From: Clostridiales bacterium
Lineage (GTDB): Bacteria > Bacillota > Clostridia > Oscillospirales > Oscillospiraceae
Length of the DNA: 58,230 nucleotides
Direction: 5' to 3'
Assembly (NCBI GenBank): GCA_021203325.1
Contig: JAJQBL010000090.1
Location: forward strand, 1 to 58,230
The position numbers and the translations under genes were made by a program. The notes below the pieces were generated by a model. The model was not told the DNA's origin and made no database searches. It was given only the letters and a program-made list of their open reading frames with translations. How positions within the stretch are numbered: the first letter of the stretch is position 1; every line of letters begins with the position of its first letter. Below, one piece after another: positions 1 to 58,230 of the stretch.

Positions 1-62
1 TGTGGAGGTCAAGGCATTTTTTGATTTTTTTCGTTCACTCACATTTTTATTTTTTCGCCCCG
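1..62. other. Short AT-rich stretch downstream of ftsQ
   Basis: T-rich sequence between the window edge and the ftsQ stop. On the minus strand it carries A-runs and then TTGACC (complement of 7-12), which could be the -35 box of the next gene beyond the edge. No -10 box is visible because the window ends, and I see no gene here. Confidence 0.3.
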
Positions 63-1001
63 TCAATTCTTTGTCAATCGGGGGTTTCCGTCGGAAAAGG
101 TCATATCCAGAGTACCGGTGTCCCCGTCCTCCCAGTTGGCGTCCACATAGTTCTCCAATACGCCCAAAATCAGCTTTGCCTTGTAGTCGTAGTCCTCATC
201 CTGTAGCAGCCGGATGGTCAGGCGGTTCTGGTAGTTGACAATGATCTCGCTCTCCCCGCTGAGGTCGATGGAGACCACATCCTTCAGCAGCCCCCGGTTC
301 TGGAAGGAGGGCAGCAGGTTCAGCAGGCTTTCCAGCATCAGGCTCTGGCTCCGCTCCCCGTCCCCCTCCACGGAGATGATGCTCCCCGTCTCCGGCGTAG
401 CCAGGGTCAGGCCGATGATATAGGGGTAGCCCTCCGGCGGGTCGGGCATTTCCACCGCCTCCGCTTCCGGCTCCGTGCCGGAGGAGGCTTCCGCCTCGGA
501 GACGTCCGCTTCTTCCGCCTCCGGCTCCGGCTCCAGGTCGCCGGAGGATGCCTCCCCGTCCTCCGCGGCGCTGCCGGTGTCGGACGCCAGCAGCTCCAGC
601 AGCTTGCCGCTGCTGTCCATCAGCCACCAGCTGCCGTTGCCGTCATAGATGGCCGCCTGTGCGTCGGACTCCGCCACCGTGATCACCAGGGTGTCCGGCA
701 GCTTGTGGGACAGCGTGACGCTGCTGACATAGGGCAGCTGGGTCAGGAGCCGGGCCACCACGGTGGTGTCCCTGGTCAGGAGCAAATTGTCCCCCAGGTT
801 CACGCCGGAGGCGGAGACGATCTCCTCCTCGGTATAGTGGACGTTGCCCTCCACCTCAATGGTGTTGATTTTAAAGAACACAATGGAGCCGCCCAGAATC
901 ACGGCCAGAATCAGCACCACCGAGATGGCCAGATACAGGCCGTTCAGGTTGCCGCCGTTTTTTCGCTTGCTCTGATGCTTTCGGGTTCTCTCTGTCGCCA
1001 C
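63..1001 (-). CDS. ftsQ: Cell division protein FtsQ/DivIB
   Basis: Bitopic division protein that holds the FtsB/FtsL (DivIC/FtsL) complex at the septum. The 312 residues show a basic cytoplasmic tail (about 1-20), one membrane segment (about 22-45), a POTRA domain beginning at the FKINTIEVEGNVHYT motif, and a beta-rich domain. Between about residues 140 and 190 there is a long insertion rich in Glu, Ser, Ala and Pro that standard FtsQ proteins lack; it is probably a flexible linker outside the membrane. The start is GTG at 999-1001, chosen because an AAGGGGA ribosome site lies about 8 bases upstream. It is the last visible gene of the dcw operon, 24 bases after the inferred true end of murA. 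The murA frame as given runs on into this gene. Confidence 0.88.
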   Translation of the reverse strand: MATERTRKHQSKRKNGGNLNGLYLAISVVLILAVILGGSIVFFKINTIEVEGNVHYTEEEIVSASGVNLGDNLLLTRDTTVVARLLTQLPYVSSVTLSHKLPDTLVITVAESDAQAAIYDGNGSWWLMDSSGKLLELLASDTGSAAEDGEASSGDLEPEPEAEEADVSEAEASSGTEPEAEAVEMPDPPEGYPYIIGLTLATPETGSIISVEGDGERSQSLMLESLLNLLPSFQNRGLLKDVVSIDLSGESEIIVNYQNRLTIRLLQDEDYDYKAKLILGVLENYVDANWEDGDTGTLDMTFSDGNPRLTKN

Positions 1002-1025
1002 GCCCTCGCTCCCCTTCGTTCTCTC

Positions 1026-2286
1026 TCAGTCGTTCCGTTTTCTTCGGGTGACCGCACCCCCCCAGGGCGGTCAAATCCGCCTCCAGGCCGGCATAGCCCC
1101 GGTCGATATGGGCCAGGCCGGTGATATGGCTCTCGCCGTCGGCCCCCAGGGCGGCCACCACCAGCGCCGCCCCGCCCCGCAGGTCCGGGGCCTCCAGCTG
1201 GGCCCCGCAGAGCCGCTTCACGCCGCAGACCACCGCCACCCGGCCTTCCACCCGGACGTCCGCCCCCATGCGGAGCAGCTCCCCCACGTAGCGGAAGCGG
1301 TTTTCAAAGATGGTCTCCACAAAGACGGCGGTGCCGCCCCCTTTACACAGTGCCGCCAGCACCACCGGCTGGGCGTCGGTGGGGAAACCGGGATAGGGAG
1401 AGGTGCGCACCGGGCGCACGCTATGTAACGGCCCGCGACAGGTCAGCTCCGCCCCATCCGCCCAGCTGCGGACCAGGCAGCCCGCCTCCCGGAAGGTGTC
1501 CAGCACCGGCAGAAGCTGCCGCCGCTGCACCCCCAGCACCTGCACCTGCCCTCCGGCGGCGGCGCAGGCGGAGAGGTAGGTGGCCGCCACAATGCGGTCG
1601 GCAATGATGGTATGCTCCCCGCCGTGGAGGGGCTTTTTCCCGTGAATCACCACGGTGGAGCTGCCTGCGCCGGAGACCTCCGCCCCGATGGCGCGGAGGA
1701 AGCGCTGCAGATCCTCGATCTCCGGTTCCCGGGCGGCGTTGGTGATCACCGTCACCCCTTCGGCGGCGGTGGCAGCCAGCATGATGTTCTCCGTGGCCCC
1801 CACGCTGGGGATGGACAGGTTGATTTCCGCGCCGCGGAGCGGGCCGGAGCAGCGGAGGGTGCCCCCCTCCTCCCGAATCTCACAGCCCATGGCGGTCAGG
1901 GCCTTCAGGTGCAGGTCAATGGGCCTTGGCCCCAGCTCGCACCCGCCGGGCAGGGAGATCTCCGCTTCCCCGCACCGGGCCAGCACCGCCCCCAGGAAAA
2001 TCACCGAGGAGCGCATCTCCCGCATCAGCCGGTGGGGAATCTCCGTCCCGGTGACGGCGGCGGCGTCCACCGTGATGCAGTCCCCTTCCCGGGTCACCCG
2101 GCAGCCCAGATGCTCCAGAATCACCAGGGAGGCCGTCACATCGCTGAGGGCCGGGCAGTTGTGGAGGACGCTGACCGAGCCGGTCAGCAGCGTCGCCGCC
2201 AGAATCGGCAGGACGCTGTTCTTCGCGCCGTGTACCGCTACGCTGCCGGACAGAGGCTTCCCTCCTGTGACGATCAGTTCTTCCAT
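1026..2286 (-). CDS. murA: UDP-N-acetylglucosamine 1-carboxyvinyltransferase MurA (frame disrupted near the 3' end)
   Basis: Catalyses the first committed step of peptidoglycan synthesis, transfer of enolpyruvate from PEP to UDP-GlcNAc, in the cytoplasm. The start with MEELIVTGG and the KNSVLPILAA motif, the inside-out alpha/beta barrel repeats and the ending GYAGLEADLTALGG are typical. The start at 2286 is preferred over a Met five codons upstream because GGAGGAA lies at 2293-2299. The raw frame does not stop in the usual place: it runs to 871 and adds about 55 Arg/Glu-rich residues overlapping ftsQ. The switch is in the C run 1057-1063 (7 C). With 6 C the protein ends LGGAVTRRKRND-stop at 1026, giving 419 residues, the normal family length, and leaving a clean ftsQ ribosome site. 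Probable sequencing indel in an essential gene. Confidence 0.9.
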
Positions 2287-2342
2287 AGACCATTCCTCCA
2301 CATTCCGATATAGGGCAGACTATGCGGCGGGAAGAATATTTG

Positions 2343-3464
2343 TTACTTCAAAAGGCCCTTCAATACCTTATAAATCCGCTCATTGGCGTCGGTGACGGAG
2401 ATTTTCCGGAGGTTTTGGCCCATCCGCCGCAGGCCCTCCACGTCGGAGAGCATCCGTGTCACCTGGTCATAGAGTGCGTCGCCGGAGCAGTCCTTCTCCA
2501 GCATCAGCACGGCGGCATCCTGGTCGGACAGCACCCGGGCGTTCTTCTCCTGATGGTTGGCCGCCACGTTGGGAGAGGGCACCAGGATGCTGGGATGGGC
2601 GATGGCGGAGATCTCCGCAATGGTGGAGGCCCCGGCCCGGCTCATGATGACGTCGGCGCTGTCCATCACCACCGGCATATCGTAGATATACTCCCGGATG
2701 TCCAGCTCCGGATGCTCCTCCAGGTTGACGCCCCGCTGGGCCAGCCCCTCCAGCACCCGCTGGTAGTACCGCTGGCCCACGCCGTAGATGTGGTGGAAGG
2801 GGCAGCCCTCCGCCACCTCACGGGCCACAAAGTCCACCATGTACTGATTCATCACCAAGGCCCCCAGAGAGCCCCAGGTGGTCACCACCACCGGCTTCTG
2901 GTCGTTGATACCCAGCATCTTTCTGGCCTCCACCCGGTTCTGGGCGAAGAACTCGCTGCGCACCGGGGTGCCGGTGACCTCCACCCGCTCCGGGTGGGGG
3001 TACAGGCTGCGGCACTCCTCAAAGCCCACCATCACCTTATCCACCCGCTTGGCCAGCATTTTCGTGGTCAGGCCGGGCTGTGCGTTGGACTCATGCACCG
3101 CCGTGGGGATGCCCCGCCCAGCGGCGGCCTTCACCACGGGGTAGGAGGCGTAGCCGCCGGTGCCCACCACCAGGTCGGGCTGGAACTCGTCCAGAATCTT
3201 CCGGGCCTGGGCGGGGGAGGCCATCAGGTTTTTCGCCGTGGTCAGGTTGTGTTTGATGCCCTTCCAGTTCAGGCTGCGGTAGAAGCTGGAAATCTGCACC
3301 GTGCGGATGTCATACCCCTCCCGGGGCACCAGGGAGCACTCCATGCCCCCTTCCGCGCCCACGAACAGCACCTGGGCATTGTCCCGCTCCGTCAGCATGC
3401 CGGCCAGAGCCACCGCCGGATTGATATGTCCGGCGGTGCCGCCGCAGGTAAAAAGCACTTTCAT
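2343..3464 (-). CDS. murG: Lipid II synthase MurG (GlcNAc transferase)
   Basis: Peripheral membrane GT-B glycosyltransferase that adds GlcNAc from UDP-GlcNAc to lipid I, making lipid II. The 373 residues begin with the glycine-rich loop GGTAGHINPA (the GGTxGH family motif), have VGTGGYASYPVV near residue 105 and HESNAQPG soon after. The C-terminal donor domain has SRAGASTIAE and the NHQEKNA ending of the UDP-sugar site. Length and domain order match the family. The gene sits between ftsW (upstream, 31-base gap) and murA (downstream), the usual Clostridia dcw order. Confidence 0.95.
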   Translation of the reverse strand: MKVLFTCGGTAGHINPAVALAGMLTERDNAQVLFVGAEGGMECSLVPREGYDIRTVQISSFYRSLNWKGIKHNLTTAKNLMASPAQARKILDEFQPDLVVGTGGYASYPVVKAAAGRGIPTAVHESNAQPGLTTKMLAKRVDKVMVGFEECRSLYPHPERVEVTGTPVRSEFFAQNRVEARKMLGINDQKPVVVTTWGSLGALVMNQYMVDFVAREVAEGCPFHHIYGVGQRYYQRVLEGLAQRGVNLEEHPELDIREYIYDMPVVMDSADVIMSRAGASTIAEISAIAHPSILVPSPNVAANHQEKNARVLSDQDAAVLMLEKDCSGDALYDQVTRMLSDVEGLRRMGQNLRKISVTDANERIYKVLKGLLK

Positions 3465-3495
3465 TGTGATTCGTTCCTTTCTCCTTCAAAACCCG

Positions 3496-4788
3496 TCACC
3501 CCTGGGGCGGCGCGGCGATTTGCCGGGACACCGCCAGGACAATCCCCATCTCCGCCAGCTGTATCGCCAGCGCCGTACCGCCGTAGCTGAAAAAAGGCAG
3601 GGAGATGCCGGTGGAGGGGATGACGTTCAGCACCACCGCGATGTTTAAAAACACCTGAGTGGCCAGCAGGGTGATGATGCCCACGATGAGCAGGGTGCCG
3701 AATTTGTCCTTGGCGTGGAGGGCCAGATAGTAGCCCCGGATGATCAGCAGGGCGAACAGCAGGATAATCATCACCGCGCCGATCAGCCCCAGCTCCTCGC
3801 AGATGATGGCAAAGATGTAGTCGTTCTGTTCCTCCGGCAGGTAGAGGTATTTCTGACGGCTCTGGCCGAATCCCAGGCCGGTCAGCCCGCCGGAGGCCAC
3901 CGCGTAGATGGATTGCAGCACCTGATAGCTCTTATCCGTGGGGTCCCACCACGGGTCCAGCCACGACTTGATACGGGTGCCGTTGTAGCCCCTGATTACC
4001 AGCACATAGTAGACGATGCCCGTCAGTCCCCCGGCCCCGGCGATGAACCAGCCGATGCGGACGCCTGCGGCGAACAGCACCGCCGCGGCCGCCGCCGCCA
4101 CCAGAATCATGCAGGACAGGTGGGGCTGCAATCCAATCAGCGCCAACACTACGATCAGGACAGCCATATAGGGAAGCAGTTCCTTTAAGTCGCTCCAGTA
4201 GAAAAACCACCGCAGCCCTTCCAGGGGCTGGCGGAGCCGCTTCTGGAAGGTGGGTACCCCCGGCCGCCGCTTGGACAGCCCCGCCGAGAAGAACAGGATG
4301 ACCCCCAGCTTGGCGATCTCCGAGGGCTGGAAAGTGGGGCCAACAACCAGGAGCATCCGCAGCCACCGCGTGGAATTGTTGGCGGTGACGCCCAGAGGCG
4401 TCTGAACCAGCGCCAGCAGGACGATGGAGGCCACCAGCACCGGCACGGACAGAATCCGCAGATACTGATAGTCCATCCGGGAAATCAGCAGCATGGCCAC
4501 AACGCCGATGACGGCGTAGATGGCCTGATGTTTAAAATAGTACATGGCGTCGCCGTAGGTGATAACGCCGTCCACCACCTTATAGCCCGCCGCCGAGTCA
4601 TACAGCGCCGCATAGGAGGATGCGGACAGCAGCATAATCAGCCCAACGGCCAGCAGCATCATGGTCAGCATCAAAAAGGGCAGGTCGATGGGCCCTCTGC
4701 GGAGCTTTTCCGCCTGGGTCAGGTCACGGCCGCGTTTCCGTTTGGCGCGGCTCTGCCTGGTTCGCACAGTGCTTGCCTGAGTTGCCAT
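3496..4788 (-). CDS. ftsW: SEDS peptidoglycan glycosyltransferase FtsW
   Basis: Multi-pass membrane glycosyltransferase that polymerises lipid II at the septum together with the partner transpeptidase FtsI. The 430 residues show a basic cytoplasmic tail (about 1-35), about ten hydrophobic segments, the family stretch RWLRMLLVVGPTFQPSEIAK in the middle and the ending LPFFSYGGTALAIQLAEMGI. The ATG at 4788 has AAAGGGG about 10 bases upstream. It lies between mraY and murG in the dcw operon, which favours FtsW over the elongation paralogue RodA. Confidence 0.94.
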   Translation of the reverse strand: MATQASTVRTRQSRAKRKRGRDLTQAEKLRRGPIDLPFLMLTMMLLAVGLIMLLSASSYAALYDSAAGYKVVDGVITYGDAMYYFKHQAIYAVIGVVAMLLISRMDYQYLRILSVPVLVASIVLLALVQTPLGVTANNSTRWLRMLLVVGPTFQPSEIAKLGVILFFSAGLSKRRPGVPTFQKRLRQPLEGLRWFFYWSDLKELLPYMAVLIVVLALIGLQPHLSCMILVAAAAAAVLFAAGVRIGWFIAGAGGLTGIVYYVLVIRGYNGTRIKSWLDPWWDPTDKSYQVLQSIYAVASGGLTGLGFGQSRQKYLYLPEEQNDYIFAIICEELGLIGAVMIILLFALLIIRGYYLALHAKDKFGTLLIVGIITLLATQVFLNIAVVLNVIPSTGISLPFFSYGGTALAIQLAEMGIVLAVSRQIAAPPQG

Positions 4789-4835
4789 ATGCCGTTTGCC
4801 CCTTTCTGTCGCAGGATTTGGAACGGTTTACCCGT

Positions 4836-5816
4836 TTAGTAGCGGAACATGACCCCCAGGAAGGCCAGCACGCAGGCCAGCAGGGTCACGCCGGAGAAGA
4901 CGGTGAACAGCTTCTCCTCGCTCCAGCCCCCCATCTCAAAGTGATGGTGCAGGGGGGCCATGCGGAAGATGCGCTTGCCGTGGGTGGCCTTGAAGTAGGT
5001 CACCTGAATGATGTCGCTCATGGTCTCACAGAGATAGATGATGCCCACCAGAATCAGAATCAGCGGCATATCCAGGCCAAAGGCCAGGCCGCAGACCGCG
5101 CCCCCCAGGAACAGGGAGCCGGTGTCCCCCATGAACACCTTGGCGGGGTGGAAGTTGTACACCAGGAATCCGGCCAGGCCCCCCAGCAGCGCGCCGGAGA
5201 ACACCCCCAGCTCCACCTTGCCCCACAGCAGGGAGACCACCAGGAAGAACAGCGCCACAGGCATGGTCACGCCGGTGGCCAGGCCGTCCACGCCGTCGGT
5301 GATGTTCACCGCATTGACGGTGCCCACCATGACGAAGGCCGCAAAGACCATGTACACCGGCCAGGGGATCGTGAAGCTGACGTTGGCGAATGGGATATAC
5401 AGGTCAGGGGTCAGGTAGCCGGTGTAGCGCAGCAGCACCACAAAGGCGATGGCCGCCGCCAGCTGCAGCAGGAACTTCTGGGGGGCGGTCAGCCCCTCGT
5501 TCTTGTGGTACTTCACCTTGCAGAAGTCGTCCACAAAGCCGATGGCCCCGAACACCAGGGCAAAGAGGTAGACAAAGAGGCCGCCGAAATCTCCCTGGAG
5601 GAAGTCGGTAAAGCCGCAGACCACCAGGGCAATCAAAATGCCCGCAATGAACATCAACCCGCCCATGGTGGGGGTGCCCTGTTTGGACATGTGCCAGGTG
5701 GGGCCGTCCTCCTTGATGGACTGGCCCGCCTTCATCCTCCGCAGCCAGGGGATGACCACCTTGCCCAGCAGGTAGGTCGCCACAAACCCGATCACAACAC
5801 TCACAATTGCTTTCAT
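4836..5816 (-). CDS. mraY: Phospho-MurNAc-pentapeptide transferase MraY
   Basis: Integral membrane enzyme that transfers phospho-MurNAc-pentapeptide to undecaprenyl phosphate to make lipid I. The 326 residues carry the hallmarks GTPTMGG (about residue 45), NAVNITDGVDGLATG, NFHPAKVFMGDTGSLFLGG and the C-terminal APLHHHFEMGGW histidine motif, with about ten membrane segments. The start at 5816 is chosen because AAGGAG lies about 9 bases upstream and the protein then begins MKAIVSVVIGF. The open frame runs further upstream, but that part is a shadow of the preceding gene. Confidence 0.96.
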   Translation of the reverse strand: MKAIVSVVIGFVATYLLGKVVIPWLRRMKAGQSIKEDGPTWHMSKQGTPTMGGLMFIAGILIALVVCGFTDFLQGDFGGLFVYLFALVFGAIGFVDDFCKVKYHKNEGLTAPQKFLLQLAAAIAFVVLLRYTGYLTPDLYIPFANVSFTIPWPVYMVFAAFVMVGTVNAVNITDGVDGLATGVTMPVALFFLVVSLLWGKVELGVFSGALLGGLAGFLVYNFHPAKVFMGDTGSLFLGGAVCGLAFGLDMPLILILVGIIYLCETMSDIIQVTYFKATHGKRIFRMAPLHHHFEMGGWSEEKLFTVFSGVTLLACVLAFLGVMFRY

Positions 5817-5860
5817 CTTTCGCTCGCTCCTTCGGAAACCGGTTCCGGCTTCCTTTCCGT

Positions 5861-6916
5861 TCAATTTTGCCGTCTGTAACCGGCAGAGGCAGGCGCACAG
5901 GCCCGGGCCAAAAGCGCGTCCCAGTCCGCCCTCCCCGCATAGACGATGATGTCCTCCGGCTCCCCGCAGCAGCGGGCCGCCTCCACGGCGGCGGTCAGAT
6001 CCGGCCCGCCGGTACGGTCTCCCGCGGCAGGAATCAGGGCGCACCAGTCCGCCCCCTGCAACGCAACTCTCCGCAGCCTGCGCTCGGTTCCGCCGGGGGG
6101 CAGGGCCAGCACCAGCAGCACCCGGCCTTCTGCGGCCCTGCGGGCCGCCAGCAGCGCCGCCTCCAGCCGGCCCCCGGTGCAGCCGGTGTGAATCAGCTCA
6201 TCCGGGCCGTTGGCCCGGCGGCGCAGCTCCAGCACGCCGGGGGCACCCGGCGCGGCGGACACCGCCGCCGCCCCTTCCCGGAGGGTGTACCCCTCCAGCA
6301 GACCGCAGCCCAGGGCCGCCAGGGCCATGTAGAAGTCATAGCTCCCCGGCAGCGGCAGGGAGACCCTGGCGATGGCGGAATTTGTCACCGCCTCAAAGGT
6401 CATCCGGTCTTTCCCCAGACGGAGGTATCGGGCGTTCAAATCCGCCTCTCCCCGCTTCTCCGCGTAGGTCAGCCGTGGGCCGCCCCACTGGGCCGCCAGG
6501 GCGCGGACCCGGCTGTCGTCCAGGTTGGCCATCAGCAGGCGGCAGCAGCCCGTCAGGTAGCCCTTCAGGGCGTCGGTGTTGTCATGCTCCCGGAGGCCGC
6601 CCACCACGGCGGCCCGGCAGAGCAGCCCTCTGGCCCACCCCGCCGCAATCTGGCTGGGGGAAAGGGCCAGCACCACCCGCCGGCAGCCCTGGGCAGCCAG
6701 GGTGCGGAGCCGCGCCTCCAGTGTCTCCCGCCAAGTGGGCCACGCCGGGGCAGGCAGACGCCGCCCCCGCCAGAGGCAGTCCGCCTGGGTGATGAGGGCG
6801 GCCTCCCCGGGGCGGCCATACTCCAGCAGGTGCCAGATCAGCCGGGCGGTGCAGTCCGCCTCGGCGCCGCCGATGACGCAGTATAAATTGTCACTCGTCC
6901 ATGTCATTGTCAGCAT
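5861..6916 (-). CDS. Degenerate Mur-ligase-like protein (MurE-type, no ATP-binding loop)
   Basis: 351-residue protein in the dcw slot between ftsI and mraY where murE or murF usually lies. The middle and C-terminal parts look like a MurE central-plus-C-terminal ligase: LTYAEKRGEADLNARYLRL resembles the MurE segment after the acceptor domain, and PGSYDFYMALAALGCGLLEGY resembles its FNVYNVLAAIA helix. What is missing is striking. The UDP-binding N-terminal domain is absent. The GTNGKTT P-loop position reads GGAEADCT near residue 16. The C-terminal YAHTPDS motif reads HTGCTGG. No ATP-dependent ligase activity is expected; a structural, regulatory or decaying role is inferred. The start is uncertain (6916 or 6907), and the gene overlaps the ftsI end by about 20 bases. 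It could instead be a very divergent ligase. Confidence 0.65.
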   Translation of the reverse strand: MLTMTWTSDNLYCVIGGAEADCTARLIWHLLEYGRPGEAALITQADCLWRGRRLPAPAWPTWRETLEARLRTLAAQGCRRVVLALSPSQIAAGWARGLLCRAAVVGGLREHDNTDALKGYLTGCCRLLMANLDDSRVRALAAQWGGPRLTYAEKRGEADLNARYLRLGKDRMTFEAVTNSAIARVSLPLPGSYDFYMALAALGCGLLEGYTLREGAAAVSAAPGAPGVLELRRRANGPDELIHTGCTGGRLEAALLAARRAAEGRVLLVLALPPGGTERRLRRVALQGADWCALIPAAGDRTGGPDLTAAVEAARCCGEPEDIIVYAGRADWDALLARACAPASAGYRRQN

Positions 6917-9287
6917 AATCCACGATGGTGTCGTCGGAGAAGTAGACCGTTATGGTGGTGCCCCGGTCCACCAGCTCTCCCGCTTCGACGCTCTGCTTAT
7001 AGGCCAGGGTGCTGCTGGTATAGTAGCTGGAGGAGCCTGAGGCCACCATGTACAAATCCAGCTCGCCCAAAATCTCCAGGACGACGTCGGGGGATTTCCC
7101 CGTCAGATCGGGCATGGTGACCTGATCCTCCGGCACTTCCTCCCCCATGTACAGGATAACTTCGCTGCCGGAGGGCAGGCTGACACCGGTGGAGGGGATT
7201 TGGCCGGTGACGGTGCTGCCGTCCCCGACGATACGGTAGGTCAGGTTCTTCGCCGTCAGAATCTGCGACGCCGTGGCCTCGTCATAGCCGATGACCGTGG
7301 GCATGGAGACGCTGGCCCCGGAGAGGTCGTCTGAGGTGTACTCCTTGTCGAAGCCACGGTAGTCCAGAATGTCGGCAATCAGCTGCCCCACCAGAGGGGC
7401 CGCCATGTTGCCGCCGGAGATGTAGAGGCCATTGGTGCAGTAGTCGCTGCCCGGAGAGGCCACCTGGGGGGAATCCAGGGCCAGCAGGACAATGATCTCC
7501 GGGTCGTCCGCCGGGGCGAAACCCACGAAGGAGACCACATATTCATCGTCCACCAGCGTCTGAGAGGTGCCGGTCTTGCCGCCGATGCGGTAGCCCTCCA
7601 TATAGGCGTTCTTGCCGGTGTAGCTGGTGACCACGCCCTCCAGCAGGTTGGCCACCCGCTCGCTGGTCTCCTCGCTGATGACCTGGCGCACGGCGGTGCT
7701 GTCCGCCTGATAGGTGATGGTGCCGCTCTCGTCCACGATATGGTCCACCACATAGGGCTGCCGGAGGTAGCCGCCGTTCACCGCCGCGTTGATGGCGGTG
7801 ATCAGGGTGATGGGGGTGACGGTAAAACGCTGACCGAAGGAGGCGGTGGCCAGCTGGACGATGCCGAAGTTATCCTCGCTCCACACCACGCCCTGGCTCT
7901 CGCCGGGGACGTCGATGCCCGTGGTGGACATCAGCCCGAAGGCCTCCATGTACTCGTAGAAGGTATCCGTCCCCAGCTTCTGGCCGATGGTGATGAAGGC
8001 CGGGTTGCAGGAATTGCCCACCGCCTCCGCCAGGGTCTGGCTGCCGTGGCCGTACCGGTCGGAGCAGTAAATGGGAGAGGACCAGCCGCTGACCATGATG
8101 CTGCCGGTGCAGTTGAAGGTGGAGCTCTCCGACACCACCCCCTCCTCCAGGGCGGCGGCCAGAACCAGGCTCTTGAAGGTGGAGCCGGGCTCATAGGTGT
8201 CGTTCACCGCCTTGTTCCGCCACATGGTGTTCAGGGCTTCGCTCTCGGTGATCTCGCCGCTGGCGACCTCGCTTTGCAGCACGCTGTCAATGACGGTGCT
8301 GTAGTCGTTCAGGTCGTAGGTGGGGGAGCTGGCCATTCCCAGGATTGCGCCGGTGTCGCACTCCATGACGATGACGAACCCGCCGTTCTGCACATCGTTG
8401 GCCTCGATGCCCTCCTCCAGATACTTTTCACAGTAGGACTGAATGGTGGCGTCCAGGGTCAGGTAGACGTCGCTGCCGTCCTCGGCGTCATAGTAGTCCT
8501 GATAGAAGTTTTTCAGGTCGGTGCCCCGGTTGTTCTTCGCCGTCACCAGCAGCCCGGCGGTGCCGGAGAGGGTGTCCTCCAGCTGGGCCTCCAGGCCGTA
8601 GGCGCCGCCGCTGTCGTTGGTGAAGCCGATGACCTGGGCCGCCAGGGTGGAATAGGGATAGAACCGCTTGCTGTTGGGGGTCATGTAGATGCAGCCGGAC
8701 AGGCTGTACTCCGAAATCAGGCTGCGGATGCTTTCCGCCACGCTGTCGCTGACCTTGCTGGCCAGCTTCTTGTACTGGCTGGAGGTGTCCTCGCACTTTT
8801 CCACAATGCTCTCGGCGGTGACGTCCTCCAGAATCTCCTCCAGCCCCTGAGAGACGACCTCCACCACGTCAAAGTCATAGCTCTCCGCCTCCTCGGTGTA
8901 GGCGGCCTTGGTCTCCTCGTCCTCTGCCTCCGCCGCCTTTTCCAGGGCCTCCTGCCGGGCGGTGTCCAGCTCGCTCTGTTTCTCCAGAATGGCCTTGGGG
9001 GAGATGATCACGTCATAGGCCGTGGAGCTGATGGCCAGCACGTTGCCGCTGGCATCGTAAATGGAGCCGCGGTTGGCCGTGACGGAGAGCTCGCTGGTCT
9101 GCTGCTCCACCGCCTCCTCCTCCAGCTCCTCATGGCGCACGATCTGCCAGTAGTATAGCTGATACACCAGGGGAATAAACAGGATAACACCAAAAACGCA
9201 GAGAAGCACCACCGTCCTGCGAAAGATACGGCGTTTTGCCTCCCTGCCCTGATTGGTTTTTGCGCGTTTTGGTTGTTGTCTGCTCAT
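6891..9287 (-). CDS. ftsI: Septal transpeptidase FtsI/PBP2-type with PASTA domains (SpoVD-like)
   Basis: Class B penicillin-binding protein that cross-links septal peptidoglycan with FtsW. The 798 residues have a basic cytoplasmic tail, one membrane anchor (about 25-48), a PBP dimerisation domain with a long Glu/Ala-rich coiled insertion (about 100-190), then the transpeptidase: STFK with the catalytic Ser near 366, SNSCN (SxN) near 423 and KTGTS near 570. Two PASTA domains (about 660-798) follow. PASTA repeats on the dcw transpeptidase are typical of Firmicutes; whether this is the vegetative FtsI or the sporulation SpoVD cannot be told from sequence. The ATG at 9287 has GAGGGT about 5 bases upstream; an in-frame GTG at 9305 is less likely. 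Confidence 0.93.
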   Translation of the reverse strand: MSRQQPKRAKTNQGREAKRRIFRRTVVLLCVFGVILFIPLVYQLYYWQIVRHEELEEEAVEQQTSELSVTANRGSIYDASGNVLAISSTAYDVIISPKAILEKQSELDTARQEALEKAAEAEDEETKAAYTEEAESYDFDVVEVVSQGLEEILEDVTAESIVEKCEDTSSQYKKLASKVSDSVAESIRSLISEYSLSGCIYMTPNSKRFYPYSTLAAQVIGFTNDSGGAYGLEAQLEDTLSGTAGLLVTAKNNRGTDLKNFYQDYYDAEDGSDVYLTLDATIQSYCEKYLEEGIEANDVQNGGFVIVMECDTGAILGMASSPTYDLNDYSTVIDSVLQSEVASGEITESEALNTMWRNKAVNDTYEPGSTFKSLVLAAALEEGVVSESSTFNCTGSIMVSGWSSPIYCSDRYGHGSQTLAEAVGNSCNPAFITIGQKLGTDTFYEYMEAFGLMSTTGIDVPGESQGVVWSEDNFGIVQLATASFGQRFTVTPITLITAINAAVNGGYLRQPYVVDHIVDESGTITYQADSTAVRQVISEETSERVANLLEGVVTSYTGKNAYMEGYRIGGKTGTSQTLVDDEYVVSFVGFAPADDPEIIVLLALDSPQVASPGSDYCTNGLYISGGNMAAPLVGQLIADILDYRGFDKEYTSDDLSGASVSMPTVIGYDEATASQILTAKNLTYRIVGDGSTVTGQIPSTGVSLPSGSEVILYMGEEVPEDQVTMPDLTGKSPDVVLEILGELDLYMVASGSSSYYTSSTLAYKQSVEAGELVDRGTTITVYFSDDTIVDYADNDMDE

Positions 9288-9306
9288 AGTACCCTCGCTT
9301 TTCACA

Positions 9307-9344
9307 GGATAAGGGCGTAAGAGAGTATTCTTACGCCCTTATCC
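9307..9344. other. Perfect 16-bp inverted repeat (hairpin) between ftsL and ftsI
   Basis: Arms 9307-9322 and 9329-9344 are exact reverse complements, with a 6-base loop. There is no T-run after it on either strand, so it does not look like an ordinary intrinsic terminator. In the ftsI transcript it would fold about 10 bases ahead of the ribosome site. Likely roles are RNA processing/stability or tuning of ftsI translation. Confidence 0.8.
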
Positions 9345-9383
9345 GGATGGTGTGTTCGCTTTGTCGCTAAAAGATATATGCGC

Positions 9384-9983
9384 TTACCGGGCGAAGTATG
9401 TAAGCACACTTCTCCAGAAACTTTCCAGATCCTCTGCCACCTGCTCAATCAGCCCGGGGTCCTCCGTCTGCTCATAGACTACGACGTTGTCCGGCTCCGC
9501 CAGCTCCAGGTACACCTTCTGGCTGTAGCTGGGCTCCGCCAGCTCCAGGTACACCTTCTGGCTGTAGCTGGACTCCACCAGCCCCGCCTCCTCCGCCACC
9601 TCCTGCAGGGTGGCGGTGTCGAACAGGTCGTTGTACTCCGACCGCAGGGAGGCCTCCTCGTCCACCAGGTCGCTGAGGTAGTCCTCCATGGTGCCGGTGG
9701 CGGCGTAGACGCTGTTGAGCTGGACGTAGCTGGTCAGCACCAGCACCGCCATCAGCGCCACAGCCGCGAAGCCGGTGACCGCAAACAGGGAAATGCCCTG
9801 CTGGGGGCGCACCTGGGGCTGGGCCGCAGCCCTTCGGCCGGACTGCCGCCTGGGCTCCGGCGCGGGCTGGGGCGCCTGCCGCTCCTTCCGCTGGGGGACG
9901 ACCACCGTATTGCTCAGATCATACGCCGCATTGCCAAAGCTGGTGTTGGCCATCTGTGCCGCCGTCCGTTTCCTGTCTGCCAT
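9384..9983 (-). CDS. ftsL: FtsL-like septum protein
   Basis: 199-residue bitopic protein in the ftsL position, between rsmH and ftsI. It has a long Arg/Pro/Gln-rich cytoplasmic part (1-62), one membrane helix (about 64-85) and a coiled-coil-like outer region rich in Glu, Asp and Leu. FtsL proteins are poorly conserved, so the call rests on position and architecture. Near the C-terminus a 13-residue unit (SYSQKVYLELAEP) occurs twice in a row, encoded by a perfect 39-bp tandem duplication. The ATG at 9983 has AAAAGGGG about 9 bases upstream. Confidence 0.75.
   Translation of the reverse strand: MADRKRTAAQMANTSFGNAAYDLSNTVVVPQRKERQAPQPAPEPRRQSGRRAAAQPQVRPQQGISLFAVTGFAAVALMAVLVLTSYVQLNSVYAATGTMEDYLSDLVDEEASLRSEYNDLFDTATLQEVAEEAGLVESSYSQKVYLELAEPSYSQKVYLELAEPDNVVVYEQTEDPGLIEQVAEDLESFWRSVLTYFAR
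9493..9570. repeat. Perfect 39-bp tandem duplication inside ftsL
   Basis: Units 9493-9531 and 9532-9570 are identical. The length is a multiple of three, so the frame is kept and 13 residues are duplicated in the outer part of FtsL. Perfect identity means either a very recent duplication or an assembly error. Confidence 0.95.
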
Positions 9984-10057
9984 TCGTAAAACCCCTTTTC
10001 TCTATACAATGAACCGTCATCGTATGTATTGACTCTTTCATTTGCCCGCCCCGTGGG

Positions 10058-10993
10058 CTACAGCTTTTCGCAGATGCGGAGCTTGGCGCTCCTGGCCCGG
10101 GGATTCCGGGCCACCTCCTCTGCCGTGGGAAGCAGGGGCTTCTTCGGCGTCTGCCGAATCTCCGGCGTCTTCCCGCAGACGCAGACCGGGAAATCCGGCG
10201 GGCAGGTGCAGCCCTGGGCGTGGTTCTGGTAGCCGATCTTCACCATCCGGTCCTCCAGGCTGTGGAAGGTGATGATGCAGAGCCGTCCGCCGGGCTTCAA
10301 CCGGGGAATCACCCGGTCGATCACCGTTTCGATGCAGCTCAGCTCGTCATTGACGGCGATGCGGAGGGCCTGGAAGCACCGCTTGGCCGGGTGCTGCTTC
10401 TCCCGCAGGGCCTGGGCGGGCATGGCCGATTTGATGACCTCCACCAGTTGAAATGTGGTGTCAATGGGGGCCTGTCCCCGTCTCCGGCAAATCGCCGCGG
10501 CGATTTGCCTTGCGTACCGCTCCTCCCCGTAGTGGGAGAAGCACCATTTCAGCTGATTCTCGTCCCAGGTGTTCACCACCTCATGGGCGGTGAGGGCCTG
10601 GGTCTGGTCCATCCGCATATCCAGCGGCGCGTCGTGCATATAGGAGAAGCCTCTGGCCGGGTCGTCCAGCTGGGGGGAGGAGACCCCCAGGTCCAGCAGC
10701 ATCCCGTCGATCTGGTCAATGCCCAGGTCATCCAGGATGTCCGCCACGTCGCCAAAGTTGCCATGCACCAGCGTCACCCGCTCCAGCCAGGGCTCCAGCC
10801 GCCGGGGGGCCGCGTCCAGCGCAGCCTGGTCCCGGTCAATGGCGATGAGCCGCCCGGTGGTCAGCCGCCGGACAATCTCCCGGCTGTGGCCCGCCCGGCC
10901 CAGGGTGCCGTCCACATAGACGCCCTCCGGCCTGATGCGCAGCCCCTCGATACATTCGTCCAGCAGGACGGGAACATGAGTCCTCTCCTCCAT
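10058..10993 (-). CDS. rsmH: 16S rRNA (cytosine-1402 N4) methyltransferase RsmH (MraW)
   Basis: SAM-dependent methyltransferase acting on C1402 in the decoding centre of 16S rRNA. The 311 residues open with THVPVLLDECIEGL, followed by the SAM-binding DGTLGRAGHS, LIAIDRDQAAL and GMLLDLGVSSPQLD. Later come HPAKRCFQALRIAVNDEL and the family ending NPRARSAKLRICEK. It is the second gene of the dcw operon, after mraZ. A GGGAG ribosome site is visible upstream of the ATG. Confidence 0.97.
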   Translation of the reverse strand: MEERTHVPVLLDECIEGLRIRPEGVYVDGTLGRAGHSREIVRRLTTGRLIAIDRDQAALDAAPRRLEPWLERVTLVHGNFGDVADILDDLGIDQIDGMLLDLGVSSPQLDDPARGFSYMHDAPLDMRMDQTQALTAHEVVNTWDENQLKWCFSHYGEERYARQIAAAICRRRGQAPIDTTFQLVEVIKSAMPAQALREKQHPAKRCFQALRIAVNDELSCIETVIDRVIPRLKPGGRLCIITFHSLEDRMVKIGYQNHAQGCTCPPDFPVCVCGKTPEIRQTPKKPLLPTAEEVARNPRARSAKLRICEKL

Positions 10994-11057
10994 GTGAATC
11001 TCCCGGTATCTATCATACTACATTTCGGCAAAAACTCAACCGATTTTTTCAAAAAAA

Positions 11058-11507
11058 CTACAGTCCGCGGGACAACGTTCTCCGCACGCGGACGGGTTTC
11101 AGCGTCACCCTCTGGTGGGCCTTCCAGCTGTCCGCGTCCCAGATGTCGGCGGTGCGGTTGTTGCCGTTGACCACCACCGCCTTGGTGATGCCGGCGTACT
11201 CCCGCTGCTCCGCCGTCAGGGGGACACGGCCGGAGGAGTCCGGCGTACACTCTGAGGCATAGGCGAAAATCATGGCGGCCTCCGCGGCGGCCTCATCGTC
11301 CTCCTGGCACTGGGCGATCTTCTCCTGGAACTGCGCCCAGACCGCCGCCGGGAAGATGGTCAGGTGGGGACGCATCTCCCCTGCCGGGTCCGCATCGGCG
11401 GTGGCGTTGATGGTGATATAGAACTTATCCCCCAGCTCCTCCGTGAGGCGGGAGGGAATGCACAGTCGGCCTTTTGCGTCCAGATTATGCTCCGACTTGC
11501 CATACAC
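11058..11507 (-). CDS. mraZ: Transcriptional regulator MraZ
   Basis: First gene of the dcw operon. MraZ is an AbrB-like (SpoVT/AbrB fold) DNA-binding protein made of two repeats and acts as an autorepressor of dcw in bacteria where it has been studied. The 149 residues begin YGKSEHNLDAKGRLCIPSRL and contain the second-repeat DSSGRVPLTAEQREYAGI, both diagnostic. The start is GTG at 11505-11507 behind a GAGGTGAGG stretch. Three repeats matching its expected binding site lie between the promoter and this start. Confidence 0.94.
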   Translation of the reverse strand: MYGKSEHNLDAKGRLCIPSRLTEELGDKFYITINATADADPAGEMRPHLTIFPAAVWAQFQEKIAQCQEDDEAAAEAAMIFAYASECTPDSSGRVPLTAEQREYAGITKAVVVNGNNRTADIWDADSWKAHQRVTLKPVRVRRTLSRGL

Positions 11508-11527
11508 CGCCCCTCACCTCTTTGCTC

Positions 11528-11577
11528 TGCCACTTTCTGGACCTGAAGTGCCATTTTACGCTACTTCATGCCACTTT
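11528..11577 (-). promoter_or_regulatory. Candidate MraZ boxes (three repeats)
   Basis: Read on the minus strand, AAAGTGGCA occurs at 11569-11577 and 11528-11536, and AAAATGGCA at 11549-11557. Spacing is 20 and 21 bases, two helical turns, so the sites face the same side of the DNA. They follow the -10 box directly and precede mraZ. The AAAGTGG core resembles MraZ boxes described in other Firmicutes and Mollicutes, which supports autoregulation. Confidence 0.7.
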
Positions 11578-11585
11578 GTTTTTAT

Positions 11586-11614
11586 AGTATACGCCCTCTC
11601 ACCCAAAAAAGCAA
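11586..11614 (-). promoter_or_regulatory. Promoter of the dcw operon
   Basis: On the minus strand TTGCTT (11609-11614), a 17-base spacer and TATACT (11586-11591) form a good sigma-A promoter. Transcription would begin around 11579, just before the MraZ boxes. Confidence 0.8.
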
Positions 11615-11746
11615 CCCCCGATTTCCGGTTTCCAGGAAAAAAAGTGGGGACGGCCCGGGGCGGCCGGGAGAAAATTTCCTGATTTTTCCTCCCGGGCGTA
11701 AAAATGAAGGAATCATTAAAATTAGATGAAATCTTGAGAAACCCCC

Positions 11747-11775
11747 TTGTATTGCCGAACTTTTCATGGTATAAC
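11747..11775 (+). promoter_or_regulatory. Promoter of the GlsB/YeaQ-type gene
   Basis: TTGTAT at 11747-11752, a 17-base spacer and TATAAC at 11770-11775. It is divergent from the dcw promoter within the 376-base gap between mraZ and 11884; the rest of that gap shows no gene. Confidence 0.7.
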
Positions 11776-11883
11776 AAAAGTACGGGACAGAATTCCCCGC
11801 GTTTTGACCGCAAACAACACCATCAGACGGCATGCGGCATCCCCCGCCTGCGGTCTGTGTCAGTCAGTAAAGGAGGTTTTCCT

Positions 11884-12132
11884 GTGTTTAATATTCTCTC
11901 CACGTTGATTCTGGGCCTGCTGGCCGGCTATCTGGCCTGCCGCATCATGGGCCATGGCAGCAGCATGGTGATGAACCTGATCGTAGGCGTCATCGGCGCA
12001 GGCATCGGCAGCTTTCTGTTCAGCCTGGTGGGCATCCACGCCTACAGCTGGATTGGTCAGCTGCTGGTGGCCATCGTCGGGGCCTGCGTGCTGCTGTGGC
12101 TGGTGAACTACCTGGCCGGCCATCTCCGCTGA
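11884..12132 (+). CDS. GlsB/YeaQ/YmgE family small membrane protein
   Basis: 82-residue, almost entirely hydrophobic protein with three glycine-rich membrane segments. The LAGYLACRIMGHGSSMVMNL stretch and the VGVIGAGIGSF motif are typical of the transglycosylase-associated (YeaQ/GlsB) family, small membrane proteins linked to general stress whose biochemical role is unknown. The GTG start at 11884 is chosen because AAAGGAGG lies at 11869-11876; the open frame upstream of it is non-coding leader. It has its own promoter and terminator, so it is probably monocistronic. Confidence 0.85.
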   Translation: MFNILSTLILGLLAGYLACRIMGHGSSMVMNLIVGVIGAGIGSFLFSLVGIHAYSWIGQLLVAIVGACVLLWLVNYLAGHLR

Positions 12133-12151
12133 GGGGCGCAGAGAAACAGAT

Positions 12152-12190
12152 ACATCCGGGAGGGGCATCCTCTCCCGGATGTTTTTTCTT
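12152..12190 (+). terminator. Intrinsic terminator after the GlsB-type gene
   Basis: An 11-bp stem (12152-12162 with 12172-12182) followed by a T-run. The -35 box of the next promoter begins inside the end of this T-run. Confidence 0.92.
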
Positions 12191-12218
12191 TGACAGCGCC
12201 CCCGTTTCGGGGTATGAT
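12190..12218 (+). promoter_or_regulatory. Promoter of holA
   Basis: TTGACA at 12190-12195, a 17-base spacer and TATGAT at 12213-12218: a near-consensus sigma-A promoter overlapping the preceding terminator's T-run. Confidence 0.88.
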
Positions 12219-12258
12219 AGGGGAAACAAGGCTGCGTCGCAGCGGATGGGAGGCTGTC

Positions 12259-13293
12259 ATGGCCGCAAAAAAATCCCCCTCGGACGGGGGGCTGACAAAA
12301 CTGAAAGCTGCGCTGCGGGCCGGTACCCCCGGCCGCTGCTACCTGTTCTATGGGGAGGAGACCTATCTGCGGGACTATTACCTCTCGGAGCTGAAAAAGC
12401 AGCTGCTGACCCCCGGCCTGGAGGCCTTCAACCTCCACACCTTCCAGGGTAAGGAGCTGGACTTTCGGGAGTTGCAGGACGCCGTGGACGCCTTCCCCAT
12501 GATGGCGGAGCGCTCCATGGTCATCGTCTACGACTACGATCTCTATACCAATGAGGAGCGGCGCACCCGGCTGGAGGGGCTGCTGGGGGACCTGCCGGAC
12601 TACCTCTGCCTGGTGTTCGTCTACGACCAGACAGAGTACAAAACCGGCGGCAACACCCGGCTGGGCAAGCTGGTGAAGCAGGCGGCCCTCCCTGTGGAGT
12701 TCCGGCCCCAGAGCCAGAGCGACCTGAACGCCTGGATTCGCCGCCGGTTCAAGTCCTTCGGCAAGGAGATCGACAACCCCACGGCGGAATATCTGACCTT
12801 TCTCTGCGGGGGGCTGATGACCGGCCTGGCCAACGAAATCGAAAAAATCGGCTTCTACGCCCCCGGCAAGAACATCACCCGGCAGGACATTGACGCCGTG
12901 GCCGACCCGGTGCTGGACGCCCGGGTGTTCCAGATGACCGACGCCATCACAAACCGGAACTTCCCCCAGGCGGCGGCGGTGCTGTCCGACCTGTACCAGC
13001 TGAACAATGAGCCGATTATGATTCTGGCGGTGCTGGGCAAGCAGCTGCGGCAGCTGTGGAGCGCCCGGCTCTACCTGGAGCAGCGCAGGAGCCAGGCCGC
13101 CCTGGCCCAGCTGTGGGAAATGCGGAGCGACTGGCAGGCCCGGAAGCTGATGGACGCCGCCCGGCGCTTTGACCTGCCCTGGTGCCGCAGGGCGGTCATT
13201 CTGGCGGAGGAGACGGATGTGTCCATGAAGTCCACCGGCCTGAACCCGGAGGAGCTGCTGGTGGACCTGCTGCTGAAGCTGGCGGTGAACTGA
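12259..13293 (+). CDS. holA: DNA polymerase III delta subunit HolA
   Basis: Clamp-loader subunit that opens the beta clamp during replication. The 344 residues begin with the delta N-terminal pattern CYLFYGEETYLRDYYLSELK, keep the FQGKELDFRELQDAVDAFPM and RRTRLEGLLGDLPDYLCLVF stretches, and end with the helical oligomerisation domain (about 210-344). The ATG at 12259 follows GGGAGG at 12248-12253; the longer frame begins in the promoter region and is not used. The Toprim gene starts one base after its stop, so the two are co-transcribed. Confidence 0.92.
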   Translation: MAAKKSPSDGGLTKLKAALRAGTPGRCYLFYGEETYLRDYYLSELKKQLLTPGLEAFNLHTFQGKELDFRELQDAVDAFPMMAERSMVIVYDYDLYTNEERRTRLEGLLGDLPDYLCLVFVYDQTEYKTGGNTRLGKLVKQAALPVEFRPQSQSDLNAWIRRRFKSFGKEIDNPTAEYLTFLCGGLMTGLANEIEKIGFYAPGKNITRQDIDAVADPVLDARVFQMTDAITNRNFPQAAAVLSDLYQLNNEPIMILAVLGKQLRQLWSARLYLEQRRSQAALAQLWEMRSDWQARKLMDAARRFDLPWCRRAVILAEETDVSMKSTGLNPEELLVDLLLKLAVN

Positions 13294-13294
13294 G

Positions 13295-13909
13295 ATGGCC
13301 CCGCGGATTCGGCTGAAAGAGGCCATTGTGGTGGAGGGCCGCTATGACAAGAACACCCTGTCCCAACTGGTGGACACGCTGATTCTCACCACCGAGGGCT
13401 TCCAAATCTTCCACCGGGCCGACCAGGTGCGGCTGCTGCGCCGGGTGGCCAGGGAGCGGGGGCTGATCCTGCTGACGGACAGCGACGGGGCGGGCTTCGT
13501 CATCCGGAACCATTTAAAAGGTATGCTGCCGCCGGAGCAGGTGAAACACGCCTACATCCCCGACCTGTACGGCAAGGAACGCCGGAAGGCCCGCCCCGGC
13601 AAGGAGGGCAAGCTGGGGGTGGAGGGCATGACGCCGGAGGTGCTGGAGGAAGCCCTGCGGCGGGCCGGGGCCACCTTTCTGGAGGAACCGGAGGCCGCCC
13701 CCTCCCCTGTCGGCGGAATCACAAAGGCCGACCTCTACCGGCTGGGCCTCACCGGCGGGCCGGACAGCCGGGCCAGACGGGCCGCCCTGTACCGGGCGCT
13801 GGACCTGCCGGAGCATCTCAGCAGCGGCGGGCTGCTCCAGGTGCTGAACACCTTCTACACCCTGGAGGAGGTGGAGGAGGCGGTGGAGGGGCTGTGCGGT
13901 TTATCTTAA
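13295..13909 (+). CDS. Toprim-domain protein, RNase M5-like with DUF4093 C-terminus
   Basis: 204-residue protein. The N-terminal half is a Toprim domain: EAIVVEGRYD supplies the conserved Glu, and LLTDSDGAGF gives the DxD metal-binding motif near residue 62. This layout matches RNase M5, which matures 5S rRNA. The C-terminal half, with GITKADLYRLGL and SGGLLQVLNTFYTLEEVEEAV, resembles DUF4093, found with Toprim in Clostridia. RNase M5 activity is likely but not certain, since DUF4093 members are mostly uncharacterised. The start overlaps the holA end region with no clear ribosome site, suggesting translational coupling. Confidence 0.78.
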   Translation: MAPRIRLKEAIVVEGRYDKNTLSQLVDTLILTTEGFQIFHRADQVRLLRRVARERGLILLTDSDGAGFVIRNHLKGMLPPEQVKHAYIPDLYGKERRKARPGKEGKLGVEGMTPEVLEEALRRAGATFLEEPEAAPSPVGGITKADLYRLGLTGGPDSRARRAALYRALDLPEHLSSGGLLQVLNTFYTLEEVEEAVEGLCGLS

Positions 13910-13921
13910 CGCGCCTCTGAA

Positions 13922-13944
13922 TCAAGGCAGTTTCACTGCCTTGA
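13922..13944 (+). terminator. Hairpin after the Toprim gene (weak terminator)
   Basis: A 9-bp stem with a 5-base loop just after the stop. The T-content downstream is poor, so termination may be partial and transcription may continue into the acetyltransferase. Confidence 0.45.
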
Positions 13945-13983
13945 ATGTTGTCTCATTCTTACGCAGGAAGGACTGAATAAGGC

Positions 13984-14460
13984 ATGAAAGAAACAAATTC
14001 AATCCTGATCCGCCCCTATGAACAGCGGGATTTTGAACGCCTGTGTCAGATTCACGACCCTGCTCGGGAAAAGGAACTGGCGCTGGCCAAATTGACCGAT
14101 GCGTTTGTCCCGCTCAACATCGCAGCAGAACGGGAAGGCTTGTTTGACTATCAACTCTATGTAGCAGAATATCAGGGCATTGTTGCAGGCTTTGTGGCCT
14201 TTACAGAGGATGAATTGGCATGGCTCTATGTGGATGTAGCGTTTAGCCACAGAGGAATCGGCAGCAGTCTGGTAAGGTTCGCATTGACCAGGATGACATC
14301 GGATGTGAGCATTGAAGTGCTCTCCGGTAATCTGCCCGCCATTGCGCTATATACCGGCTTCGGCTTTGAAATTTGCCAGACGCTGACCGGCGTCATGCCC
14401 GGAAATGAGGTTTTTTCTGTCACGGTTCATGTAATGAGACGATCACCCGCACCGACGTGA
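13984..14460 (+). CDS. GNAT family N-acetyltransferase
   Basis: 158-residue acetyl-CoA-dependent acetyltransferase. The fold is visible as the beta4 segment LAWLYVDVAFSHRGIGSSLV, where RGIGSSL is the acetyl-CoA pyrophosphate loop (Q/RxxGxG/A), and the late NLPAIALYTGFGFEI motif. The substrate cannot be told. The gene is visibly richer in A and T than its GC-rich neighbours and uses codons such as AAA, GAA and TTT freely, which suggests horizontal acquisition. A GGAAGGA sequence lies about 11 bases before the ATG. Confidence 0.85.
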   Translation: MKETNSILIRPYEQRDFERLCQIHDPAREKELALAKLTDAFVPLNIAAEREGLFDYQLYVAEYQGIVAGFVAFTEDELAWLYVDVAFSHRGIGSSLVRFALTRMTSDVSIEVLSGNLPAIALYTGFGFEICQTLTGVMPGNEVFSVTVHVMRRSPAPT

Positions 14461-14493
14461 CAGGCAGATATTCCTTTCGTCAACAAACGAAAA

Positions 14494-14535
14494 GCGCCGT
14501 TTCCCTGCAATGCAGGGAAGCGGCGTCTGTTTTTG
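14494..14535. terminator. Bidirectional terminator
   Basis: A 15-bp stem (14495-14509 with 14511-14525, one G-T wobble) with a T-run on the plus side and an A-run on the minus side. It separates the convergent acetyltransferase and M14-like genes. Confidence 0.88.
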
Positions 14536-14549
14536 TTGATGGAAGGTTG

Positions 14550-15511
14550 TCAGTCCACGTCCGCCGCCGAGAGGCTCCCCTCCTCATCCGGCAGCAGCTT
14601 CACCGCCGCCGTATAGGCGTACACCATCGGTGCGTCGTGCTGGAAAAACACGGTGCCCGGTTTGGGGGCGTGCAGGGTCTCCAGCAGCGCCCCGGTGCAG
14701 GGGTCATAGATTTGGGCGCAGGGCTGCCCCGCCTCCACATGGCTGCCGGTGTCCACCAGGCTCCGGTACAGGCCGGACACCTCCGGACGGAGGGGGAACA
14801 GCGTCCACCGCTCAATGAGCCGGGCCGGAGGGCAGTCCTCCGCCGTTCCCCGGAGGATGCCGTTTTTGACCATGAAGCGCTCCATGCTGCCCACCAGCAG
14901 CCCGGCGCTGGCGGCGTCAATGCGGTCGGTGGTGGTGGAGTACAGGCTGTAGGCGTCCGTCTCCCAGATCTGCCAGTTGTAGTTCAGGGTGGTGGTGTCG
15001 TAGGGCCGGGGGGTGCGCAGGACGATGTAGGGCAGGCCGAAGTCCCTGGCCTTCTCCAGATTCTCAAAGCCGGTGCGCATCATCCGCACATGGGGGGGGA
15101 GAAGTTCCCCGGCATATAGTAGGAGGCCAGCTGGATGCCGCTGCGGTACTGGTTCACCACCTGAAACACCCCCGCCGCAATGCGCTGGGTGGTCTCCCCC
15201 AGGTCGTAGCCGGGGAACATCCGGTTGATGTCGGTGTTGTCCGTGGCCCAGAACCGCTTGCCCACGTTCATGGAGCTGGGGTTCACGGAGGGGATGACCA
15301 TGACCTCCACTCCGTCTGTCAGCTGCCCTGTCTCCTCCAGCTCTTTCAGCCGCTGCACCATCCGGGAGGCGATGAAGAGCTGCTGATACTCGTTGCCCCG
15401 CATGCTGCCCACGATGCAGAGGGCCTTCTCCCCCTGGCCGAAGAGGTAGGCTTTTACCCGGAAGTCGTCCCGATACAGGGAGGGGATGCTGTAAATCACA
15501 CGCTCTCTCAT
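14550..15511 (-). CDS. M14/AstE-like protein, apparently lacking zinc ligands (frame disrupted)
   Basis: Second of two adjacent genes of the succinylglutamate desuccinylase/aspartoacylase (M14-type) family. It starts MRERVIYSIPSLYRDDF at 15511, sharing an ATGA overlap with the gene before it. The family HGxE zinc motif reads SMRGNE (His replaced by Arg), and the later DIHAS position reads GIQLAS (His replaced by Gln). Those zinc ligands are therefore missing and it may be catalytically dead. The C-terminal part (PLRPEVSGLYRSLVDTGSHV) is the usual beta-hairpin domain. The frame breaks at the run of eight G at 15092-15099; nine or six bases would restore ...PHVRMMRTGFENL and a protein of about 320 residues. 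Likely a sequencing indel. Confidence 0.72.
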
Positions 15512-16441
15512 CGCTTTGCCTCCCGCACCAGAATCCGCCCCATCAGCGAGCCCTCGTCCACCAGCGGGTACTCCCGGATGGTGAAGAGCAGGCCGCTCTT
15601 GGTGGCGTTGACATACTCCTTCACATCGCCCCGGAAGGGGTCGAAGATATAGCCCACGGTCTCCCCCCTTTTTCACCCAGGTGTCGTGGGGTTTCGTTTT
15701 CAGGAACATCCCGGAGGTGGGGGCGTTCAGGAAGGCCACCTCGTTGGGGTCGGCGGACACCAGCGGCTCCCGCACCTCCGGTACGGCTCCGTCCCACATT
15801 CCCAGAACGTGCATCAGGTTCACCATGCCGTCGCAGAGCTGGCGGCCGTATGCCTCCGTCAGCCGCATCCCCACCCCCATCTCCACCACCAGACAGGGGA
15901 TGCCCCGGCTGTTCAGGGAGTGGGCGAAGGTGGACTCCAGCACGGTGCTGGCCCCATGCACCCAGATGAAGTCCACGTTGGCCTGCTTCGCCAGGGGCAC
16001 CAGCCGGTGGGTGTGGAGCTCGTTGATGCGGATCTGGGGCAGTTCCGCCAGATAGATGTTGCTGGCGTGGATGTCCAGCACCAGGTCGGCCCCCGCCATG
16101 TCCTCCATGATTTTGGTAGCCACAAACTCCGTCATATCGCCGGAGTCGCTGCCGGGAAAGGTGCGGTTCATGTCCAGGTCAAAGCCGGGGATGCCCCGGG
16201 TGATGGAGTCGATGCCCAGGGGATTCATGGCGGGGTAGATGTCCACTGTGCCGTGGAGGTGCTCCAGCCCCTCCCGGAGCAGCCTGCCCAGCAGAAAGCA
16301 GGCGTACTGGCCCTCCAGCTCATCCCCGTGGATGCCCGTCACCACGCACAGACGCTTTCCCGCGCCGTGGGTGATGGAATTTTTACGAATACGATACGTT
16401 TCATCCACCGGCAGGCGGATGGAGAGAATGTCTTGCAGCAT
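15508..16441 (-). CDS. M14/AstE-like zinc metallopeptidase or deacylase (frame disrupted near the 3' end)
   Basis: Member of the succinylglutamate desuccinylase/aspartoacylase family, which hydrolyses N-acyl or peptide amide bonds with one zinc. The zinc site is intact: GIHGDE (His and Glu) near residue 34 and DIHAS near residue 117. VVEMGVGMRL provides a candidate general-base Glu. The start at 16441 has AAGGAG about 9 bases upstream. The raw frame loses the family sequence after VKKG; removing one C from the run 15663-15668 restores the expected ending (ETVGYIFDPFRGD... EAKR-stop at 15508) and gives 310 residues. The substrate is unknown. It sits 3' of the transglutaminase/ATP-grasp trio, separated by about 480 bases. 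Confidence 0.8.
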
Positions 16442-16922
16442 ATGCCACAGCTCCTTGTTCTGACCGGCGCAGCGGCGCCGCAAAACAGGAACTGCGGCGC
16501 CCTTGCCCCTCTTGGATTTATACTGTCAACTGAAAAGGTTGCTTTCCTTAGAAAAGGATAGATAAAGGAACTACGTTTTGCCCTCCGGGCGGGGCCTACT
16601 TTTCTTGCTCCGCCAAGAAAAGTAGCAAAAGAAGGCGGCTCAAGAGGGCCGCTGTGCGTCCCTCTTAAGAATCTCCCTCTATCCCGCTGGGCTTCGCGCT
16701 GTCCAATCTATAAGTGGTCTGTCCCGCCAGAGACGATGTGACTTTTCACGCACCAAAGCTGCCGCCGATGGCGGCTGGCAGGGATTGCCACCACGTCCCT
16801 GCCTTCGGCGGGACGGGTGACAATTTTATTGTCCTTTGATTGCTGAAATCTGACTGTACGGCTATGATACTTCTCTCAACTCAGGATAGAGTGCATCTCA
16901 GGCTGTCTGTTACGGTCTGTTC
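16442..16922. other. 480-bp non-coding region with strong hairpins
   Basis: No convincing gene. It contains a perfect 12-bp inverted repeat (16596-16607 with 16614-16625, 6-base loop) followed by purine-rich sequence, and a second region of short inverted repeats around 16765-16820. The CTACTTTTCTTG...CAAGAAAAGTAG hairpin resembles dispersed intergenic repeats I associate with Oscillospiraceae genomes; that link is from memory. Only one copy is present in this window. Confidence 0.5.
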
Positions 16923-17708
16923 TTATTTTCTCTGCACAATGACGGAAATCTCCTGTTGCTGGTGCGCCGCGCCGTAGAACAGGCCCTGGTTGATGCGGCA
17001 GTCCTGATAGTCCCGCCCGTGGGAGATTTTGATGTGCTGATCTGTGACCATCTGGAGGTTGGTGGGGTCCAGGGCGTACCAGAGGCCGTTGTCCTCCGCC
17101 TCCACCCAGGCATGGCTCAGCCCCTCCCCCATCAGCATCCCCACCACATAGCGGGCCTTGATGCCCCTCAGCCGCAGGAGGGAAATCATGATGTGGGCGT
17201 AGTCCTGGCAGACCCCCTGCCCCAGTTCGAAGGCTTTGGCAGCGGGGGTGTTCACGTCGGTGACGTGCTGGGTGTAGGTCATGTGGCGGTACACCGCCTC
17301 CATGATCCTCTGCGCCTGGGCCAGAGGCCGCTCCCCCACCGGAAAGGGGATGGCGCGGCAAAAGTCCGCCATCTCGTCGCTGGGACTGGTCAGGTCCGTC
17401 TGGTAGAGGAACAGGTTCTCCTGATAGGGGTTGCCCGCCGGCACCGCCTCCGCCAGGCCGGTGACGGCCTCGCCGCAGATGTCCGCCTCAAAGCTGCTGT
17501 GGGGCCGGGTGACGTAGCCGTAGATGCAGAGGTTGCCGAAGGAATCCCGGCTCTCCCCCAGGGATTCTCTGGGGAAGACAAACCGCTGCTCCTGCAAAAT
17601 GCGCTGGCGGCCGTCTGACACCGGGCAGCACCGCAGGGTGAACTGATGGTCGTGGATCGGGCTGTCGAACCGGATGTTCAGATGATAGTGAAAGGAAAGC
17701 ACTTCCAC
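16923..17708 (-). CDS. Transglutaminase-like family protein
   Basis: 261-residue cytoplasmic protein with the bacterial transglutaminase N-terminal beta domain followed by a papain-like core. The catalytic Cys is in GQGVCQDYAHIM (about residue 180), the His in LSHAWVEAED and the Asp in YALDPTN, so the Cys-His-Asp triad is complete. Such proteins act as peptidases or amidases more often than as cross-linkers. It follows the alpha-E gene by 5 bases, in the same operon as the ATP-grasp gene. This trio is a recurrent neighbourhood in bacteria, predicted in the literature to make and remove peptide modifications, but its product is unknown. Confidence 0.87.
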   Translation of the reverse strand: MEVLSFHYHLNIRFDSPIHDHQFTLRCCPVSDGRQRILQEQRFVFPRESLGESRDSFGNLCIYGYVTRPHSSFEADICGEAVTGLAEAVPAGNPYQENLFLYQTDLTSPSDEMADFCRAIPFPVGERPLAQAQRIMEAVYRHMTYTQHVTDVNTPAAKAFELGQGVCQDYAHIMISLLRLRGIKARYVVGMLMGEGLSHAWVEAEDNGLWYALDPTNLQMVTDQHIKISHGRDYQDCRINQGLFYGAAHQQQEISVIVQRK

Positions 17709-17713
17709 GGGGG

Positions 17714-18382
17714 TTATACCTCCAGAATCCGTTCCGTCTCCCGGATGATGGCGGCATAGTCCAGCTTATCCGCCCGCATCAGCGCCCGCAGGTTGGAGAT
17801 GCTCTCCCGGCGGTACCGCAGGTCGCAGCGGTCAATGCGCCCGGCCAGACGGCAGACCTCCCGGTCCATGGCCACCCGGTCCATGCGGAGCCGGGCGTAC
17901 AGGTCCAGCCGCTCCACCCGCTTGCCCACCTTGATGATGTTGCGGGTGTTCTCGTCGTCGATCTGGTCGTCCACGATGCCCCAGAAGGCCAGAATGTCGT
18001 CGCTGACCTTCTGGAACTCGATCAGCGGCGCGTCGGAGTCCCTGGCCCTGTTCATGCCGTACACCGCCAGCTGGATGTAGGCCAGGGTCTCGCTGCCGAT
18101 TTCCTCCCGCAGCTCGATGGCGTTGTCGTAGGCCCGGTTCAGGTTGCTGATGATGGAGTTGGGGTTCTCCGGGTCAAAGGCATACCGGGCGATGAAATCG
18201 TCCCCATCGGTGTAGATGTTGGGGATGTCCAGCGAGGCGCAGAAGGCGGCATGGTCGCCCCCCACCTGCTCGATGAGCTGGTCAAAGCTCCTGGCAAACA
18301 GCTTGAGGGTGGTATACACCCGCTCGGAATACCGGCCCAGCCAGTAGAGCCGGTCGGCGTTTACGACTGACTTAATACCCAT
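17714..18382 (-). CDS. Alpha-E domain protein
   Basis: 222-residue, mostly helical protein of the alpha-E family (DUF403). It begins with the family signature ADRLYWLGRYSERVYTTLKL and has the acidic VDDQIDDENTRNIIKVGKRVERLDLYAR stretch. The molecular role is unknown; it is almost always found with circularly permuted ATP-grasp and transglutaminase-like genes, as here. It overlaps the end of the ATP-grasp gene by 22 bases, so translation is probably coupled. Confidence 0.88.
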   Translation of the reverse strand: MGIKSVVNADRLYWLGRYSERVYTTLKLFARSFDQLIEQVGGDHAAFCASLDIPNIYTDGDDFIARYAFDPENPNSIISNLNRAYDNAIELREEIGSETLAYIQLAVYGMNRARDSDAPLIEFQKVSDDILAFWGIVDDQIDDENTRNIIKVGKRVERLDLYARLRMDRVAMDREVCRLAGRIDRCDLRYRRESISNLRALMRADKLDYAAIIRETERILEV

Positions 18383-19683
18383 GTGTCTTTAAAACCTCCG
18401 CCTTGTGAAGAATTGACGATGAAGGAATCCGGATTCCGGGAGAAGCGGGTCAGCCCGCTCTTCCAGACCACCGGCTCCTCGCTGGTCAGGACGAACGCCC
18501 GCAGGTCGGCCTTCCGCTCCACGATTTCATTGCCCTCCTGAATGGGGATGTCGCAGAAGTCGATGGCCTCCTGGGCGATGAACCGCCGAGGCTCCGCCTT
18601 CAGCAGGGCGATGAAGTCCGCCTTCTGCTGGGCGGTCATCTTGCTGCCGAAGACTACGCCGTAGCCGCCCGCCTCCGCCACATCCTTCAGCACCAGGGTG
18701 TCGAAATGCTCCAGCACATACTGCATATCCTCCTGGTAGAAGGGCAGATAGGTGGGGGCGTTGTGGAGGATAGGCTCCTCCCCCAGATAATACTTAATCA
18801 TGCGGGGAACGAAGTAATAGATGCCCTTATCGTCCCCGATGCCGTTGCCGGGGGTGTTCAGCAGGGCCACGTTCCCCTTCCGGTACACGTCGAAGATGTG
18901 GGGGACGCCGATGACGGATTCCGGGTTGAAGGTCATGGGGTCCATGTACTCGTCGGAGATACGGCGGTAGACCGCACCGACCCGCTCCCGCCGTCCGGCG
19001 TAGCCCTTGAAGTAGAGGTAGTCGCCGTCCACCTGCAGGTCATTGTAGCCCACCAGGGGCACCCCCATCCGCTCCGCCAGGAAAGCGTGCTCAAAGTAGG
19101 CGGCGTTGTAGCGGCCCGGCGTCAGCACCACGCTGAGGCCCCCCACGTTCACATAGTCCATGGCGTGTTTCAGGAGGTCGGCATAGTTCCGGTTGTCCTC
19201 AATGGGGTTGTCGTGGAAGGTGCGGGGGCTGGAGCGGCGGCACAGCTCCCGGGCGATCATGGGATAGGAGGCGCCGGAGGGCACCCGCAGGTTGTCCTCC
19301 AGGATGTACCACTCCCCGTCCTTGCCCAGCACCAGGTCGATGCCGGAGACGTGGGAAAAGACCTCCTTCGGCGGCACCACCCCCTCGCAGGGCACCAGAT
19401 AACCGCTGGAGGCGTAGATGAATTCCTCGGGCACCACCCTGTCCCGGACGATCTTCTTGTCGTTGTAAATATCCAGCAGGAACAGGTTCAGCGCCTTGAC
19501 CCGCTGCTTCAATCCCCGCTCCAGATAGTCAAACTCCTCTTTTGTGATGACGCGGGGGATGGCGTCAAAAGGAAAGAGCTGCTCTTTAAAGGTGCCGTTT
19601 TTGTAGATGCCAAACTTCACGCCGTACCTGGCCAGAAGCTCGTTCACCGTGTCCCGCTTGTCCAGCAAATCATAGTTCTTCAC
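18361..19683 (-). CDS. Circularly permuted ATP-grasp (type 2) ligase
   Basis: 440-residue predicted carboxylate-amine/thiol ligase that would use ATP to form an amide bond. The permuted ATP-grasp core is visible in the YILEDNLRVPSGASYPM stretch (metal/ATP-binding Glu and Asn), in LLNTPGNGIGDDKGIYYFV, and in TLVLKDVAEAGGYGVVFG, which contains the glycine-rich nucleotide loop. It is the first gene of a three-gene operon with alpha-E and transglutaminase-like partners. A GTG start at 19681-19683 is used; the ribosome site is weak. The substrate is not predictable. Confidence 0.88.
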   Translation of the reverse strand: MKNYDLLDKRDTVNELLARYGVKFGIYKNGTFKEQLFPFDAIPRVITKEEFDYLERGLKQRVKALNLFLLDIYNDKKIVRDRVVPEEFIYASSGYLVPCEGVVPPKEVFSHVSGIDLVLGKDGEWYILEDNLRVPSGASYPMIARELCRRSSPRTFHDNPIEDNRNYADLLKHAMDYVNVGGLSVVLTPGRYNAAYFEHAFLAERMGVPLVGYNDLQVDGDYLYFKGYAGRRERVGAVYRRISDEYMDPMTFNPESVIGVPHIFDVYRKGNVALLNTPGNGIGDDKGIYYFVPRMIKYYLGEEPILHNAPTYLPFYQEDMQYVLEHFDTLVLKDVAEAGGYGVVFGSKMTAQQKADFIALLKAEPRRFIAQEAIDFCDIPIQEGNEIVERKADLRAFVLTSEEPVVWKSGLTRFSRNPDSFIVNSSQGGGFKDTWVLSQS

Positions 19684-19729
19684 GCGCTCTCACTACTTTC
19701 TCTTCTGCCCGACTGTTCGGGTGAGCTGC

Positions 19730-19776
19730 AAAAAATGAAACAAGGATGCCCTGCACTTGCAAAACATCCTTGTTTT
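19730..19776 (-). terminator. Terminator after pepF
   Basis: An 11-bp stem (19738-19748 with 19765-19775). On the minus strand it is followed by a T-rich tract (A-run 19730-19735), placed to end the pepF transcript. No other gene lies in 19684-19872. Confidence 0.75.
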
Positions 19777-19872
19777 CTCTAGGATAACAGACGGAACGGA
19801 AAATGTCAACTATGATTCTGCCCAATTTCGCCCTGACCGGGCAAAAAAGTTTCGCGCCCGGGGCAAACCGCG

Positions 19873-21660
19873 TTACACCAGCCCCTCCAGCTCGTCCAGC
19901 AGGCCATCAAACACGGCGATGGCCGATTCCAGCGGCTCCGGGGTGGACATATCCACCCCGGCCCCCTTCAGCAGCTCGATGGGGGTCCTGGAGCAGCCGC
20001 CCTTCAGGAAGCCCAGATAGGCCTCCACCGCCTCCTCCCCGCCGTGGAGGATCTTCTGGGACAGGGCCACCGCGGCGGCGAAGCCGGTGGCGTACTGGTA
20101 CAGGTAGAAATTGTAGTAAAAATGGGGGATGCGGGACCACTCCAGGGCGATGTTGTCGTCGCTCTCCAATGCAGGGCCGAAGTACTTATCCTGCAAACCG
20201 CGATAGATGGCGCAGCAGGCCTCCGCCGTGACCCCCTGACCGGACCAGGTCAGCTCGTTGACCCGCAGCTCAAACTCGGCCAGCTGGGTCTGGCGGAAGA
20301 AGGTGGTGCGGAACTGCTCCAGATAGTAGTTGATGAGATAGGCCCGCTCCCGGCGGTCGGTGGTCTTGCCCAGCAGGTACTGCATCAGCAGGCACTCGTT
20401 GCAGGTGGAGGCCACCTCCGCCACAAAGATTTTGTAATGCTTGTACACCTGGGGCTGATTCTCGTTGGACAGCCAGGTGTGCATGGCGTGGCCCATCTCG
20501 TGAATCAGGGTAAACACGTCCATCAGCTTGTCCTGATAGTTCAGCAGGATATAGGGGTGTACGTTGGGCCCGGCGCAGTAGCCGCCGGAGCGCTTGCCCG
20601 CGTTCTCGTACACGTCGATCCAGCCGCCCTCCAGGCCCTGCCGCACCACGGAGAGGTAGTCCTCCCCCAGGGGTTTCAGCGCCTCCAGCACCAGGGCTTT
20701 GGCGTCCTCAAAGGGGGTGTCCATGGTCACGTCCCCCACGATGGGGGTGTACATGTCATAGGGGTGCAGGGTCTCCACCCCCAGCAGCTTCTTCCGCAGG
20801 GCCACATACCGGTGGAGGGAGGGCAGATGCTGTTCCACGGTGGAGAGCAGGTTGTGATAGATCTCCTCCGGCACCTCCGTCTCCGCCACGGCGGCGGCCA
20901 GAGAGGAGGGGTACCTCCGGGCTTTGGCGAAGAACCACAGCTGTTTCGTCTGGGCCCCCAGGGTGGCGGCCAGGGTGTTCCGGAACTGACCGTAGGAGGC
21001 ATACAGGGTCTCATAGGTGTTTTTCCGGAGGGTGCGGTCTTTGGACTCGATATACTTCCCATAGGTGCCCTGGGACAGGGGACGTAGATTCTCCTCCCCG
21101 TCCTCCACGTCTGGGAAGGTCAGGTCGGCATCGTTGAACATGGAAAAGATGTCGTCCGGCCCGCCGGACAGGTCTCCGGCGGCGGCCAGCAGCTTTTCCT
21201 CCGCCGGGGAGAGGGTGTGCTCCCGTCTGCTGCGGATGACCTCCAGGTGGCGGCGGTACAGGGCCAGCCCCTCCACCGTCTCATACCAGTCCGCCAGCGT
21301 CTCCTCCGGGATGGCCAGCAGCTCCCCCGTCTCAAAGGCTCCGGCGGTGGACAGCTCCAGCAGCACGCTCCTGGCCTGGGCGTTCATTGCCTGGTATTTG
21401 GCCACCCGGGTGTCGCTGTCCCCCCGGAGCATGGCGTACTCCAGCACGTCGGTGACCTGAGCGCTGATGGCGTCGTCCAGCTGCAAATAGGCCAGCAGGG
21501 TCTCCCCGCTCTCCCCCAGCCGTCCCTCATAGCTCCGCACCTGGGGGATGCAGGACTTGAGCTGCTCCAGCGCCTCCTGCCAGGCCTCGTCTGTGGGATA
21601 AATGTGCTCCAGCTTCCACAGGTAGCGTGCATCCTGCTCGCTGCGTTCTTTCACTGCCAT
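19873..21660 (-). CDS. pepF: Oligoendopeptidase F (M3 family)
   Basis: 595-residue zinc metallopeptidase that degrades short peptides in the cytoplasm. The catalytic HEMGHAMH motif (HExxH) is near residue 387, and the third ligand lies in the following helix with FVAEVASTCNE. The N-terminal helical domain and the SSLAAAVAETEVPEEIYHNL stretch match PepF. The length is normal and there is no signal peptide. AAGGAAG sits 8 bases before the ATG. It is 153 bases downstream of typA, with a terminator-like hairpin between, so it may have its own promoter. Confidence 0.93.
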   Translation of the reverse strand: MAVKERSEQDARYLWKLEHIYPTDEAWQEALEQLKSCIPQVRSYEGRLGESGETLLAYLQLDDAISAQVTDVLEYAMLRGDSDTRVAKYQAMNAQARSVLLELSTAGAFETGELLAIPEETLADWYETVEGLALYRRHLEVIRSRREHTLSPAEEKLLAAAGDLSGGPDDIFSMFNDADLTFPDVEDGEENLRPLSQGTYGKYIESKDRTLRKNTYETLYASYGQFRNTLAATLGAQTKQLWFFAKARRYPSSLAAAVAETEVPEEIYHNLLSTVEQHLPSLHRYVALRKKLLGVETLHPYDMYTPIVGDVTMDTPFEDAKALVLEALKPLGEDYLSVVRQGLEGGWIDVYENAGKRSGGYCAGPNVHPYILLNYQDKLMDVFTLIHEMGHAMHTWLSNENQPQVYKHYKIFVAEVASTCNECLLMQYLLGKTTDRRERAYLINYYLEQFRTTFFRQTQLAEFELRVNELTWSGQGVTAEACCAIYRGLQDKYFGPALESDDNIALEWSRIPHFYYNFYLYQYATGFAAAVALSQKILHGGEEAVEAYLGFLKGGCSRTPIELLKGAGVDMSTPEPLESAIAVFDGLLDELEGLV

Positions 21661-21732
21661 AATCCTGCTTCCTTTCGTTTTGTGATTGTATCTTCCGGGG
21701 GTGCGCGGGCGCTGACGCCATCGGCCCAGAAA

Positions 21733-21761
21733 AGGCCGGCCTCTGCGCTGCCGCAGAGGCC
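21733..21761 (-). terminator. Hairpin after typA
   Basis: A perfect 10-bp stem (21738-21747 with 21752-21761) with a 4-base loop, followed on the minus strand by a short T-run. Probable, not strong, terminator. Confidence 0.6.
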
Positions 21762-21813
21762 AGACCCACAGGGCGATATGATTTACTTGCGCCGCCGTCC
21801 CGGCCCCGGTTCC

Positions 21814-23646
21814 TCAGTGGTTCTTTTTGCCGTGAATGGACTTCATCCGCAGGTCGTTGGACAAAATGCTCTTGCGCAGGCGGAGGAAGTGGGGGGTCAC
21901 CTCCAGCAGCTCGTCGTCCGCCAGGAACTCCAGGCACTGCTCCAGGCTCATCTGTCTGGGAGGAATCAGGTGCAGCGCATCGTCCGACCCGGCGGCCCGG
22001 GTGTTGGTCAGCTGCTTCTTCTTGCAGACGTTGATGGTGATGTCCTCATCCTTGGGGTTCATGCCGATGATCATGCCCTCGTAGACGTCCACGCCGGCCC
22101 CGATGAACAGGACGCCCCGCTGCTGGGCGTTGTACAGGCCGTAGGTGATGCTGACGCCGGTCTCAGAGGCCACCAGAGAGCCGGTGTTCCGGCGCTCCAG
22201 GTCCCCGGCGTAGGGCTGGTAGGAGTCAAAGACGGAGGCCATGATGCCCTCGCCCTTGGTGGCGGTCAGGAACTCGTTCCGGTAGCCGAAGAGGCCCCGG
22301 GAGGGCACCAGGAATTCGATTTTCATCCGGTCGCCCAGCGGGCTCATGTCCAGCATGGTGCCCTTGCGCTGACCCAGCTGCTCGATGACGGTGCCCATAT
22401 AGTCGGCGGGTGCGTCGATGACCACCCGCTCCACCGGCTCGCACCGGACGCCGTCAATGGTGCGAAACAGCACCCGGGGCGGGGAAACCTGGAACTCGTA
22501 TCCTTCCCGGCGCATGGTTTCAATCAAAATGCCCAGGTGCATTTCGCCCCGCCCGGCCACGTTGAAGGAGTCGGTGGAGTCCGGCAGCTCCGACACCCGG
22601 AGGGACACGTCCTTCAGCGTCTCCCGGAACAGCCGCTCCCGAATCTGGCGGGAGGTGACAAATTTGCCGTCCCGGCCCGCATAGGGGGAGTCGTTGACGG
22701 AGAAGGTGATTTCCATAGTGGGGGCGGACACTTTTACGAACTCCAGCGGCTCGATGGCCTCCGGGGCACAGATGGTGTCGCCAATGGTGACGTCCCCGAT
22801 GCCGGACATGGCAATGATGTTGCCCGCCTCGGCCCGGCGGCAGGGGACCCGGCTCAGGCCGTTGAACTCAAACAGGGCGGACGCCTTGAACTTCTTGGAG
22901 ACGGTTTCCGGGTCGTGGAAGTTGCAGACCTGAATCTCCTCATTCTGCTCCAGCACGCCCCGCTCAATGCGGCCGATGGCGATGCGGCCCACAAACTCGT
23001 TATAGTCAATGGAGGACACCAGCATCTGGAAGGGGGCGTCCAGCTCCACCTCCGGCGCGGGGATATGCTCCAAAATAGTATGGAACAGGGGCTCCAGGTC
23101 AGTGCCCCGGACGTCCGGGTCGGTGGAGCAAATGCCCTCCCGGGCGGAGCAGTACAGGAAGGGGGAATCCAGCTGCTCGTCCGTGGCGTTCAGGTCCATC
23201 AGCAGCTCCAGCGTCTCGTCCACCACCTCCCGCACCCGCTGGTCGGGGCGGTCAATCTTGTTCACCACGATGATGACCTTGTGGCCCAGCTCCAGCGCCC
23301 GGGACAGCACGAAACGGGTCTGAGGCATGGGGCCTTCCGCCGCGTCCACCAGGAGGATGACGCCGTTGACCATTTTCAGGATGCGCTCCACCTCGCCGCC
23401 GAAGTCGGCGTGGCCCGGCGTGTCCACGATGTTGATCTTCGTGTCCCCATAGGTGACGGCGGTGTTCTTCGCCAGAATGGTAATGCCACGTTCACGCTCC
23501 AGATCGCCGGAGTCCATCACCCGCTCCACGACCTCCTGATTTTTCCGGTAGACGCCGCTTTGCTGGAGCATGGCGTCCACCAGGGTGGTCTTGCCGTGGT
23601 CAACGTGAGCAATAATCGCAACATTTCTCAGTTTAGACTGTACCAT
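21814..23646 (-). CDS. typA: Translational GTPase TypA/BipA
   Basis: Ribosome-associated GTPase related to EF-G, involved in 50S assembly and stress adaptation. The 610 residues start [20 protein letters not shown] (G1 P-loop), then [13 protein letters not shown] (switch), [11 protein letters not shown] (G3) and VVNKIDRPD (G4), followed by the beta-barrel, alpha/beta and BipA-specific C-terminal domains. The start at 23646 is chosen because homology begins there and GAGAGG lies about 9 bases upstream. The 5' leader is about 100 bases. Confidence 0.96.
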
Positions 23647-23750
23647 GTAGTTCTGCCTCTCTTTTATCGTGCATACTTTAATGCCAAAACGAATTCCTGT
23701 CCGCAGGACGCGGAGGGTGCCTCTCAGGTTCCGAGATTGCAACATTCTAT

Positions 23751-23778
23751 ATTATATACCACTGCCGAAAAATAGCAA
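23751..23778 (-). promoter_or_regulatory. Promoter of typA
   Basis: On the minus strand TTGCTA (23773-23778), a 16-base spacer and TATAAT (23751-23756). The 375-base gap between typA and the SASP gene otherwise holds only the SASP promoter. Confidence 0.75.
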
Positions 23779-23933
23779 CCCCATTTTTCAATTTTGGGCT
23801 TTTTGCGTTCCGGGAACAGCATCATTTCCGGGCCGGGCCGGCAAAATAAAGTGCGGGAACCGGTCATGTGCTGTCAAAAAATTCCAGCCCCCTCCTCTGG
23901 AAAGGCCGCCAGCTTTTGGCGCCCCGCCCCGCC

Positions 23934-23962
23934 GCATAGTTCGGGCGGAATTTCTCATACTA
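23934..23962 (+). promoter_or_regulatory. Sigma-G-like promoter of the SASP gene
   Basis: GCATA at 23934-23938, a 17-base spacer and an exact CATACTA at 23956-23962. CATACTA is the -10 consensus of forespore sigma-G promoters, as expected for a spore-core protein gene. Confidence 0.75.
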
Positions 23963-24021
23963 CACTCGTCACTTCCACTCAGGAAGGGTCGAATCTGAAC
24001 AGAAAGAGAGATGCAAAGCGT

Positions 24022-24222
24022 ATGGCTAACAGCAACAGCAATAAGATCGTCGTGCCCCAGGCACGGGAGGCCATGGACAAGTTCAAGATGGAGGCCGCCA
24101 ACGAGGTGGGCGTCAACCTGCAGCAGGGCTACAACGGCGACATCACCGCCCGTCAGGCCGGCTCCATCGGCGGCCAGATGGTTCGGAAGATGATCGAGGC
24201 CTACGAGCAGGGCCTGAAGTAA
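24022..24222 (+). CDS. Alpha/beta-type small acid-soluble spore protein
   Basis: 66-residue DNA-binding protein that coats and protects the spore chromosome and is degraded during germination. The sequence shows the family core KFKMEAANEVGVNLQQGYNG, containing the germination-protease cleavage region, and the second motif TARQAGSIGGQMVRKMIEAYEQ. The start at 24022 gives MANSNSNKIVVPQAR, a typical SASP beginning; the ribosome site AAAGAGAG is weak and about 11 bases upstream. A sigma-G-like promoter lies 60 bases before it. This gene is direct evidence that the organism makes endospores. Confidence 0.95.
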   Translation: MANSNSNKIVVPQAREAMDKFKMEAANEVGVNLQQGYNGDITARQAGSIGGQMVRKMIEAYEQGLK

Positions 24223-24284
24223 TCCGGTCCCTTCCGCCCCGCCGGGGCGGGAGGCAGAAAAATTCGGGACCCTTTTCACGCAAA

Positions 24285-24311
24285 AGAGGCAGCCGGCCAG
24301 CAGGCCGGCTG
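24285..24311. terminator. Hairpin between the SASP and S51 peptidase genes
   Basis: A perfect 9-bp stem (24290-24298 with 24303-24311), with a T-run on the minus side (AAAAG at 24282-24286) and a TCTCCTTATTCT tract on the plus side. It can serve both convergent genes. Confidence 0.65.
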
Positions 24312-24320
24312 TCTCCTTAT

Positions 24321-24378
24321 TCTATGCGGATTTCGCAGTTTTTTATGCAGATTTTGCAGTTTTCTATACAAATTTTCG
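24321..24378. repeat. Three degenerate 22-bp direct repeats
   Basis: A unit of the form TATGCRGATTTYGCAGTTTT occurs near 24323-24342 and 24345-24364, with a decayed third copy ending at 24378, just before the S51 peptidase stop. The function is unknown; it may be a remnant of local duplication. Confidence 0.5.
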
Positions 24379-24382
24379 GTTG

Positions 24383-25126
24383 TCAAACGGGAAGGACGAC
24401 GGATTTTCCTGCGGCGCAGATTTTCAGCAGCCTGCCGTCCGCAATGCGGTAGCCCTCCCCGTAGAGGGTGGTGACGCCATTTTGCACCAGCAAATAGCTG
24501 CCGTCCACCAGGGCGTAGAACACCCGCCCCATACTGTCCCGGTAGGTGATGTCCTCAAAGAGGCGCATCCCGTCCAGCGCCGCGTTCCGCACCGCCTGAT
24601 AGTGGGGCAGCACCATGGCCTCCGTCAACCCCAGGCCGGGGAGGAACCGCCGGTAGTCAGGGTCAAGGGCCTCCCCCTCCAACTCCGGCTGGGCATAGAC
24701 CACGTCGGCGCTGTTCATGGTGCCAGCGCTGATGCCCAGCACAATGCCGGGATACCCTGCCAGCTTTTCCCGCAGGCCGATGCGTTGGAAAAAGGCGTTC
24801 TGGGTGGGGACGTGGCCCCCGGCCAGAATCAGCAGGTCAAACCGGCGCAGCGCCCGGGGGGCGTAGTCCGGCCCGGCATCGTCCCAGACCGCCAGCCCGG
24901 CAAAGGGCAGGCCGGAGACGGCGAAGGCCGCCCCCAGCTCCGCCGCCCGGGACAGGTTCTCCACATGCTCCGCCGGGGCGGCGCTGATAAACAAAACGTT
25001 CATCTCCGGCTTCCAAAGGGCGGCGAGGCGGCCAATCAGGCCGTTGGCGCCGTTGACCTCCCTGGCGCTGTAGGGGTGCTCCGCATCCTTGGGGATGGCG
25101 GGGCTGCTGGTCAAAAATGCGATCAT
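24383..25126 (-). CDS. Peptidase E/cyanophycinase-like protein (S51 family)
   Basis: 247-residue serine peptidase of the class I glutamine-amidotransferase-like fold. The nucleophile elbow is GISAGTMNSAD (catalytic Ser near residue 142), preceded by LLILAGGHVPTQ, the oxyanion loop of the family. Peptidase E cleaves Asp-X dipeptides, and relatives degrade cyanophycin; which applies here is unknown. It is the last gene of an operon with the DUF5685 and J-domain genes (42-base gap), followed by a terminator. AAAGGAA precedes the ATG. Confidence 0.85.
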   Translation of the reverse strand: MIAFLTSSPAIPKDAEHPYSAREVNGANGLIGRLAALWKPEMNVLFISAAPAEHVENLSRAAELGAAFAVSGLPFAGLAVWDDAGPDYAPRALRRFDLLILAGGHVPTQNAFFQRIGLREKLAGYPGIVLGISAGTMNSADVVYAQPELEGEALDPDYRRFLPGLGLTEAMVLPHYQAVRNAALDGMRLFEDITYRDSMGRVFYALVDGSYLLVQNGVTTLYGEGYRIADGRLLKICAAGKSVVLPV

Positions 25127-25168
25127 GGTATCGGTTCCTTTCCATATGCTCAGTGCAGGAATCCTGCA

Positions 25169-25876
25169 TCAGCGGAAGCCCCCATAGGAGCCGTATCCGT
25201 ATCCGCCTCCGCCGCAGCAGCAGGAGCAAATTGCCTGAATCAGGCAAAGGTACATACAGAAGCTGTACGGCCCGCCGCTGGCGCAGTAATGGAAGTTGGT
25301 GCCGCCGCTCTGCTGGTAGAAGGTGCCGCTGCGCTGCATATATTGCAGGGCCTGCTGATACTCGGCGTTGCCGGGGTCCATCTCCACGGCGGTCTGCATA
25401 TGCTGCAGGCCGAGGATTTTGTTGCCCATACCGGCGTGGGCCAGGCCGCTGAGGTAATACCACCGGGCGTTCCGCTCCGCGGAGGGCACCCGGTTCAGGG
25501 CGTTGACGGCGTCCTGATACTCCCCCGCCTGAACGAAGTGGGCGGCGGCCTGGAGGTCGCTGCTGTCGCGGCTGGTGTCGTAGGTGCTCTGCTGGCGCTG
25601 CTCCCGCTGGGCGTAGCCGTAGCCATAGCTTCCGTAGGGGTTCCCGTAGGGGTTCGACTGCCGGGCGGAGGAATAGGGGTTGGCCTGCTGGTACTTTTCC
25701 GGGTTCTGGATCTGGTCATAGGCGGCGTTGATCTCGTTCATCTTCTTTGCCGCTTCCGGGTCGTTGGGATGCAGGTCAGGATGGTACTGCTTTGCCAGCT
25801 TTCGGTATGCCTTTTTGATCTCCTCCTGAGACGCGTCCCGGGAGACGCCAAGCACCTTATAAGGGTCATCGATCAT
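25169..25876 (-). CDS. J-domain protein with TPR-like region and Cys/Gly-rich tail
   Basis: 235-residue co-chaperone-like protein. Residues 1-65 form a J domain with the invariant HPD (QYHPDLHP), which stimulates DnaK ATPase. A Gly/Tyr/Asn-rich linker (about 66-95) and a TPR-like helical repeat region (about 105-180) follow. The tail is unusual: a hydrophobic stretch with several cysteines (FCMYLCLIQAICSCCC), then Gly/Tyr-rich residues. It lacks the zinc finger and the client-binding domains of true DnaJ. The start at 25876 has GGAGGAA 7 bases upstream and overlaps the end of the DUF5685 gene. The cysteine tail could anchor it to membranes or bind metal. Confidence 0.88.
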   Translation of the reverse strand: MIDDPYKVLGVSRDASQEEIKKAYRKLAKQYHPDLHPNDPEAAKKMNEINAAYDQIQNPEKYQQANPYSSARQSNPYGNPYGSYGYGYAQREQRQQSTYDTSRDSSDLQAAAHFVQAGEYQDAVNALNRVPSAERNARWYYLSGLAHAGMGNKILGLQHMQTAVEMDPGNAEYQQALQYMQRSGTFYQQSGGTNFHYCASGGPYSFCMYLCLIQAICSCCCGGGGYGYGSYGGFR

Positions 25877-26723
25877 TGTGCGATTCCTCCTGACGGGCTT
25901 CCCCGTTCGTTTCTTTTTGTCTTGCCGCAGCCCACTTTGCCCATACGCCGTGATAGAGAACATTGTCCAGCAAATCCTTGTCCTGCACCAGGGGCAGGGT
26001 CTCATAGGCGGAGACGCAGCTGCCGATCAGCAGCGTCAGCGTCTGCCCGTCGTCCAGAGCGCCGTACTCGGCCCGGAAGGCCGTCACGGGATTGTAGCGG
26101 CCAAAGCGGCGGTCGGAGTCCTCATCCAGGACGGCGTCCATCACATAGATGAAGCGGCCCAGATAATCCCCCACGGTGTACAGCGTATCACGCCAGAAGG
26201 GGTCGCCCACGGCGAAGAGGCTGCCCATCAGATTGCCGAAGCATCGGCTGGCCCCGTCCAGGTCGGGGCTGTGAATTTCCTCCAGCCCGGAGAGGCGATA
26301 GAGGGACTGCTCGATGGCCTCACAGCTGTCCGGGCGCTGCCCCTTCACCCGGCAGTAGGCGCTGTGAAGGGCCCCGGCGTAGGTGAGCCTGGTCAGCTCC
26401 CGGTCGTCCTCCCAGTCATCCAGACAGTTGTAGTAGGCCAGCACCACGTTCAGGTCGGCGCAGTAGTCCGTCCAGGGGCTGGTCCGCCAGAGCTGGGGGC
26501 GGGCCGGATGCACCGGGCAGCGGTTTTTGCCCGCCTGAATGTCCGGCTCATAGAGGGAGTCCAGCAGCATCACCAGAAAGGTCATGTCATAGGTCAGGCA
26601 GAGGCGGCTGACCTGGCCGTGCCGCTGCTTCAGCGCCCGGCACAGGCCGCAGTAGCACTCCCGGTAGCGGGCGGTCTGCACCTCGTCCAGCCGGGATTTG
26701 TCCGCAATTAAATATCCGAACAT
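25866..26723 (-). CDS. DUF5685 family protein
   Basis: 285-residue protein resembling DUF5685, a Firmicutes family of unknown function. It begins MFGYLIADKSRL and has a cysteine motif YRECYCGLCRAL near residue 22, then NRCPVHPA near 70. These cysteines plus His could bind a metal. The rest is helical with conserved acidic clusters (DDWEDDRE, DAVLDEDSDRRFGRYNP), somewhat like helical isoprenoid-type folds, but I would not assign enzyme activity. It is first in an operon with the J-domain protein (11-base overlap) and the S51 peptidase. Confidence 0.75.
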   Translation of the reverse strand: MFGYLIADKSRLDEVQTARYRECYCGLCRALKQRHGQVSRLCLTYDMTFLVMLLDSLYEPDIQAGKNRCPVHPARPQLWRTSPWTDYCADLNVVLAYYNCLDDWEDDRELTRLTYAGALHSAYCRVKGQRPDSCEAIEQSLYRLSGLEEIHSPDLDGASRCFGNLMGSLFAVGDPFWRDTLYTVGDYLGRFIYVMDAVLDEDSDRRFGRYNPVTAFRAEYGALDDGQTLTLLIGSCVSAYETLPLVQDKDLLDNVLYHGVWAKWAAARQKETNGEARQEESHNDR

Positions 26724-26813
26724 GGCCCATCAGCTCCTGCGCCGGAGGTTCGGCAGTCGTATAACGGTAATATGCAGCATGGAAACGCCTCCCACAGTAT
26801 GCCACTTATGTTT

Positions 26814-26841
26814 AGTATAACGATTTTCTGCAAAATTGCAA
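26814..26841 (-). promoter_or_regulatory. Promoter of the DUF5685 operon
   Basis: On the minus strand TTGCAA (26836-26841), a 16-base spacer and TATACT (26814-26819). The remaining 280 bases up to the divergent XRE-S24 promoter show no gene. Confidence 0.75.
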
Positions 26842-27124
26842 GTTTTTTATCGCCGGGGCGGCTGAATGTGGTTCTCTTTCCAAAAGTGACATGGAATCCG
26901 TTTTTCAGAGGGGAAAACGGACAATGAACGAGAAAAAGTGCCGCAAAAAGGGGCAAAAATAATGCGGGGCACGGCGTAAACTTTTTGTGAATTGTGGCAT
27001 AAATATGGCCGCTTTGCTTCGGGACGAAGGTTCCTCCGGCGGAGGTGTCCGTTCCCCGGGCAGGGAACGAACGGCCCGCCGGGAGGGCAAAAACGCAATC
27101 CCCCCAAACTGATGACATTCCCCT

Positions 27125-27152
27125 TTGCAATTTCCGAAAAATTTGATACAAT
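27125..27152 (+). promoter_or_regulatory. Promoter of the XRE-S24 regulator
   Basis: TTGCAA at 27125-27130, a 16-base spacer and TACAAT at 27147-27152, with AAGGAG at 27171-27176 before the ATG. Confidence 0.75.
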
Positions 27153-27184
27153 AAGCCTATACGACCCGGAAAGGAGCTGCGCAT

Positions 27185-27823
27185 ATGGAACGAGTGGCCA
27201 AATTGGGAGACCGTCTGCGGGAGCTGATGCAGGAGAAGGGGCTGAACTATGAGAAGCTGGGGGAGCTGCTGGAGATGCGCCCCCAGACCCTGAACCGCTA
27301 TGTGTTGGGCCAGCGGGAGCCGAAGGCCCGGGTGGCGTCGGAGATGGCGGAGAAGCTGGGGGTGGACGCCCAGTGGCTGCTGGGCTATGACGTGCCCCGC
27401 TACCCCGTCCGCCAGGCCGACGCCCTTCCGGGGGAGCGGATGCTGCCCATTCTGGGGGTCATCCGGGCGGGCGTCCCCACCCTGGCGGAGCAGGAGGTGC
27501 TGGGCTACCTGTCGGCGGACGTGCCGGCGGAGGGGTCTTACTTCTATTTGAAGGTCTCCGGGGACAGTATGCAGAACGCCGGGATTCACTCCGGCGACCT
27601 GGTGCTGATCCGCCAGCAGACCACGGCGGAGGACGGCCAGATCGTGGCCTGCCTGGTGGACGGGGAGGGCGCCACCCTGAAGCGGTTCCGCCGTCAGGGG
27701 GGCTGGGTCATCCTCCAGCCGGAAAATCCGGCCTATCCCCCCCGGCTGGTGCCGGAGAGCGACTTTGCCAGCGGCGAGGCCCGCATTGTGGGCGTCGCCA
27801 TGCGGCTGGTGCGTGAATTGTGA
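27185..27823 (+). CDS. XRE-family repressor with LexA-like S24 peptidase domain
   Basis: 212-residue transcription repressor. An XRE helix-turn-helix covers about residues 5-65 (NYEKLGELLEMRPQTLNRYV). The C-terminal S24 domain has a putative Ala-Gly self-cleavage site in VIRAGVPTLAEQ (about 94-95), the catalytic Ser in SGDSMQNAGI (about 128) and the Lys in ATLKRF (about 166), so the dyad is intact. Such proteins self-cleave when RecA filaments form, linking them to DNA damage. It differs from true LexA, whose DNA-binding domain is winged-helix. It could be a prophage-derived or stress regulator; no phage genes are nearby. Confidence 0.88.
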   Translation: MERVAKLGDRLRELMQEKGLNYEKLGELLEMRPQTLNRYVLGQREPKARVASEMAEKLGVDAQWLLGYDVPRYPVRQADALPGERMLPILGVIRAGVPTLAEQEVLGYLSADVPAEGSYFYLKVSGDSMQNAGIHSGDLVLIRQQTTAEDGQIVACLVDGEGATLKRFRRQGGWVILQPENPAYPPRLVPESDFASGEARIVGVAMRLVREL

Positions 27824-27833
27824 CCCCGCCCCC

Positions 27834-27862
27834 TTGCGGAACCGGCCCCAATCTGGTAAAAT
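27834..27862 (+). promoter_or_regulatory. Promoter of aroK-aroD
   Basis: TTGCGG at 27834-27839, a 17-base spacer and TAAAAT at 27857-27862, directly after the repressor gene. Confidence 0.65.
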
Positions 27863-27923
27863 AACAGCAATATTGTATGCGCAGCGCCATCGGCCTGTGC
27901 GCGGAAGGGGAAGAACATCGCCC

Positions 27924-28559
27924 ATGAACGAACCGGAATCCTTACAGCACGCCCTCCCTTCGGCGGAGGAGCCTCCTCTCTGCTGTGACGCCGCCGTCCC
28001 CGGCGGCCGGGCAGCGCCATTCTTTACCGGGAACCTGTTCCTGATCGGCTTTATGGGGGCGGGCAAAAGCACCGTGGCGAGTGCCTTCCATACCCTCTGC
28101 GGCATGAAGGTGCTGGAGATGGACGAGGAGATCGAACGCCGGGCAGGCATGCCCGTCTCCGACATCTTTTCCACCCTTGGGGAGGAAGCCTTCCGGCAGA
28201 TGGAGACCGAGCTCATCACCACCCTGGAGCCGGGGCGGCGGTTCGTTGTCTCCTGCGGCGGCGGCACCCCCATGCGGGAGGTCAATGTCCGGGCCATGCG
28301 CCGGCGGGGCACTATCGTCTGGCTGACAGCCACGGCGGACACCGTTCTGGAAAGGGTGGCGGATTCCAACGCCCGCCCCCTGCTGGAGGGCCACAAGGAC
28401 AGGGGCTACATTCAGGCTATGATGAATCAGCGCCGGCCCAAATACCAGGCGGCGGCGGACATTGCCGTTGCCACCGACGGGAAGGACGCGGCGGAAATTT
28501 GCGGCGACATTCTGGCGGCGCTGGCGGAGCGCTCCGGAACGCACAGTCAGGAGGGATAA
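27924..28559 (+). CDS. aroK: Shikimate kinase
   Basis: Phosphorylates shikimate at the 3-hydroxyl with ATP in the aromatic amino acid pathway. The 211 residues include the P-loop GFMGAGKSTV (about residue 44), the substrate Asp in EMDEEIERRAG, the DIFSTLGEEAFRQMETE stretch and SCGGGTPMREVN, all diagnostic. An N-terminal extension of about 35 residues precedes the usual start. ATG 27924 follows GGAAGGGGAAG by about 10 bases; a later start cannot be excluded. aroD follows directly. Confidence 0.9.
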   Translation: MNEPESLQHALPSAEEPPLCCDAAVPGGRAAPFFTGNLFLIGFMGAGKSTVASAFHTLCGMKVLEMDEEIERRAGMPVSDIFSTLGEEAFRQMETELITTLEPGRRFVVSCGGGTPMREVNVRAMRRRGTIVWLTATADTVLERVADSNARPLLEGHKDRGYIQAMMNQRRPKYQAAADIAVATDGKDAAEICGDILAALAERSGTHSQEG

Positions 28560-28561
28560 CG

Positions 28562-29323
28562 ATGCAGACGGTAACGGTACGCGGCGTGACGCTGGGGGCC
28601 GGACGGCCCAAAATCATCGTTCCCATTGTGGAGCGGACGGAGGAGGCCATTCTGGCCGAGGCCCGCTCCTTTGCCGCCCTGCCCCTGGACATGGCGGAGT
28701 GGCGGGTGGACTGGTTTGACGGGGCCGCGGACCCGGACCGGGTGGCCCGCTGCCTCTCCGCCCTCCGGGAAGCCCTGGGGGACATCCCCCTGCTGGCCAC
28801 CTTCCGCACCGCCAGAGAGGGGGGCGAAGGGGACATCGCCCCTGCGGACTACGCCGCCCTCTGCAAGGCTATGGCCGCCACCGGCTGCGTGGACCTGCTC
28901 GACGTGGAGGCCCTTTCCGGGGACGCCATCGTGCAGGACATTCTGTCCTTCGCCCATCGGCGGGGCGTGAAGGTGGTCGGCTCCAGCCATAATTTTCAGG
29001 AAACCCCGCCCCGGGAGGAACTGGTGGCGCGGCTGCGCCAAATCCAGGCCATGGGGGTGGACGTGCCCAAGCTGGCCGTCATGCCCCGGAACCGGCAGGA
29101 TGTGCTGGCGCTGCTGTCCGCCACGGAGGAGATGGTGCGCTGCTATGCCGACCGCCCTGTCATCACCATGAGCATGGGCGGGGACGGCGTGATCTCCAGG
29201 CTGTGCGGGCAGGTATTCGGCTCCGCCGCCACCTTTGGCTGCGCCACCCACAGCTCCGCCCCCGGACAGATGGAGGTGCATCAGCTGGACACCGTTCTGC
29301 GCCTGTTGGAGCAGGCGCTGTGA
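28562..29323 (+). CDS. aroD: 3-dehydroquinate dehydratase, type I
   Basis: Dehydrates 3-dehydroquinate to 3-dehydroshikimate through a Schiff base. The 253 residues keep the family residues: Glu in MAEWRVDWFD, the catalytic His in VGSSHNFQ (about residue 143), the Schiff-base Lys in VPKLAVMP (about 170) and the C-terminal SSAPGQMEV loop. The start at 28562 follows AGGAGGG by about 7 bases, two bases after the aroK stop. A strong terminator follows. Confidence 0.95.
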   Translation: MQTVTVRGVTLGAGRPKIIVPIVERTEEAILAEARSFAALPLDMAEWRVDWFDGAADPDRVARCLSALREALGDIPLLATFRTAREGGEGDIAPADYAALCKAMAATGCVDLLDVEALSGDAIVQDILSFAHRRGVKVVGSSHNFQETPPREELVARLRQIQAMGVDVPKLAVMPRNRQDVLALLSATEEMVRCYADRPVITMSMGGDGVISRLCGQVFGSAATFGCATHSSAPGQMEVHQLDTVLRLLEQAL

Positions 29324-29332
29324 GCAGCACAG

Positions 29333-29379
29333 AAAAAGCGAGGCAGGATTCCCAAAGTGGGATTCCGCCTCGCTTTTTT
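29333..29379. terminator. Bidirectional terminator after aroD
   Basis: A long stem (29333-29344 pairs with 29367-29379, plus an inner stem) with A-run and T-run on opposite sides. It separates aroD from the convergent Spo0A-like gene. Confidence 0.92.
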
Positions 29380-29396
29380 GCGTCTTTTTGTGTCTT

Positions 29397-30122
29397 TTAT
29401 TTGGACGCCCTGGCCATCTCCGCCATCCGTCCCAGGGCCTCGTGGGCCCCCGCCAGAAACTCCCCATTGGTGGGCTTTTTCCCGCGGGCGCAGGAGGGGA
29501 AGTAGGACGCCCAAACCGTCTGGTTGCCCTGACGGAAGGCGGTGCTGATGGTGTGGCGCATGGCCCGCTCCGCCGCGCCGTCCTTCGTCTTGAACCGGCG
29601 GCCAACCATGGGGTACAGGGCCTTGGTCAGCAGATTCAGCAGCTCCGGGTCCCGCCGAACCTGCTCCAGCGACCACATCAGGTAGCGGTACCCCTTCACG
29701 TTGGCGGGAATCCCCAGACTGAACAGAAATTCAGCCACCAGCTGCCGGTAGGACACCGGCCCCCGCACGTCTGTCGGACACAGCGCCAGTTCCGGCGGGG
29801 CAAGCTGCAGTTCCCTGCCGGACCGGTACGCCATGGTGTTCAGGAGGATTTGAAAGCTGCCGGCACTCCCGCCGGAAAAGACAAAGCTCGCATCCGGATC
29901 AAGGAAGGGCGTCCCCCGCAGCGCGGAAATCAGCTCCGCGCCGGAACGGTCCGCCAGCTCCTGCCCCACCAGCAGAATGTCCGGCATCTGCCTGCTCAGC
30001 AGGGCCAACAGTTCCCCGCCGCTGTCCGTCACGGCGGAAAGGGCGATGGATTCGTTTTGCAGCAACTCCTCCAGCGCTCTGCGCTGGGCGCTGTCTGCGG
30101 CGGCAATGATCACATTGAGCAT
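29397..30122 (-). CDS. Spo0A-like regulator with a degenerate receiver domain
   Basis: 241-residue protein whose C-terminal half matches the Spo0A DNA-binding domain: LGIPANVKGYRYLMWSLEQV, LTKALYPMVGRRF, AERAMRHTISTAF and GKKPTNGEFLA follow Spo0A closely. The N-terminal half has receiver-domain layout, but the acidic pair reads IAAADS rather than IADDN, and the phospho-acceptor position after PDILLV is Gly, not Asp. It therefore should not be phosphorylated like Spo0A. It may be a paralogue acting constitutively or by dimer exchange, binding 0A-box-like DNA. The ATG at 30122 has AAGGAG 9 bases upstream. Confidence 0.82.
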   Translation of the reverse strand: MLNVIIAAADSAQRRALEELLQNESIALSAVTDSGGELLALLSRQMPDILLVGQELADRSGAELISALRGTPFLDPDASFVFSGGSAGSFQILLNTMAYRSGRELQLAPPELALCPTDVRGPVSYRQLVAEFLFSLGIPANVKGYRYLMWSLEQVRRDPELLNLLTKALYPMVGRRFKTKDGAAERAMRHTISTAFRQGNQTVWASYFPSCARGKKPTNGEFLAGAHEALGRMAEMARASK

Positions 30123-30252
30123 GGGGCACAACTCCTTTTGTTATTCTGCTGGAATCATACCATACAAAAGGAAAGAATTCAACGTTTTTTCGCAGAAGCG
30201 GAGATTTTTCATTCGACACAGTTCGATGTCCGATGGATACAGGGCCCCGGCG

Positions 30253-30792
30253 TCATCTCGCCCCCACGTTGCTGACCCCCAGCACCACGCTGTCAATGCC
30301 CAGCAGAATCAGGTAAATCCCGATGATGAGGCCCAGGGAGAAGTAGCTGAACACCGGCTGGAACAGCATCAGCACCGCCAGCACCATGCCGATGATGTTG
30401 GCCACCAGCATGAAGTAGTAGTAGCCATTCCCTGCCTCATGCCGGATAAAGGACAGATGGGCCAGCTGTGAAATGCAGTGTGCCATAAACCACAGGGGGA
30501 ACAGAATGGACAGGGCCCTGGTACCCACATCCGGGTACACCAGCAGCATGAAGCCCACCATCACGCTGAGCACGCCGGAAATCAGGGAGACGATGGGGCC
30601 GAAGCCGGTAAACCGGTCAAACCGGACGTAGAACACAATGTCCACAATGCCGGTCAGCACGGCAATGAGGCCGTAAATCATCACGATGCCCTTCAGGGCG
30701 CTCTGGGGCCAGAAAATGGCCACGATGCCAAGGATGATGAGCAGGATGCCGATGGCCAATTCCATCCAACCAAAACTGGAGCGTCTTCTCAT
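30253..30792 (-). CDS. DUF308/HdeD-like membrane protein
   Basis: 179-residue membrane protein with about six hydrophobic segments. It begins with a short basic tail and WMELAIGILLIILGIVAIFWP, typical of the HdeD/DUF308 family, where Trp-Pro after the first hairpin is conserved. Family members are linked to acid or envelope stress, but no mechanism is known. It lies 15 bases after ftsH in the same direction, so it probably belongs to the ftsH operon and may be a membrane-quality-control accessory (inference from position). Confidence 0.83.
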   Translation of the reverse strand: MRRRSSFGWMELAIGILLIILGIVAIFWPQSALKGIVMIYGLIAVLTGIVDIVFYVRFDRFTGFGPIVSLISGVLSVMVGFMLLVYPDVGTRALSILFPLWFMAHCISQLAHLSFIRHEAGNGYYYFMLVANIIGMVLAVLMLFQPVFSYFSLGLIIGIYLILLGIDSVVLGVSNVGAR

Positions 30793-30807
30793 GTTGTACT
30801 ACCTCCC

Positions 30808-32628
30808 TTACGCTTCCCGGTTCAGAATTTCCATGAACTCTTCCCCTGTGATGGTCTCCTTTTCGTACAGGTACAGGGACAGCTCGTCCAGCTTCTCCCG
30901 ATGCTGGGACAGGATGTCCAGGGCCTTCTTATGCTGCGTCCGCACAAGGTCGATGACCTTCCGGTCGATCTCGTTCTGGGTGTCCGCGGAGCAGGCCAGA
31001 GAGGTGTCGCCCCCCAGGTACTGGTTGTTGACGGTCTCCAGGGCCACCATGTCAAAGTCCTCGCTCATGCCGTAGCGGGTGATCATGGCCCTGGCCAGCT
31101 TGGTGGCCTGCTCGATGTCGTTGGAGGCCCCGGTGGTGATCTCGCCGAACACCAGCTCCTCCGCCGCCCGGCCGCCGGTGTAGGTGGCGATTTTGTTCTC
31201 CAGCTCCTGCTTCGTCAGGAGGTACTTGTCCCCCTGCTCCACCTGCATGGTGTAGCCCAGGGCGCCGGAAGTCCTGGGGATGATGGTGATTTTCTGCACC
31301 GGCGCGGAGTGGGTTTGCAGGGCCGCCACCAGGGCGTGGCCGATTTCGTGATAGGCCACCACCTTCTTCTCCTGGTCGGAGAGGACGGCGTTCTTCTTCT
31401 GGTAGCCTGCGATGACCACCTCAATGCTCTCCTCCAAATCGGCCTGGGTGACAACGGTGCGGTTGTTGCGGACGGCCCGGAGGGCGGCTTCGTTCACGAT
31501 GTTGGCAAGCTCCGCGCCGGAGGCGCCGGAGGCCATCCGGGCGATGGTGTGGTAGTCCACATCGTCGGCGGCCTTGATTTTTTTGGCGTGAGCCTTCAAA
31601 ATTGCCTCCCGGCCCTGGAGGTCGGGAGGCTCCACCGGCACCCGGCGGTCAAACCGGCCGGGCCGGGTCAGGGCCGGGTCCAGGGACTCCGGCCGGTTGG
31701 TGGCGGCCAGAATGATGACGCCGTTGTTGCCCTCAAAGCCGTCCATCTCGGTCAACAGCTGGTTCAGGGTCTGCTCCCGCTCGTCATTGCCTCCCAGCTG
31801 GCTGTCCCGCTTCTTGCCGATGGCGTCGATCTCGTCAATAAAGACGATACAGGGGGCCTTCTCCTTGGCCTGCTTGAACAGGTCCCGCACCTTGGAGGCG
31901 CCCATGCCCACGAACATCTCCACAAACTCCGACCCGGAGATGGAGAAGAAGGGCACGTCGGCCTCCCCGGCCACCGCCTTGGCCAGCATGGTTTTGCCGG
32001 TGCCCGGAGGGCCCACCAGCAGCAGGCCCTTGGGCATGGAGGCGCCCACCTGGGTGTACTTTTCCGGGTTGTGCAGGTAGTCCACGATTTCGGCCAGGCT
32101 CTCCTTGGCCTCCTCCTCCCCGGCCACATCGTCAAAGCGGATGCCCGCCGTGGACTCCACATAGACCTTGGCGTTGCTCTTCCCCATGCCGAAGGACATG
32201 GAGTTCTTCCCCATCTGCTCGGTGAGCTTTTTGCTCATGTACTGCCCCAGGGCCACAAAGATGATCAGCGGCAGCACCACGGAGAGGAGGATGGTGAGGA
32301 CGGGCGACGTGGTCTCCTCGATTTCCGAGGTGAAGGTGGCCCCGGCCTCATACAGCCGCTCGGTCAGGGTGGCGTCCTGCATCAGGCCGGTGGTGTAGAC
32401 GGTGGCGTCGTCGGCGTCTGCACTGGTGAAATAGATTTGGGTGTCCGTGATTTCCACAGAGTCGATTTCCTGATTCTCAATCATGCTCATGAAGGTGCCG
32501 TAATCCACCTCCACGATTTGGGAGGAGGACAGCATGGGGGCGACGATCAGGTTGAAAATCAGCAACGCCAGCAGTACGATGCCGTAATAGTAGATCAATG
32601 GTCTTTTGGGGGATTTGACTTCTTTCAT
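30808..32628 (-). CDS. ftsH: ATP-dependent zinc metalloprotease FtsH
   Basis: Membrane-anchored AAA+ protease that removes misfolded membrane proteins and regulators. The 606 residues have two membrane segments (about 10-30 and 105-125) flanking an outer domain, Walker A GPPGTGKT near 206, Walker [13 protein letters not shown], the SRH region, and the zinc site HEIGHA near 426 with the third ligand Asp in the following helices. The start overlaps the stop of the upstream coiled-coil gene by four bases (ATGA), so they are translationally coupled. Confidence 0.97.
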
Positions 32629-33053
32629 TGGGGTTCCTCCCGTTCTGATGGTTCCGTTTGCCGGTTCATGGCCTCCAGGGACAGCGCAAGGGCGCGGTTG
32701 GCGGCCTGCATGGCAAAGTCCAGTGCGTACTCCGCCAGCACAATGCTCTCCTCCGGGGTGGGATGGGCCTCCTCCGCCGGGGACTGGGGCGTGAGAAACC
32801 GCCCGCGGGCCCGCCTGGCCGCGTCCTCCAGCTCATCCCAGGCGTCCGTCAGCGACCGGACAAAGCCGGAGCGGCTGAACTGCATCTGGCGGCGGAGGGC
32901 CGCGTCCCGCTGGGTATACTCCCGGCGAAGTTCCTCCAGCTCGGTCTGGCGCTGGCCGGGGTCGGCCGTCTGGCTCAGGCGGATGCGGCTGCGCAGCCGG
33001 TCCATCGCCCCGTCCAGCTCCCGGAGCTTGACGGAGAGAATTTCATCTGCCAT
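32625..33053 (-). CDS. Uncharacterised helical protein upstream of ftsH
   Basis: 142-residue protein I do not recognise. It is soluble and strongly charged, with Leu/Arg/Glu heptad-like patterns (about residues 5-75) suggesting a coiled coil, and an Ala-rich helical stretch near 100-125. It has no signal peptide or membrane helix. AAAGGAGG precedes the ATG, and its stop overlaps the ftsH start by four bases. The tight coupling suggests a role with FtsH, for example as an adaptor, but that is inference only. Confidence 0.75.
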   Translation of the reverse strand: MADEILSVKLRELDGAMDRLRSRIRLSQTADPGQRQTELEELRREYTQRDAALRRQMQFSRSGFVRSLTDAWDELEDAARRARGRFLTPQSPAEEAHPTPEESIVLAEYALDFAMQAANRALALSLEAMNRQTEPSEREEPQ

Positions 33054-33118
33054 GATTTCGCCTCCTTTGCAGGGCGTGTTGTCAGGGCGGCGGGCCGTCC
33101 GCCTGCCGCCCTGATCCT

Positions 33119-33147
33119 ATTCTAACCCTTTTGGGCCGGGGCCGCAA
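33119..33147 (-). promoter_or_regulatory. Promoter of the ftsH operon
   Basis: On the minus strand TTGCGG (33142-33147), a 17-base spacer and TAGAAT (33119-33124). Confidence 0.6.
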
Positions 33148-33173
33148 CTGCCAGAAGGTTCCGGATGTCCAAA

Positions 33174-33211
33174 CAAAAAAGACCGGAGTGTCAAATTTTT
33201 TGACACTCCGG
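33174..33211 (-). terminator. Terminator after the TetR gene
   Basis: A perfect 13-bp stem (33183-33195 with 33199-33211). On the minus strand it is followed by a run of T (A-run 33175-33180). Confidence 0.93.
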
Positions 33212-33234
33212 CGGTTTTGTCCGGTTCGATGCGT

Positions 33235-33771
33235 TCAGTCCAGGGCGGAAACCTCCCCCATCAGGATGAGGTACACCTGATGGACAATATGATCCAGCTG
33301 CTCCGTATCCGCGTCCGTCCACTCCCGCAGCAGGCCCATCATGGCCGCGCTGTGATAGCGGATGATGAGCCTCAGATCGGCCCGGCTGTACCGCCGGTAC
33401 AGCCCCAGCTCGTCCACCATCTGCTCAAAGCAGGCCCGGAACCGCTTGATCAGGAGGGGCTCCAGCTCCTCCCCGTAGTTCGTCCGGAGGCCCTGCTGTA
33501 CTACGGAGCGCAGATTGACGGCCACCAGAAAGAGGTAGCGCAGGCCGCGCTCCGCGTCCCCCTGGGCGATGCACTCCCGCATGATCTTTTCCGAGTCCCG
33601 CTCCATGATCCAGCGCAGCAGGTCGGGGATGTCCTCAAAGTGGTAGTAGAAGGTCTGGCGGGTGATGCTGCACTCCTCCACGATGTCCTTCACGGTCAGT
33701 TTTTTGACGTGCTTTTCCACCAGCAGCGTCCGTACTGCGTTGGCGATTTGCTCCCTGGTGTCGATGGGCAT
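33235..33771 (-). CDS. TetR family transcriptional regulator
   Basis: 178-residue repressor. The N-terminal helix-turn-helix is clear: TREQIANAVRTLLVEKHVKK, then TVKDIVEECSITRQTFYYHF, the TetR recognition segment with the FYYHF motif. The C-terminal ligand domain resembles the DhaS-type TetR_C group. No divergent transporter or enzyme gene is adjacent, so its target is unknown; the lipoprotein gene upstream is the nearest neighbour. The start at 33771 follows GGGGAGGGGG by about 7 bases. Confidence 0.9.
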   Translation of the reverse strand: MPIDTREQIANAVRTLLVEKHVKKLTVKDIVEECSITRQTFYYHFEDIPDLLRWIMERDSEKIMRECIAQGDAERGLRYLFLVAVNLRSVVQQGLRTNYGEELEPLLIKRFRACFEQMVDELGLYRRYSRADLRLIIRYHSAAMMGLLREWTDADTEQLDHIVHQVYLILMGEVSALD

Positions 33772-33876
33772 AGTTGACCCCCTCCCCGTCTCTGCGCTAT
33801 AGGGCAATTATACCGCAGTCCGGGGGAAAAATCCACCTGTTTTTTTTCGCCGGGGCGGCGCTGCGGGGCCGCCGCC

Positions 33877-34359
33877 TCACCCGCCCGCCGCGGTGTAGAA
33901 GCAGTAGCAGGCGGTGCCCTTCCACTGCGAGGCGCTGCTCCATCTGGCGATGACCTCGTAAACATAGTCCCCGTCCTCCCGGAGGGTGAAGGTCAGCCCC
34001 TTCGTCTCCACCGCTTCGCCGTCAGGGTAATCTGCGTCGCACCAGAAATCGGTGCTCCAGCACAGGACGGTGATGCTGTCCGGCGAAACTTCCGCGCTGA
34101 CGGTGACGGTCCCGCCGGAGGCCTCCAGGGCGGGCATCCATTCCTGACACCAGAGCGGGTGGTCTGAATCCGCCGTCATGCCCTTCCACTCCTCGCCGTC
34201 CTCGTACTCCCAGGTGTAGGTGCCCAGCATGGCCTCCACCGAGGCCCCGCTGTACGCCGTCACCGTCACGGGGAAGGGCGAGGTCTGGATACTGCTGCCG
34301 CAGCCCGTCAGGGTCATCAGCAGGGCCAGGGCAGGCAGCCAGGCGAAATACTTCTTCAT
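33877..34359 (-). CDS. Small predicted lipoprotein
   Basis: 160-residue exported protein with a lipoprotein signal peptide: MKKYFAWLPALALLMTLTGC, where LTGC is the lipobox and the mature protein begins at the Cys. The rest is rich in Trp, Thr and acidic residues and looks beta-stranded; I recognise no domain. AAAGGAGG precedes the ATG at 34359; the open frame upstream of it is not used. It follows the AraC-type gene by 64 bases, so it may be co-transcribed with it. Confidence 0.8.
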   Translation of the reverse strand: MKKYFAWLPALALLMTLTGCGSSIQTSPFPVTVTAYSGASVEAMLGTYTWEYEDGEEWKGMTADSDHPLWCQEWMPALEASGGTVTVSAEVSPDSITVLCWSTDFWCDADYPDGEAVETKGLTFTLREDGDYVYEVIARWSSASQWKGTACYCFYTAAGG

Positions 34360-34423
34360 GGTGATTCCTCCTTTTTGGTTTTGCTCATAAAGACGCAAAA
34401 CCGGGCGGGGAGGTTGCGGCAAT

Positions 34424-35401
34424 TCAAAACTTTTTTTCTGCCTCCCGGTTCCGGTACTCCACCGGGGAGCAGCCGTATTTCTCCCGGAAGCGGCGGTAAA
34501 AATAGCTGCTGTTCCGGTAGCCGATGCTGTCCAGAATGGCCTCCACCGTCAGGGGGGTGTTGGCCAGCAGGTAGGCCGCCTGCTGGAGCTTCCGCTGCTG
34601 GAGCAGGTCCTTGAAGCTGCCCCCGGCGTATTTTGTCAGCAGGCGGCTGAGGACGTAGGTGGGACAGCCCAGCCGGGCGGACACCTCCGCCAGGGTGCCG
34701 GATTTGTAGTGGGTGTCGATGTATTTCAGGGTCAGGAACACCAGATTCTGCTCCTGCCGGCTGGGGTCGTCCCGGCTGATGGACTCGGCGTACTGGGACA
34801 GGTTCAACAGCATCAGCCCCATGGTGGTCTGGTTCAGGGTGTTGGTGTTGCTGCCGCCGTGGAGCAGCGTCCACACCATGTTCTCCATCAGGTTCTGCAC
34901 CGGCAGGAGGTTTTTCGCCGGGATATACAGATAGTGGGCGTCCGTCCCCGTCCCGGACAGGGTGGAGAGGAGGAAGTCCCGCAGCACGTTTTCCCGCTCG
35001 ATCATGGAGATGGAGCGGTCAAAGAACTCCGGCAGGATGATGAAGTTCACGGCGATGTCCTCCCGCCCGGCGGGGAGAATCTCGTGGTACACCCCCTGAT
35101 TCAGAAACAGCAGGTCCCCCTCCTCCAGCGTGACCGCCTCGGTGTCGTTTAAGATGTGGCGGGTCGTGCCGGAGCACATATACACCAGCTCCACATAGTT
35201 GTGCCGGTGCCGGGGGAAGTGGATGAACCGGGTGTGGGGGCGGATTTCGATGAGCTGGCCCTTTTCCAGCAGCTTCTGGCTGTCCACCACAAATTCCCGG
35301 CGGGAGGTGTACAGCTCCCGCTGGATGCGGTGATCGCCGTCGAGAATGGCCTGTTCCTCCGCCGTAATGGGGCGGAGCTGGGAGAGGAGGGATTCGTTCA
35401 T
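34424..35401 (-). CDS. AraC family regulator, probable rhamnose-operon activator
   Basis: 325-residue regulator with an N-terminal cupin sensor domain (FIHFPRHRHNYVELVYMCSG near 60-80, typical of sugar-binding AraC proteins) and a C-terminal double helix-turn-helix (about 215-320) with SYFYRRFREKYGCSPVEYRN, the AraC signature. It is transcribed away from the rhaB operon across a shared 150-base control region, so it is probably the L-rhamnose-responsive activator, analogous in role to RhaS/RhaR. The sensor specificity is inferred from context. Confidence 0.87.
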   Translation of the reverse strand: MNESLLSQLRPITAEEQAILDGDHRIQRELYTSRREFVVDSQKLLEKGQLIEIRPHTRFIHFPRHRHNYVELVYMCSGTTRHILNDTEAVTLEEGDLLFLNQGVYHEILPAGREDIAVNFIILPEFFDRSISMIERENVLRDFLLSTLSGTGTDAHYLYIPAKNLLPVQNLMENMVWTLLHGGSNTNTLNQTTMGLMLLNLSQYAESISRDDPSRQEQNLVFLTLKYIDTHYKSGTLAEVSARLGCPTYVLSRLLTKYAGGSFKDLLQQRKLQQAAYLLANTPLTVEAILDSIGYRNSSYFYRRFREKYGCSPVEYRNREAEKKF

Positions 35402-35433
35402 GGGGGTGTCTCCTTGGATGATAGCATACCCTT

Positions 35434-35462
35434 ATTTTAACACAGGCTGCGCCGGATTGCAA
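35434..35462 (-). promoter_or_regulatory. Promoter of the AraC-type gene
   Basis: On the minus strand TTGCAA (35457-35462), a 17-base spacer and TAAAAT (35434-35439). Confidence 0.75.
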
Positions 35463-35499
35463 ATAAGGTCCCTCATTTCATTTGATAAAGACCTTATTT
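35461..35499. promoter_or_regulatory. Candidate operator in the araC-rhaB control region
   Basis: A perfect 10-bp inverted repeat, AAATAAGGTC at 35461-35470 and GACCTTATTT at 35490-35499, with arm starts 29 bases apart. The left arm touches the -35 box of the AraC gene and the right arm covers the -35 box of rhaB. A further CCTTATTTT half-site lies at 35430-35438. This fits looping or paired half-site binding by the AraC-type regulator. Confidence 0.65.
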
Positions 35500-35522
35500 T
35501 TTCAACAGCCCTGGGCTACAAT
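35494..35522 (+). promoter_or_regulatory. Promoter of the rha operon
   Basis: TTATTT (35494-35499), a 17-base spacer and TACAAT (35517-35522). The poor -35 box overlaps the candidate operator, suggesting a need for an activator. Confidence 0.6.
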
Positions 35523-35555
35523 AGTGGCATCAACCAAACAAAAGGAGGGATTCCC

Positions 35556-37007
35556 ATGAACAACTACTGTCTGGCCATCGATATCGGCGCCTCCTCCGGG
35601 CGGCACATTCTCGGCTCCGTCCGGGACGGGGTCATCACCCTGGAGGAGGTTTACCGGTTTGACAACAGACAGCTGCGGAAAAACGGCCACGACTGCTGGG
35701 ATTTGGACAACCTGTGGAACGGCATCGTCAGCGGCCTGAAAGCCTGCAAAGCCGCCGGAAAAATCCCCGCCACCATCGGCATCGACACCTGGGCGGTGGA
35801 TTACGTCCTGCTGGACGGGAATGACCGGCTTCTGGGGGACGCCGTGGCCTACCGGGACAGCCGCACTCAGGGGATGGACAGCGTACTGGAGGAAAAAGTC
35901 TCCCCCAGCGAGCTGTACGCCCGCACCGGCATCCAGAAGCAGAGCTTCAACACGGTGTACCAGCTTCTGGCCCAGCAGCGGGAGCATCGGTCGCAGCTGG
36001 AACAGGCGGAGAGCCTGCTGATGATTCCGGACTACTTCCACTTTCTGCTCACCGGGGTCAAAAAGCAGGAGTACACCAACGCCACCAGCACCAACCTGGT
36101 GAATGCCGCCGCCAAGACCTGGGACTATGACCTGATTCGCACCCTGGGCCTACCGGAGGGGCTGTTCGGCCCCCTGTCCATGCCCGGCGAGACGGTGGGA
36201 GAGCTGCTGCCGGAGATTCAGGCGGAGGTGGGCTTCAACGCCACTGTGGTCCTCCCCGCCACCCACGACACCGGCTCGGCTTTTCTTGCTGTTCCCGCCA
36301 GGGACGACAACGCGGTGTACCTCTCCAGCGGCACCTGGTCCCTGCTGGGGGTGGAGAACGAGGAACCCATCACCGCCGAGGCCAGCCGGGCCCAGAACTT
36401 CACCAACGAGGGCGGGGCCTGGTACCGGTACCGCTACCTGAAAAACATCATGGGCCTGTGGATGATTCAGTCCATCCGCAGGGAGCTGAACGGCGTCAGC
36501 TATGTGGCAGGGAAAAATACCTTCACCGGCACCGGCCGTCAGTGGGGTTTCCCCGACCTGATCGAAGCCGCAAAGGGGGCACAGGGCTTCCCCTCTGTGG
36601 TGGATGTGGACGACGCCGGGTTCCTGGCTCCCGACAGCATGATTCAGGCGGTGAAGGACTACTGCGCGAAAACCAGTCAGCCCGTCCCGGAGACGGTGGG
36701 GGAGGTCATGCAGTGCGTTTACGTCAGCCTGACCCGCCGGTACGCCGAGGCCATCCGGGACTTGCAGACGCTCACCGGCAAGACCTACACCAGCGTCAAT
36801 ATCGTGGGCGGCGGCTGTCAGGACGGCTACCTGAATCAGATGACCGCCAACGCCACCGGGCTGCCCGTCTATGCCGGGCCGGTGGAGGGCACCGCCATCG
36901 GCAACCTGCTGGTGCAGTTCATCCGGGCAGGCGCGTTCGGCAGCCTGCAGGCGGCCAGGGACGCTATCCGCCGCAGTTTCGACATTTCGGAAATTCAACC
37001 AATGTAA
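35556..37007 (+). CDS. rhaB: Rhamnulokinase RhaB
   Basis: FGGY-family sugar kinase that phosphorylates L-rhamnulose to rhamnulose 1-phosphate. The 483 residues begin CLAIDIGASSGRHILGSVRD, the RhaB form of the phosphate-1 motif, with TWAVDYVLLD, SYFHFLLTG-type and LPATHDTGSAFLAVP stretches, VYLSSGTWSLLGVE (adenosine region) and VGGGCQDGYLNQMTA. AAAGGAGGG lies 8 bases before the ATG at 35556. It is the first gene of the rha operon. Confidence 0.95.
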   Translation: MNNYCLAIDIGASSGRHILGSVRDGVITLEEVYRFDNRQLRKNGHDCWDLDNLWNGIVSGLKACKAAGKIPATIGIDTWAVDYVLLDGNDRLLGDAVAYRDSRTQGMDSVLEEKVSPSELYARTGIQKQSFNTVYQLLAQQREHRSQLEQAESLLMIPDYFHFLLTGVKKQEYTNATSTNLVNAAAKTWDYDLIRTLGLPEGLFGPLSMPGETVGELLPEIQAEVGFNATVVLPATHDTGSAFLAVPARDDNAVYLSSGTWSLLGVENEEPITAEASRAQNFTNEGGAWYRYRYLKNIMGLWMIQSIRRELNGVSYVAGKNTFTGTGRQWGFPDLIEAAKGAQGFPSVVDVDDAGFLAPDSMIQAVKDYCAKTSQPVPETVGEVMQCVYVSLTRRYAEAIRDLQTLTGKTYTSVNIVGGGCQDGYLNQMTANATGLPVYAGPVEGTAIGNLLVQFIRAGAFGSLQAARDAIRRSFDISEIQPM

Positions 37008-37023
37008 GGATGGAGGTTCTACA

Positions 37024-38442
37024 ATGTTAGTCAACACAAAAGCGAAGGTAGGCGTCTTTTCCATCGCGCTGGGCGCGTATCTGCCCCAGTTCCCCTCTCT
37101 GGTGCCGGAGTTTACGGCACAGTATGAGGCGTTCAAGAAAACCATCCCCGACACGGTGGACATCGTGGACGGCGGCATGGTCACCACCAAGGAGCAGTCC
37201 CAGGCGGCAGGCAACCTGTTCCGGGCGGCGGATGTGGATTTGGTCTTTTTGCAGCTCCTGACCTACGCCACCTCTTACAATATGCTCCCTGCCGTGAAGG
37301 ATTTGGACGTCCCCGTGGTGCTGGTGAACGTTCAGAAGCTGAAAGCCCTGGACTATGACCACACCGACATCGCCTCCTGGCTGGGCGAGGGCTATGCCTG
37401 CGGCGCCGTGGGCGAGATGGTGGCCGACCTGGAGCGGTTCGGCAAGCGTCACGCCGTCATCACCGGCGTGGTGGAGGGCGGCGACCCCGCCGTCCAGGCC
37501 GAGATTGAGGACTGGTGCAAGGCCGCTCAGGTCCGCCGCCGCTTCCGCCAGACCAACATCGCCCAGATCGGGCGGCCCTATCCCGGCATGATGGATCTGT
37601 ATATCGACGAATCCAATCTGTACCGCCGGATGGGCCTCTACACGAAGCAGTTCGACTGGGAGAAGATGTGGGCCATTGCCGACAACGTCACCAACGAGGA
37701 CGCCATCCGGGCCAAGGCCCAGGACATTCTGGACACCTTCGACGTCGAGGGCGGCGGCAGCATTGAGGAAGTCTGGGAGATGGCAAAGTACGTCGTGGCC
37801 TTTGAGCAGTGGGTCAAGGACGAGCAGCTGGGCCTCATCGCCTCCCACTACGACGGCTACGCCCAGGGCAAGGCCGGCGTGCTGGACAGCATGCTGATTC
37901 CCGCCTTCTCCATGCTCATCAAGCAGGGCACCGCCTGCGCCGTGGAGGGCGACATGAAGGTGGCCATGGCCATGAGCATCCTCAAGACCATCTCCGGCAC
38001 CGGCCAGCTCGCTGAGATGTACTCCATCGACTTCAACGACGACATCGCCATCATCGGGCACAGCGGCTCCGGTGACGCCGACATCTCCGACAAGAAGCCC
38101 ACCATGAAAATCGTCAAGGTGTTCCACGGCAAGACCGGCGGCGGCTACCTGACCCAGTTCTACCCCTACACCGGCCCCGTGACCTATCTGGCCATCACCC
38201 AGGACGGCAACGGCAACTTCAAGTTCGTGGTGGCGGAGGGCGTCAACGAGGAGGGCAAGATTTTGTCCTTCGGCGACACCAATATGCGCACCCGGTTCAC
38301 CTGCGGGGCGCGGGACTTCGTCACCCGCTGGAGCGAGTGCGGCCCCACCCACCACTTCGCCGCGGCCACCGGGCGGCACATCGACACCATTTTGAAGGTG
38401 GCGAAGATTCTGAACGTGCCCGTGGACATCGTCACCCGGTAA
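37024..38442 (+). CDS. AraA/FucI-superfamily isomerase, probable L-rhamnose isomerase of this operon
   Basis: 472-residue protein of the L-arabinose/L-fucose isomerase fold, not the TIM-barrel RhaA. Visible family features include the early VDLVFLQLLTYATSYNM stretch, CAVEGDMKVAMAMSIL (metal/substrate Glu and Asp), IIGHSGSGDADIS and the late CGPTHHFAAATGRHID histidines. It lies between rhaB and rhaM-rhaD, and no RhaA gene is in the window, so it probably does the rhamnose-to-rhamnulose step by non-orthologous replacement. Fucose or arabinose isomerase activity cannot be excluded from sequence. GGAGG precedes the ATG at 37024. Confidence 0.8.
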   Translation: MLVNTKAKVGVFSIALGAYLPQFPSLVPEFTAQYEAFKKTIPDTVDIVDGGMVTTKEQSQAAGNLFRAADVDLVFLQLLTYATSYNMLPAVKDLDVPVVLVNVQKLKALDYDHTDIASWLGEGYACGAVGEMVADLERFGKRHAVITGVVEGGDPAVQAEIEDWCKAAQVRRRFRQTNIAQIGRPYPGMMDLYIDESNLYRRMGLYTKQFDWEKMWAIADNVTNEDAIRAKAQDILDTFDVEGGGSIEEVWEMAKYVVAFEQWVKDEQLGLIASHYDGYAQGKAGVLDSMLIPAFSMLIKQGTACAVEGDMKVAMAMSILKTISGTGQLAEMYSIDFNDDIAIIGHSGSGDADISDKKPTMKIVKVFHGKTGGGYLTQFYPYTGPVTYLAITQDGNGNFKFVVAEGVNEEGKILSFGDTNMRTRFTCGARDFVTRWSECGPTHHFAAATGRHIDTILKVAKILNVPVDIVTR

Positions 38443-38449
38443 GGCCGCC

Positions 38450-38767
38450 ATGGAACGCTATGCGTGGAAGGGGCGCATCCGCCCCGGAAAACAGGCGGAG
38501 TACCAACGCCGCCATGACAACATCTGGCCGGAGATGAAGCAGGTCCTCAAGGACGCCGGCATCTGCCATTACAGCATCTGGATGACCGGGGACGAGCTGT
38601 TCGGCTACTACGAGTGTGAACAGGGCATCGCCTATGCCGCCAGAGTGCAGGCGGAGAGTGAGGTAGTAGCCCGCTGGGACGAGTACATGAAAGATGTGCT
38701 GGAAATGGAAAAGGACCCGGTGACCGGCGCACAGCCGCTGATGACCCAGGTTTTTTGGCTGGAATAA
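38450..38767 (+). CDS. rhaM: L-rhamnose mutarotase RhaM
   Basis: 105-residue dimeric alpha/beta-barrel enzyme that interconverts alpha- and beta-L-rhamnose. The family pattern is clear: RIRPGKQAEYQRRHDNIWPEM with the catalytic His, CHYSIWMTGDELFGYYEC, and WDEYMKDVLEM. Length is normal. It starts 7 bases after the isomerase stop, so it is co-transcribed. Together with rhaB and rhaD it fixes the operon's role as rhamnose catabolism. Confidence 0.94.
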   Translation: MERYAWKGRIRPGKQAEYQRRHDNIWPEMKQVLKDAGICHYSIWMTGDELFGYYECEQGIAYAARVQAESEVVARWDEYMKDVLEMEKDPVTGAQPLMTQVFWLE

Positions 38768-38805
38768 CACAATACCATTTAAATCATTGAAAGGATGGAT
38801 ACACA

Positions 38806-39636
38806 ATGAAGGTTTTAGATGCAAAATTTATGCAGGGCTTTATGCGCATGGCGGACGACGGCTGGCAGCAGGGCTGGCACGAGCGCAACGGCGGCAACCT
38901 GACCTACCGGATGAAGCCGGAGGAGGTGGAGGCCGTCCGGGAGGATTTGTCCTTTGACGGCGCGTGGAAGGACATCGGCACCAGCGTGCCCGGTCTGGCC
39001 GGGGAATTCTTCGTGGCCACCGGCTCCGGCAAGTACTTCCGCAACGTCATGAGCGCCCCGGAGGACTCCTGCGCCATCTGCGAGATCGACGACAAGGGCG
39101 AAAAGTACCGCGTTTGCTGGGGCCTGGTGAACGGCGGCCGTCCCACCAGCGAGTTCCCCTCCCACCTGATGAACCATGAGGTGAAGAAGGCGGCCACCGG
39201 CGGCAGGCACCGCGTCATCTACCACGCCCACCCCGCCAACACCATCGCCCTGACCTTCGTGCTGCCCCTGACCGATGAGGCGTTCACCCGCGAGCTGTGG
39301 GAGATGGCCACCGAGTGTCCGGTGGTGTTCCCCTCCGGCATCGGCGTGGTGCCCTGGATGGTGCCCGGCGGCCGGGACATCGCCGTGGCCACCAGCGAAC
39401 TGATGAAGCAGTACGACGTGGCCATCTGGGCCCACCACGGCATGTTCTGCTCCGGCGAAGACTTTGACCTGACCTTCGGCCTGATGCACACTGTGGAGAA
39501 GAGCGCCGAGATTCTGGTGAAGGTGATCTCCATGACCGGCGGCACCAAGCGGCAGACCATTCAGCCTGACGAGTTCCGCCACCTGGCGGTGGACTTCGGC
39601 GTGACGCTGCCGGAGAAGTTCCTGTACGAGAAGTAA
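38806..39636 (+). CDS. rhaD: Rhamnulose-1-phosphate aldolase RhaD
   Basis: Class II zinc aldolase that splits rhamnulose 1-phosphate into dihydroxyacetone phosphate and L-lactaldehyde. The 276 residues begin with the RhaD pattern WHERNGGNLTYRM, followed by ATGSGKYFRNV, the zinc site HRVIYHAHPANTIALTF (HxH) and AIWAHHGMFCSGED (third His). AAAGGATGG precedes the ATG. It is the last gene of the rha operon and is followed by a strong terminator. Confidence 0.95.
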   Translation: MKVLDAKFMQGFMRMADDGWQQGWHERNGGNLTYRMKPEEVEAVREDLSFDGAWKDIGTSVPGLAGEFFVATGSGKYFRNVMSAPEDSCAICEIDDKGEKYRVCWGLVNGGRPTSEFPSHLMNHEVKKAATGGRHRVIYHAHPANTIALTFVLPLTDEAFTRELWEMATECPVVFPSGIGVVPWMVPGGRDIAVATSELMKQYDVAIWAHHGMFCSGEDFDLTFGLMHTVEKSAEILVKVISMTGGTKRQTIQPDEFRHLAVDFGVTLPEKFLYEK

Positions 39637-39686
39637 AAGGTGACCGGGACAGGAAACCGCCCCGGAGCGCCGACAGCAAAATGATT

Positions 39687-39732
39687 CCCCCGCAAAGGCA
39701 GGCTTGCAGCCTGTCTTTGCGGGGGTTTGCGT
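39687..39732. terminator. Terminator after rhaD
   Basis: A 17-bp stem with one mismatch (39687-39703 with 39709-39725) followed by a T-rich tract. It lies between the convergent rha and thi operons. Confidence 0.9.
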
Positions 39733-39799
39733 TTGGCGGGTATCCTGAGTGACGGTTCCGCCTTTTACAGTTGTATGTGTCAGGGCGGCCCCGGCCCGT

Positions 39800-40969
39800 T
39801 CAGCGTTCCTTCCGTTCCGCCAGCCTGCCCCACAGCAGGACAAGAACCATGGTGATGAGCATATCCGGCAGGGTGTTCCCCAGGGGCAGGTCAACCTGCA
39901 TCAGCAGGCGATACACCACAAAGCCGATGAGCCAGATCACCAGCCGGGAGACGGAGTAGGCCTCCCCTCTGCTGTCCGTTTTCAGCAGGAAGAAGTCGGC
40001 CATCTGCACCGCGATCATGGGGGCGAACACCGAGCCGATCAGGTAGAGGAAGTCGGTGATGTCGTCCATGGGGAACAGGATGGCGGCCACAATGCCCACC
40101 ACCGTCACCGCAATGGCGGTGAGCTTGCCGTTGCATTTGTCGGTGATGGCCTCGGCGGACACCCCGGCGGAATAGGCGTCCAGGAAGGTGGTGGTGACGG
40201 TGGACAGCACCACGATCACCAGCCCGGCCACGCCCAGCCCCGCCTGCACCATGATGGTGGCCACGTCGCTCTCCCCGGTGTAGATGGCGGCCCCCATGCC
40301 GATGAAGTACATCCAGCAGGAGACGACGCCGTAGACCACCGTGCTGGCCAGGGTGGCGGCCACCGGCTTCTCCGCGTCACGGGTGTAGTCGCTGATGAGG
40401 GGGAGCCAGCTCAGGGGCATAGCCACCGCCAGCTCCACCGCGGACCCGAAGGTCAGGGTCTCCTGTGTTTCGGCGGAGACCGCGCCGCTGTCGAAGAAAA
40501 TCACCCTGCACAGCACCAGCGTCAGCAGGAAGAGCAGGGCCATCGCCACCTGGTTGACCCGGCCCAGGTTGGTGATGCCCACCACCAGCCAGACGATAAT
40601 CAGCCCGCCGATGACCAGGCACCACACCCAGCTTCCCACGCCGGCGATGCCGTCCGCGGCCAGGGCCCCGTCATAAATCATAATGGCCGTCCAGCCCACC
40701 AGCTGGAGCACGTTCAGCACGGCGAACAGCAGCCCGCCCTTCTGGCCGAAGCTGAGCTTCACCGTCTCCATGGCGCTGAGCCCGGTGCGCCCGCCGATGA
40801 GCCCGGCGAAGAACATCATGGCGCAGCCGATGACATGGCCCAGCAGAATCGCCAGCAGGCCCTTCGCCATGCCCAGGGGGGCAAAGTAGGTGCCGGTGAG
40901 AATCTCCGCGATGGAGACCCCGGCCCCGAACCAAATCAGCCCGTTCTGGGCCACCGTGGTCTTTTTCAT
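39800..40969 (-). CDS. cytX: Putative hydroxymethylpyrimidine transporter CytX
   Basis: 389-residue NCS1-family permease with about 12 membrane segments, beginning QNGLIWFGAGVSIAEILTGT, the CytX form of the nucleobase-cation-symporter start. CytX proteins are linked by genomic context to thiamine salvage and are predicted to import hydroxymethylpyrimidine. That fits this position: its ATG overlaps the thiD stop (ATGA) in a TPP-riboswitch operon. Direct transport evidence for the family is limited. Confidence 0.9.
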   Translation of the reverse strand: MKKTTVAQNGLIWFGAGVSIAEILTGTYFAPLGMAKGLLAILLGHVIGCAMMFFAGLIGGRTGLSAMETVKLSFGQKGGLLFAVLNVLQLVGWTAIMIYDGALAADGIAGVGSWVWCLVIGGLIIVWLVVGITNLGRVNQVAMALLFLLTLVLCRVIFFDSGAVSAETQETLTFGSAVELAVAMPLSWLPLISDYTRDAEKPVAATLASTVVYGVVSCWMYFIGMGAAIYTGESDVATIMVQAGLGVAGLVIVVLSTVTTTFLDAYSAGVSAEAITDKCNGKLTAIAVTVVGIVAAILFPMDDITDFLYLIGSVFAPMIAVQMADFFLLKTDSRGEAYSVSRLVIWLIGFVVYRLLMQVDLPLGNTLPDMLITMVLVLLWGRLAERKER

Positions 40970-41774
40970 GCCTGGGCCTCCTTCCGGTACTGAGCGGGGA
41001 GGGCAAAGGCGTGGTCCATGGGGCCGGAGCCGTGGCCCAGGTCCAGCATGGCGGACAGCGCCCCGGAGATGTACTCCTTCGCCATGGCCACCGCCTCCTC
41101 CAGAGGGTAGCCCTTGGCCAGGTTGGCAGCGATGGCGCTGGACAGGGTGCAGCCGGTGCCGTGGGTGTTGGGGTTGTCAATGCGCCTGCCCCGGAGCCAC
41201 AGGGCCTTGCCCTCCCGCCACAGCAGGTCGTTGGCGTCGTTCAGGTCGTGGCCCCCCTTGCACAGGACGCTGCACCCGTAGCGCTGGCTGATCTCTCTGG
41301 CCGCCGCCTCCATCTGGGCGGGGAGCTGATGGGGTGCCCCGCCAGAATCTCCGCCTCCGGGATGTTGGGGGTGGCCACCTCCGCCAGGGGCAGCAGCTCC
41401 GTCACCAGGGCGTCCACCGCATCGTCCCGCAGCAGCTTGGCCCCTGAGGTGGCCACCATCACCGGGTCCACCACGATATGCCGGGCGTGATACTGCTTCA
41501 GCTTCCGGGCGATGACCCGAATCAGTTCGCTGGAGGAGACCATTCCGATTTTCACGGCGTCGGGCGCGATGTCCGTAAACACGGCGTCCAGCTGCTCCTC
41601 CAAAAAAGTGGGTGTTGCCTCCAGAATGTCTGTGACGCCGGTAGTGTTCTGGGCGGTCAGGGCGGTGACAGCGCTCATGGCGAATACGCCATTCATGGTC
41701 ATCGTCTTGATGTCTGCCTGGATACCGGCGCCTCCGCTGGAATCGCTTCCGGCGATCGTCAATGCTGTTTTCAT
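40966..41774 (-). CDS. thiD: Hydroxymethylpyrimidine/phosphomethylpyrimidine kinase ThiD (frame disrupted)
   Basis: Phosphorylates HMP and HMP-P to the pyrophosphate used by ThiE. The start TIAGSDSSGGAGIQADIKT is the ThiD signature, with HIVVDPVMVATSGAKLL in the middle and THGTGCTLSSAIAANLAKG (phosphate-binding loop) at the end. The first 165 residues and the rest lie in different frames. Adding one base to the G run 41320-41323 (4 G) gives ...ISSPAQMEAAAREIS and a 269-residue protein of normal length; a nearby GGGG at 41331-41334 is the alternative site. Probably a sequencing indel. AAAGGAG precedes the ATG. Confidence 0.88.
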
Positions 41775-41897
41775 GTTTCATACTCCTTTACTGTTCAGCA
41801 TTTCGTTTTATTACGCGACACAAGGTGGTGCCCCCAATGTGCCCCGTGAAACCGGCCCTGACGGGCCGCAGTTTCCTGTAAATATAAAATTGTAGTG

Positions 41898-42530
41898 TCA
41901 GAGCTGCCCCGCCAGCCGGTGCAGCTCCTCGGCGGCGGCCTGCACGTCCTCCTGGGCGAACAGAGCGCTGACCACCGCCGCCCCGGCCAGGCCGCAGCCC
42001 TGCAGCAGGGGCAGGTTGTCCCGCGTAATGCCGCCGATGGCCACCACGGGGATGTCCACCGCCGCCGTGACCGCCTGCAGCGTCTCCCTGGGGATGGGCC
42101 GGGCGTCGGTTTTCGTCCCCGTGACAAAGGCCGCGCCGCAGCCCAGGTAGTCCGCCCCGGCCCGCGCTGCGGCCACGGCCTGGGCCACGTCGTGGGCGGA
42201 GACGCCCAGAATCTTGTCCGGCCCCAGCAGGGCCCGGGCCTGCCGGGCCGCCATGTCCTCCTGCCCCACATGGACGCCGTCCGCCCCCACCGCCAGGGCC
42301 AGGGCCACGTCGTCGTTCACCAGAAAGGGGACGCCGTACCGGCGGCACAGGGCGCAGAGGGCCTTCGCCTCCGTCAGCAGCGCCCCGCCGGTCAGGGTCT
42401 TTTCCCTCAGCTGGACGATAGTGGCCCCGCCCAGAATGGCCTGCTCCACCTGGCTCTCCAGGGTGCGGCCGTGGAGCCAGGCCCGGTCTGTCACCGCGTA
42501 CAGCCGCAGCGTTTCCGGATTCAGTTTCAT
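41898..42530 (-). CDS. thiE: Thiamine-phosphate synthase ThiE
   Basis: Joins HMP-pyrophosphate and thiazole phosphate to give thiamine phosphate. The 210-residue TIM barrel shows IVQLREKTL (phosphate/Mg region), VNDDVALAL, GVHVGQEDM, the pyrophosphate loop VTGTKTDA (normally VFPTxTK-like, here slightly altered) and VVAIGGITRDNL. The start at 42530 has a GGCAGGA sequence upstream. It is the first gene after the TPP riboswitch, followed by thiD and cytX. Confidence 0.93.
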   Translation of the reverse strand: MKLNPETLRLYAVTDRAWLHGRTLESQVEQAILGGATIVQLREKTLTGGALLTEAKALCALCRRYGVPFLVNDDVALALAVGADGVHVGQEDMAARQARALLGPDKILGVSAHDVAQAVAAARAGADYLGCGAAFVTGTKTDARPIPRETLQAVTAAVDIPVVAIGGITRDNLPLLQGCGLAGAAVVSALFAQEDVQAAAEELHRLAGQL

Positions 42531-42550
42531 ATATCCTGCCCCTCCCAATC

Positions 42551-42590
42551 AAAAAGGCCGCAGGCGCTCAAAGAGAGCGACGCCTGCGGC
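42551..42590 (-). terminator. Riboswitch-linked intrinsic terminator before thiE
   Basis: A 10-bp GC-rich stem (42557-42566 with 42581-42590) followed on the minus strand by five T (A-run 42551-42555), placed between the riboswitch and thiE. Ligand-induced termination is the likely mode of control. Confidence 0.88.
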
Positions 42591-42597
42591 ATCGAAA

Positions 42598-42690
42598 AAA
42601 CTCCCTACGTTGGCATTATCCAAATCAGGTTCTCCGGGTCACGGCAGTACAGCCGACTCTCAGCCCGCTCCGGCGAGCTCCCCGCGTATC
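42598..42690 (-). ncRNA. TPP (THI-box) riboswitch
   Basis: On the minus strand the conserved elements appear in order: GGGGAGCT, GGGCTGAGAG, GACCC, GAACCTGAT, GGATAATGCC and CGTAGGGA (near 42602-42609). This is the thiamine pyrophosphate aptamer. It lies upstream of thiE-thiD-cytX and is followed by an intrinsic terminator. Confidence 0.96.
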
Positions 42691-42804
42691 ATTTAATTCT
42701 AATCTTTACTATACGCCCTTTCCCGGCAAATTGCAAGGGGAGATGAATAATTTCTGCCGGGCGGGGGCGTTTGTTCCTCAGGCAGGGAAACAACCTTTGC
42801 TTCA

Positions 42805-42833
42805 TTGACCGCCGGTGCCTGCCATGTTATAAT
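42805..42833 (+). promoter_or_regulatory. Promoter of the isochorismatase-family gene
   Basis: TTGACC (42805-42810), a 17-base spacer and TATAAT (42828-42833): near consensus. Confidence 0.85.
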
Positions 42834-42892
42834 CGTGTCGGAAAGACTTCCCGCCGCAGCGCGGCGAATCACTACAGAAAGAAGGATGCAGC

Positions 42893-43408
42893 ATGAAATT
42901 GCTGGTGGTCGTAGATATGCAGAAGGACTTCGTAGACGGCGCACTTGGCACCGCCGAGGCGGTGGCCATCGTCCCGAAGGTGCGGGAAAAGATCGAGGGC
43001 TGCCGGGCGGCGGGCTGGACGGTGGTGTTCACCAGGGACACCCACACGCCGGACTACCTGACCACCCAGGAGGGGCGAAACCTGCCGGTGCCACACTGTA
43101 TTCAGGGCACGCCGGGGTGGGAAATCGTCCCGGAGCTGGCAACGGAGGGCTGCCTGATTCTGGACAAGCCCACCTTCGGCTCCCAGCAGCTGGCCCACTA
43201 TGTGGCCGGGCTGCAGGATTTGGAGGAGGTGCAGCTTGTGGGGCTCTGCACCGACATCTGCGTCATCTCCAACGCCCTGCTGGTGAAGGCGGCGGCGCCG
43301 GAGGTGCCGGTGTCCGTGGACGGGGCCTGCTGCGCCGGGGTCACCCCTGCCAGCCACGCCAACGCTTTGGCCGCCATGGCGATGTGTCAGGTCAAAATTT
43401 TGCCGTAA
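42893..43408 (+). CDS. Isochorismatase-family cysteine hydrolase (nicotinamidase-like)
   Basis: 171-residue cysteine hydrolase. The triad positions are visible: Asp in VVDMQKDFVDG (residue 8), a Lys in the central region (ILDKPTFGS) and the nucleophile Cys in GLCTDICVISNALL (about residue 122). The Asp-x-His metal-binding motif of true nicotinamidases shows only as RDTHTPDY, common to PncA-like proteins. Deamidation of nicotinamide is plausible but other amides are possible. It is probably monocistronic with its own strong promoter. AAGGATG precedes the ATG. Confidence 0.82.
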   Translation: MKLLVVVDMQKDFVDGALGTAEAVAIVPKVREKIEGCRAAGWTVVFTRDTHTPDYLTTQEGRNLPVPHCIQGTPGWEIVPELATEGCLILDKPTFGSQQLAHYVAGLQDLEEVQLVGLCTDICVISNALLVKAAAPEVPVSVDGACCAGVTPASHANALAAMAMCQVKILP

Positions 43409-43533
43409 CCCTGCGCGAGCTTTTTCATACTCATTCAGGATTCCTTTCACGTTCAGGCTGAAGCATAGCGCGAAAGCGGAACTGCCGCCTGACGGCGGAG
43501 GGGGTGTGTCGCCTCAGGTTGACGACATTGCCC

Positions 43534-44249
43534 TCACCCCAACTCCAGCACCTCCAAAATATGGTTGATTTCCCGGCAATTCACCGGCAGGGGCCGCTCC
43601 CTCGCCGGGGACTGCTCGGTGCGGATATAGCAGCTGTCCATCCCCACCGCTGCGGCCCCGTGGCAGTCGGCCAGGTCGTCGTTCCCCGTCATCAGACAGT
43701 CCTCCGGCCGGAGGCGGTATTGCCCCAGCAGCATCCGATAAAAGTGTGGGTCAGGCTTCTTCACCCCGGCGTCGGAGGACAGGAGGATGCCGTCAAAACA
43801 GTCCTCCAGCCCCAGGGCGTGCAGCTCCGGCCCGGTGAAGAGCCGCTGTGCGTTGGACAGCAGATAGACCCCCCTGCCCCGTCTCTTCAATTCCCGGAGC
43901 AGCCGCTCCGCCCCGTCAAAGAGGCGGAGCTTTTCCGTGGACAGGGTGCGGAAGGTGCGGGCCAGGGCGGCGATTTCCCGGTCAGACGCCTCCCGCCCTT
44001 TCGCGGCCAGCAGCCGCCGAAACACCGGGGCAATGTCGATTTCCGGTTGGGCGAATCTACCGGCACGCCGCAGGGCGTCCCCCTGACGCAACACTTCAAC
44101 GTGGTAGGCTGTCCGCAGTTCCTCCGGCCGATAGCAGACCCCCTGCCCCGCCAGGACGGAGCACAGCGCCTGCCAGAATGTGTCTTTGTACTCGTCCGTG
44201 TGGATGTCCACCAGGGTGCCGTACAGGTCAAAGAGATAGTTCCGGTACA

Positions 44250-44250
<1 letters not shown>
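43534..44250 (-). CDS. HAD-family hydrolase (YjjG/PGM-type)
   Basis: 238-residue phosphatase-like protein: FDLYGTLVDIH carries the nucleophile Asp and the acid/base position is substituted (DLYGT), as in several YjjG-like HADs. Motif II is YLLSNAQRL, motif III Lys lies in AGVKKPDPHFY, and motif IV is MTGNDDLADCHGA. The substrate is unknown; nucleotide or sugar phosphates are typical. Its ATG overlaps the stop of the alpha-glucosidase gene by one base, so it is the last gene of the maltodextrin operon and could act on beta-glucose or maltose phosphates, though the sequence does not look like PgmB. Confidence 0.85.
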
Positions 44251-47349
<3,099 letters not shown>

Positions 47350-47391
47350 CGGGTTCCCCCTTTCGTTTCGGTTTCCGGCTGCGTTCCTTCC

Positions 47392-49359
47392 TCATACCTT
47401 ATGTAAGGAAGGTAGCCCGTAACCTCCCTTTCCTTCCAGCGCCTCATACACCCGCAGCAGTTCCCCCACGCTCCAGGCCTGGGCAAAGCACCCGCGGGAG
47501 AAAGTGGGCACGCCCCCGTCGTAGATCTCCGGCAGCTGGCCCACGCAGCCCTCCCGGAGGGCGGCCTCTATGCCGTCCAGCTGGCGGCGCACCCGCTCTT
47601 TCGCGGCGGCGCTGTAGCCCTCGGTTTTCAGGTAGGCCAGGTAGTAGGCCCCCAGCGGATAGGCCCACACCGTCCCCTGATGGTAGGCCATGTCCCGCTG
47701 AAACTGGGGGCCGCCATAGGTGGCGTGGAACTCCGGGTCCTCCGGGTCCAGCGTCCGCAGCCCCACCGGGGTATACAGCCGGGCGAACACCGTCCGCACC
47801 GCCTGTTTCTCCTGCTCCGGGGGCAGCATGGTGAAGGGCAGGGACACCGCCCAAATCTGGTTGCAGCGAATCTGTCGGTCCGCCCTTGTGCCGGAAAGCA
47901 GGTCTTTCAGGCAGTGCTTGTCCTCCATCCAGAAGTTTTCCCGGAAGAACCGGCGGGTGCGCTCCGCCATGGCCCCATATGCGGCCCCATCCGCACCCGC
48001 CAGGGGGGCGAAACGCTCCAGAATCCGCAGGGCGTTGTACCAGTAGGCGTTGACCTCCACCGGCTTCCCGTGGCGGGGGGTGGGAAGGATGTCCCCCACC
48101 CGCACGTCCATCCAGGTCACCTGGTCCAGCCCCTCCCCTGCCGTCAGCAGGCCGTCCCCGTCCTGGCGGATGCCGTGGGCGGTGCCCCGCCGGTAACAGG
48201 CGACAATACGGGCCATGACGGGGTACGCCTCCCGGAGGAAGGCGTCGTCCCCTGTCCGCCAGTGGTAGAGATACACGTCGTTGATGAAGAGCAGCGCGGC
48301 GTCCACCGTATTGTACTCCGGCGCGGCGCTGCCCTCCGGGAACAGGTTGGGCAGCAGGCCCTCCCGCTCATAGGCCATAAAGGTCCGCAAAATGCTCTTC
48401 GCGTCCTGATACCGCCCGGTGGTCAGGGCGCAGCCGGGCAGGGCGATCATGGTGTCCCGGCCCCAGTCCTCAAAGAGGGGATAGCCCGCCAGAATGGTCT
48501 TGCCGCCGGTGGACTGCCGCCGGGAGAGAAATGCGTCGGCGCTGACCGCCAGCTGCCGGGCGGCGGGGGATTCCAGACCGCACAGGTCGGCCAGGCCCTC
48601 CACCCGCTGCCGGGCGGCCCGGAGGATGTCCCCCACCGGGCGGGTTTCCGGCCCGGTGGAGAACACTGCCTCCAGCACTTTCTCCGCCCCGGCGGGCACC
48701 GTCTGGCAGAGGCAGCAGTTGGACAGGGCCTGTCCCCTGCCCCGCCGCCCGTCCCTGGCGTCGTCCTCATAACGGAGCCACTGGCCGCGGAGGGGCCGGG
48801 GGACAAGGGTTCCGTTGGTTGAAACATGGAGCCGCAGTCCCTCTGCGGAAATCACATTCCCCTCCAGCGTCAGAGCCTGCCCCGGCTGCGGCTCCGCCCC
48901 CTTGGGGACAAAGAGCATCCAGGGGGTGACGGTCAGGGTGCAGGGTTCAGGGGTGTCGTTCCAAATGCGGTAGGTCACCGCCACCGTGTTCTCCTCAAAG
49001 GCCATGGCAAGGCGCTTCTCCACCTCCACCCCACGGACATGGTAGCGCCAGCAGGGCAGGCCGTCCCACCGGAAGGTGGAGAGCCAGCGCCAGCCGTCCT
49101 CCTCCCCGTCCTCCAACTGTTGGGCGGACAGGTGGATGGCGGTCTCCCCCACTGTCAGCGCCTCTTCCAGCCGGTGAATCAGGTTCCACCGCCGGTTGGG
49201 GGGCTGGGTGCAGGCCATCAGCACCGCCTGGTCACAGCGGCTCACGCCGCCGGTGATGGTCTGGGCGGAGAAGCCCCCCAGGCCGTTGGTCAGCAGCCAG
49301 CAGGTCTCCTGTCCCCGCCGGAGATTTGGAAAATCCTGCTTTCCATAGATAAAATTCAT
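47392..49359 (-). CDS. Glycogen debranching enzyme (amylo-alpha-1,6-glucosidase, GH133)
   Basis: 655-residue bacterial/archaeal-type debranching enzyme. The N-terminal GDE_N domain (about 1-240) starts WLLTNGLGGFSAQTITGG. The C-terminal (alpha/alpha)6 barrel carries LAGYPLFEDWGRDTMIALPG, EYNTVDAALLFINDVYLY and the ending PEIYDGGVPTFSRGCFAQAWS, where candidate catalytic acids lie. It removes single alpha-1,6 glucose stubs from glycogen or limit dextrins. It lies between pullulanase and malQ in the maltodextrin operon; there is no signal peptide. Confidence 0.93.
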   Translation of the reverse strand: MNFIYGKQDFPNLRRGQETCWLLTNGLGGFSAQTITGGVSRCDQAVLMACTQPPNRRWNLIHRLEEALTVGETAIHLSAQQLEDGEEDGWRWLSTFRWDGLPCWRYHVRGVEVEKRLAMAFEENTVAVTYRIWNDTPEPCTLTVTPWMLFVPKGAEPQPGQALTLEGNVISAEGLRLHVSTNGTLVPRPLRGQWLRYEDDARDGRRGRGQALSNCCLCQTVPAGAEKVLEAVFSTGPETRPVGDILRAARQRVEGLADLCGLESPAARQLAVSADAFLSRRQSTGGKTILAGYPLFEDWGRDTMIALPGCALTTGRYQDAKSILRTFMAYEREGLLPNLFPEGSAAPEYNTVDAALLFINDVYLYHWRTGDDAFLREAYPVMARIVACYRRGTAHGIRQDGDGLLTAGEGLDQVTWMDVRVGDILPTPRHGKPVEVNAYWYNALRILERFAPLAGADGAAYGAMAERTRRFFRENFWMEDKHCLKDLLSGTRADRQIRCNQIWAVSLPFTMLPPEQEKQAVRTVFARLYTPVGLRTLDPEDPEFHATYGGPQFQRDMAYHQGTVWAYPLGAYYLAYLKTEGYSAAAKERVRRQLDGIEAALREGCVGQLPEIYDGGVPTFSRGCFAQAWSVGELLRVYEALEGKGGYGLPSLHKV

Positions 49360-49381
49360 GACGATTCCCTCTCTCCCGGCG

Positions 49382-51331
49382 TTATTGTTCAGCGGACTGC
49401 CTGCCCAGCACCAGGGCGGACACCGGCCCCACCTCCGGCCGTTTCAGCCTCCGGGCCTTCTGCCACAGGAAACTGTTCCTGCCGCTGGCCAGCACCTGCC
49501 ACTCCCCCGGCGCGATGTCCAGCGCCGCCGGGCTGTCGCCTGCGTTCCAGACGATGAGCAGCTCCTGCCACCGTTCCGAGGGGCGGTTGTCCACCCGGAA
49601 GGAGACGCATTGCTCATTATAAATATGTTCCCCCCGGATGCGGTCTTTGGCGGCGGCGGTTTTGTCGCAGAGGCCGGGGAGCTGCTTCCTGAGGGCGATG
49701 AGCCCCCGGTAGTAATCCACCAGCCCCCGGTTCTGCCAGGCCCGCGCCCAGTCGATTTGATTCAGCTCCGGGGAGGCGTTGTAAGTGTTGTCCAGCCCCT
49801 GCTTCGTCCGGGCGAACTCCTCCCCCGCCAGCAGGAAGAGCCTGCCCTGACAGGTGAACAGCATGGCCGCCGCCAGCCGGTTGACCCGGAGGAGTTTGGG
49901 GTCCATCCGGTCATATCGCCGTTTGGGGTCCAGGGTGTAGACCAGCTTATCCCACAGGGTTTGATTGTCGTGGGCGGAGAGGTAGGTGATGACCTGGGAG
50001 GGGGCGGCGGCGGAGAACCGCTGCCCCGGGCGGCACCACCCGGCGGCGCAGCGCAGCGCCTCCGACTCAAGGCCGGTTCCGCCGTTGACGAAGCCCACGC
50101 TGCCCAGCGCCAGGGCGCTGCCCTTCACGGTGTCCCGGGTGGCGTCGCAGAAGGCCCCGATCTCCAAATCCATCCCGGACAGATGGGCGGTGTCCGCCGG
50201 AAGGCTGCCCTCCGCCAGGTTGGAGGCCCCGGCCCCCCAGGGCTCGCCGTAGACCAGCTTCTCCCCACGGCCCCAGCGGTCGTCCAGAGCGGCGCGGACC
50301 GCCTCCATGGTCTTCGTGTCCAGCAGGCCCATCAGGTCGAACCGGAAGCCGTCCATGTGGTATTCCTCCGCCCAGTAGAGGACGGATTCCACGATGTACC
50401 GGCGGCACATCTCCCGCTCGCTGGCGATGTCGTTGCCGCAGGCGGAACCGTCGGACCAGCTGCCGTCTGGGTTGGTGCGGTAATAGTAACCGGGGACTGT
50501 CCGCTCCAGACAGGAGTCCCGGTGGCTGGTGTGGTTATAGACCACGTCCATCACCACCCGCAGCCCGTTCCGGTGGAGGGCCTGCACCAGCGCCTTCAGC
50601 TCCCGGATGCGGACCGCCCCCCTGTCCGGGTCGGTGGCGTAGGAGCCCTCCGGCACGTTGTAGTGGACGGGGTTATAGCCCCAGTTGTACTCTGTGGGGT
50701 CGCCCCCCTCGTCCACCTGGTCGAAGTCAAAGACGGGCATCAGCTGGACGTGGGTGATGCCCAGCCGTTTCAGGTAGTCGATGCCGGTGGGGTACTGCCC
50801 CTCACCGTACAGGGTGGTGCCGGTGTGGGTGAAGGCCAGGTATTTGCCCCGAAAGTCGGTGAAAAATCCGCCGCTCTCCGCCCAGGAGAAGTCCCTGACG
50901 TGGAGCTCATAGATGATGTCCTCCGGCGGCCGGGGCGGCGGGGCGTCCTCCCCCCAGCCCTCCGGGTCGGTGCGGCGCAGGTTCACCGCCATGCTCCGCA
51001 GCCCGTTCCTGCCGCAGGCACGGGCGCAGGGGTCGGTGGTGTCCCGGCTGACGCCGTCCACCGTGACGGCATAATCGTAGTAAACGCCGTCCAAATCCCC
51101 CGGACAGACCCGGGTCCACAGGCCCCGGCGTCCCCGTTCCAAGGGCAGGGTGCTGTATGGCTCCCCCCTGCTGCCGTCCCGGTAAAGCCGCAGCGTGACC
51201 CGGTCAGCGGTGGGGGCCCACAGGCGGAATGTGGTCTCCCCGGGGTCGCAGAAGGCGCCCAGGGCGGTTCCGGCGGGAGGATACTCCTCCCATGTGGGAG
51301 AAGGTTCAGCTTGCAATTTCTGGAAATTCAT
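49382..51331 (-). CDS. pulA: Type I pullulanase (GH13)
   Basis: Hydrolyses alpha-1,6 branch points of pullulan, amylopectin or limit dextrins. The 649 residues start with a CBM48-like beta domain (about 20-110). The type I pullulanase marker YNWGYNPVHYN follows, then the nucleophile Asp in DGFRFDLMG (about 330), the acid/base Glu in VYGEPWGAG (about 362) and the third Asp in LSAHDNQTLWDK. It has no signal peptide, so it acts in the cytoplasm on imported dextrins. No clear ribosome site precedes the ATG at 51331; instead the U-tract of a terminator-like hairpin lies there, so the true start or mode of initiation is uncertain. Confidence 0.93.
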   Translation of the reverse strand: MNFQKLQAEPSPTWEEYPPAGTALGAFCDPGETTFRLWAPTADRVTLRLYRDGSRGEPYSTLPLERGRRGLWTRVCPGDLDGVYYDYAVTVDGVSRDTTDPCARACGRNGLRSMAVNLRRTDPEGWGEDAPPPRPPEDIIYELHVRDFSWAESGGFFTDFRGKYLAFTHTGTTLYGEGQYPTGIDYLKRLGITHVQLMPVFDFDQVDEGGDPTEYNWGYNPVHYNVPEGSYATDPDRGAVRIRELKALVQALHRNGLRVVMDVVYNHTSHRDSCLERTVPGYYYRTNPDGSWSDGSACGNDIASEREMCRRYIVESVLYWAEEYHMDGFRFDLMGLLDTKTMEAVRAALDDRWGRGEKLVYGEPWGAGASNLAEGSLPADTAHLSGMDLEIGAFCDATRDTVKGSALALGSVGFVNGGTGLESEALRCAAGWCRPGQRFSAAAPSQVITYLSAHDNQTLWDKLVYTLDPKRRYDRMDPKLLRVNRLAAAMLFTCQGRLFLLAGEEFARTKQGLDNTYNASPELNQIDWARAWQNRGLVDYYRGLIALRKQLPGLCDKTAAAKDRIRGEHIYNEQCVSFRVDNRPSERWQELLIVWNAGDSPAALDIAPGEWQVLASGRNSFLWQKARRLKRPEVGPVSALVLGRQSAEQ

Positions 51332-51337
51332 AGTAGC

Positions 51338-51394
51338 AAAAAGGCGGGCATGGCGCAGACAGTTGATATTGCCTTCTGCCTGGCACCATGCCCG
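51338..51394 (-). terminator. Terminator-like hairpin between malG and pulA
   Basis: A 9-bp stem (51345-51353 with 51386-51394), with additional pairing inside the 32-base loop and five T on the minus strand directly after. It would lower expression of the enzyme genes relative to the transporter genes unless read through. Confidence 0.7.
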
Positions 51395-51429
51395 TTGACG
51401 AGGTGAAGTGGTTGCTTACGGGGCTGGGG

Positions 51430-52308
51430 TCAGCCCTTGACTGCGCCGGTCATGCCGTTCACATAATACTTCTGCATTTTCAGGAACAGGGCGGCGATGG
51501 GGATGGAGATGATCACCGCACCCGCGGCGAAGCAGGTGTACCAGTTGTCGATATACTCCTTCTCCAGCATCTTCCACAGGCCGATGGCCACGGTGTACTG
51601 GTCGGAGTTTGCCCGGCAGATGACCTTGGCAAAGATGAAGTCCACCCAGGGGCTGATGAAAGAGGTCAGGGCGGTGTACACCACGATGGGCTTGGACAGG
51701 GGCAGCACCATTTTGGTGAAAATCTGCCACTTGGTGCAGCCGTCCAGCATGGCGGCCTCGTCGATCTCGTGGGGGATGGTGTCAAAGAAGCCCTTGGAGA
51801 TCTGGAAGCCCAGGGCGGAGCCGCCGGAGTAGCACAGAATCAGGGCCAGGCGAATCAGGCTGCCCTCCGTCAGGCCCACGGCCTTCAAGATAAAGTATAC
51901 CGCAACCATGGACATAAATCCAGGGAAAAGTCCCAGAATCATGGCCATATTCATATAGGGCTTCCGCAGGCGGAACTTCAGCCGGGACAGGCAGAAGGAG
52001 GCGGACAGCACGAAGAAGGTGGCCAGGAGGCAGGAGCAGACGGCGATGATCAGGGTGTTCAGGAACATTTTGGGGAAGTTCAGAACGGTGGTGTCGGTGA
52101 ACAGCTTGATGTAGTTGTCCAGCGTCAGGGACTTGGGGAAGAAGGTGGACACATAGGAGCCCTTCTCCGCCCGGAAGCTGGTCATGATGACCCAGAACAC
52201 CGGGAAGACCCAGATGGCTGCCAGCACCGCCAGGATGATGTGGACGATGACGTTGGTGCGGGTGCGCCGCGCCTTTGCGCTTTCGATTTTCTTTTCCTTG
52301 CTGCTCAT
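51430..52308 (-). CDS. malG: Maltodextrin ABC transporter permease (MalG-type)
   Basis: 292-residue integral membrane permease with six membrane segments and a basic N-terminus. The EAA loop that docks the ATPase is IDEAAMLDGCTKWQIFTKMV (about residue 190-210). It pairs with the MalF-type protein whose gene ends 3 bases upstream, and with the binding protein encoded first in the operon. No ATPase gene is present in this window, so a shared MsmX-like ATPase is likely. Confidence 0.92.
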   Translation of the reverse strand: MSSKEKKIESAKARRTRTNVIVHIILAVLAAIWVFPVFWVIMTSFRAEKGSYVSTFFPKSLTLDNYIKLFTDTTVLNFPKMFLNTLIIAVCSCLLATFFVLSASFCLSRLKFRLRKPYMNMAMILGLFPGFMSMVAVYFILKAVGLTEGSLIRLALILCYSGGSALGFQISKGFFDTIPHEIDEAAMLDGCTKWQIFTKMVLPLSKPIVVYTALTSFISPWVDFIFAKVICRANSDQYTVAIGLWKMLEKEYIDNWYTCFAAGAVIISIPIAALFLKMQKYYVNGMTGAVKG

Positions 52309-52311
52309 GAT

Positions 52312-53703
52312 TTAGAAGCCTCCTTCCTCTTTGTAGGACTTGCTGTTGCGGTAGGTCAGCAGCGAGCCGATGGCCAGAATCACGAAGGTCAGGATGCCCA
52401 CCACTGCGCCGATGTTGTAATACTGATTGTCAATGGTCAGCTTATACAGCCAGGTCACCAGCAGGTCGGTGTCGCCGGCGGTGGAGGACAGGTTGGTCAC
52501 CGGGTCGCCGCCGGACAGCAGGTAGATCACGTTGAAGTTGTTCACGTTGCCGGTGAAGGTGGCGATCAGATAGGGGGTGGTGACGTAGAACATATAGGGC
52601 AGGGTGATGTGGAAGAACTGCTGCACCGCGTTGGCCCCGTCAATGGAGGCCGCCTCATACAGGTCGCCGGGGATGTTCTGGAGGACGCCGGTGAGCTGGA
52701 GCAGGGTGTAGGGCACGCCCACCCAGATGTTGATGACGATGACCGTCACCCTGGCCCAGGTGGTGTTGGTGAAGAAGGGCAGGCTGGCGTCCGAGGCGAT
52801 GAGGCCCAGCTGCCGCAGCAGCACGTTCACCGCGCCCTCGGGTTGGAGCATGGTGCGCATAATCAGCAGAGAGACGAACATGGGCACCGCGCAGGACAGC
52901 ACGAAGCAGAACCGCCAGAAGCCCTTGGCCCGGGTCCCCTTCCGGTTGATGAGGAGGGCCAGGATCATACCGGCAAAGTAGTTGGTGAAGGTGGCGAAGA
53001 AGGCCCAGACCAGCGTCCAGCCCAGGACGGACCAGAAGGTGCTGCCCAGCACGCTGCTGCCGTCAAACAGGGTGGCGAAGTTCTCCAGCCCCACCCAGTC
53101 GAACAGCACCAGATGGTTGTCAATCTTGCTGTAGTTGGTGAAGGCCATGCAGATCATGAAGATCAGCGGCAGGATGGTCAGGGCGCAGATGAAGAACATG
53201 GGCGGGGCCATCATGGTCCACTGGAGCTTCTCATCCAGCAGGGTCTTCAAATCCTCTTTGAAGGTGCGGACATGGCGGCCCTGCTTCGTCAGGGACTCGG
53301 CCTGGTAGGCGCTCTTCACGGTGCCCCGCCAGATCCAGAACATCACCAGGGTCAGGATAATGGTGGCGATGCCGTAGAGCAGGATCAGAATGGACTGGTC
53401 GCCGGAGGTGTAGAGGTAGACCTGTAACTCCTCGTTCCAGACCTCCTCCTGCTCCACAGTGCCCAGGCCGGGCAGCCGGGACAGGCTGTAGAAGCCGAAG
53501 GAGCACATATAGACCAGATAGGCGATCTCCACCGCCAGGAAAATCAGGCCCTTGGCCACCTGCTTATGGGCCATGTTGCCCAGGCCCATGATCAGGGCGG
53601 AGGCTTTGGTCAGGGGGCCGCCGTCCCGGAGGGCCTCGGTGACAGTGCAGAAGCTGGTGCCCTCCCGCTGGCGGGACGTCGCTTTCTTACTCAGTAAGTT
53701 CAT
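52312..53703 (-). CDS. malF: Maltodextrin ABC transporter permease (MalF-type)
   Basis: 463-residue permease, long as expected for MalF proteins of maltose-type importers. It has extra N-terminal membrane segments (about 50-75 and 105-130) before the usual six. The EAA loop reads DLYEAASIDGANAVQQFFHI near residue 360. The segment FNVIYLLSGGDP is typical of the family. The gene lies between the binding protein gene (15-base gap) and malG. Confidence 0.92.
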   Translation of the reverse strand: MNLLSKKATSRQREGTSFCTVTEALRDGGPLTKASALIMGLGNMAHKQVAKGLIFLAVEIAYLVYMCSFGFYSLSRLPGLGTVEQEEVWNEELQVYLYTSGDQSILILLYGIATIILTLVMFWIWRGTVKSAYQAESLTKQGRHVRTFKEDLKTLLDEKLQWTMMAPPMFFICALTILPLIFMICMAFTNYSKIDNHLVLFDWVGLENFATLFDGSSVLGSTFWSVLGWTLVWAFFATFTNYFAGMILALLINRKGTRAKGFWRFCFVLSCAVPMFVSLLIMRTMLQPEGAVNVLLRQLGLIASDASLPFFTNTTWARVTVIVINIWVGVPYTLLQLTGVLQNIPGDLYEAASIDGANAVQQFFHITLPYMFYVTTPYLIATFTGNVNNFNVIYLLSGGDPVTNLSSTAGDTDLLVTWLYKLTIDNQYYNIGAVVGILTFVILAIGSLLTYRNSKSYKEEGGF

Positions 53704-53718
53704 TTCATTCCCCTCCTC

Positions 53719-54957
53719 TTAGCTGATGCCGTTGCTGTTCATGGCTTCGTTCATGGCCACGGTCTGTTCCTCCGCGTTGTCATGGGTGGTGGTGCCGTTG
53801 CGGATGGACTTGCCCATGTTCTCCACCGGCGTCCAGCAGTTGCCCATGGCGGAGACGAAGGGCTGGAGGATGGAGGTGTAGTCAAAGGTGTTGTTCTGGG
53901 CGATGACCACCGGGTCGTTCTGAATGTCCTCCTGCTCCAGCAGGTCGGTGTTGCAGGGGATGACGCTGCGGAGCTGATAGTGCAGCAGCTGGCACTCGGC
54001 GGAGCCCAGGTAGACCGCCAGCTCCACCGCCGCCACCATATACTCGGAGTGGGCGTTGACGCCGATGGCCTTGGAACCGGCGTAGGCGTACATCTGCTTC
54101 GTCTCACCGTTCAGCTCAAAGGTGGGCAGGGCGGCGGCCCCCAGGTTGTCCCCCAGAATCTCCTTGACGCTCCCATAGTCCCAGGAGCCGGAGAAGATGG
54201 CGCTGATGCTGCCGTCCCGGAGGCCGGCCATGCCGGAGCCATCGGCGTCCACCACGAAGTTGGAGTTGGCCAGGAGGTCAATGAGGTAGTTGGTCACCTC
54301 CACGGCGTTCTCGCCGCCGAAGTCCACCCCCAGCTCCTCCTGGGTGCCGTCCCCAAAGAGGGTGCAGCCGTTGCCGATGTAGAAGGCGGGGAGGTACCAG
54401 GAGTTGGTGAAGGGGAAGGAGACCACGCCCTTCTCCAGCATGGCGTCCAGGCTCTGCACGTCCTCCTCCGTGAAGACGCTGGCGTCATAGTACAGGAACC
54501 AGGTGTTGGTGGTGTAGGGCACGCCGTAGAGGTAGCCGTCCACGGTGACGGAGTCCAGCAGGGTGTCGCTGGTGGTGGCCCGGATCTCCTCCTCGTAGAT
54601 GCCGCCGAACTTGGCCAGGGCCTGGGCGTCGGTCAGGGTGGTGATGGTGTCGTTGGCGTACATGAATACGTCCGCGCTGGCCTCCGGGTCCTGGGCCACC
54701 GAGTCCGCCGCCGTGGCCTCGTCCGCCACGCCGTAGACAAAGGTGATGTCCCACTCCGGATGCAGGGCCGCGAAGTTCTCGCAGCAGGTCTGGAGCCACG
54801 CCCCGCTGTCCTCGGACTGATCCTCAGATGGGGACCAGACCATCAGCCGGATGGACTCCGTTTCGCTGTCCCCGCTGACGCCGGAACAGCCGGTGAGCAC
54901 CAGCAGGAAGGCCAGAGCCGTCACTGCCGCTGCTGTGCGCATGAGTTTTCTGCGCAT
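53719..54957 (-). CDS. Maltose/maltodextrin-binding lipoprotein (ABC transporter)
   Basis: 412-residue extracellular solute-binding protein (family 1). The signal peptide ends in the lipobox LTGC, so the mature protein is anchored by Cys 24 or so. The mature part has the binding-protein layout: a first lobe with IRLMVWSPSEDQ, then YANDTITTLTDAQALAKFGG and NTWFLYYDASVFTEEDV. The sugar is inferred from the pullulanase, malQ and glucosidase genes downstream. It is the first gene of the eight-gene operon and usually the most expressed. Confidence 0.9.
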   Translation of the reverse strand: MRRKLMRTAAAVTALAFLLVLTGCSGVSGDSETESIRLMVWSPSEDQSEDSGAWLQTCCENFAALHPEWDITFVYGVADEATAADSVAQDPEASADVFMYANDTITTLTDAQALAKFGGIYEEEIRATTSDTLLDSVTVDGYLYGVPYTTNTWFLYYDASVFTEEDVQSLDAMLEKGVVSFPFTNSWYLPAFYIGNGCTLFGDGTQEELGVDFGGENAVEVTNYLIDLLANSNFVVDADGSGMAGLRDGSISAIFSGSWDYGSVKEILGDNLGAAALPTFELNGETKQMYAYAGSKAIGVNAHSEYMVAAVELAVYLGSAECQLLHYQLRSVIPCNTDLLEQEDIQNDPVVIAQNNTFDYTSILQPFVSAMGNCWTPVENMGKSIRNGTTTHDNAEEQTVAMNEAMNSNGIS

Positions 54958-54983
54958 GTTTACATCCCTCCTTACGGATTTGC

Positions 54984-55014
54984 ACTTAGCGCCTCTTTTC
55001 TTGTTTCGCTAAGT
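54984..55014. promoter_or_regulatory. Candidate LacI-type operator in the mal leader
   Basis: ACTTAGCG at 54984-54991 and CGCTAAGT at 55007-55014 form a perfect 8-bp inverted repeat with a 15-base spacer. A second TTTCGTTAG-like copy follows at 55014-55022. It lies just downstream of the mal start site, suiting repression by the divergent LacI-type protein. Confidence 0.6.
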
Positions 55015-55027
55015 TTCGTTAGGACAG

Positions 55028-55057
55028 ATTATAGACCTTTCAGAAAGAAGCTGTCAA
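55028..55057 (-). promoter_or_regulatory. Promoter of the maltodextrin operon
   Basis: On the minus strand TTGACA (55052-55057), an 18-base spacer and TATAAT (55028-55033): consensus boxes, so the operon needs repression rather than activation. Bases 55060-55250 show no gene. Confidence 0.88.
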
Positions 55058-55257
55058 GAGATTTTATGGGATTCTTCCCCTGTTTCTCTGTTTTGCACAA
55101 TCGAAATCGTCTGTTTTTGTCTGTTATCACAAATACCCTGACCGAAATCATGCGAAACGTTCTGCTGTTTCCCTCGGGGCCTCCGTCTGTGGCAGGCCGG
55201 GAAGCGGGCCGGTGAACCGTACTCGCAGGAACGGCTGCGGTTTATTTGAAAAAGGGA

Positions 55258-55286
55258 TTGCTTTTCCGGGGGCAATCCTTTATAAT
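55258..55286 (+). promoter_or_regulatory. Promoter of the LacI-type gene
   Basis: TTGCTT (55258-55263), a 17-base spacer and TATAAT (55281-55286). A GGATTGC...GCAATCC inverted repeat (55256-55279) overlaps it and could be a second operator for autoregulation. Confidence 0.75.
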
Positions 55287-55357
55287 GACCTTTGTATCAA
55301 CAGGTGGAAGGAACCGAAACGCGGGCGGCACCGCTGCGGGTCAAAGGACAATAGGAT

Positions 55358-56368
55358 ATGGCAAGAATTGAAGATATTGCGAATAAGCTGAACGTCTCCA
55401 AGGGCACGGTGTCCAAGGCGCTGAACGGTGCGCCGGACGTCAGCGAAACGCTCCGAAAAAGCGTGCTGGAAACGGCGGTGGAGCTGGGTTACTCCCGCTA
55501 CCAGCGGAAGAAGGGGGCGAAATGCCTCTGCATTTTCGTGGAAAATATGTCCTATGCCGAGCCGAAGGACTTCGGCTATGACATCATCCTGGGGTTCCGC
55601 AAGATGGCGGAACCGGGAGGCTACACGGTGGAGGTGGTGGACCTGACCCCACAGCTCCAGCACGAGATTCCCTACGACGAATATATGTTACAGCAGAACT
55701 ACGCCGGGGCGCTGTTCCTGGGCCTCTCCCTGGCGGACGAGTGGATCGGCCAGCTGCGGACCAGCCGCACCCCCGCCGTCCTCTACGACAACTACATCCA
55801 GGACAACCCCAACACCACCTATGTGGGGGTGGACAACAGCGAGGGGATGCACCTGGCCATCGACCACCTGTGGCAGCTGGGCCACCGGAAAATCGGCTAC
55901 CTCAGCAGCGCCATGGGCGCTTATGTCTACCAGGTGCGGTACAGCGCCTTTCAGCGCGCCATCCTCCAGTATGACCCCCACTGGGACGAGGCCCTGTCCG
56001 GCAGCGCCTACCTGACCACGGACTGCCTGCAAAAGCACCTGCCCCGTCTTCTGGACGGCGGCGTCACCGCCATCCTGTGCAGCCATGACCAGCTGGCCAA
56101 CTCGGTGATGCTCCACTGTCAGGAGCTGGGGCTTCGGGTGCCGGAGGACATCAGCATTGTGGGCTTTGACGACCTGCCCATCTCCGCCTACACCGCCCCG
56201 CCCATGACCACAGTGTTGCAGGACCGGGAGGAGCTGGGGAAGAGCGCCTTTTACGCCATGAACAGCCAGCTCCGGGACACCCCGGTGAGTACCCTGCTCC
56301 TCCACGCAAAGCTCATTGTCCGCTCCTCCACCGGTCCGGCGGCTGACCGGACCCCCAGGGTGGGATGA
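55358..56368 (+). CDS. LacI family regulator of the maltodextrin operon
   Basis: 336-residue repressor. The N-terminal LacI helix-turn-helix and hinge are clear: ARIEDIANKLNVSKGTVSKA, then LNGAPDVSETLRKSVLETA and ELGYSRY. The periplasmic-binding-like core follows, with YVGVDNSEGMHLAIDHLWQLG, IGYLSS and ISIVGFDDLPISAYTAPPMT, the LacI/GalR ligand region. It is divergent from the maltodextrin operon, whose leader carries a palindrome, so it is the likely MalR-type repressor; the inducer is inferred. Confidence 0.92.
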   Translation: MARIEDIANKLNVSKGTVSKALNGAPDVSETLRKSVLETAVELGYSRYQRKKGAKCLCIFVENMSYAEPKDFGYDIILGFRKMAEPGGYTVEVVDLTPQLQHEIPYDEYMLQQNYAGALFLGLSLADEWIGQLRTSRTPAVLYDNYIQDNPNTTYVGVDNSEGMHLAIDHLWQLGHRKIGYLSSAMGAYVYQVRYSAFQRAILQYDPHWDEALSGSAYLTTDCLQKHLPRLLDGGVTAILCSHDQLANSVMLHCQELGLRVPEDISIVGFDDLPISAYTAPPMTTVLQDREELGKSAFYAMNSQLRDTPVSTLLLHAKLIVRSSTGPAADRTPRVG

Positions 56369-56382
56369 GAGCGAAACAAAAT

Positions 56383-56421
56383 GCAGCCCGGTCCGCATCC
56401 TTTCGATGCAGGCCGGGCTGC
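56383..56421 (-). terminator. GC-rich hairpin between lacI and the tRNA cluster
   Basis: A 9-bp stem (56383-56391 with 56413-56421) with an inner stem. A-rich sequence at 56372-56381 makes it a possible second terminator for the minus-strand tRNA transcript, and it also lies just after lacI. Confidence 0.55.
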
Positions 56422-56445
56422 GGCGGTATCCTCCCCAAAGACATG

Positions 56446-56477
56446 AAAAAGCTCCCGAACGCGGCTGCGTTCGGGAG
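56446..56477 (-). terminator. Terminator of the tRNA operon
   Basis: An 11-bp stem (56452-56462 with 56467-56477) with a 4-base loop, followed on the minus strand by five T (A-run 56446-56450). It lies just after the last tRNA. Confidence 0.88.
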
Positions 56478-56479
56478 GG

Positions 56480-56556
56480 TTGGTGCTCCAGCGGGGATTC
56501 GAACCCCGGACACCCTGCTTAAAAGGCAGGTGCTCTGCCGACTGAGCTACTGGGGC
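56480..56556 (-). tRNA. tRNA-Lys (TTT)
   Basis: Cloverleaf with anticodon loop CTTTTAA and encoded CCA. The acceptor stem has a C3-A70 mismatch where a T would pair. Last gene of a five-tRNA transcript. Confidence 0.93.
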
Positions 56557-56598
56557 GTGGAAGCACGCACTATGACAACGGGGAACCCCGCAATGTTC

Positions 56599-56673
56599 TG
56601 GCTGGGATGGCGGGATTCGAACCCACGGATAAAGGAGTCAAAGTCCTTTGCCTTACCACTTGGCGACATCCCA
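56599..56673 (-). tRNA. tRNA-Gln (TTG)
   Basis: Cloverleaf starting TGGGATG, typical of tRNA-Gln, with anticodon loop CTTTGAC and encoded CCA. Confidence 0.94.
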
Positions 56674-56755
56674 TTGTCCTTTCTCACAGAAGAAAGCCAG
56701 ATCGGAAGAACATACGCAACCGCTCTGGCCTTGAACACTTCCAAGAGGTAATAAA

Positions 56756-56833
<78 letters not shown>

Positions 56834-56935
56834 ATAAGAAGATGATACTGCTTGCAATCTCTGCCGGCCTGAGCAGCGGAAGGGGGGCTGCAGGGAGCAA
56901 ACAGAATTGCTCACTGCACATCCCGAGGCCAGGCA

Positions 56936-57012
<77 letters not shown>

Positions 57013-57015
57013 ATA

Positions 57016-57089
57016 TGGAGCGGGTGATGGGAATCGAACCCACGCGACCAGCTTGGAAGGCTGGGATTCTACCATTGAACTACACCCGC
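57016..57089 (-). tRNA. tRNA-Gly (TCC)
   Basis: Cloverleaf with anticodon loop CTTCCAA and encoded CCA. First gene of the tRNA transcript, three bases before tRNA-Arg. Confidence 0.95.
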
Positions 57090-57110
57090 AGTTCGATTGC
57101 CAGCCTGTAA

Positions 57111-57139
57111 ATCATACCACGGGGAAGGCGGTTTGTCAA
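57111..57139 (-). promoter_or_regulatory. Promoter of the tRNA operon
   Basis: On the minus strand TTGACA (57134-57139), a 17-base spacer and TATGAT (57111-57116). Confidence 0.88.
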
Positions 57140-57230
57140 CTGTTTTTTTCAGGAAAAGCATCCGGCGCGGCCTTAATGATTCGTGGCCAGCCACTCGCCA
57201 CTGACATCCCCCGATTCCCGTCAGATTCCT

Positions 57231-57258
57231 TTGACTATTGGGGAAAGTGTGCTATAAT
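57231..57258 (+). promoter_or_regulatory. Promoter of murI
   Basis: TTGACT (57231-57236), a 16-base spacer and TATAAT (57253-57258). Confidence 0.82.
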
Positions 57259-57307
57259 ATCGGCAAGCGAATCGTTTGCCAGAGCCGGAACAGGAGGTGT
57301 GTGGGCC

Positions 57308-58084
57308 TTGAACGACAAGCGAAACAGCCCTGTGGCCGTGTTTGACTCCGGCATGGGGGGCATCAGCGTGCTGCGGGAGCTGTACCGGCTCATGCCGAAT
57401 GAGGACTACCTTTTCTTCGGCGACAGCGCCAACGCCCCCTATGGCGAACGCTCGGTGGAGGACGTGCGGCATCTGACCCATACCCATGTGACCCATCTGC
57501 TGGAGGTGGGGGCCAAGGCGGTGGTGGTGGCCTGCAACACCGCCACCAGCGCGGCCATCCGCACCCTGCGGGAGGCCTATCCGGGCGTCCCCATGATCGG
57601 CCTGGAGCCCGCCATCAAGCCTGCGGTGGAGGCCAACCCCGGCGGGCGGATTCTGATCCTGGCCACCGACCTGACCATCCATCAGGGAAAGTGCCGCACC
57701 CTGATGGAGCGGTACCAGAATCAGGCGGAGCTGATCCCCCTGGGGGCGCCGGGGCTGATGGAGTTCGTGGAGGGGGGAAAGCTCCACACCCCGGAGCTGG
57801 ACGCCTTTCTCCGCCGGCTGCTGGCCCCCTATCTGGCCGACCCTGTGGACGCCGTGGTGCTGGGCTGCACCCACTATCCCTTCCTCCAGGAGGACATGGC
57901 AAAGGTGATGGGGCCGAAGGTGCGGTTCTACGACGGCGGCGGCGGGGCGGCCCGGGAGACCCGGCTCCTGCTGGAGCAGGGGGGCCTCCGGAACGCCCCC
58001 GACCACCGGGGGCAGATCACCTTTCGGAACAGCGACCCCTCCGGCGTCCATCTGGAGCTGAGCAAACGGCTCTTTGCCCTGTAG
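57308..58084 (+). CDS. murI: Glutamate racemase MurI
   Basis: Converts L-glutamate to D-glutamate for peptidoglycan. The 258 residues show the cofactor-independent racemase motifs: VAVFDSGMGGISVLREL, FFGDSANAPYG, the first catalytic Cys in VVACNTATSAAIR and the second in VLGCTHYPFL. The start is TTG at 57308, chosen because AGGAGG lies about 10 bases upstream; an in-frame GTG at 57299 is too close to that site. It has its own promoter and is divergent from the tRNA cluster. Confidence 0.94.
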   Translation: MNDKRNSPVAVFDSGMGGISVLRELYRLMPNEDYLFFGDSANAPYGERSVEDVRHLTHTHVTHLLEVGAKAVVVACNTATSAAIRTLREAYPGVPMIGLEPAIKPAVEANPGGRILILATDLTIHQGKCRTLMERYQNQAELIPLGAPGLMEFVEGGKLHTPELDAFLRRLLAPYLADPVDAVVLGCTHYPFLQEDMAKVMGPKVRFYDGGGGAARETRLLLEQGGLRNAPDHRGQITFRNSDPSGVHLELSKRLFAL

Positions 58085-58230
58085 TCAGGCGTCAACCCAT
58101 ATCAAAACGCAGATACGGCGTCCCGGCGGACTGTTTCACCCGGGCCGCCGCGGTTGGGGAGTTGTAAGGGTGTGCCAAATCGTAATGCGCCCCCCATTTA
58201 CGCAATGGAGTCAACTTCCGGCCCGGCAAC
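58085..58230. other. Sequence after murI to the window edge
   Basis: I see no complete gene, hairpin with T-run, or promoter here. A gene could begin or end just beyond the edge. Confidence 0.4.

Follow-up and report, generated by a model that had tools for sequence, protein, structure and literature searches.

The window, that is, the whole stretch of 58,230 nucleotides analysed here, carries an intact open reading frame of 351 amino acids on the minus strand at 5861..6916 (stop codon counted in), in the slot between ftsI and mraY. The upstream neighbour, at 6891..9305 on the same minus strand, encodes an ftsI/spoVD-type penicillin-binding protein whose orthologues are likewise placed in relatives; the downstream neighbour is mraY (4836..5816, minus strand), whose ATG at 5814-5816 lies 44 nt past the stop of the frame. 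The end of ftsI and the start of the frame overlap by 26 nt (6891..6916, minus strand), an arrangement suggestive of translational coupling, and the description in the earlier note of a 351-residue frame in a tight operon overlapping ftsI was thus confirmed. That note also reported that the cluster in the window is without murD, murE and murF, and this absence was borne out. On other contigs of the same genome, murD (C147), murF (C130), murC (C47) and FolC could be assigned from sequence. From the reading frame, its homology and the selection acting on it, we annotate the product as a probable MurE-derived pseudoenzyme and refer to it and its orthologues as the relic, the window protein being of type A as defined below.

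The ftsI-mraY slot was read in all 32 genomes of the genus, that of the window included. A relic was found in 17 of them and occurs in two forms: type A, with 348-351 amino acids and 81-94% identity, in seven genomes (G000, G002, G004, G017, G018, G021 and G029), and type B, with 376-387 amino acids and 35-40% identity to the window protein, in ten. Seen from the window protein, the same slot is occupied by six close and ten distant homologues, and in both types the beginning of the relic frame lies within the end of ftsI. Two type A genomes, G018 and G029, have the relic divided between two contigs, with one end by ftsI and the other by mraY; the contig breaks fall inside the relic near residues 65-96 (G018, C138/C8; G029, C283/C63). 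The frame was intact in all 15 full-length relics. These relics share their ends within each type and are complete inside contigs, and on these grounds a normal MurE cut short by a frameshift or by the assembly was rejected.

The remaining 15 genomes are relic-free, with ftsI directly adjoining mraY. The genus can do without the relic, as is evident from G025 and from a sister clade of 14 relic-free genomes. By eye, a promoter-like stretch (approximately TGTG-TAT, with GAAA upstream) was seen ahead of mraY in most relic-free genomes (L101-L112, L114 and L115), and none was seen in L113. In three relic-free loci (L105, L106 and L108) the FtsI match came in two pieces about 180-215 nt apart, suggesting an insertion.

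Beyond the genus, a full-length MurE occupies the ftsI-mraY slot of the sister genus in 4/4 loci read (L124-L127). A family survey of 300 genomes from 106 genera gave no complete short form outside the genus among the matches listed, where three short frames start 13-123 nt from a contig end and the others are full-length. A scan of named genomes found eight loci in six 'Clostridiales bacterium' metagenome-assembled genomes; the window protein was the only query, so that only type A relatives were recovered. Absence from relatives, which the earlier note had regarded as evidence against its reading, was therefore found in part: the relic is present in 17 of the 32 genomes, all within one clade, and is missing from the other 15 and, among the matches listed, from outside the genus.

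Searches with the window protein found MurE (TIGR01085) as the best NCBIfam match (5.8e-8, residues 128-270), at 19 bits, far below the curated cut-off of 257.3 bits; two type B proteins scored 190.5 and 218.4 bits, both also below that cut-off. In Pfam, the window protein matched Mur_ligase_M below the cut-off (E=0.0056, residues 128-204), and neither PF01225 nor Mur_ligase_C was among its matches. All three type B proteins scanned matched Mur_ligase_C and exceeded the cut-offs of PF02875 and PF08245. The claim that the middle and end of the protein resemble MurE consequently holds, weakly, for the middle of the window protein alone, and for the end only by way of type B and its Mur_ligase_C matches. 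The UDP-binding domain PF01225 was absent from the five relics scanned and present in both full-length MurEs scanned, in agreement with the claim that this N-terminal domain is missing.

The best PDB sequence match of the window protein was a plant MurE-like chain (E 0.01). A profile of the 15-member relic family matched a solved MurE PDB chain at 3.5e-39 over positions 10-374, a strength that owes partly to the type B members. AlphaFold2, run with a 22-sequence alignment, gave a model of alternating strands and helices with a mean pLDDT of 84.1 and a pTM of 0.80; as the alignment included true MurEs, the model is not independent evidence, and the profile match is the stronger evidence for homology to MurE. 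Profile homology, the shared operon slot and the tree described below together indicate that the relic is, at the level of sequence, a descendant of MurE, and the profile match argues against an unrelated fold.

Residues were counted in 17 dcw MurEs, 28 dapF-linked MurEs, 10 type B rows and 5 type A rows, the G018 and G029 relics being excluded from both the counts and the tree; five of the 22 order- and family-level MurE loci, which failed a motif filter, were likewise omitted from both. The catalytic roles of the Mg glutamate, DHLD, the YAH histidine and other such positions belong to established MurE biochemistry. The Mg glutamate, the second serine of EVSS, DHLD and the YAH histidine were altered or missing in 15/15 relics and conserved in 45/45 enzymes. 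Alignment placed GGAEADCT (residues 16-23; 6848..6871, minus strand), the former Walker A loop, opposite GTNGKTTT, with GKT replaced by EAD, and HTGCTGG (residues 243-249; 6170..6190, minus strand) opposite the MurE motif YAHTPDA, which confirms both motif replacements reported in the earlier note.

The two types differ in what they retain. The GKT of Walker A reads EAD in all five type A rows and is kept in all ten type B rows, which also keep the D and R of GGDRD and the D and R of the DNPR motif (as DDPR). Type A keeps the R of GGDRD and the R of TKRP, and the DNPR stretch is gone in 5/5 rows. At the position of the carbamylated lysine, beside a gapped region, a lysine is present in 5/5 type A rows (K118 of the window protein) and in none of the ten type B rows. 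Because K118 aligns with the carbamylated lysine, not every active-site position is altered, and the type A lysine and the type B Walker A motif leave room for a residual ligand-binding or catalytic function that the relic may still have.

By the Nei-Gojobori method, dN/dS of the type A relic was 0.18-0.34 (15 pairs from six of the seven genomes, the split G029 relic and the N-terminal piece of G018 being omitted), beside 0.07-0.17 for ftsI, 0.05-0.12 for mraY and 0.09-0.25 for ftsL of the same clade. The type B ratio was 0.055-0.35 in the 36 of 45 pairs that were unsaturated (nine G014 pairs, with dS of at least 1.5 or undefined, were omitted), which is within the range of its neighbours (ftsI 0.05-0.39, mraY 0.02-0.32, ftsL 0.05-0.61). 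The dS of the relic was comparable to, or a little higher than, the values of the adjacent genes. Bootstrap ranges for four type A pairs lay between 0.11 and 0.42. When the five full-length type A genes were pooled, omega was 0.248 in the true frame and 0.45-2.3 in the other five frames, all of which hold stops (1 to 13 per sequence). A chance frame in GC-rich DNA was also considered, and antisense open reading frames do occur in this region, but it was rejected on the stops and omega values of the other frames.

Codon-likelihood omega was 0.064-0.137 in nine relic pairs, and omega=1 was rejected in all nine (LRT 64-186, p<=1.3e-15). By this method type A evolves at 0.09-0.14, against 0.015-0.034 for true MurE (seven pairs), and the pace of type A is about that of ftsL (0.046 and 0.118 in two pairs). 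The relic is clearly under purifying selection, though less constrained than a working MurE. The earlier note had named a dN/dS near 1 as the sign of decay; no such value was obtained by counting or by likelihood, and decay to a pseudogene was rejected, with frames unbroken in 15/15 relics and omega well below 1. Together, the motif losses, the dN/dS values and the occurrence in 17 of 32 genomes within one clade sustain its reading of a MurE relative retained by selection and probably non-catalytic, that is, a probable pseudoenzyme.

Among seven segments of the pooled type A genes, omega was lowest (0.08) at residues 151-200 (6317..6466, minus strand), the second half of the middle domain, a value that overstates the constraint because dS is high there (0.60 versus 0.21-0.36 elsewhere, with dN 0.051 versus 0.055-0.139). 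The same residues are rich in positions common to types A and B, which is independent support for constraint.

A shared-domain tree was built from 60 rows, comprising 15 relics, 28 dapF-linked MurEs and 17 'dcw' MurEs, the last located no more than about 3 kb from mraY. The 15 relics are set apart from all enzymes by a long branch (support 100), and the 28 dapF-linked MurEs form a separate clade, also with support 100; the point at which the relics attach among the MurEs is not fixed. Type A and most of type B group next to each other, the G014 relic falls outside the two, and type A most likely arose from a B-like ancestor. In a six-protein tree of the genus, the 14 relic-free genomes and the outgroup were separated with support 91 from the other 18 genomes, a clade where only G025 is without the relic.

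The TIGR01085 cut-off was exceeded in 29 of the 32 genomes, the exceptions being G000, G008 and G030, and a full-length MurE encoded elsewhere was found in 16/17 relic bearers and 13/15 relic-free genomes. In all 28 loci read (of 29), 16 of them from relic bearers, murE lies behind dapF in the same orientation, with the two genes overlapping or at most about 250 nt apart, and this locus is present in 6/6 other type A genomes. In the window's own assembly, which is 99.5% complete, a protein search found no full-length murE (11/11 candidates scored), and dapF-murE DNA had no real match (40/196 candidates scored). Repeats lie on either side of the dapF-murE locus in G004; dozens of contigs of the window genome carry them as well, and they dominate the comparison of this locus with that genome (40/329 candidates scored), the longer matches being about 100-250 nt and 75-94% identical. 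Because repeats flank the locus of this relative and dapF DNA, too, had no real match among the candidates scored, the lack of dapF-murE is probably an assembly gap. The puzzle of a dcw cluster with no MurE thus appears mostly resolved by the intact dapF-linked MurE of relatives. Copies of the dispersed repeat were noted at 16697-16864 of the window and, in L064, at 1-391 and 3594-3750, the flanks of the G004 dapF-murE locus.

MurE is essential and dcw gene order is widely conserved, while it is debated why the Mur ligases have remained in the cluster. Compared with MurE (TIGR01085; PF01225, PF08245 and PF02875), the relic is homologous, takes the same operon slot and has its middle and C-terminal parts in the same order; it differs in having no PF01225, in the loss of key catalytic residues and in scoring under the curated MurE cut-offs. 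A precedent is PAP11 of plants, another MurE homologue, which belongs to the plastid RNA polymerase without a catalytic role there and has a solved PDB chain named PAP11, MurE-like; it has 768 amino acids and serves plastid transcription, whereas the relic has 351 and belongs to a bacterial wall operon. Another Mur-ligase body without the UDP-binding domain is MurT, which forms a lipid II amidase with GatD. The MurT C-terminal domain was not among the Pfam matches of the five relics scanned, and gatD is adjacent in that system, whereas the neighbours of the relic are ftsI and mraY, with no gatD.

In Bordetella, MurG binds a MurE-MurF fusion and MurE-family proteins join MurG complexes (PMC6420597), which makes a protein-binding role plausible for the relic; the MurE part there is an active enzyme, unlike the relic. 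Pseudoenzymes are described in two reviews (PMC5106787, PMC10211241) as enzyme homologues without conserved catalytic motifs. The relic shares with them descent from an enzyme family and loss of catalytic motifs, is under purifying selection, and would have a non-catalytic role. In literature searched by title and the start of the abstract, with subscription papers mostly outside the scope, no description of a bacterial MurE pseudoenzyme was found; nor was a Mur ligase case found among the pseudoenzyme literature by title or abstract start (two of the searches gave the best 8 of 11 and the best 10 of 78).

These data are brought together in an explanation to which we give an even chance, namely that the relic is a pseudoenzyme derived from the former operon MurE, catalysis having moved to the dapF-linked MurE, and that its Mur-ligase body now binds proteins as a scaffold or regulator. 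We infer the order of events, the inactivity of the relic, its binding partner and its scaffold or regulatory role as follows. The ligase reaction would have passed, already in the genus ancestor, to another full-length MurE encoded beside dapF, since this gene is found in 29 of the 32 genomes. One clade would then have lost the dcw copy of murE by deletion; in the other it would have lost the UDP-substrate domain and catalytic residues, yet been kept, first as type B with the P-loop and DDPR still present. On the branch of the window, type B would have become type A by loss of the P-loop and DDPR as well. Produced together with FtsI and MraY, the relic may dock either on the precursor machinery at the membrane (MraY, MurG and FtsI) or on the remaining Mur ligases, and help to hold or regulate the complex in question. 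A protein-binding role seems most likely because types A and B share the Mur-ligase body while their ligand-site motifs differ, and the coupling of the relic gene to ftsI and mraY suggests the MraY/FtsI side of the pathway. Counted against this explanation are the lack of the relic in G025 and the 14-genome sister clade, the faster evolution of type A than of true MurE, and the type A lysine and type B Walker A noted above. More tentatively, and with somewhat more doubt than belief, a Mur-ligase pseudoenzyme may here have become a subunit dedicated to a structural or regulatory task in lipid II synthesis and the septal machinery, with a non-catalytic function of the MurE body separable from ligation. 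A lineage in which catalysis had moved and a dead MurE was kept in dcw would amount to a separation-of-function experiment made by nature; binding of the relic to MraY, MurG, FtsI or MurF, if it occurs, would isolate the scaffolding proposed for Mur ligases from catalysis.

Other readings account for parts of the evidence. The retention in type B (10/10 rows) of GKT and of the D and R of both GGDRD and DNPR, along with PF02875 and PF08245 scores above the cut-offs in 3/3 proteins scanned, would suit a ligand sensor or regulator that binds ATP and perhaps diaminopimelate through Walker A and DDPR and signals precursor supply, type A having later become ligand-free. Type A is still selected without GKT and the DNPR stretch (5/5 rows), so that ligand binding is not the function shared by the two types, and we regard a sensor as rather unlikely. 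The relic may instead join the dapF-linked MurE in a mixed complex and modulate it, since pseudoenzymes can regulate active relatives (reviews PMC5106787 and PMC10211241) and the relic and a full-length MurE co-occur in 16/17 relic genomes; this too is unlikely, because the dapF-linked MurE belongs to a different branch and occurs about as often where the relic is absent (13/15).

It is quite improbable that the frame is an operon spacer, in which only ftsI-to-mraY translation matters and the protein is irrelevant. The overlap with ftsI in both types and the promoter-like motif seen by eye ahead of mraY in most relic-free genomes would fit such a spacer, whereas selection at the amino-acid level and lengths held at 348-351 (type A) and 376-387 (type B) amino acids speak against it. 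Slow pseudogenisation of a redundant MurE would explain the stepwise loss of motifs, an evolution faster than that of true MurE and the loss in G025, but is very unlikely given frames intact in 15/15 relics and the rejection of omega=1 in 9/9 pairs (p<=1.3e-15). Hardly credible is a window organism truly without MurE, in which the relic and other enzymes would attach the third residue through a changed mechanism; although no full-length murE was found in the 99.5% complete assembly, dapF-murE is present in 6/6 other type A genomes, and dapF DNA was also unmatched (40/196 candidates scored) and repeats flank the locus of a relative, as an assembly gap predicts. A pseudoenzyme with a protein-binding Mur-ligase body remains the reading we prefer.

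Elsewhere in the window, the frames of ftsQ (63-1001) and murA (871-2301) overlap by 131 nt, and murA seems to carry an unusual C-terminal extension. A TPP riboswitch is located on the minus strand at 42586-42694, and a cluster of five tRNA genes at 56481-57089.
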